A stretch of 23,694 nucleotides of DNA, from the IMG/VR virus record IMGVR_UViG_3300033985_000055, positions 1-23,694 of that record; one strand, written 5' to 3'. Numbering within the stretch: the first letter of the stretch is position 1; each line of letters begins with the position of its first letter. This document shows positions 1 to 23,694 of this stretch, piece after piece. This DNA is from a virus. The position numbers were made by a program, and so were the translations under genes. Under the pieces are notes generated by a model. The model had not been told where the DNA came from, ran no database searches, and was given only the letters and a program-made list of their open reading frames with translations.

Positions 1-1
1 C

Positions 2-472
2 TTGAAATATGGAATCAAAGAAAAGATTAAAAGGGCTAAGCCAACTGATAAGTTTACCATAGCTGACGTATTCTCCGACGAAGAAGCCTTAACTATGGTC
101 TTTGGTAATGAAGAAAGAAAGCTTGAGTGGTTTGAAGCAAACCTCACAGCTGAAGGCAAGAAAAAGATGCAGTATCCGTTAAAAGTATTGAAGAAAAAAG
201 CGTCACAGCTTTTAGATCAGCCACAAGTAATCATAGGAACAATACACAGCGTCAAGGGTGGTGAGGCTGACATAGTTTATGTGTTACCCGACCTTGCTAG
301 ACCACAAGTAAAAAAGTGGTACGGAGGTGATGACGATAGAGACTCACTTAGAAGGTTGTATTACGTTGCAGGCACAAGGGCCAGAGAAGAACTGGTATTG
401 TGTACGCCGTCGTTTGGCGTGCATGGCTTCCCTTTAATGGAGGGGTTAACGTGTCAGAAAAACTTATTGTAA
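2..472 (+). CDS. UvrD/Rep-type helicase, C-terminal end (5' truncated by window)
   Basis: The frame is open to the left edge, so only the last ~156 residues of a larger protein are present; the true start is outside the window. The fragment carries the end of a superfamily 1 helicase: a motif V-like segment (GTIHSVKGGEADIVYV, about residues 79-94) and a motif VI-like segment (YVAGTRAREELVL, about residues 121-133) with the arginine that contacts ATP. In the usual UvrD/Rep motif VI the Gly of AGTRA is more often V or M. The protein would unwind DNA with ATP during phage replication or recombination. Its end overlaps the next gene by 22 bases, a sign of translational coupling, and the nuclease that follows fits a replication/repair role. 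The superfamily is fairly certain; the exact phage role is inferred. Confidence 0.8.
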   Translation: MKYGIKEKIKRAKPTDKFTIADVFSDEEALTMVFGNEERKLEWFEANLTAEGKKKMQYPLKVLKKKASQLLDQPQVIIGTIHSVKGGEADIVYVLPDLARPQVKKWYGGDDDRDSLRRLYYVAGTRAREELVLCTPSFGVHGFPLMEGLTCQKNLL

Positions 473-789
473 AGAAAATACAGGAATGGTTTAAAGCTAA
501 GGGTGGTGTTTGTCATAAAGTGCATGGCGGGCCTATGTCAGCAGGGTTCCCTGACATTATAGGGTGTATACGGGGGCATACGTGGGTAGTAGAAGTTAAG
601 GTGCCAGGTGCTAAGCCAAGAGTACCCAAGGCTAAACGTAACGAAGCCCCGCAAGAAATGCAGGAGTGGTTGGCTAAGGGTGCCACAATGTTGCAGGCAA
701 AAACCTTGTATGACTGGCAGAATGCTGGGGCCGTAGCATTAGTTGCTACGAGCGTAGAAGACATGGAACAAAAATTTAAGGAGGGGTAA
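451..789 (+). CDS. VRR-NUC domain endonuclease (PD-(D/E)XK fold)
   Basis: A 112-residue protein that is almost wholly a VRR-NUC domain. The GFPDII segment (about residues 33-38) and EVKVPG (about residues 49-54) form the PD...E-x-K catalytic core, where the acidic residues bind the metal and cleave DNA, and a C-terminal helix carries a conserved QxxW-like pattern. I chose the GTG at 451 because GGAGGGG sits just upstream; the frame stays open back to an ATG at 400 with no good ribosome binding site. Single-domain VRR-NUC proteins are typical of phage replication regions next to a helicase, where they probably act as structure-specific nucleases. The stop lies two bases before the next start codon, so the genes form one operon. 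Family assignment is secure; the substrate is not known. Confidence 0.88.
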   Translation: MSEKLIVKKIQEWFKAKGGVCHKVHGGPMSAGFPDIIGCIRGHTWVVEVKVPGAKPRVPKAKRNEAPQEMQEWLAKGATMLQAKTLYDWQNAGAVALVATSVEDMEQKFKEG

Positions 790-791
790 AT

Positions 792-1016
792 ATGATAGAT
801 TTGAAGAAAGATTTAACTGCAAAGGAATGGACGATAATTAAACTAAAGGCACAGGGCAAGACAGCTAAGGAGATAGGTGAAATCTTAGATCGAAGCCCTA
901 AGACAATTAAAAATAGACTACTTACTATCTACAAAAAACTTGAGGTAAGCGGAACTATTGAGATGTTAAAGAAACTTCATGATGAGTACGGGGTCGACGT
1001 GTGGGACTTGGAGTGA
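792..1016 (+). CDS. LuxR/GerE-type helix-turn-helix protein
   Basis: A 74-residue protein consisting of little more than a LuxR/GerE-like (sigma region 4-like) DNA-binding domain at about residues 8-60. The pattern LTAKEWTIIKLKAQGKTAKE followed by IGEILDRSPKTIKNRLLTIY matches the family, including the TIKN recognition helix and the trailing KKLEV. There is no receiver or sensing domain. A strong AAGGAGGGG precedes the ATG. Stand-alone proteins of this kind often sit at the end of the early region of Gram-positive-type phages, where ArpU-like or sigma-like factors switch on late genes. Here it lies upstream of the terminator that faces the late operon, so a role as late-gene activator is a reasonable inference. 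No operator is visible within the window. Confidence 0.75.
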   Translation: MIDLKKDLTAKEWTIIKLKAQGKTAKEIGEILDRSPKTIKNRLLTIYKKLEVSGTIEMLKKLHDEYGVDVWDLE

Positions 1017-1021
1017 GGTAA

Positions 1022-1477
1022 ATGTCCAAGTATGTTAAAAAACATACAAGGAGCAAAAATTGGACGCAGGAAGAATATGACACAGTCTTACAAATGGACT
1101 TAGAAGGGTATACACAACAGGAGATAGCCGATCATATTGGTCGTACAAAGTCATCTGTTAAGTCTAAGATGTACACACTCCAATATAGGATGGACAAAGC
1201 TGCGATAACAAAGGACCATAGATTTGAACCAGGGGCTGTGTATTTAATTAGCGAAAACGAGACCCCACAATATGTAGCATTCTTGCCTAACAAGTTTATA
1301 TATGAGGGCAAAATACAAGGTAGGAAGGAGAAGTATATATTTAGAAGTATTAATGGTGAGTACTTACTCACATTCACTGATGCTCAATTTGGTGGGTACA
1401 GATTTGAGAAGGAGGGGGAGGATTATGCCGAAAGGATACGAGAAAATGCGGAACGCAATAAAGGAGGATCTGATTAA
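1022..1477 (+). CDS. Myb/SANT-like helix-turn-helix DNA-binding protein
   Basis: A 151-residue protein. Residues ~13-57 form a three-helix Myb/SANT-like or GcrA-like homeodomain fold: NWTQEEYDTVLQMDLEGYTQ, then QEIADHIGRTKSSVKSKM, which is the recognition helix pattern. The C-terminal two-thirds is rich in predicted beta strands and aromatic residues (PQYVAF, KFIYEG, GEYLLTF, GGYRFE) and is not a family I can name; it may bind a ligand or partner. The gene starts five bases after the stop of the preceding HTH gene, with GGAGTGAGG as ribosome binding site, and its end overlaps the next gene by 53 bases. Two DNA-binding proteins in a row suggest a small regulatory module. Phage proteins of this type are also found near terminase genes, which is the main alternative role. 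Confidence 0.6.
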   Translation: MSKYVKKHTRSKNWTQEEYDTVLQMDLEGYTQQEIADHIGRTKSSVKSKMYTLQYRMDKAAITKDHRFEPGAVYLISENETPQYVAFLPNKFIYEGKIQGRKEKYIFRSINGEYLLTFTDAQFGGYRFEKEGEDYAERIRENAERNKGGSD

Positions 1478-1589
1478 AAAAGGAATGTCACGGGAGAAAG
1501 CAGACAAAGAAGCCAAAAGAATTGCTGCTGCTACGTGGAACAAAAAACATCCTGATAATCCCGTCCCCAGGAAGCACAAGAAAAAATAA
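1425..1589 (+). CDS. Small basic phage protein, function unknown
   Basis: A 54-residue, strongly basic protein (MPKGYEKMRNAIKEDLIKKG at the N-terminus, PRKHKKK at the C-terminus). The pattern KKGMSREKADKEAKRIAAATWN is a helix-turn-helix-like helical pair common in short phage proteins that lack an assigned function. The start ATG at 1425 has AAGGAGGGGGA just upstream, which strongly supports this start although the frame is open further back to 1302. It begins inside the preceding gene and runs in another frame for 53 bases. Its stop codon is part of the terminator stem that ends the plus-strand unit. Nucleic-acid binding is plausible from its charge, but nothing more can be said. Confidence 0.6.
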   Translation: MPKGYEKMRNAIKEDLIKKGMSREKADKEAKRIAAATWNKKHPDNPVPRKHKKK

Positions 1590-1620
1590 ATAAGTGGGGT
1601 CATAATGACCCCACTTATTT
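1588..1620. terminator. Bidirectional intrinsic terminator between converging operons
   Basis: A perfect 15-bp inverted repeat (AAATAAGTGGGGTCA, loop TAA, TGACCCCACTTATTT) lies exactly where the plus-strand unit and the minus-strand late operon meet. Read on the minus strand, the GTGGGGTCA stem is followed by TTATTTATTTTTTC, a good U-tract; on the plus strand the tail TTATTT is shorter. The stem overlaps the last two bases of the stop codon at 1587-1589 on the plus strand and part of the stop at 1619-1621 on the minus strand. It should end transcription from both sides and prevent antisense read-through. Confidence 0.88.
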
Positions 1621-1717
1621 ACATTGCTAACAAAACTATCGCCATAACCACAATTAATGCTGCAATAAAAACTGCTTGTTTACCACTAAGAGTTATTTTC
1701 TTTTTATCTTCAGACAT
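1619..1717 (-). CDS. 32-residue single-pass membrane peptide
   Basis: A short open frame with a charged N-terminus (MSEDKKKITLSGKQ) and a hydrophobic segment of about 17 residues (AVFIAALIVVMAIVLLA) ending almost at the C-terminus. AAGGAGGTG lies 6-7 bases upstream of the ATG and overlaps the stop codon of the preceding gene, so translation is well supported despite the small size. It is the last gene of the late operon and its stop codon lies in the terminator stem. The topology suggests a small inner-membrane peptide with its charged end in the cytoplasm. Its position after the lysis genes suggests a holin regulator, an accessory holin or a superinfection-exclusion peptide; none of these can be told apart from sequence. 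Confidence 0.65.
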   Translation of the reverse strand: MSEDKKKITLSGKQAVFIAALIVVMAIVLLAM

Positions 1718-1729
1718 AATAACACCTCC

Positions 1730-2164
1730 TTAGTCAATTATTAATCCCACACTTACCCCTATTATAAAGCCTAGAGTGCCACCCTTAGCAAGACCTCTAT
1801 TATACGACCTAGATAATTCTTTATTCATATTATCCTGCAGTGTTTGCAGGTTTTCTTCCACGATAGATACCTGGTATTCAAGTTCAAGATTTGTTTTGTT
1901 TGCTTCGATCATAGCTTCTCGTAGCTGTTGTTCTATCGTGGCTACCCTGTATCTCATGGTTTCTAACTCTTCATGTTCTGCCATAGCTCCCGTGAGTGCT
2001 GTTCTGCCCCAATCCCACGGAGCTGCCATCAATGGTTCAGTTACCACATATCCTGGGAGCAGCTTTCTCCACCCCTCACTCCACTCGCTCGACCATGAGG
2101 GCGGAATATTCATTAGCAATATTAAGGAAGTCATCATCAGAAATATACTTAATTTCTTCAACAC
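1730..2164 (-). CDS. Signal-peptide coiled-coil protein in spanin position
   Basis: About 144 residues. The N-terminus (MLKKLSIFLMMTSLILLMN) is a typical signal peptide with possible cleavage near PPSWSS. A Trp-rich stretch follows, then a coiled coil (about residues 65-120, heptad-like MRYRVATIEQQLREAMIEAN) and a C-terminal hydrophobic Gly-rich segment (TLGFIIGVSVGLII). The start is uncertain: the GTG at 2164 has AGGTGA five bases upstream, but a GTG at 2173 is in frame. It begins inside the end of the i-spanin-like gene in another frame, as Rz1-type o-spanins do, but it contains no cysteine and so cannot be a lipoprotein. It may be a non-lipidated partner of the i-spanin, or an unrelated envelope protein. 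Function unproven. Confidence 0.55.
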   Translation of the reverse strand: MLKKLSIFLMMTSLILLMNIPPSWSSEWSEGWRKLLPGYVVTEPLMAAPWDWGRTALTGAMAEHEELETMRYRVATIEQQLREAMIEANKTNLELEYQVSIVEENLQTLQDNMNKELSRSYNRGLAKGGTLGFIIGVSVGLIID

Positions 2165-2393
2165 GCTTATCACCTGCCTTTTTGGCCATGCGTGTTACGT
2201 CTTGTAATTTTTGTGTTATTTCATCTATTTTTTGTAGGGCATCTTGATTCTCACGTAATGCTTGCTTAGTTTCTTCGATTGTTTCTTGAGCTTTAATTAG
2301 CGCTTTTTGAGTTGAGGTATGGTTGTACCACAAGAAGATGGCACTAAATAAAATAACAGCAATCAAAATAAGCCAAAACCACTTAGAACTCAT
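2076..2393 (-). CDS. Rz-like i-spanin candidate
   Basis: A 105-residue protein with an N-terminal membrane anchor (WFWLILIAVILFSAIFLWY, about residues 5-23) followed by a long, charged, mostly helical periplasmic region (about residues 28-85, AQETIEETKQALRENQDALQ) and a short tail. This is the architecture of an inner-membrane spanin (Rz), which works with an outer-membrane partner to fuse or disrupt the outer membrane after the peptidoglycan is cut. GGGAGGAAGGTGA precedes the ATG, which overlaps the stop of the holin-like gene in an ATGA arrangement. The next gene starts inside its 3' end, as in Rz/Rz1 pairs. Assignment rests on topology, length and position in a lysis cassette, not on a recognised motif. 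If right, the host has an outer membrane. Confidence 0.65.
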   Translation of the reverse strand: MSSKWFWLILIAVILFSAIFLWYNHTSTQKALIKAQETIEETKQALRENQDALQKIDEITQKLQDVTRMAKKAGDKRVEEIKYISDDDFLNIANEYSALMVERVE

Positions 2394-2623
2394 GAGTTCA
2401 CCTTCCTCCCTGCGGTAGTGTCTATTTTATGTTCGTACGATGACTTGCCAAAGTACCCCACAATAATGGTACTTCCAAGCCACTTGAGCAAGTCCGCCGA
2501 TCGTTCAGTCAGTGGACATAATGACGTGACATCGAGCACTATAAGGACGCAAGTGAATATGGTAAAGCATAATGCTATAAGCTTTGTAAGTGGTAGCTTC
2601 CTTATCTTGTCATTAAACGGCAT
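2390..2623 (-). CDS. Holin-like membrane protein, two transmembrane segments
   Basis: A 77-residue protein with two likely membrane helices: about residues 14-34 (TKLIALCFTIFTCVLIVLDV) and about 46-60 (LLKWLGSTIIVGYFG), short polar ends and a basic C-terminus. This is the form of a class II holin, which makes the inner-membrane lesion that releases or activates the endolysin. I prefer the ATG at 2623 over the in-frame GTG at 2632 because AGGTGA lies five bases upstream. Its start follows the stop of the XhlA-like gene by one base, and its end overlaps the i-spanin start by four bases, so the cassette is translationally coupled. The family is not recognised beyond topology. Confidence 0.65.
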   Translation of the reverse strand: MPFNDKIRKLPLTKLIALCFTIFTCVLIVLDVTSLCPLTERSADLLKWLGSTIIVGYFGKSSYEHKIDTTAGRKVNS

Positions 2624-2624
2624 C

Positions 2625-2987
2625 CTATTCACCTAACGACTTCAATACGACAGTTATGATAGTTGCAACGAGTCCTCCCACACCGCCAGCAGCGGCCACC
2701 ATGCCCGTGAGCTTGGAGTTGCTCATACTAACCTTCCACAACTTTTCTGGTACGTCTCTCAGTGCCCCAAGCTCACCCTCTACAGTTCTAATTCTCATCT
2801 CGTGATTTTCTATAGTCTTTTCATATCGATTGAATTGATATTCACGTTCTGACATCTGCGTTTCTATCTTTGTGAGTCTATCGTAGATGCGGCCAAATGA
2901 AGTTCTATTTTCGTCGCTTAACGTTTGTACCTGCTTCGATAAATCGTTCAATGCTTCCCTCAAAGCTTCAATTTCTGTCATTGTCAT
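2625..2987 (-). CDS. XhlA-like coiled-coil protein with C-terminal membrane helix
   Basis: A 120-residue protein with a long N-terminal coiled coil (about residues 5-80; LSKQVQTLSDENRTSFGRIY, then EKTIENHEMRIRTVEGELGA) and one Gly/Ala-rich membrane segment near the C-terminus (about 95-116, ending VATIITVVLKSLGE). This is the arrangement of XhlA-type haemolysin/holin-associated proteins, which sit on the inner membrane and help the holin during lysis. It lies directly between the endolysin gene and a second, two-helix holin candidate. The ATG at 2987 has GGTGGA upstream; an ATG two codons further in is equally usable. Family membership is a judgement from topology and context. Confidence 0.6.
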   Translation of the reverse strand: MTMTEIEALREALNDLSKQVQTLSDENRTSFGRIYDRLTKIETQMSEREYQFNRYEKTIENHEMRIRTVEGELGALRDVPEKLWKVSMSNSKLTGMVAAAGGVGGLVATIITVVLKSLGE

Positions 2988-3002
2988 CGTTCCACCGTCC
3001 TT

Positions 3003-3578
3003 TCAAAGGCCTGCTTGGCTTTTTAGTTTAAACACTCGATTAAGCCAACCTTTCAAAAACTTTTCTTGTGACTTATTGTTCAGCACTATAGATAAATATA
3101 GCTCAACTCTATTCATTAGCACATCGATGCAAAGATAACGGATATTTGATTTGTTATGTGAACCAGGAGCATCTTGTAATCCAGCATAGTCGTTAACTGC
3201 TCGAAGGGTTAACGGGCCAATAATACCGTCGACCTTTAGTTCGGTGTAAGGTAATAGTGTATTTAAGGATTTTTGTAGTAATTTAACTGCTGCATTTGGG
3301 CCGTGATTAACGGCTGAGTCAAATAGGATTAAGTCTAAAGGATGAGGTAAGCTGTCGGCTTGTATGGCATCCCAATAACCTTTTCTGTATATTATTTTAG
3401 CGTGTTCTATCTTTATGTTTTGAATTGTGACGTTGAACGGTATCCATCCTTTAGTTTTTGCTGAATTTAGTGTGCTAGCGGTGATACCATAGTTGGTTTC
3501 ACCGCCTTTGTCGGCTGGGTCGTTAACATAGCCACCTTCAAACCCAAGCACTATTTTGAATGCATCATCAAATCTCAT
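3003..3578 (-). CDS. Endolysin, GH108 muramidase with peptidoglycan-binding C-terminus
   Basis: A 191-residue cytoplasmic lysozyme-type enzyme. The N-terminus has the glycoside hydrolase family 108 signature: FEGGY with the catalytic glutamate at about residue 14, then NDPADKGGETNYGIT (about 19-33). The C-terminal part contains LKVDGIIGPLTLRAVNDY, matching the DG-x-x-G-x-x-T motif of the PG_binding_3 domain that usually accompanies GH108. It would hydrolyse the MurNAc-GlcNAc bond of peptidoglycan once the holin has opened the membrane; there is no signal peptide. I chose the ATG at 3578 because homologous proteins start just before the FD-x-AF segment; a GTG at 3587 is in frame. It follows the preceding stop by two bases and starts the lysis cassette. 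Confidence 0.9.
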   Translation of the reverse strand: MRFDDAFKIVLGFEGGYVNDPADKGGETNYGITASTLNSAKTKGWIPFNVTIQNIKIEHAKIIYRKGYWDAIQADSLPHPLDLILFDSAVNHGPNAAVKLLQKSLNTLLPYTELKVDGIIGPLTLRAVNDYAGLQDAPGSHNKSNIRYLCIDVLMNRVELYLSIVLNNKSQEKFLKGWLNRVFKLKSQAGL

Positions 3579-3580
3579 AT

Positions 3581-3976
3581 CTACCACTCTATTTCATTCA
3601 GTTCATCTATTGTTGTTGCTGCTTCGACTAGCGCTTGGAGGTTTTTCTCTTTCTGGTATAAGCCCTGCAGAAATGTTTGGAATTCATTATACAATGCTAT
3701 GAAGTCTGAAGCTGTCATCTCAAGCCATCCTGTTTTTGTTTTCCACGTTACGGTAAAATTAGGATCGCTTAAACTTGCCATGTATGCTTGGAATACCCTG
3801 TCTTGAGACTCACGGTCACTGTGAAATTCATGACCTTTATAGATATATCCTCCTGTTTCCTCTTGCCAACGAACATTGGCTAATTCTGCTATTTTCTCAG
3901 CCTTAAATTGTTCAAGATTTAGAACCCACTTCTTACCGTCCCATACATGGTTCGGGCTAGGCTGTCTCGGTATCAT
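3581..3976 (-). CDS. DUF4376-like tail-fibre-associated protein
   Basis: A 131-residue protein beginning PRQPSPNHVWDGKKWVL and ending in a helical region (ALVEAATTIDELNEIEW). The middle part has the pattern ETGGYIYKGHEFHSDRESQD (about residues 41-60) and TGWLEMTASDFIALYNEF. This is the arrangement of the DUF4376 domain often found at the end of phage tail-fibre loci, sometimes fused to fibres and sometimes separate as here; it is thought to be a virion or fibre-assembly component. The ATG has GGAGGCGA upstream and lies 20 bases inside the preceding gene. The domain match is fairly strong; its function is not established. Confidence 0.7.
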   Translation of the reverse strand: MIPRQPSPNHVWDGKKWVLNLEQFKAEKIAELANVRWQEETGGYIYKGHEFHSDRESQDRVFQAYMASLSDPNFTVTWKTKTGWLEMTASDFIALYNEFQTFLQGLYQKEKNLQALVEAATTIDELNEIEW

Positions 3977-4259
3977 TTATCATCGCCTCCGCTTCTTCTG
4001 TGGTAATACCAAGTCTTGCGAGCTTACAGCCAGGGTCGAATCCCCATGTAAGATGGTAACGATCGCCATTCTCGTCAACTCTGACACAGTGGGTAGTGTC
4101 TTCCACCCCAATATCACCATCATTAAGCCTTACAGGGTTGATCCAGTTCTCACTCTCCTCGATACACTTTTGTAAGAATGCTTTTGTTTCTTCTGGATAC
4201 ATGTTTAGTAAAACTTCAACATCTTGTTTTGTGTTAATATGTTTGGGGAATCCCCTCAA
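3957..4259 (-). CDS. Hypothetical protein in tail-fibre locus
   Basis: About 100 residues, acidic. The first part looks helical (INTKQDVEVLLNMYPEETKA, then FLQKCIEESENW), the middle strand-rich (CVRVDENGDRYHLTWGFDPG) and the end helical (TTEEAEAMI). I do not recognise the family. The TTG at 4259 is preceded by GGGGGTG at good spacing; an in-frame GTG at 4268 has no ribosome binding site. It lies between the candidate DGR accessory gene and the DUF4376-like gene and overlaps the latter by 20 bases, so it belongs to the same operon. A fibre chaperone or minor virion role is possible from position only. Confidence 0.55.
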   Translation of the reverse strand: MRGFPKHINTKQDVEVLLNMYPEETKAFLQKCIEESENWINPVRLNDGDIGVEDTTHCVRVDENGDRYHLTWGFDPGCKLARLGITTEEAEAMINDTETA

Positions 4260-4271
4260 AATAAACACCCC

Positions 4272-4562
4272 CTAGGTTAATGTATAATATCTATCAATCT
4301 TTTGTATTGTAGCAATAAATGGTAAATGATCCTGATATTTCTCCATCTGTTCCAACAATACAACAGATCCAGTAAAAAGTACATACTTCTTGTCATCAAG
4401 AACAACTTGTAATGTTAAACATTTCGGCCCACTTTTAGGGTATTTACTTTCTTTGATTTTGTACCCAGTTATAATCAATTCTTTGTTAAGTATATCGTCA
4501 ATACGAATTTTGTTCCCATCCAAGGGGCCAGATTCCTCAGCAAATTCACTAAATCGTTTCAT
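4272..4562 (-). CDS. Small OB-fold-like protein, possible DGR accessory
   Basis: A 96-residue protein (MKRFSEFAEESGPLDGNKIR at the start, IQKIDRYYTLT at the end). Alternating strand-like segments (ELIITGYKIKES, CLTLQVVLDDKKYVLFTGSV) and a helix (VLLEQMEKY) suggest a small beta-barrel of the OB-fold, nucleic-acid-binding type. From memory, proteins of this kind occur in phages next to genes for DGR variable proteins, but I cannot confirm this here. It begins 26 bases after the stop of the variable fibre protein, in the place where an accessory gene is often found in DGR cassettes. No clear ribosome binding site precedes the ATG; the frame is open further upstream through the end of the fibre gene, but that part has no homology-like character. 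Function is inferred from context. Confidence 0.65.
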   Translation of the reverse strand: MKRFSEFAEESGPLDGNKIRIDDILNKELIITGYKIKESKYPKSGPKCLTLQVVLDDKKYVLFTGSVVLLEQMEKYQDHLPFIATIQKIDRYYTLT

Positions 4563-4588
4563 TAAAACCAAAACATTAAATTTAAATA

Positions 4589-5902
4589 TTACGCGGGCTC
4601 CGCCGCCCCCCGAGCCCCGTAATACGCACTCGCAACCCAGCGATAGGAATCCGCAGCCCGACAACGCGAGCCGCAATACGCGCCGTTAGTCCAATCACCG
4701 CCCGCGCGAAGCTTTATATCCGCTGAGCCACCGGCTCCATCGGCGTTATAAAGCGACCCCTTGTTTCCGGGTAGGTTGTACCAACCCCAATTAACTGTAA
4801 TTCCCGGTTGGTACGATTGGTCGCTAAGCCACTGATACATGACTCCTGCGCAATCCTCGCAACCTATATACGATATCATCCGCCTGCCATTAGTATCGAT
4901 ATGCCCTCCGGTCGTGCCGGGGTCTGCTGAACCAGAGATGTTCGTCTCCTCGTTTCCTCCCGCGGCTATTTTCTGAAATTCGCCATCGTCAAGCAGACGT
5001 TTTCCGACAGCACCCAAATCGTCTACGTGGTCCATCCATGTTCTCGTATCCGTGATGGTAGCACCGTAAGCCGATGCAGTGGTTGCGCCTGTGCCTGATT
5101 GTAAATAAATGTCAACCCATATGTTTGCCGATGGGCACCAAACCATACCCTCAGGTGAAGCGGATTTCGGGCGGTGGAGTAAATCCCACACGGAAAGAGG
5201 CAGAATGTCACCAGCAACGAAACCAGACAAAGGATGCCCCGTAATCGTCCCGACATCCGCGCACAAACAATGGAACCCGCCTATCTTGCGGCTTGTGTTG
5301 GGTGCATATCCTGCGGGATACGTTGAATTGGCTGAAAGGATGAGGATAGGTACATTCCCGCTCGATGGCTTGCAAACATAGATGTAAAAATCTTTCCCAG
5401 CCCTAGCCCCAGCTACAGTATAATTTGGTGTTATAGTATCCCAACATACTGCGTTGTTCAAATCTAATTCTATTTCAGTTGGTAGCTTATAAACCATATC
5501 ATCTATGCCAACAATAAGCCCTCCACCAGGGCTAACTATTGTATGTCTGTCGACTTCAGCTAATGTTCCTTTTATTGATGGTGCTGTGCCACGTTCATAT
5601 ACACTTGTAATTGTTACTGTAGTATCACCAGGTTTCCATTCTAGCCCTTCTGGTTTAGAGGAATTAACTGTAAGAAAAAAACCATCTGCTCCTCTGGGGA
5701 GCCTGACGACTTCACCTGGTGCAGTAGCTGTATATAAATCCCCCTTATCTTGTAATATAGCTTTATTTACCTTACCATCTACAATAGGTTTAAGTTCTTC
5801 GCCTTGTAAGGCAATAGCATCTACATATAATTTATTCCAATTCTTGGATTGTGTCCCTAAATCAGCATCTTTATTTACCCTTGGCACTATGTTTCTACTC
5901 AT
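4589..5902 (-). CDS. Receptor-binding tail protein with C-type-lectin-like variable C-terminus (DGR target candidate)
   Basis: A 437-residue tail protein. The N-terminus (SRNIVPRVNKDADLGTQSKN) is a fibre attachment-like segment followed by strand-rich regions. From about residue 200 the protein has the form of the Mtd-like C-type lectin fold: GGFHCLC, SVWDLLHRPK, GMVWCPS, DTRTWMDHVDDLGAVGKRLL, RRMISYIGCEDCAG, and finally AGGDWTNGAYCGSR...GARGAAEPA. The last ~40 residues match the consensus of DGR variable proteins, with most Asn positions replaced. It should bind the host receptor at the tail tip. ATG 5902 has AAGGAG eight bases upstream; a GTG at 5911 is less likely. It follows a second fibre gene by a dozen bases. 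The main alternative is a non-mutating lectin-fold fibre. Confidence 0.85.
   Translation of the reverse strand: MSRNIVPRVNKDADLGTQSKNWNKLYVDAIALQGEELKPIVDGKVNKAILQDKGDLYTATAPGEVVRLPRGADGFFLTVNSSKPEGLEWKPGDTTVTITSVYERGTAPSIKGTLAEVDRHTIVSPGGGLIVGIDDMVYKLPTEIELDLNNAVCWDTITPNYTVAGARAGKDFYIYVCKPSSGNVPILILSANSTYPAGYAPNTSRKIGGFHCLCADVGTITGHPLSGFVAGDILPLSVWDLLHRPKSASPEGMVWCPSANIWVDIYLQSGTGATTASAYGATITDTRTWMDHVDDLGAVGKRLLDDGEFQKIAAGGNEETNISGSADPGTTGGHIDTNGRRMISYIGCEDCAGVMYQWLSDQSYQPGITVNWGWYNLPGNKGSLYNADGAGGSADIKLRAGGDWTNGAYCGSRCRAADSYRWVASAYYGARGAAEPA
4592..4705 (-). other. Putative DGR variable region (VR)
   Basis: This is the 3' end of the lectin-fold fibre gene, residues about 400-437. The stretch is much richer in G and C than its neighbours and poor in A on the coding strand. 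Against the consensus I recall for such proteins (AGGNWNNGANCGSR, then N-rich, then GARGA), the differing residues D403, T405, Y409, A416, D418, S419, V423, S425 and Y427 are all written with codons ending in T or C (GAT, ACT, TAT, GCT, GAT, TCC, GTT, AGT, TAT). A416 uses GCT where most nearby Ala codons are GCG. This is what adenine mutagenesis of AAY codons would leave. No template copy was found in the window. Confidence 0.65.
4595..4617 (-). promoter_or_regulatory. GC-rich tract and hairpin at the 3' end of the variable region (possible IMH)
   Basis: On the coding strand GGGCTC pairs with GAGCCC across an 11-base G/C-only loop, inside a run that is nearly all G and C and ends at the stop codon. 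DGR targets end in a G/C-rich initiation-of-mutagenic-homology (IMH) element, and several have an adjacent hairpin or cruciform. The stem here lies inside the reading frame rather than after it. Only the position and composition support the reading; the hairpin is short. Confidence 0.45.
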
Positions 5903-5914
5903 ATTTATCACTCC

Positions 5915-6730
5915 TTATTGGTATGTAATATCTCCATTTTCGTCTAACATAAAAATTTCGCTTGTGATTGGGGCTATCATAGGCATGAGGTCACCATTTT
6001 CATCTATTTCAAAATATCCACTTAGAGCTACAGTAATACGTGTCCATTCTGCTTTGTTATCTACACCGCTGATATTAGGTGCATGGTCTACTCCGACGAT
6101 ATTTGTTCCTATGCATCTATACGTGTGTCCATTATTGAAACTTACAACATCGTTATAATTGTAAACAGTTTCGCTATCCCATGCAGGGGCTGCTGCCCCG
6201 AAGGCCGCTGCAGCAGACCCTGCAGCGTCTAGGGCTGCGGCTTCAGCACTGGATGCTGATATTGCTGCTTTTGAGGCATGGTGTAATGCTGAGTATTGAT
6301 CGTTTTCAACTGGGATGTTCTCAGGGTTTTCTGCCCATTTTCTTGCTTTATCAATGGAGGGGGCAATTAGTGCTGAAGCTTCAGCTGCGGCGTTAGATGC
6401 AGCGAGTGCTGCTTTTGAGGCATGGTGTAATGCTGAATATTGTCCTGGCTCAACTTCACTATCTTCAGGGGTTTCTGCCCATTGCCTTGCCTTATCTACC
6501 CACATAAGCGTTTCAGATAGATTATTAAAGTAAACAGGATCGCTCCACGATACTCCATTATCTGTACTGAAACGAAGATATCTATCAATTTCTACAGGAT
6601 CATCGTGCCATGATATTCCATCGACAGAATATTGTATTTTCATATCCGGGGCAGCAGCACCCTGTGGCCCAGGTGAGTTCATTGGTCTTACAACTACCGC
6701 TTGCCTTAAATCTTCAAAAGGATTACTCAT
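5915..6730 (-). CDS. Tail fibre protein with internal repeats and CBM5/12-like domain
   Basis: A 271-residue fibre protein. Residues ~20-65 contain GPQG and a BNR/sialidase-like strand pattern (IQYSVDGISWHDD, YLRFSTDNGVSWSDP). Residues 80-127 and 128-175 are two copies of a 48-residue, Ala-rich helical repeat (KARQWAETPED... / KARKWAENPEN..., both with QYSALHHASKAA). Residues ~184-232 (AWDSETVYNYNDVVSFNNGH, then TYRCIGTN...EWTRI) resemble a carbohydrate-binding module of the CBM5/12 type. The end carries two DENGD motifs (243-247, 263-267). The ATG overlaps the preceding stop as TAATG. The protein probably forms part of the tail spike and binds surface sugar, beside the lectin-fold protein encoded next. 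Confidence 0.75.
   Translation of the reverse strand: MSNPFEDLRQAVVVRPMNSPGPQGAAAPDMKIQYSVDGISWHDDPVEIDRYLRFSTDNGVSWSDPVYFNNLSETLMWVDKARQWAETPEDSEVEPGQYSALHHASKAALAASNAAAEASALIAPSIDKARKWAENPENIPVENDQYSALHHASKAAISASSAEAAALDAAGSAAAAFGAAAPAWDSETVYNYNDVVSFNNGHTYRCIGTNIVGVDHAPNISGVDNKAEWTRITVALSGYFEIDENGDLMPMIAPITSEIFMLDENGDITYQ
6206..6493 (-). repeat. 144-bp tandem duplication within the fibre gene
   Basis: Two adjacent 144-bp units (6350-6493 and 6206-6349) encode the two 48-residue helical repeats of the fibre. They have diverged, but a 30-base stretch is identical at 6407-6436 and 6263-6292, exactly 144 bases apart, encoding SALHHASKAA and its flank. The arrangement could arise by unequal exchange and could change fibre length. 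Confidence 0.85.
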
Positions 6731-7095
6731 TACGATCCCACCTTATCACATGTCACTACTTTTACCTTGCCACAGATGATTGGATATGTCTGTCTGGGTC
6801 CACCAAAATCAGGCGTAGTTAAACTTGCTACCCATACGTAAGAACCTTCAAGAAGGTTGCGTGTTTGCGTTGGTGACAATTCTATCTTGATCAATCCATA
6901 ATCTGTCAAAGTTATCTCGTTTCCCGTAGTCCACATGGTTATTGTGGTCGTTGAATCGAAGTTTTCTAATACTTCGATGGCAAGACTATATCCATTAAAA
7001 TTGAACGGTTGACCGTAGACCTCAAACAAAAACCTATGGTCCCATGTATATCCTCTCATTATCGGTGGCAAATTTTCATGTGCGGGGTATAGCAT
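6730..7095 (-). CDS. Beta-sandwich tail protein (BppU-N/LtfC-like)
   Basis: A 121-residue, strand-rich protein with the pattern MRGYTWDHRFLFEVYGQPFN, NGYSLAIEVLEN, LIKIELSPTQTRNLLEG and YVWVASLTTPDFG. This fits the small beta-sandwich domains (BppU N-terminal/LtfC-like) that connect fibres to the tail tip in many phages. It lies between the ejection-protein gene and the fibre genes. Its ATG has GGAGAGGGGTGA upstream and its stop overlaps the fibre start by one base. Fold assignment is from the strand pattern and context; the exact family is uncertain. Confidence 0.6.
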   Translation of the reverse strand: MLYPAHENLPPIMRGYTWDHRFLFEVYGQPFNFNGYSLAIEVLENFDSTTTITMWTTGNEITLTDYGLIKIELSPTQTRNLLEGSYVWVASLTTPDFGGPRQTYPIICGKVKVVTCDKVGS

Positions 7096-7127
7096 TATAT
7101 CACCCCTCTCCTATTATAATATATTTT

Positions 7128-10100
7128 TTATTTCTTCTGAGTATTAAATAAAAATCTACGCCATTCAAATTCTTTGTTGTATTGCTCAGACATCCAATAC
7201 TCCATAAGATAGGCGAAGTTTTGCCGTAGACCCTTGGTCGGTAGTCTCCACCAATATTCAGCTGCAGTATATGATGCTTTAGCAAGGTTTTGTAACCTTT
7301 CTGGCAATGCTTTCTCGCTATCTTCAAAGGCCTTATACATATAATTAACCACATTGGCTACTGATTGATACGCCCCAACTGCAGGAGAAAACTGGTAATT
7401 TTCATATCCACTAAAGATACCAAAGAAGTCTCTTAATAGAATCCATGTCCCCATATAATATCCAAATGTGTTTTTGGCTGACCACTTAGCCCACCTCCAC
7501 CATTCTGCTTCATCGTCCCAAGGATCTTCGTCGTTGGGGCCTCCCTGACGCATCCAAGTTAAAGCCATCGCTGGTACAACTAGCCCCCACAACATAAATG
7601 CTGCAAACCTTGCTACGTCACCCTTCTTAATTAAGTGTTGTGTTTCAAGATAGGTCATATTGCGCAGCGTGCCCATAAATGAATAAAACATAGAGAATAA
7701 TTGGTCTAACTCAGATCCTCTTTGTTTAGTTACAAGGTCGATAGCACGTCCAACGTTTTGAGTTTGTCTAATAACCATATCAGCATATTCTATGGCTCTT
7801 TGTTCACTCAAGCCCTCTTCGATCTTCATGTTATATGCTTCAAGCCAAACGGGTATGGTAACAGATGCATCCATAAACCCTATGAAGTAAAACCCCATCT
7901 CACGTATTTGGTCCATCGTTCCAGCTTGTATCATCCTTTTCATTGTTGCTGCTACATCTCTGTCCCATGACTGTTGCCTGAATCTCATAAACGGGGATTT
8001 ATCGTGCACAAATTTTGCTTTTTCTTTCCAAGATGTTGGGTCACTATAAAATGATATTATGGCGTGAGCTGTTCTAGCTGGGCCTATCATTACAGCGGCT
8101 GAACTATAACCTAAGACCTGTGCTAATGCAGGCGACATTCTAAGACCCAATCCAACCATAGTTGCGCCCATTCTTGCTCTTCGCAGCATTCGTTGCGTTG
8201 AAGTTAAGGCAGGGGCAAATCCTGACTGGATATGATCCAACCACTTATCGAATTGTTCTATAGCATGGTTGCCCAAAGCTCTTGTTATAGCACCTCTAAT
8301 GTCTGGATCATTAATAATACGTCTAACGTCTCGTATAGCACGTTTAAATGCCAGGTCTTCTGTGATATCGGCAACATGTTTAGCCAACACAGGCGTAACG
8401 CTTAACATGAGCTTAGCATCCTCACCCACAGTTACTAGACGTGGCTTAGCATATCCTGCTATCATTGACCTAGCACCAGAGATCAACCTAATATTGTCGT
8501 CCATATTAGAGTTAGTATAAAATTTATGAGTAGATAATCTTCTGTCGTATGCTATCGGGTAATATCCTCCAGCTACCCAACCGTATGGCGTCATCATGCC
8601 TGCAGGTTCTACTTTTTTAGGTCTTAAACCTGTCACATCCACCATCAAAGCTTCAACTTCAGGCCAGAAAGATTCAAGAAATGCTATAACATCTTTAACG
8701 AAGCCCCAGTCTGCTTCAGTCATATTTTCATTTAACCAAGATTCTATGGCTTCCTCGGTTAATCCAAAGCCAGTGATTAATCGTTCTCTGCCTTCCACGT
8801 TCAGATAGTTAAGGGCTATAGCAAGCATGTTGTCTCTATTCATGCGTTCGCCAGCCAAGAGAGATGTGGGAAGCCACTGTTTGTACCACTTGCGCATTTC
8901 TTTTTGTGGATAGTGCTTGTTCAATATTTCAGTTATTCTTTGAGCGGCTTCATATTGACGTATCATAGCTTCGTTGGTAGCTCTTTCTAATGGATTGTAT
9001 ATGGCGTCTCTAAATGCACCAAAGTCTTCAAAGTTGTCAAGTATTTTTACAAGAAAATCAACTCTATTGTGGTCCATGATACGTTTGTCTAACCCATCTT
9101 TGAGCTTTTGCATCAAAGTTGGGTTCAACATACCAGCTCTTTCGCCCTTGTCTACAGTAATAGAGTTTACTTGATCTAGTAAAATTTTCTTTACTTTGTC
9201 AAAGCTTTCTTGCCGTCCAGCCTCAAGGAACTTTTGCTCTAATTTACCAATGTATTCTATGGTTTTGATAGCATTTATCAAATCATAGAACTCCCCAACG
9301 GTCATCTCGTCTATTGGCTTAAGCTCAACAGAATGTATGATATCTTCAGGAAGATCTACTTCTTCACCGAGTGCCCTGCGCTCGTCTATGTATTGCCTTA
9401 AAGCATCACGCACTTCCCGTTCGTTTACAGTTCTACGGCTAGCATCTACAGCATCTACTAATTCTGCTATAACATTAAGCACTTCAAGTGGCAGGCCATA
9501 TGTCTTTCTGCCTCTATTTTGGTACTTTCTAATAAGTTCTATGCCACGCTTGACTTGCTCTCTAACTTCTATGGCCTCACGGGCTAAAGCAAAGTTCTGA
9601 GCTTGCAGGTCTTTGTAGTAAACTGCAGCCTCGTATTCACCATCAAGCACAGCCTGCTCATATTTAAGTGCATACTTTGCTGCCTGGGCAAAATACCTAG
9701 CAGGTGAAACATCACTTACCACATCTCTCAAGATAAGCAGTTTAGCATTGGCACGCATCATTTGTGCTCGCTTGGTTGAAGCTTCAACTAAATTTTGTTT
9801 TGTAGTTCTTGCATCTAAGATCAATGATTCAAGCACTAGCGAAGCAAGCATATCATCATTGTGAGTTGCTTTTTCAGCTATCTCTCGAAGGCCGTCGCCG
9901 AAAGCACCTGACTGTATCTCTCTATTTAAGTTGTCTTGATATGCTCGTCTTATTACATCTGCAATGGGTAATGCTGTGGCAAGCTCAGTATACATTTCAT
10001 TAATGTCAGCAAAGCCAAACATAGCCACAGCATCACTAAGAGAGATGTTGCCTCCTTCGGTTTTATACATGTTTCTAAATACTTTGAGGCCTTCTTCGCC

Positions 10101-13100
10101 GAAGACGTCAAGTATCTCTTGTTTTGAGAAGCTAAATCTAGATTTCGGCCGCCTCATCACTGATATCATCTGATATACAGGTTGAGACCTTATCATATCG
10201 CTAACTTCTTTTTTGATTTGTTTGCGCCTATCCCCTAAGGTGTTTTGTAATCTATCTACAAGAGGTTTAACTCCTTCCTTAACAAGCGAAGAGTGCTGTT
10301 CTCTGACAGCTTTATTAACAAGTTGAGCTAATGTTTCAAGATTATCAGTGCTAATACCAGCCTGCTCAGCAACCTCCATTATCCTATCTAGATGCTGTCG
10401 TTGCATGACGGCGTCTGCTTCATCCTCAAGTAGAATCCATCTATCAAAGACGCTTCTTACGTCGTCTGACAGCTCAACACCTAGCGCTGCCATCTCACGA
10501 TAGATTTCAAGCAACCAGCGTTTAATCTTCTCAAATATAGTGAGCACTTCAGGCGTGGGAGCCTTGCCTTCCATGAGGTAAGCTTCAAAACCACGAGCAA
10601 TCTGTTCTTTCTGCTCAGTGGTAAGTTCTTTTTCTGCTCCAACCCAGCTACGTAGGACAGCAAGATCACGTGCTCCAGCTTCTGATATTGTCCCCATATT
10701 TTCAGCTCTAAGTAAATGTTCAATGGCAAAGTGTCCAGCAAACTCATGTAGAGCTGTTGAAACATCGGTCTCTTTGAATATTCTTATGATCGCCTTACCA
10801 GAATCTTGGTCAAAAGAAATGCCGCCTCTTGGAGCTTGTTTGAATTGAACACTGGCTTCACCGTTCTCATCACGTATAACAGTTAAATTATTGAGCATAG
10901 TCTGTTGGTCTTCGCCGACGTATTTAGCAACGGTAGAAAGGACTCTGGCATTTATTTCAGCAACAGTTTCAGCCTGATCTAAATCTAGGCCTGCGTCCAT
11001 AAGTTTTATTCTTATATTTTCTTGCAGGGTTCTTAAGGATCTAGCTCTGGCGTCAAGGTCTTCAGTAAAAGAATCTATCTCACGCTCAAGGCTTGCCTTG
11101 GCGTTTTCCAATTCTCGTTCTGTTATACCAGTTTCACTAAATGCGACGTATTTAGCCAACCCTTCATGTAATTCTGTTCCCGCAATTCTTGAAGCATATA
11201 TTTCCATAGGAATGGACATCTTAGCCCCATCGTCGTCTAAGGCCTCAAGAAACTCTTTTTCTACATTTGGATCTCTATCAGTTGATAAAACATTTGATTC
11301 ATCAACCGCTCGTCTATATTCGTTTTCTAAACCCATGTCTGCGGCGGCTTCTTGTGGGTCGACGCCTCGATCTTGCCAGTAGTTTTGCCACTGCCTGACG
11401 GGTATGTATACTCTTTCTCTTGGAGTACCATCGACCATATCTTTAATATTTCTTCCAAATGTTATAAGAGAACGCTCTTTGGTATTTGATTCATTAACTG
11501 CCTCGTTTAATGTTTCTAATATTTCACGATTCTGATTGTATTCATCAATTTGAGTCTTGAGTTCTATTGCTCGACCACCCAAACCCAACATATTCCACAA
11601 GCCGAAAGAATAGAATGCCATCTTGGCTTCTTCTAATGGATCTAAAAATTCTTCAGTGAAACCTGGCAAAGCAAACGGCTGACCTGAAGTATATTTTAGA
11701 TATCTGTTAGCAAGAGCGCCCACTGAACCCTGTAAGAACTCTTCTGCCATTTCGTTTGTAAGGTCTAAAGCTGCTCTTGCTGCTTCCCTTGAAAATAATC
11801 TTAAAAAAGATGGGTTGTTTAAAAAATTGGATGCTATAGCAGACGTTGGTGCTAGCATTTTATACATAGGCCTAAACCATTTAACTGGAACCCAAGAAAG
11901 TGCAAGGCCTAACTGCATCATTTCTATTGCCGCTTGTGGGATGCTAGCAACATAAGCCACCTTAGCCATGTCGGTTGGGCCAAGCCCACGCCCATAAAGG
12001 TCTCTCTCTGCTTCCATATCTCTATAGTTACCTGACATTTCGGAAAACTGTACTGCACGCATCATGCCATATCGCCAAGCCCATTGTGCGAATTTGCTTG
12101 TTATTTGTGGTTGAGTCATAGCAGTAGCTGCAGTGGTAGCAGTAGTACCAGCAGTGGTAGCAGTAGTACCAGCAGGAAGAAGAGCGCTAGCGCCAGCGGC
12201 TGCGCCTACACCAGTTGCTGCACCTAGCCCAAGCCCAGCAAGAAGCATCCACGTAGCCTGTCCTGCAGCTGTGGTAACCCACGCGTATGTTTGTCCTGCA
12301 TATTGGGCAAATCCATATATAAGTTTGCCAAAGATATTTTTGTCTCTATACCAATCGGTGAAATATGGATCTTCTTCTAAGGCCTTTCTATATTGTGTCC
12401 AATAATTCATTCTTTCTTCGACGGTGATACCTTGAACTTTAGCCCCTATGTCGATAATATCTGGCATCCAAAGGGTAGGCAATCCCTCTCTTTCGGCTAC
12501 ATAACGGCCATGCAGTATTCCCTCATATGTAGAAGCAGCACCATGTCTATATGTAGTTGCTAATTCTTTTGCTATTCTACCTGGGCCGAAATCGACAGGA
12601 GCCCACGTACCTGCACGAATACTTCTTTCATGAATGCGTTGCCTTTCTTGAGTGCTCCTTGAAAATGCAGGCCTGCGTTCTGTGAGCTTTCTATCTTGGA
12701 TAACAGGGATAAATGGCCTTGATAAGGTTGCCTCTGTTTGTTTTATGTTATCTAGGTCATCTCTTACTATGCCCATACGATATACTTCTCTGGCTAAAAT
12801 ACTTGCCATCTTAGGGGCAGACAAAACAAATAAATCCCAATCATAATTGTTAGGGGTTAAGGTTTCGCCACGTTTCTCTATTTCATCTCGTACTTCAGGG
12901 AAATTCATTATTGTGGCCATGGTATACCCATAATCATCGGCCATCTTTTGGTAATGAGCAAGCTGATCTGAACTTATATCTCCGAAGGTCTTATATGCAT
13001 CGATGAGTGGCTGTTTTGGCATATATGGTTGTTGCTTCCTTTGTTGTAAAATCAAAGAAGCAGCTGCTATATTATTAGCAATGTCTGAAGGGATATTAAC

Positions 13101-13151
13101 TCCCTGTATGTTCTGTTCTTCTTCTTCTTCAAACCACAATTTCTCTGCCAT
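7128..13151 (-). CDS. Giant internal virion/ejection protein with zincin-like HEXXXH motif (gp16-like position)
   Basis: A 2007-residue protein, the largest in the window, in the place of T7 gp16. It is mostly helical. A Gly/Ala-rich hydrophobic stretch lies at about residues 293-325 (WMLLAGLGLGAATGVGAAAG) and another near 1851-1870 (FMLWGLVVPAMALTWM). Around 800-860 is a metallopeptidase-like segment of the polyvalent-protein type: ALHEFAGHFAIEHLL (HEFAGH at 802-807), then EQIARGFEAYLMEG, then WLLEIYREMAALG. The C-terminal ~500 residues resemble the end domain of large polyvalent phage proteins. No lytic transglycosylase motif was recognised. It probably enters the host with the DNA, forms part of a conduit across the envelope and may carry a peptidase. 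The ATG overlaps the preceding stop as TGATG, with AGGAG upstream. Confidence 0.75.
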   Translation of the reverse strand: MAEKLWFEEEEEQNIQGVNIPSDIANNIAAASLILQQRKQQPYMPKQPLIDAYKTFGDISSDQLAHYQKMADDYGYTMATIMNFPEVRDEIEKRGETLTPNNYDWDLFVLSAPKMASILAREVYRMGIVRDDLDNIKQTEATLSRPFIPVIQDRKLTERRPAFSRSTQERQRIHERSIRAGTWAPVDFGPGRIAKELATTYRHGAASTYEGILHGRYVAEREGLPTLWMPDIIDIGAKVQGITVEERMNYWTQYRKALEEDPYFTDWYRDKNIFGKLIYGFAQYAGQTYAWVTTAAGQATWMLLAGLGLGAATGVGAAAGASALLPAGTTATTAGTTATTAATAMTQPQITSKFAQWAWRYGMMRAVQFSEMSGNYRDMEAERDLYGRGLGPTDMAKVAYVASIPQAAIEMMQLGLALSWVPVKWFRPMYKMLAPTSAIASNFLNNPSFLRLFSREAARAALDLTNEMAEEFLQGSVGALANRYLKYTSGQPFALPGFTEEFLDPLEEAKMAFYSFGLWNMLGLGGRAIELKTQIDEYNQNREILETLNEAVNESNTKERSLITFGRNIKDMVDGTPRERVYIPVRQWQNYWQDRGVDPQEAAADMGLENEYRRAVDESNVLSTDRDPNVEKEFLEALDDDGAKMSIPMEIYASRIAGTELHEGLAKYVAFSETGITERELENAKASLEREIDSFTEDLDARARSLRTLQENIRIKLMDAGLDLDQAETVAEINARVLSTVAKYVGEDQQTMLNNLTVIRDENGEASVQFKQAPRGGISFDQDSGKAIIRIFKETDVSTALHEFAGHFAIEHLLRAENMGTISEAGARDLAVLRSWVGAEKELTTEQKEQIARGFEAYLMEGKAPTPEVLTIFEKIKRWLLEIYREMAALGVELSDDVRSVFDRWILLEDEADAVMQRQHLDRIMEVAEQAGISTDNLETLAQLVNKAVREQHSSLVKEGVKPLVDRLQNTLGDRRKQIKKEVSDMIRSQPVYQMISVMRRPKSRFSFSKQEILDVFGEEGLKVFRNMYKTEGGNISLSDAVAMFGFADINEMYTELATALPIADVIRRAYQDNLNREIQSGAFGDGLREIAEKATHNDDMLASLVLESLILDARTTKQNLVEASTKRAQMMRANAKLLILRDVVSDVSPARYFAQAAKYALKYEQAVLDGEYEAAVYYKDLQAQNFALAREAIEVREQVKRGIELIRKYQNRGRKTYGLPLEVLNVIAELVDAVDASRRTVNEREVRDALRQYIDERRALGEEVDLPEDIIHSVELKPIDEMTVGEFYDLINAIKTIEYIGKLEQKFLEAGRQESFDKVKKILLDQVNSITVDKGERAGMLNPTLMQKLKDGLDKRIMDHNRVDFLVKILDNFEDFGAFRDAIYNPLERATNEAMIRQYEAAQRITEILNKHYPQKEMRKWYKQWLPTSLLAGERMNRDNMLAIALNYLNVEGRERLITGFGLTEEAIESWLNENMTEADWGFVKDVIAFLESFWPEVEALMVDVTGLRPKKVEPAGMMTPYGWVAGGYYPIAYDRRLSTHKFYTNSNMDDNIRLISGARSMIAGYAKPRLVTVGEDAKLMLSVTPVLAKHVADITEDLAFKRAIRDVRRIINDPDIRGAITRALGNHAIEQFDKWLDHIQSGFAPALTSTQRMLRRARMGATMVGLGLRMSPALAQVLGYSSAAVMIGPARTAHAIISFYSDPTSWKEKAKFVHDKSPFMRFRQQSWDRDVAATMKRMIQAGTMDQIREMGFYFIGFMDASVTIPVWLEAYNMKIEEGLSEQRAIEYADMVIRQTQNVGRAIDLVTKQRGSELDQLFSMFYSFMGTLRNMTYLETQHLIKKGDVARFAAFMLWGLVVPAMALTWMRQGGPNDEDPWDDEAEWWRWAKWSAKNTFGYYMGTWILLRDFFGIFSGYENYQFSPAVGAYQSVANVVNYMYKAFEDSEKALPERLQNLAKASYTAAEYWWRLPTKGLRQNFAYLMEYWMSEQYNKEFEWRRFLFNTQKK
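12131..12172 (-). repeat. Two perfect 21-bp tandem repeats inside the giant ejection gene
   Basis: The unit CAGTGGTAGCAGTAGTACCAG (written here on the plus strand as two parts, CAGTGGTAGC and AGTAGTACCAG) occurs twice in a row without mismatch, preceded on the left by a degenerate partial copy. It is in phase with the reading frame and encodes a repeated AGTTATT heptapeptide next to the first hydrophobic segment, at about residues 327-340. Loss or gain of a unit would keep the frame. Confidence 0.85.
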
Positions 13152-14977
13152 CAGCGCTTTCTCCTATCAATAGGCATACCACCAAGTACTTCCCATGCTG
13201 GAACCCATTCGCCATCCCTGTCCATATACCATTGCAAGCTGCCATCTGGAGCTTCTCTAAGTACGCCACCCATTCTATATATTTCATAACCTCTCAATTT
13301 GTTCTTTTGGAAGAAACCCTGAGATACCACTACTTCTTCCATCAACGCATCAGCAAGATCATAATATGTAGTTGGCTTTATTGAAGCTCGACCAGTAGTC
13401 CCAGCCATGGCATCAATATATTCAAGATATGCTTCCTTAAATTCAAGATAACTTCTCAGGCTTTCTGGTGACTTAAAGTATTTATTCTTAACATATGTAT
13501 CTACATCAGAAGGAATGTTTCCACTATAGTCTGGATTAAGATATACATTTGAATTTTTCTGTACTACGTCTCTTATTATTGACTCAACCTCAGGATTACT
13601 TAAGATACGTTTTTCTGCAGCCTCTTTTTTTGCAATAGCATCATATACGTCACTTGATAATCTTGGCAAAAGCGCTTCTGAAATATTATTATCATCCACA
13701 GCCCTATAAATAGAATCGTAAAGTCCTGGATGTACATCTCTTGTACGCCATGCTTGGTAAATTGTCTTCTGTTCTTCTTTTGTAAACCTTCCACCAAGAG
13801 CAGCAAATATTTCAGCTTCGCTTTTAAAGGCCTCTGGATGTTCGGGTGGCAATGTTACTCTCCATAAAATATAATCAAAATCCTTAAAACTCTGCCATCT
13901 GCCTACATCTGATTTCTCATAATTAGATCGTACTTGGTTTTGCAAGCTCAACTTATCTTTAGGATCTAAATTAGATTCTTCAATTATTTTGATAGCATCG
14001 GTCAAAGAGCCAGCAGATGAAATCCTAACCACAATAGAATTTAAATAATTATCATAACGTTCTGCCTCAAATCTTCGTTCATCCACATAAATACCCTGCA
14101 CGTATGTCATAAGCTTATTTTCTCTTTCGCCACTAAAATTTTCTCTAATATACTCTAAGGCTCCCTCTTCGTTCTGTAGACCAAACTGCTGAAATATTTT
14201 GTACCCAGTTTCTTGGACAAATATAACTTCTTCTTTATCTTTAATAAAGCCTTCTATCTTAGTCTGGTTGGCAGTGCTTATCTTGTCTTTATTTTGTTCA
14301 TAGTAATCTTTAGCAGCTTCAAGCTCATCGTTCGCCAATAAATTAGAAATAATGCCACTGTGTACATTATTGTGCCATTCATCCATAGCAAGTTTTACTG
14401 GCTCTTCACCATAACTACCATAAATAGCTGTAGCTACACGCTCTGCCTCTTGAGTAAAAGCAGCCATAGCTTCGGGATCACCCTTAGATGCTATAGCTGC
14501 TTCTGTGAGAGATGCAAGATTTGCATTAAGTTGTTGTACTCTAGCTTTTTGCATTTCAGCAGCTTCGTGTTTAGAAATCTGGCTTTGATATGCTGGTAGT
14601 TGTCGTAACATTGATTGTATCAATACATTTCCTTGATTAGTGTTTTCTGCTTTAACGGCAATTTCTTCAATTATTTTATTGTATTCTTCAACAAAAGTTT
14701 TATATATTCCATCTGCTTCTAAACCCTGCTTAAGCATTAGTCCATTCTCGCCATACAAAATATTAGTAACACGTTGCTGGGCTTCAACCGTAAGGTTTAA
14801 ACCTTTGATTGCATCTCTTTCATCTTGCATACGCTTGGCATGAGCTTCTAATTCTGCCCCAGCTTGAGACAATGCAGATGCAATGGTTCCACCAAAAGCT
14901 TCAGGCCCAGGAGCCGTGGCCGTTGGTGTTGGAGGATTTTTTATTGTTTCTTGTGGGATTAATCTAGGTACTCTCAT
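13151..14977 (-). CDS. Internal virion protein, gp15-like position
   Basis: A 608-residue, soluble, almost wholly helical protein. The N-terminus is Pro-rich (PRLIPQETIKNPPTPTATAP), followed by an amphipathic region of the kind seen in podovirus ejection proteins (ALSQAGAELEAHAKRMQDER, AQQRVTNILYGENGLMLKQG). The C-terminus is basic (GGMPIDRRKR). It lies between a gp14-like and a gp16-like gene, the order of the T7 ejection proteins, and starts two bases after the upstream stop. No catalytic motif is visible. It probably joins the periplasmic tunnel during DNA entry. Assignment is from position, length and composition rather than a recognised motif. Confidence 0.65.
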   Translation of the reverse strand: MRVPRLIPQETIKNPPTPTATAPGPEAFGGTIASALSQAGAELEAHAKRMQDERDAIKGLNLTVEAQQRVTNILYGENGLMLKQGLEADGIYKTFVEEYNKIIEEIAVKAENTNQGNVLIQSMLRQLPAYQSQISKHEAAEMQKARVQQLNANLASLTEAAIASKGDPEAMAAFTQEAERVATAIYGSYGEEPVKLAMDEWHNNVHSGIISNLLANDELEAAKDYYEQNKDKISTANQTKIEGFIKDKEEVIFVQETGYKIFQQFGLQNEEGALEYIRENFSGERENKLMTYVQGIYVDERRFEAERYDNYLNSIVVRISSAGSLTDAIKIIEESNLDPKDKLSLQNQVRSNYEKSDVGRWQSFKDFDYILWRVTLPPEHPEAFKSEAEIFAALGGRFTKEEQKTIYQAWRTRDVHPGLYDSIYRAVDDNNISEALLPRLSSDVYDAIAKKEAAEKRILSNPEVESIIRDVVQKNSNVYLNPDYSGNIPSDVDTYVKNKYFKSPESLRSYLEFKEAYLEYIDAMAGTTGRASIKPTTYYDLADALMEEVVVSQGFFQKNKLRGYEIYRMGGVLREAPDGSLQWYMDRDGEWVPAWEVLGGMPIDRRKR

Positions 14978-14979
14978 AA

Positions 14980-15537
14980 TTACTTACCTAGGGGCTGGCC
15001 CATCCAGTCCCATTTATCAGAAAAATTAGTAACAGCTGTCCCAAGGTGGGTTAACCCTCCTATAATCCCAGCAGTTCTTGCTTGTCTACCAGTAGCACGG
15101 GCTACATCAGCCTGATATCTTTCCATGTTGGCACGGTTGCCATAACCCCATTGGTCTAGCATAGCATTATATCTGATTGTGGCGGCATCTTGCTCTATGC
15201 TCCACTGTGTACTGAGCAAAACATCCAAAGGACTTCCTGCATCAGGGATAAGACCAGCAGCACCAAAGGCAGCACGCTGAGCACCTTTGGTAAGCTCACC
15301 TCTCATTCTCAATTGTCTTTCTTCTTGAGCAGCTCTTTCTGCTGATATAGCAGCCTTGCTTTCTTCAATCTGAGCGTTGTATTCTGCAGCCCTTGCTTGA
15401 GCTTCAGCGCTTTGTTGAGCGGCTCTACCGTACATTACTGGAGCGGCTACTGACATCACAGTGCCTAGCCCACCAAGGAATGCAGGAACACTACTAAATG
15501 TATTACTTACCCAGGTTGTAAGTGCATTAATGCACAT
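14980..15537 (-). CDS. Internal virion protein, gp14-like
   Basis: A 185-residue protein. A hydrophobic segment near the N-terminus (about residues 14-35: SVPAFLGGLGTVMSVAAPVM) is followed by an Ala/Glu-rich coiled coil (QQSAEAQARAAEYNAQIEES, then KAAISAERAAQEERQLRMRG), a conserved-looking AAGLIPDAGSPLDVLL stretch and a helical tail. This arrangement is typical of T7 gp14-type ejection proteins, which insert in the outer membrane at the start of DNA entry. The frame is open back to 15588, but the ATG at 15537 has AGGAG upstream and removes an unlikely N-terminal extension. It overlaps the GNAT gene by 11 bases. Confidence 0.75.
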   Translation of the reverse strand: MCINALTTWVSNTFSSVPAFLGGLGTVMSVAAPVMYGRAAQQSAEAQARAAEYNAQIEESKAAISAERAAQEERQLRMRGELTKGAQRAAFGAAGLIPDAGSPLDVLLSTQWSIEQDAATIRYNAMLDQWGYGNRANMERYQADVARATGRQARTAGIIGGLTHLGTAVTNFSDKWDWMGQPLGK

Positions 15538-16006
15538 CTCTATCACTCCTAACCCAAACCATCTTATAAAACCTAGCTGAAGCATCAACGCCAGGATAAA
15601 TTTCTTCTAAAATCTTAAATCCAACCCATTCAAGCATCTTTATCACTTCAGTGTTTTTTGAATATATTATACATTCAAGCGCATTAAACCTGTTTTGTAA
15701 ATCCTTCATTATTTTCTTGAAATGCTTTAAAAATATAATACCATATTTATTGATAAGACTTGAACATATAAGCCAAGGATACGCTCGTTTAGTTAATTTA
15801 GATAACTCACGAAACCCAAACATAGCCGCAATTCTACCATCTATAGTAACAGCATATACTTCGTCGGACATGTTTACAGATTGCATCAATGCGTCTTTGT
15901 CTGCTGAGCCAAATAATGCGATTAGCTCGGCAATATTACCAGGATGTAACGATTCTATAATTTGATCTATGTGATGGTCTTGGCATACCTCAGTCCTAAT
16001 CTCCAT
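15527..16006 (-). CDS. GNAT-like protein, T7 gp13/DUF2833-like
   Basis: A 159-residue protein with a GNAT-type pattern: an N-terminal helical part (IDQIIESLHPGNIAELIALF), central strands (EVYAVTIDGRIAAMFGFREL), and a C-terminal part with NTEVIKMLEWVGFKILEE, the usual place for the conserved helix and strand of acetyltransferases. T7 gp13-like/DUF2833 proteins have this form, are encoded between the tail tube and ejection-protein genes, and are needed for virion maturation; whether they acetylate anything is not known. Here it sits in exactly that place. The ATG has GAGGGT upstream and overlaps the nozzle gene by 11 bases. A clear acetyl-CoA-binding Q/RxxGxG/A motif is not seen, so enzymatic activity is doubtful. 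Confidence 0.72.
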   Translation of the reverse strand: MEIRTEVCQDHHIDQIIESLHPGNIAELIALFGSADKDALMQSVNMSDEVYAVTIDGRIAAMFGFRELSKLTKRAYPWLICSSLINKYGIIFLKHFKKIMKDLQNRFNALECIIYSKNTEVIKMLEWVGFKILEEIYPGVDASARFYKMVWVRSDRDVH

Positions 16007-18332
16007 GGGCTACCCTCACAGTCCAGTTTAATATGTTGAATGGGTATGGATGCCTTTGCTCTATGGTAACCTGGCCATAATAGTCATATTCTGAACTCAA
16101 ATCTTCGGTTAAAACGCCAGAATACAACTCAAGATTTTCATTAGGATAATAAATAGGATACATATCATCTTCTCTTGTCCCAATATAACCAAACCTGCTA
16201 TCCAAAACCTGCAATATAACGTTTGTAGCTCGTCGTCGTGAGCCTGTAGATATGCCTTCTCTAGTTTCATATATCAGCGGAAGAGATTGCATTGTGCCAA
16301 TGTATTGTAATCCAACAACAACATATGAGGCTGTATTTTTTAAAGTAATAGTACCATTCTGCACAGTATGGCCAAAGATTGGCACGCCATCAGCTAAAAC
16401 AACAACTTGCTTACCATTTAAATGGCTTAACCCACTTATCGTAGTAACTGGGTCTCCATCATATGCTACGACAGCACAATCAAGATGCATGGTTTCTGGT
16501 TTTGAACTAAGTTTTTCTACGTATCGGACGTCACTGCCATTGATATTTCTTCTAACTATCATGTATACTTCATCTTCGGTAAGCCCTGGGGCAGATGAAA
16601 TAGATTCAACGACACCACCCACATCGTGCATATGCCAAGCCCACACTTCCTGCTCTTTCATGTATGTAAGACCCAGAAGCTTGCCATCAGACCTAACAAC
16701 CCACAATACGCTCCATGGTTCCTGCTGATAACACCAATCAACAATTGTATAATCATCAAAAAGATGTGTAGCAAAAATAGATAAATCGACACTATCGTAA
16801 CCGTCGCTTTCAAAAGAATACGCAAGGTCACGCACTCTCTTACCAAACTTCTGAACAAAGAGGACTGAAGCTCCAGAAATCATTGGTTCAATAGGATGAC
16901 TGCCTCGATAACCTTGGCTAGAGATATACATAGAGTCTGGGGTAATGGCATTACCCTCAGCGCTTCCAGTAATACGCCATTCACCACCAGTGGTAAGCAC
17001 AATGAGGTCTTTCAATGAAACAATGCCCTGTATTTCATCAAGCGAGCGTGAGCGTATTGGTATCTTAACAGAGTCGTCGGCCTCTATTGGTTCTGAAACT
17101 CCAAAATTATTGTAATCCCCAGTAACGCTTTGCCAAATATCGAATGGACTCGTAGGAGTTCTACCTAAAGTCAATCTATCTTGATGGAACGTAATAACTG
17201 CAGGCCACCCAGGGACATCACCCCAGGCGCCAAGAGACCATTTCTTTGTGGGGGTATTCAGATAAAAACATTTGCGCTTAACTTTGCATCTTACTTGTTT
17301 AGGGGATATATATTGAGTAATCTCTAAAATGCCGTTAAGTTCTTGTCTAGAATATTTTAAAATCCAAGTAAATGGTAATATAACACCTACATTATATAAT
17401 CTTATTTTTGGTATAACATCATTATAATCTTCGGAATTAAGCTCGCCAGTAATTTTTACTCTATTTGTGCTATGCATATTTAGAAAACTATCAAATACTT
17501 GCCAAGTTATTCCATTGTCTATTGAATATTGTATTTCAACAGACGAAGCAATGGTGTAATCATCGACATTTTGAAATGTACCTGTAATTTCAAATTCTCC
17601 ATCTACATCCCATGGACCAGCGAGAACTCCAGAGATTTCTCTATCATCTGCGGTTCCATTAGATATTATTTTAGATTCCATGATATATCTAATATTTATC
17701 AATCTACCTACATCTTCTGGGACAAACATATCAGAAGAAGCTGTAACCGTAACAGTATCGCCAATCTTACCAGTAGAGCCATTATATGAAGATATTGTCA
17801 AAGTATTATCAGTATCGTTTTCTTTCATAAATGGGCCATTTTTAAAATCAAGGTCTTCTAATGACCAATTGTCATTGGCATAACGCTTTAATTGCTTTGG
17901 TCTATGGTGGCCATCTACTATATATAATACATCGGCTGACTGAACGTATCTTATATTAGGAAGATCTGCAAGCTCATACGGAGCAGAAATTTCATAAGGC
18001 AAACCATTCTTAATTATTGGCTTACCATCTACAAAAAACCTCATATATTGATTGCCAACTTCAATATGAATAGATGGTTCGCTTGTAAAACTCATTGGGA
18101 TAAGTATGGCTTTGCCGTTGTTTTTTGTGCTACCTACATACCAAGTACCAGGTCTGAAGCTAGTACCACCATGTGCGAATGGTATAAAATTGCGGCACTT
18201 AGCTAAAGCCACCTTAACCTTCTCAAGGTCAGACCTATACCACAATGCAGGGGCTACTTCACCGCCAACCATTGCAACCTGGTGAGTCTTAAATGTACTG
18301 GACGATGGAGAAGATCCCATATTACGTGCCAT
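15996..18332 (-). CDS. Tail nozzle (tail tubular protein B-like)
   Basis: A 778-residue strand-rich protein. The N-terminus follows the podovirus nozzle pattern: GGEVAPALWYRSDLEKVKVA, NFIPFAHGGTSFRPGTWYVG, ILIPMSFT and RFFVDGKPI, followed by ELADLPNIRYVQSADVLYIV. The later half contains QEPWSVLWVVRSDGKLLGLT and EQEVWAWHMHDVGG, also characteristic of the family. It forms the distal tail tube through which the ejection proteins and DNA leave. It begins on the stop of the adaptor gene (TAATG). Strong family resemblance; ordinary length for the group. Confidence 0.88.
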   Translation of the reverse strand: MARNMGSSPSSSTFKTHQVAMVGGEVAPALWYRSDLEKVKVALAKCRNFIPFAHGGTSFRPGTWYVGSTKNNGKAILIPMSFTSEPSIHIEVGNQYMRFFVDGKPIIKNGLPYEISAPYELADLPNIRYVQSADVLYIVDGHHRPKQLKRYANDNWSLEDLDFKNGPFMKENDTDNTLTISSYNGSTGKIGDTVTVTASSDMFVPEDVGRLINIRYIMESKIISNGTADDREISGVLAGPWDVDGEFEITGTFQNVDDYTIASSVEIQYSIDNGITWQVFDSFLNMHSTNRVKITGELNSEDYNDVIPKIRLYNVGVILPFTWILKYSRQELNGILEITQYISPKQVRCKVKRKCFYLNTPTKKWSLGAWGDVPGWPAVITFHQDRLTLGRTPTSPFDIWQSVTGDYNNFGVSEPIEADDSVKIPIRSRSLDEIQGIVSLKDLIVLTTGGEWRITGSAEGNAITPDSMYISSQGYRGSHPIEPMISGASVLFVQKFGKRVRDLAYSFESDGYDSVDLSIFATHLFDDYTIVDWCYQQEPWSVLWVVRSDGKLLGLTYMKEQEVWAWHMHDVGGVVESISSAPGLTEDEVYMIVRRNINGSDVRYVEKLSSKPETMHLDCAVVAYDGDPVTTISGLSHLNGKQVVVLADGVPIFGHTVQNGTITLKNTASYVVVGLQYIGTMQSLPLIYETREGISTGSRRRATNVILQVLDSRFGYIGTREDDMYPIYYPNENLELYSGVLTEDLSSEYDYYGQVTIEQRHPYPFNILNWTVRVAHGD

Positions 18333-18943
18333 TAGTATCGAGCCCTCCTGTATTTACTTTCATAGTCGCAAACAACGTGGATTGCTTCGTTAGCATTGAT
18401 TTCCTTAGATCCTTCACCCATCTGCATAGATAGCTGCAGTAAGTCTAAGTGTTTGCCTCTATCTCCAGCATGGGCCATTGCTATCTCAGCGGCAAGACGA
18501 GTAGCAAATGCTTGCACAAACATAGATGGGAATGCTTCCTCGCGAATGTTGTTTGTAGTATATATAGCATAAGCATCAGCTTCATTAGTTCCAATTAGAA
18601 GCCTGCCAGTATTTTCATCAGTTATAATTTCATATAAAACTGGTATTTCATCTTTGGTATCTACAGACGCTTTAGAAGTTATCATTCTAATGCATAAGCA
18701 ATCATCGGGATATTCATAGCAGAACTCCCATTTAATATGTTTATAGTCTGATAAAGTTAGTGGTACAGTCCTTTTAGCAAAGCTCCACGAATGCTCCTCT
18801 AAAAAAGAAAATAATGTAGGTTCATATAAATTATGCAATGTTTGAGCTAACGGCGAATCAAGAACCTTGTCATCGACAAGTTGTCTTGAGATGCCTGCTT
18901 TGGCTAAAGCTAAATTCCATATCTGTAAACGGGTAAAACTCAT
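18332..18943 (-). CDS. Tail adaptor (tail tubular protein A/gp11-like)
   Basis: A 203-residue protein starting SFTRLQIWNLALAKAGISRQ and containing LAQTLHNLYEPTLFSFLEEH followed by SWSFAKRTVPL, the standard beginning of podovirus adaptor proteins (T7 gp11, P22 gp4 group), in which helices bind the underside of the portal and the rest seats the nozzle. It directly precedes the nozzle gene, as expected. GAGGGTGA precedes the ATG and lies beside the hairpin at 18964-18984. Family is secure. Confidence 0.85.
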   Translation of the reverse strand: MSFTRLQIWNLALAKAGISRQLVDDKVLDSPLAQTLHNLYEPTLFSFLEEHSWSFAKRTVPLTLSDYKHIKWEFCYEYPDDCLCIRMITSKASVDTKDEIPVLYEIITDENTGRLLIGTNEADAYAIYTTNNIREEAFPSMFVQAFATRLAAEIAMAHAGDRGKHLDLLQLSMQMGEGSKEINANEAIHVVCDYESKYRRARY

Positions 18944-18963
18944 AAATTCACCCTCTTAATATG

Positions 18964-18984
18964 TGAGGGGGCATAGCCCCCTCA
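18964..18984. terminator. Intercistronic hairpin between head and tail genes
   Basis: TGAGGGGGC, loop ATA, GCCCCCTCA: a perfect 9-bp GC-rich stem with a 3-base loop, in the 50-base gap between the SAP-like gene and the tail adaptor. On the minus (transcribed) strand it is followed by CATATTAAG and not by a U-tract, so it is a weak terminator at most. It may protect or process the mRNA and set the ratio of head to tail proteins. Confidence 0.6.
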
Positions 18985-18993
18985 GCTATCATG

Positions 18994-19302
18994 CTATTCT
19001 TTTCTCCTTTTCCTATCGGAACGAATCAATCGAATTATCTCTTGGTTCGTAGCCCCGATAGGAACAGACACGCCTTCCTTGCCTGCCAGCTCAAGTAGTT
19101 CATCCTTTTTCATTTGATTCAAGGTTTTGTATTCCTCCCTTGGATATTCTTGCTTTATATCTTTGACTTCGTTAGTTTTAACCTCGCCAATAGGCTTGAA
19201 CCACTTGGGCACAGGCACACCATCTGGCACAACTACACGCTCACCCTTTTTGCGATATCTATGGCTTAAATCTAGGCAGTCAGTTGTAACCTCATATAAC
19301 AT
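18994..19302 (-). CDS. Small head protein with SAP/Rho-N-like C-terminal domain
   Basis: About 102 residues. The N-terminal half is strand-rich (LYEVTTDCLDLSHRYRKKGE, RVVVPDGVPVPKW); the C-terminal half is a helix-extended-loop-helix of the SAP/Rho-N/HeH type (LNQMKKDELLELAGKEGVSV, then GATNQEIIRLI) with a basic tail (RSDRKRRKE). Small proteins of this form often follow the capsid genes of phages and may bind DNA or the capsid. The ATG at 19302 is spaced from GGTGAT; an in-frame GTG at 19311 would lack a ribosome binding site. No precise function known. Confidence 0.65.
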   Translation of the reverse strand: MLYEVTTDCLDLSHRYRKKGERVVVPDGVPVPKWFKPIGEVKTNEVKDIKQEYPREEYKTLNQMKKDELLELAGKEGVSVPIGATNQEIIRLIRSDRKRRKE

Positions 19303-19313
19303 ATTAATCACCG

Positions 19314-19727
19314 CTAAATATTAGTTTGAGGATTATCGGTTAAATAAATGTCAAGCTTACCACTTGCTATAGTAGTTGGGACAATCTGCGCTCCAATATA
19401 TCTTTTAACTTTTTCTGGCTTAGGTAATCTAACCATGCCAAAACAATATTTATCTTTGAGATTTGCAACCGGAACAACCCCAGAAGTCCACAGAATATCT
19501 GGACTATTAAAATTATTGTTTGTTAATTCATCTTCTGTAACTAACTTGACCTCAACAGACCCTGCACCATCAGTACCAGAACCTACAAATTCGGTCTCAA
19601 CATATGCTACGAAATATAGCTCATTAACGGCGTCGCCAACCTTAACAGTATCTATTATATTTTCTGAAAAAGCTGGCGCATTAGCATCCTGTGCATCGCT
19701 TAAAATTAAATTTTTATCTAGTATCAA
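19314..19727 (-). CDS. Bbp16-like capsid cement protein
   Basis: A 137-residue strand-rich protein starting ILDKNLILSDAQDANAPAFS and containing NIIDTVKVGD, LPKPEKVKRYIGAQIV and ASGKLDIYLTDN. This is the pattern of the Bbp16 family, the cement protein of the BPP-1 head, which forms a jellyroll on the capsid surface and locks the shell. It directly follows the major capsid gene, as in BPP-1. Translation probably starts at a TTG at 19727, which is preceded by AAGGGGGTG at ideal spacing. Family assignment is good though made from memory. Confidence 0.78.
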   Translation of the reverse strand: MILDKNLILSDAQDANAPAFSENIIDTVKVGDAVNELYFVAYVETEFVGSGTDGAGSVEVKLVTEDELTNNNFNSPDILWTSGVVPVANLKDKYCFGMVRLPKPEKVKRYIGAQIVPTTIASGKLDIYLTDNPQTNI

Positions 19728-19743
19728 TCTTTACACCCCCTTA

Positions 19744-20763
19744 TTACGCAAAATTAATATGAGACTCAGTAGTAAGTATTTTATCGCAACGTCTTATTGG
19801 GATGCCATCAAAAGTGAGTATCTTCTTCCCGCCATACTCATCAAGAGATAGGTAAACATTAGATTTTTCGTTAACCATTATCCTAAGCCACGTCCTGACT
19901 ATTCTATTGCAATAAATAACAGGCTTACCAAGATTGACTTCAGGTATCGTCTCAACAGCTTGGATAAGTAACCTAATCAAATTTGGTGACGTATCTCCAC
20001 TTGAAGCCCCAAACGTGGATAATGAATTAACATCTATATTGGCAATACGCACGACGTATCTCCAATCACGTACAGACAAACCACAATCCCACTTGTAGTG
20101 CGACTCAAGAACGTCATACCTACCACCGTTTACAAGGTCAGTTACAGTTTGCTTACCATTATCGGTAATCTGCATACCAGCCTTGGACCCCTTGGGGAAG
20201 ATACCATGAACAGTGTTAGGGCCCCATACAACAACCCATATAGACGTTAAGTTGCTATTAGTTTCTTCTCCGCCGCCATCAATTATTTGACCGCCATTGT
20301 CAGCATTCGGATCACAGAACCTTGGAGCCAGACCCATAAACTTCTCTGGTTCATCTCTAGTATCACCATAAAACAGTGTCTTAGCCATCTCCTGGTTCAT
20401 GCCCTCGATGTGGAGTCTCTCCTCAGAAAGCCTCCACTCAGCAGAATTACCATTAAGTTTAGCAAGATCAACGTCAATCTGTGGTCTTGCCTCAAGCATA
20501 CCACACGTGTCTACGACTTGCCTAGTCGTGCCCTTGGTAGGCTTAACCCCTTGATACAATGCCCTCCACGTAGGCTCAGGTATGCCTGTGGCTACAGTGG
20601 TCTGGTGCCCTGTAGGCAGGTTACCTTCAATCCACACCATATCTTCTAGTATCTGATTAGTTTCAGCTAGTAAGTTAACTACAGTATCTATCTTGCCCTT
20701 AGGGTCAAGCCGTCTCGCCCAATCGTGCAATGTTGGAAGATTTTGTCCAAACACTTCAGGCAT
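19744..20763 (-). CDS. Major capsid protein (BPP-1 Bbp17-like)
   Basis: A 339-residue protein with the pattern of the BPP-1-like major capsid group: LHDWARRLDPKGKIDTVVNL, EDMVWIEGNLPTGHQTTV, WRALYQGVKPTKGTTRQVVD, CGMLEARPQIDVDLAKLNG and EGMNQEMAKTLFYGDT, with GLAPRFCDP soon after. It forms the icosahedral shell by an HK97-like fold; BPP-1 capsid protein has a circularly permuted topology, and whether that applies here cannot be read from sequence. A textbook AGGAGGTG lies before the ATG, the strongest ribosome binding site in the operon, fitting high expression. The scaffold gene precedes it and the cement gene follows. Confidence 0.9.
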   Translation of the reverse strand: MPEVFGQNLPTLHDWARRLDPKGKIDTVVNLLAETNQILEDMVWIEGNLPTGHQTTVATGIPEPTWRALYQGVKPTKGTTRQVVDTCGMLEARPQIDVDLAKLNGNSAEWRLSEERLHIEGMNQEMAKTLFYGDTRDEPEKFMGLAPRFCDPNADNGGQIIDGGGEETNSNLTSIWVVVWGPNTVHGIFPKGSKAGMQITDNGKQTVTDLVNGGRYDVLESHYKWDCGLSVRDWRYVVRIANIDVNSLSTFGASSGDTSPNLIRLLIQAVETIPEVNLGKPVIYCNRIVRTWLRIMVNEKSNVYLSLDEYGGKKILTFDGIPIRRCDKILTTESHINFA

Positions 20764-20775
20764 TTATTACACCTC

Positions 20776-21447
20776 CTATTGATTATCTTTAAACATTGTC
20801 GGATAGAGCGTCTTCAGGATGTTATCCTCATCGCCAACCCCTGGACGGCCTTCGACGAATTTAGCCTCTGTACCAATCTCTTTACCTATACGATACAGAA
20901 AAGCTAAAAGTCTAGGGTTATTGCCAAATCCAGTCTGGTCGAGCTCCTGAATTAACTGCTCGTCTCCGAACCTATTAAGTACAGGGATTATCACTGTTTT
21001 GAGGTTCTCCTCAAATTTAGGGCCCCCATACTCCTCGTGTTTCTCTGCTTCCTCGCCCCATTTTTTTACCTGATCATACCAAGCTTTGACGCTAGCTTCC
21101 TGAACTGCCTTAGCTTGTTGTTTGATATGTTCAATGAGGTCGTTAGCTGCTTCCTGAGTAGCACCATGTTTTCTTAAAAGCTCGGTGTACTTAACCTTTT
21201 CTTCTTCGGTAAGATTAAGGTCTTCAGGAAACTCATATGATTCAGGCACCTCTGGCTTTGGCTTTTCTTCTGCAGGTTTCTTTGCTGGGTCGGTTTTTTC
21301 TGCAACATCAGGTTTCTCTGCTGAGTCAGGCTTCTCTGCAGGTTTAGCCTCGCCAGAGACTGGTTTTTTCTCTACCGCTTGCTCGCCTTCACCCGAGGGT
21401 TCAGTGTTTGTCTGTGCCTCGGCATTGACGTTAAGCTCTTCAGTCAT
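20776..21447 (-). CDS. Capsid scaffold protein
   Basis: A 223-residue acidic protein. Residues ~20-65 are low-complexity, with degenerate repeats AEKPD, AEKPD, AEKTD and KKPAEEKPKP. The rest is helical and charged (LNLTEEEKVKYTELLRKHGA, KAWYDQVKKWGEEAEKHEEY) and ends in a basic-aromatic tail (LKTLYPTMFKDNQ) that may bind the capsid. The form and the place just before the major capsid gene fit a scaffold that guides procapsid assembly. The ATG at 21447 has GGGAGGAAG upstream and is preferred over the in-frame ATG at 21468 inside the previous gene. Confidence 0.8.
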   Translation of the reverse strand: MTEELNVNAEAQTNTEPSGEGEQAVEKKPVSGEAKPAEKPDSAEKPDVAEKTDPAKKPAEEKPKPEVPESYEFPEDLNLTEEEKVKYTELLRKHGATQEAANDLIEHIKQQAKAVQEASVKAWYDQVKKWGEEAEKHEEYGGPKFEENLKTVIIPVLNRFGDEQLIQELDQTGFGNNPRLLAFLYRIGKEIGTEAKFVEGRPGVGDEDNILKTLYPTMFKDNQ

Positions 21448-21799
21448 TATTTTCTTCCTCCCAATCATGTAGTATTGCTTCTACCTGCTCATTCCACTTA
21501 AATGATTCCGCAAACATCTTGCCAAACAAATCTTTATCTACACGAGCTAGCTCTCCAATAACCATTAATCCTATCTGTCTCATTCCATCATTGAAGAAAG
21601 TATAACTATTGCCAGTCATTACTGGCTGAAATATGTGACATCGCTCAATGATAGAATACACCCACCTCCTCCCAGGTTCTGTTGATACAATCTCAGCTAG
21701 ATCATTGATACGCATATTTTCAATAATCTGCTCTTTTAATCTTTGCCTTTCTGCCCCTTCATGGTCAGTAACACTATATTTTCTAGGATTCCTGTTCAT
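21440..21799 (-). CDS. Bbp19-like head protein
   Basis: A 119-residue helical protein with GRRWVYSIIERCHIFQPVMT and FFNDGMRQIGLMVIGELARV, a pattern I recognise from the Bbp19-like phage proteins encoded between the portal and scaffold of BPP-1-type phages. The function is not known; the place in the gene order suggests a role in head assembly. It starts by overlapping the portal stop as ATGA, with AGGTGG upstream, and its end overlaps the scaffold start by eight bases. Family resemblance is clear, role unassigned. Confidence 0.72.
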   Translation of the reverse strand: MNRNPRKYSVTDHEGAERQRLKEQIIENMRINDLAEIVSTEPGRRWVYSIIERCHIFQPVMTGNSYTFFNDGMRQIGLMVIGELARVDKDLFGKMFAESFKWNEQVEAILHDWEEENND

Positions 21800-23484
21800 C
21801 TAAGACCACCTGCTGCACCCTGTAGCAGAGCATTAAGTGCATTCTGCCCACTCATATCAGCCTCAGATAATGTCTTCCCTTGTTCTATAATCTGCTGCAT
21901 CTGAGCCATTTGTGCTGCTTGTCTTTCTGCTTCAGCCCTTTCTCTTCTAATTTGTTCACGAACCCTAGGATCAGTAAGCATCCTCTGTGGTATCTGAATA
22001 GCAGATAAGTACCCTTCACCGATGGCATCAGGATTCAATATATCTCTAGCTTCAGGGTACAAACTAGAAAGCTGTGCAATGAATGCCGAACCTTGCTCTA
22101 TCTTTGCCGACTCTATCATTTGTTGAGCTTGAGCTAATATTGACACATATTCTATGGTTATCTCTTGATCTACAATGTCTGGTGGTGGTGGTGGCAACAA
22201 ACCACCTCTAAGCATAATACCAAATATCCTGTTGATTGCATCATCTAAGTATTCATCAGCTCGCTCTAACGCTGGCGACAGCATCAATAACTTCTCCTGC
22301 TGTATTTCCACAACTTCACGAGCTGTTTTTTCTGCGCTTCCTGTAGACCTAGCCATCAATGCAAGAAACAAATCTTTGTAATATGCTTGGTCTATTAATT
22401 GCCTCAATTCAGTTAAGCTTAGCTGTATACCGTTTAAGTCAGGTGCAACCTCATATAATGGCTTAATTCCTCCGCCTGATTGCATAGTTGAGTAAAATGA
22501 TAATCCGCCTGGTGCTGCATTAACTACTTTGTCCATATCAGCAACGGGGGCTTGAAGCGGTGGGTTAACTGATTTTTCTATACCTACTCCTCTGTCTCTC
22601 AGCGTAGCATGAAGTTCTTTACAGTCAGGCAAAACCACCCACCCTGGCCCGAAACCATAATCATCTCTACCAGCTATCTCCCACCTAAATGTTGCGAATG
22701 GTTTTTCTTCATAGCCCTTTACCTCAAGTACTCCTTCGTCGTCTTCCGAGACATCAGCCTCAAAATATACAGACCTATATGGCATATTTCTGTTACTTCT
22801 ACCGTCACGAATACGGTCATCATTCGGCTCTATGGCATGGATAATGTGGTGCCATTGCTCAGTATTGTTGCGGTCGTACTCATTTCTAACTTGTCGTGAT
22901 ACATTCTCTTTGCCAAAAGTATTTACTAACTCCCACGTACGCATATAGAAAGACCTATATAATGTATTGTTGCGCAGTGTATAATCAGAAGCCAGTGCAT
23001 ATTCACCAATCATCAATGTATGCGCTCGTATGACATCCTCAAAATCTTCAAGAAATACAGTTACACCAGTACCATACGTAGGGGCTTGACTCCATACACC
23101 ATACGTACCTTCGTAAAAATTACTCTGCCCCATCACGAAAGTCATACGATAAGTAACTTCGTCCAGCCATCGACGTATGGCGGGGAATCTAGACATCTCA
23201 GGATCAGGCAGACTGGCACGCCACCACTGCCTTGATTTAGATGTCATCCCACTTTGAAGTCCTGCCGCAGTTACTCGTGCTGCAAGCGTGGGCCATGACG
23301 TCACCATGTCATCGTCGCCACGTCTGGGTCTGGTTTCAAAACCTGGGTACAAAGCACGGCCATACTGCGGCAGGACATAACTGCACAAGTCCTTCCATAT
23401 AGGCTCCCAATGCGACCTATTATAGAGTAGCTCTTTATGCCGTTTCTTATACTTTTGTATATCGGTCACACCAGGCAGTTCCAT
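21796..23484 (-). CDS. Portal protein (T7-type head-tail connector)
   Basis: A 562-residue portal of the podovirus head-tail connector family. Features include the N-terminal RHKELLYNRSHWEPIWKDLC and YVLPQYGRAL, SGMTSKSRQWWRASLPDPEM, the acidic beta region with YEEKPFATFRWEIAGRDDYG, GPGWVVLPDCKELHATLRDR, and a C-terminal helical part with EKTAREVVEIQQEKLLMLSP, a Pro-rich loop (GLLPPPPPDI) and a Gln/Ala-rich tail. It forms the 12-mer ring through which DNA is packed and released. The length is normal. The ATG follows the upstream stop by a few bases with GGGGG as ribosome binding site. Family is secure. Confidence 0.9.
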   Translation of the reverse strand: MELPGVTDIQKYKKRHKELLYNRSHWEPIWKDLCSYVLPQYGRALYPGFETRPRRGDDDMVTSWPTLAARVTAAGLQSGMTSKSRQWWRASLPDPEMSRFPAIRRWLDEVTYRMTFVMGQSNFYEGTYGVWSQAPTYGTGVTVFLEDFEDVIRAHTLMIGEYALASDYTLRNNTLYRSFYMRTWELVNTFGKENVSRQVRNEYDRNNTEQWHHIIHAIEPNDDRIRDGRSNRNMPYRSVYFEADVSEDDEGVLEVKGYEEKPFATFRWEIAGRDDYGFGPGWVVLPDCKELHATLRDRGVGIEKSVNPPLQAPVADMDKVVNAAPGGLSFYSTMQSGGGIKPLYEVAPDLNGIQLSLTELRQLIDQAYYKDLFLALMARSTGSAEKTAREVVEIQQEKLLMLSPALERADEYLDDAINRIFGIMLRGGLLPPPPPDIVDQEITIEYVSILAQAQQMIESAKIEQGSAFIAQLSSLYPEARDILNPDAIGEGYLSAIQIPQRMLTDPRVREQIRRERAEAERQAAQMAQMQQIIEQGKTLSEADMSGQNALNALLQGAAGGLR

Positions 23485-23487
23485 TGA

Positions 23488-23694
23488 TTATGCCCCCATA
23501 GTCTTACGCAGTACAGTTTGAGGTTGCTGTGGTTGCTGAGTGGCCGCCCCTCCACCTGGTACACCAACCCTGCTTCCTCTTGTAAGCCACGTAGACTCAA
23601 ATCCTCTCCTTGCTGCTGCCCGTCTACGCTCAAGGTCTCTGCCAACCTCTTCACGCTCACTCTCCTGCTCCATAATAGGAGGCGGGGGTGGCTC
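23488..23694 (-). CDS. C-terminal part of a small head/packaging-region protein (cut by window edge)
   Basis: The frame is open to the right edge, so the 5' end is missing; the ATG at 23673 lies inside a Pro-rich stretch (EPPPPPI) and has no ribosome binding site, so it is not the start. The visible part is charged and helical (MEQESEREEVGRDLERRRAA), then basic (ARRGFESTWLTRGSRVG), then Gly/Gln-rich, ending LRKTMGA. The pattern RRGFESTWLTRG...RKTMG is common in small phage proteins encoded just before the portal, between it and the terminase. Function not known. The portal start follows its stop by three bases. Confidence 0.6.
   Translation of the reverse strand, partial: EPPPPPIMEQESEREEVGRDLERRRAAARRGFESTWLTRGSRVGVPGGGAATQQPQQPQTVLRKTMGA

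Follow-up and report, generated by a model that had tools for sequence, protein, structure and literature searches.

The stretch analysed, hereafter the window (23,694 nt, positions 14001-37694 of the 39,953-bp parent record G001), carries on one strand the gene of an Mtd-type tail protein that ends in a variable region (VR), followed downstream by two small ORFs. The features are as follows.

4589-5911, minus strand: gene of an Mtd-type protein of 440 aa, predicted to bind receptors and very probably a former DGR target (Pfam, PHROG, phmmer, Foldseek, tblastn)
4599-4713, minus strand: VR of 115 nt, very probably frozen (mismatches at adenines of the L003 template, TR; hypervariable columns where the TR encodes Asn)
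4596-4618, minus strand: GC-rich, IMH-like 3' end of the VR, GGGGCTCGGGGGGCGGCGGAGCC (exact 23-mer and alignment to L003)
4563-4564, no strand: deletion scar between the 3' UTR of the VR and the next ORF, with TR and reverse transcriptase (RT), about 1.28 kb, gone (alignment to L003)
4272-4562, minus strand: small96, an intact 96-aa ORF of an unnamed, RT-adjacent family with a predicted OB-like fold (neighbourhood, AF2, dN/dS)
3957-4268, minus strand: 103-aa gene located after small96 in intact cassettes, no assigned function (L003, L002)

The tail protein and its variable region

The product of ORF 4589-5911, whose C-terminus reads AGGDWTNGAYCGSRCRAADSYRWVASAYYGARGAAEPA, is matched by the Pfam domain mtd_2nd (PF21916, 4e-18) and by the tail protein family phrog_11262 (3e-60), and its residues 151-437 match the Mtd-P1 structure 1yu0 in phmmer (7e-13). 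The same structure is the Foldseek fold match (2.5e-14) of the AF2 model, which is moderately confident (mean pLDDT 63.5), and a tblastn match covers BPP-1 mtd including VR1. An Mtd domain sequence and a C-type-lectin-like C-terminal fold are thus both present in the protein, which by its sequence is an Mtd homologue with a predicted role in receptor binding, and which would have bound a host receptor in the past. The BPP-1 DGR (mtd, avd, TR, brt) resembles the window in its Mtd-type target with a VR at the 3' end, in sequence as well as in fold. In two sisters that share the window's backbone, the Mtd N-terminus is followed by unrelated, tail-spike-like C-terminal parts (L033:13032-14969 and L035:12643-15920). 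Judged from these sequences, the receptor-binding tip of the window phage appears to be exchanged by module swapping as well as mutated.

The initial annotation had placed a DGR VR at the C-terminus of this lectin-fold receptor-binding protein, and the Mtd matches bear it out together with the comparison with L003, a 4-kb contig found with the Mtd protein in IMG/VR. L003 holds a complete cassette in the order VR (1427-1541), TR (1589-1703) and RT (1791-2870), followed by a 96-aa ORF and other genes, and its RT contains IGNYTSQ, recognized by eye as the DGR-type GxxxSQ motif. Over 115 nt the window VR departs from the L003 TR at 27 positions, and 22 of these are among the 32 adenines of the TR (hypergeometric p = 1.3e-11 with this TR as reference). 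The extent first proposed, 4592-4705, lies within 8 nt of the aligned repeat at each end. The annotated depletion of A and richness in GC on the coding strand also hold: the VR has 10% A and 67% GC, compared with 29% and 46% in the remaining mtd gene, and its A count stands at the 0.07th percentile among 115-nt windows of the coding strand.

At the codon level, the TR has AAT or AAC opposite D406, Y412, A419, D421, S422, V426, S428, Y430 and Y431. Opposite T408 the L003 TR has GAT. The GCT-encoded alanine singled out as A416, counted from a later start codon, is A419 in the present numbering, and its TR counterpart is an Asn codon. Stable conservation of the named residues in homologues would have spoken against a VR. 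The opposite was found, with 8 to 13 different residues in each of the nine TR-Asn columns among 28 homologues, while W407, G414, S415, R416, R418, R424 and R434 are invariant in the same set. A C-type lectin tail protein that was never a DGR target could be supposed, given that the fold alone is widespread, but this is refuted by homology to the TR at the DNA level with an excess of changes at adenines only. The retention of small96, a gene otherwise partnered with RT, and the deletion relative to L003 also argue against mere resemblance, to which we give next to no credence.

The same signature is seen in the relatives. All 23 differences between the L003 VR and its own TR are at TR adenines, as are 15 of the 18 between the L002 VR and the L003 TR, and over 46 distinct VR/TR pairs of this family 772 of 1229 TR-A sites are changed (63%) compared with 43 of 3934 other sites (1%). 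The intact, 99.8%-identical loci L012 and L013 have VRs that differ at 17 of 26 TR-A sites and at 1 of 88 others; because the difference is almost confined to TR adenines, DGRs of the window's kind are active in relatives. About three quarters of the changed isolated TR adenines have become G in the VR/TR pairs (e.g. L003:1427-1541 and 1589-1703), and G stands in place of several synonymous isolated TR adenines in each of the three VRs of the clade formed by the window, L002 and L003, whereas AA pairs in the TR are randomized more evenly. The preference for G at isolated adenines is consistent with the bias towards dC misincorporation that has been reported for bRT (PMC12875486).

The GC-rich 3' end of the VR, at 4596-4618, is a putative IMH, a role suggested by its position as in BPP-1. 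Within the viral contig collection, the exact 23-mer occurs only in the window record, L002 and L003, and in its counterpart in the L003 TR (IMH*) two of the G residues are A. A shared stem-loop 3' of the VR was considered and rejected, the stem being broken, by eye, in L104.

The deletion and the missing machinery

The window aligns to L003 in two blocks, 4564-5599 to L003 1574-550 and 3582-4563 to L003 3834-2853, which adjoin at 4563|4564. The L003 TR and RT sit between these blocks, and the Shine-Dalgarno sequence GGGAGG that precedes the ATG of the 96-aa ORF in L003 is also gone in the window. This comparison is made with a contig that is itself a 4-kb fragment and a mosaic, the direct ancestor of the window not being among the sequences compared.

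No TR or RT was found elsewhere in the phage. The parent record G001 and a sister that is about 85-92% identical to it, G002 (IMGVR_UViG_3300034520_000142, 41,297 bp), are close to complete, as their terminal repeats suggest: an exact 127-bp repeat in G002 (1-127 and 41171-41297) and 158 bp of 95% identity at the termini of G001. G002, though listed as linear, looks like a closed genome. No RVT_1 match was obtained in the window, G001 or G002, and the A-specific near-copy of the VR that the initial annotation expected in the complete genome was found in none of the three, there being one VR-like copy per genome. Continued alteration of host range by mutagenic retrohoming, as first proposed, is accordingly not upheld for a phage with neither TR nor RT. 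The apparent 100% match L001 was rejected as independent evidence, being the window's own parent record, which is the only record near-identical to the window.

The clear VR signature, and the remote VRs known in cyanobacteria (PMC7517822), would be compatible with a DGR that is still active in cis, with its TR and RT in a part of the phage genome that the window does not cover. The 39.95-kb parent and the complete 41.3-kb sister, both devoid of RVT_1 and of a second repeat copy, make this very improbable. The window combines a VR signature, the absence of RT and TR, and a scar and remnant of the cassette, which together define a relic DGR target.

A small gene next to the reverse transcriptase

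The deletion ends just before small96, a gene whose neighbourhood ties it to DGRs. Members of its family include L003:2854-3144, L042:7043-7348 and L100:3483-3779. Among the best 80 of 445 relatives in the Mtd scan, 36 of 38 intact loci have a relative of small96 adjoining the RT. Most loci retrieved in the RT scan have one too, as a rule directly after the RT but between target and TR in L072, L077-L079 and L085. A scan with the single small96 sequence retrieved five loci on bacterial MAG contigs, 5/5 beside a DGR RT, and relatives adjoin the RT in vir525 and in the archaeal virus ANMV-1 (adtA; PMC4372165). ANMV-1 is like the window's family in its Mtd-like target, its repeats of about 114 bp and its RT, directly after which stands the small96 homologue AJP62065.1, annotated as hypothetical; unlike the window, its cassette is intact.

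No Pfam or NCBIfam model matches small96, for which only a weak match to phrog_19665 was obtained, and it has no sequence relative in the PDB. The AF2 model (pLDDT 91) comprises five strands and one main helix in the order beta-beta-beta-alpha-beta-beta, by which the predicted fold is OB-like. Foldseek matches in the PDB are weak (best E 0.08), with OB and ssDNA-binding folds recurring, and those in BFVD are headed by two RT-annotated phage proteins, A0A8S5RXI3 and A0A8S5MQF5, possibly fusions, with ssDNA-binding proteins among the rest. The Avd model NF033474, which matched the positive control YPCBV-1, has no match in G001 or G002, nor in 12 of 13 RT-bearing records of the small96 type, the thirteenth giving one weak sub-cut-off match outside the cassette. 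Intact relatives of the window share the order VR-TR-RT with BPP-1, but the family has small96 and no recognisable Avd, and the window itself, unlike BPP-1, lacks TR, RT and Avd. It is probable that small96 is a DGR accessory protein that the deletion left behind in the window. As an RT partner it would replace Avd, perhaps binding cDNA or TR RNA, and its family is a concrete candidate for a new accessory factor in Avd-less DGRs.

Between the window and L003, small96 has a dN/dS of 0.065 and a dS of 1.2, and the intact ORF in the window fits either recent loss of the RT or residual function. The product of the next gene, 3957-4268, shares 98% identity with its counterparts in L003 and L002, with a dS of only 0.14 relative to L003, so that a recombination boundary probably lies between the two genes.

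Loss of the cassette in related phages

The cassette is also missing in the window's sisters L002 and L104, each time with other endpoints. L002 retains the TR leader GCGGTCTCC, which is gone in the window, but lacks small96, which the window retains, and L104 retains the TR leader and 52 nt of the TR (half a TR) followed by the downstream gene. Because none of the three states derives simply from another, separate losses in the window, L002 and L104 are most likely. In a survey of the best 80 of 445 relatives in the Mtd alignment scan, the loci that extended far enough downstream fell into 33 clusters whose RT is intact, 14 that have none and 3 whose RT is truncated or interrupted; a further 24 loci were uninformative. 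The RT is therefore absent or broken in 17 of 50 clusters (about a third), about ten of them with distinct scars. Both assembly and the restriction to the 80 best matches bias this frequency; because active DGR loci assemble less easily, the share of RT-less contigs may be inflated.

The scars take several forms. A clean 1,451-bp gap with 90% identity on either side separates the RT-less L108 from its intact sister L109, RT codons 1-39/41 (about 1-40) are joined to the tail of small96 in L115 and L130, the full TR is retained after loss of the RT in L117 and L119, and only the small96 tail is left in L128. No cassette remnant is seen in the RT-less loci L118, L125, L132, L138 and L172, which may never have had a cassette. 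No RVT_1 match was obtained in any of the RT-less relatives whose full records were searched, and no near-identical pairs of RT-less loci were found.

VR/TR near-repeats and hypervariation perturb assembly, and it could be argued that TR and RT were skipped by the assembler, or lost in a mixture of sequences, and are present in the real phage. None of the breakpoints, however, falls within the VR/TR repeat, and each relative has its own; the junctions of the partial RT and small96 remnants are at non-repeat sites; and the 127-bp terminal repeats of G002 and of the record of L173 are typical of closed assemblies, so an artefact of this sort is hardly credible.

In the RT-less loci with a surviving TR, the differences between VR and TR fall at adenines in 7/7, 18/19, 17/17, 16/17 and 17/18 cases. 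Such near-exclusive adenine changes imply either that the losses are recent or that the VR continues to be renewed from another source. The latter would require another element, either a prophage or a co-infecting phage whose TR/IMH matches, to diversify the VR in trans with its RT and TR. In favour of this, the IMH-like 23-mer identical to that of the RT-bearing L003, the near absence of ordinary drift in these VR/TR pairs and the remote DGR targets described by others (PMC7517822) can be adduced. RT-less Mtd phages would then not be dead ends but would rely on RT and TR-cDNA borrowed from DGR phages or prophages co-resident with them, the hypermutator being a shared public good, and the low VR/TR drift would be explained. 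But no helper RT/TR element was seen, TR and small96 are also lost or truncated in many RT-less loci, and simple recent loss accounts for the absent drift. Service in trans is thus unlikely, and we infer that no RT acts in this way on the window VR.

The VR is very probably the frozen target of a DGR in a phage disarmed by deletion of TR and RT. On this reading, an ancestor would have carried the cassette mtd(VR)-TR-RT-small96, in which the TR was copied into the VR via an error-prone, adenine-mutating cDNA, so that around a dozen residues at the C-type-lectin tip were randomized. In the window lineage, about 1.28 kb comprising TR and RT would then have been deleted, fixing the last VR variant while leaving the mtd ORF intact and small96 in place, and separate disarming would likewise have occurred among Mtd phages, both in the window's sisters and in many others. 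To diversify, find a receptor that works and then lose the mutator may thus be a recurrent evolutionary outcome, and the loss of the RT may have been favoured by selection.

Descriptions of DGRs usually concern intact systems. RT-less 'fossil' VRs have been reported in Nanoarchaeota (PMC4372165), and remnant TR-VR homology with no RT nearby is known for cyanobacterial all3226 (PMC7517822), where the possible removal of diversifiers once selection has acted was also suggested. Both are like the window in having an adenine-mutated VR without RT, but they belong to cellular genomes, whereas the present cases are phages, with scars read against intact sisters and a frequency from a survey. Among cultured phages, Synechococcus phage S-CBS1 has an annotated mtd and no RVT_1 match in its complete 30.3-kb record, although it is distant from the window (28% identity). 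Neither repeated RT loss in Mtd phages nor the small96 family was found described in the open-access journal literature searched; the repeated loss with scars against intact sisters, its rough 17/50 frequency and the small96 family are what the present analysis adds. This phage family represents the cycle's other half, in which the mutator is repeatedly lost through different deletions and the diversified receptor-binding gene stays intact, and when targeted hypermutation pays compared with fixed specificity can be tested in sister phages with and without RT. In one locus, L151:1219-2094, the cassette is otherwise complete but its RT is split between two frames, with a gap, and looks as if caught in decay.

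Follow-up and report, generated by a model that had tools for sequence, protein, structure and literature searches.

A protein of 2,007 amino acids encoded in the window, the whole 23,694-nucleotide stretch of viral DNA analysed here, has the sequence HEFAGH (HEXXXH) at residues 802-807, one residue longer than the classical HEXXH zinc-binding motif. A preliminary description proposed that this was either a rare variant peptidase or a decayed site; the motif is real, and the residue numbers given for it and its candidate partners (802, 803, 807, 849, and 856) agree with the translation. The question raised by this locus is whether a zinc helix can take an extra residue and still serve a peptidase. 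The answer favored here, from alignment, a predicted structure, and analogy with solved enzymes, is that one residue was inserted in one clade of phages and that the result is probably a working zinc peptidase domain, with a proposed metal, activity, and substrate.

The giant protein and its neighbors

The features needed to place the motif are these, all on the minus strand:
7128..13151, minus strand: giant protein, 2,007 aa (open reading frame), PHROG 9880 family (BPP-1 Bbp10-like), in the place of a T7 gp16-like ejection protein
10437..10979, minus strand: zincin-type metallopeptidase (MPTase) domain, approximately residues 725-905, from a 103-row alignment, an AlphaFold2 model (pLDDT 91.6), and structural matches
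13151..14977, minus strand: 608-aa protein upstream of the giant protein, in a T7 gp15-like place, its N-terminal part resembling the BPP-1 bbp11 family
14980..15588, minus strand: T7 gp14-like internal virion protein (PF24072, E 1.4e-7, above the curated cut-off; phrog_418)
4589-5911, minus strand: tail protein with the second domain of Mtd (PF21916, 4.1e-18)

The PHROG 9880 profile, annotated as having no known function, matches residues 768-1983 of the giant protein (708.7 bits, E 4.5e-212), which is most of its length. A weak Pfam match to LPD22 at residues 57-145 is under the curated cut-off. Homologues of the giant protein were found by tblastn in 43 of 50,697 phage records, with less than 60% identity in all; they occur in Bordetella BPP-1 (bbp10), Pseudomonas AF, HU1, UFJF_PfDIW6, and Xanthomonas, Vibrio, and Caulobacter phages. 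Limnohabitans phage DC33 is labelled Inoviridae yet has a podovirus-type giant protein, which is probably a taxonomy error. The window corresponds to a section of IMG/VR contig 3300034685_000101, with 100% identity over the protein and over 212 bases.

The gene order is head-tail connector (PF12236), major capsid protein (PF20911), tail proteins, a phrog_308 member, T7 gp14-like protein (PF24072), 608-aa protein, giant protein, Mtd-type tail protein, and GH108 lysin. The giant protein thus occupies the place of T7 gp16, and gene order alone suggests that it may be a virion component that enters the cell. Of the bbp11-type "endolysin" family (phrog_10475, 700 positions), the 608-aa protein matches only the N-terminal third (residues 2-249), and the lytic transglycosylase part of BPP-1 bbp11 is apparently absent from it. 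The Mtd-type domain is of the receptor-binding type that is diversified via a retroelement in BPP-1; the 39,953-base record, possibly a fragment, contained neither a second copy of the 3' end of the Mtd-type gene (212 bases) nor a reverse transcriptase (PF00078).

Pfam has no model naming the window's domain, with CLN5 and YcbB matching only below the cut-off. Among the 103 family members, Pfam matches at E up to 1 were to ART-PolyVal (11), Peptidase_M78 (5), Peptidase_M3 (3), and SprT-like (2). No close relative was present among 340 pattern stretches from bacterial genomes.

An extra residue in a single clade

The motif and the residues proposed to act with it are as follows:
10731..10748, minus strand: HEFAGH, residues 802-807, with predicted zinc ligands H802 and H807 and predicted general base E803
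10737..10742, minus strand: F804-A805, either of which is the inserted residue; the aligner places the gap at 804, an arbitrary choice
10725..10727, minus strand: A809, a small residue two positions after the second His, mostly F/Y/W in HEXXH relatives (core comparison)
10608..10610, minus strand: K848, directly before the predicted third ligand
10605..10607, minus strand: E849, predicted third zinc ligand, in an ExxA pattern on a later helix that is also found in another HEXXXH set
10584..10586, minus strand: E856, seven positions after the predicted third ligand, predicted second-shell partner of H802, with spacing like that of LTA4 hydrolase and thimet oligopeptidase (PMC3268031, Table 1)

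HEFAGH is the sole HE-X2/3-H sequence in the giant protein, and HEXXXH would be expected by chance 0.0175 times per protein (composition-preserving shuffles). Three further IMG/VR contigs have HEFAGH or HEFTGH at the corresponding position, which speaks against chance or an assembly error; two encode proteins with 84% and 78% full-length identity to the window protein, and the third a protein with 79% identity over the domain.

For motif reading, 20 of the 43 phage records were fetched, and loci were added from viral contigs and genome contigs. Every domain in the fetched records with the site in its DNA has HEXXH, within D-x-S-T-x-x-HE. Among the 265 loci there were 237 distinct hits to the domain scoring at least 25 bits, of which 227 have HEXXH, 7 have HEXXXH, and 3 have no site. 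The HEXXXH hits come from four contigs (3300034685_000101, which is the window's, 3300034520_000142, 3300034684_000116, and 3300033987_000042). All three site-less hits start downstream of the site: one record (L023) starts inside the gene, a second locus (L055) opens with the protein, and the third (L090) has an upstream HETGH in the same open reading frame. The statement in the preliminary description that phage polyvalent proteins normally keep HEXXH is accurate for this family and too broad for polyvalent proteins in general, as the account of Iyer et al. 2017 (PMC5512222) and the set discussed below indicate. Outside the zincin domain, some giant phage proteins have HD-X3-H motifs (HDAFGH in L022 and L102, HDYFGH in L054, and HDYYAH in L174).

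In the alignment of 103 rows, window included, a gap of one residue sets the HEXXH of the relatives against HEFAGH, and 99 of the rows are gapped at column 804. H802, E803, H807, and Y858 are present in 103/103, and E849 and E856 in 102/103, the sole exception (L090) being misaligned there. The preliminary description had raised the prospect of homologues with neither histidine; both are found in every aligned row.

With the motif columns removed, a rapid phylogeny of all 103 rows groups the four HEXXXH sequences as a single clade (SH-aLRT 100), which falls within a set of 10 rows whose other members are the HEXXH rows L120, L125, L113, L092, L112, and L117 (SH-aLRT 96). A more careful tree of 57 of the 103 rows gives 100/99 for the clade and 98/90 for the 10-row set, with a bootstrap that had not fully settled. 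There is one state change in 200/200 bootstrap trees, and the stem of the HEXXXH clade is long (1.26-1.38 changes per column). The alignment is most likely explained by the insertion of a single residue into the zinc helix, in one event and one clade. Because the HEXXXH clade is nested among HEXXH rows and 227 of 237 hits are HEXXH, the shorter form is probably ancestral, a direction that nesting and count suggest and that the tree alone does not fix.

Two positions near the site also vary. The second residue after the second His is F/Y/W in 186 of 208 distinct HEXXH cores and A in three, and it is A in all HEXXXH cores. The sister rows L112 and L117 also have A despite having HEXXH, so the change either predates the insertion or is independent of it. 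The idea that the small residue compensates for the insertion was dropped for this reason, and the residue would be permissive at most. At residue 848, 79/103 rows have H; the four HEXXXH rows share K with a single HEXXH row (L062), and five of the six sisters have Q, Q, R, L, and S. It is possible, though doubtful, that changes already present in the HEXXH sisters (the small residue in L112 and L117, together with a residue other than His ahead of the third ligand in five of six) helped a recent insertion to give an active HEXXXH site, and that this insertion shifted the preferred metal or the substrate, much as shortening the motif does in DPP III.

Predicted fold, selection, and the state of the site

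AlphaFold2 was run on the 103-row alignment for residues 702-931, and the model, which contains no zinc, has a mean pLDDT of 91.6 and a pTM of 0.87, with approximately 95-96 for the block of residues 802-811. The motif is on a helix (797-819), and E849 and E856 are on a later one (845-860). An HEXXH relative modelled as a control (L082) has a mean pLDDT of 76.2, with less than 50 for its first 47 residues and 95 for block 101-110. In model numbering, the two helices are 96-118 and 144-159 in the window protein (motif 101-106, E849 at 148, E856 at 155), and 96-116 and 145-161 in the control. The first helix starts at the same place in both models, which suggests that the extra residue is absorbed within the helix. 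The preliminary description asked whether H802, H807, and one of the two glutamates can meet at a metal, and took a model with these residues far apart as a refutation; helix placement gives no sign of such a refutation, both histidines being on one confidently predicted helix and both glutamates on a later one.

The strands and helices of the model are in order for a candidate zincin fold, with VIA Z scores below 8 and Foldseek matches that are not significant. All 50 of the 50 matches listed by VIA-align for the top Foldseek chains are zinc-peptidase-family entries, each with Z <8, which the tool treats as possibly a common arrangement. Of those listed, anthrax lethal factor scores best (Z 7.1, rmsd 4.9, 148 aligned), and others include PPEP-1 (6.7), ERAP1 (5.8), ACE2 (5.5), ACE (5.2), and IRAP (5.0). 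Foldseek against the PDB gave nothing at E ≤ 0.001; its top rows are unrelated and lethal factor is at rank 12. Against viral models there were 21 matches at E ≤ 0.001; most are phage proteins with no name or labelled "crystallin beta/gamma motif", and some bear the names Large polyvalent protein associated domain-containing or ART-PolyVal-like. Lethal factor rows also lead the VIA list of the control (Z 5.5), with many unrelated rows beneath, and this together with its low model confidence makes it a weak control. The polyvalent-protein MPTase has been described as a zincin fold with a three-stranded sheet, an N-terminal helix, and two C-terminal helices (Iyer et al. 2017, PMC5512222), and the model and alignment place HEXXXH on one C-terminal helix and a conserved Glu on the next.

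Enzymes with HEXXXH indicate how such a site could work. HEXXXH binds metal in structures of DPP III (PMC5667867). In the account given of rat DPP III (HELLGH-aa52-E), zinc is bound by H450, H455, and E508, E451 is catalytic, and each helical turn at the motif spans five residues (PMC3268031). TldD also binds metal through HExxxH, with the extra residue fitted by distortion of the helix (PMC5810440). In LTA4 hydrolase (E318/E325) and thimet oligopeptidase (E502/E509), a Glu seven positions after the third ligand is bound to the first His (PMC3268031, Table 1). This spacing, together with the ExxA pattern starting at E849, suggests E849 as the third ligand and E856 as the second-shell partner of H802; the preliminary description had left the choice between them open. 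Thermolysin and DPP III have a contact between the second His and the residue directly preceding the third ligand (PMC3268031); the predicted equivalent in the window is K848, where relatives mostly have His. The most likely reading is that the motif belongs to the zinc helix of a functional zincin-type peptidase domain in this BPP-1 Bbp10-like giant protein, its catalytic Glu and second His set one position further apart by an inserted residue. The helix probably widens a turn or bulges to hold that residue, as in DPP III and TldD, and H802, H807, and E849 may still share one zinc, with water activated by E803 and H802 steadied by E856. The likeliest use would be cleavage of the very protein that contains the domain, either inside the virion or once it has entered the cell, by extension from the proposals of Iyer et al. 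2017 (PMC5512222).

A decayed site, in which the insertion abolished peptidase function and structure or packaging alone keeps the fold in place, is the alternative with most in its favor, and it is still unlikely. On a regular helix, positions five apart are on different faces, and the common His before the third ligand is replaced by K848. Non-catalytic zincin-like domains exist. A few of the VIA rows listed (1jky, 1pwp) align on the N-terminal domain of lethal factor (chain range 30-252), which is presumably metal-free. Against decay, no ligand or base has been lost in four diverged phages, decay normally strips His or Glu first, and HEXXXH works elsewhere (DPP III, TldD). H802 and H807 are identical in all four phages; the codons of E803 and H807 have silent differences, and those of H802 and E849 have no differences. 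Over residues 770-905, dN/dS is 0.032-0.101 for the six pairs among the four HEXXXH phages, values that are rough since dS (0.95-2.69) is near saturation. Purifying selection argues against decay and says nothing of catalysis as such; a structural, non-catalytic domain would also be under purifying selection. Retention of H802, E803, H807, E849, E856, and Y858, low dN/dS (0.03-0.10), and a confident model together make decay unlikely, and of the two possibilities in the preliminary description it is the variant peptidase that fits the conservation of active-site residues at high synonymous divergence.

A non-catalytic or altered metal site, binding zinc or another metal in a structural or sensing role, is improbable. 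The conserved ligands are compatible with it, and DPP III offers a precedent for altered metal use: its HEXXXH form is reported to accept Cu, Ni, and Co, and a deletion form with HEXXH to be active with Zn, Co, and Ni and not with Cu (PMC3268031). Metal use could therefore differ here as well. However, the base E803 is also invariant (103/103), although it would be dispensable for metal binding, as E451 mutants of DPP III retain zinc (PMC3268031).

Comparison with known systems

Iyer et al. 2017 (PMC5512222) have described a set of polyvalent-protein MPTases with HEXXXH, for which they suggest either processing of the parent protein or targets in the host. The occurrence of HEXXXH among phage peptidases is therefore known; no report of an insertion within the BPP-1-type family was found in the literature searched. 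One open reading frame of an Alistipes-labelled metagenome contig (L217:3-4643) has both a family HEXXH domain (HEAAH) and, further on, an unrelated-looking HEVTGHYG. A tblastn search with the latter domain gave 7 phage records, and 4/4 of those fetched have HEXXXH; G is the second residue after the second His in 5/5 rows of this HEVVGHxG set from tblastn or its seed. A scan of viral contigs with the pattern HE[VI][VLT][GRV]HxG gave 80 loci (78 read, 25 representatives aligned), among which Gly and HEXXXH are not independent counts because the pattern demands both. This set is probably that of Iyer et al., and hhalign indicates that it and the window's family are remote homologues (probability 88.7%, E 2.5e-6). 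The set and the window clade both have HEXXXH on a predicted bent helix and ExxA on a later helix, in keeping with the published description; they differ in sequence and in the second residue after the second His, which is G in the set and A in the window clade. The helix characteristic of the set (HE[VI]xGHxG) is absent from the window clade, whose closest kin are in the HEXXH family. Nesting among HEXXH relatives implies that its HEXXXH most likely arose independently. Acquisition of the helix from the HEVVGHxG set by recombination, with no single insertion, is very improbable: HEFTGHFALEQLL looks like HEVVGHFGVEALLG by eye and hhalign pairs the two families without a gap at the extra residue, but the flanks (D-x-S-T-A and KEQIA[RK]GFExYLMEGKAPT) are of the HEXXH-family type, the second residue after the second His is A rather than G, as it already is in the sisters L112 and L117, and the overall similarity is remote.

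DPP III (family M49) shares with the window the HEXXGH hexapeptide and a Glu ligand at a comparable distance, predicted here 41 residues on, the second M49 motif being described as 22-55 residues after HEXXGH (PMC5667867). That second motif, EEXR(K)AE(D), is missing, and the window has KEQIARGFE at 848-856. A profile of the 103-row alignment against PDB sequences retrieved no DPP III, only three weak matches (two to the SprT-like Spartan and one to FtsH, E 0.16-0.85). DPP III is also not among the 50 VIA matches listed, an absence that excludes nothing. M49 membership is disfavored by the missing motif and the lack of sequence relation in the PDB-sequence search, and the analogy drawn in the preliminary description holds for the working mode and not for membership. 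TldD is alike in having HExxxH on a distorted metal-binding helix, and is set apart, as described, by a Cys third ligand and an unrelated fold (PMC5810440).

The CLCA_X zincin family was built by Lenart et al. 2013 (PMC3650047). Bbp10 residues 700-1000 are given there among the seeds (PMC3650047). The published consensus is HExxHxxxD (PMC3650047), whereas the window has HEFAGHFAIE (HExxxHxxxE), and E at the position of the consensus D is also found in 79/103 family rows. The nearest system is that of the BPP-1 Bbp10-like proteins: the whole protein is homologous, the domain is shared, the gene follows a bbp11-like gene, and E849, E856, and Y858 are kept, while the window differs in having HEXXXH rather than HEXXH and K at residue 848.

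Located in the largest predicted entry protein of a small phage group, the HEXXXH domain is most likely an enzyme of known type in a functional variant form rather than a broken one. It counters the view that such a motif in a phage polyvalent protein is a mark of decay. HEXXH and HEXXXH peptidases are mostly in separate families, and conversion between them has so far been visible only in engineered enzymes, shortened DPP III being one. In this phage protein family the two forms coexist, a natural HEXXH-to-HEXXXH experiment, and with alignable domains and an outgroup order the step between them is directly testable side by side.
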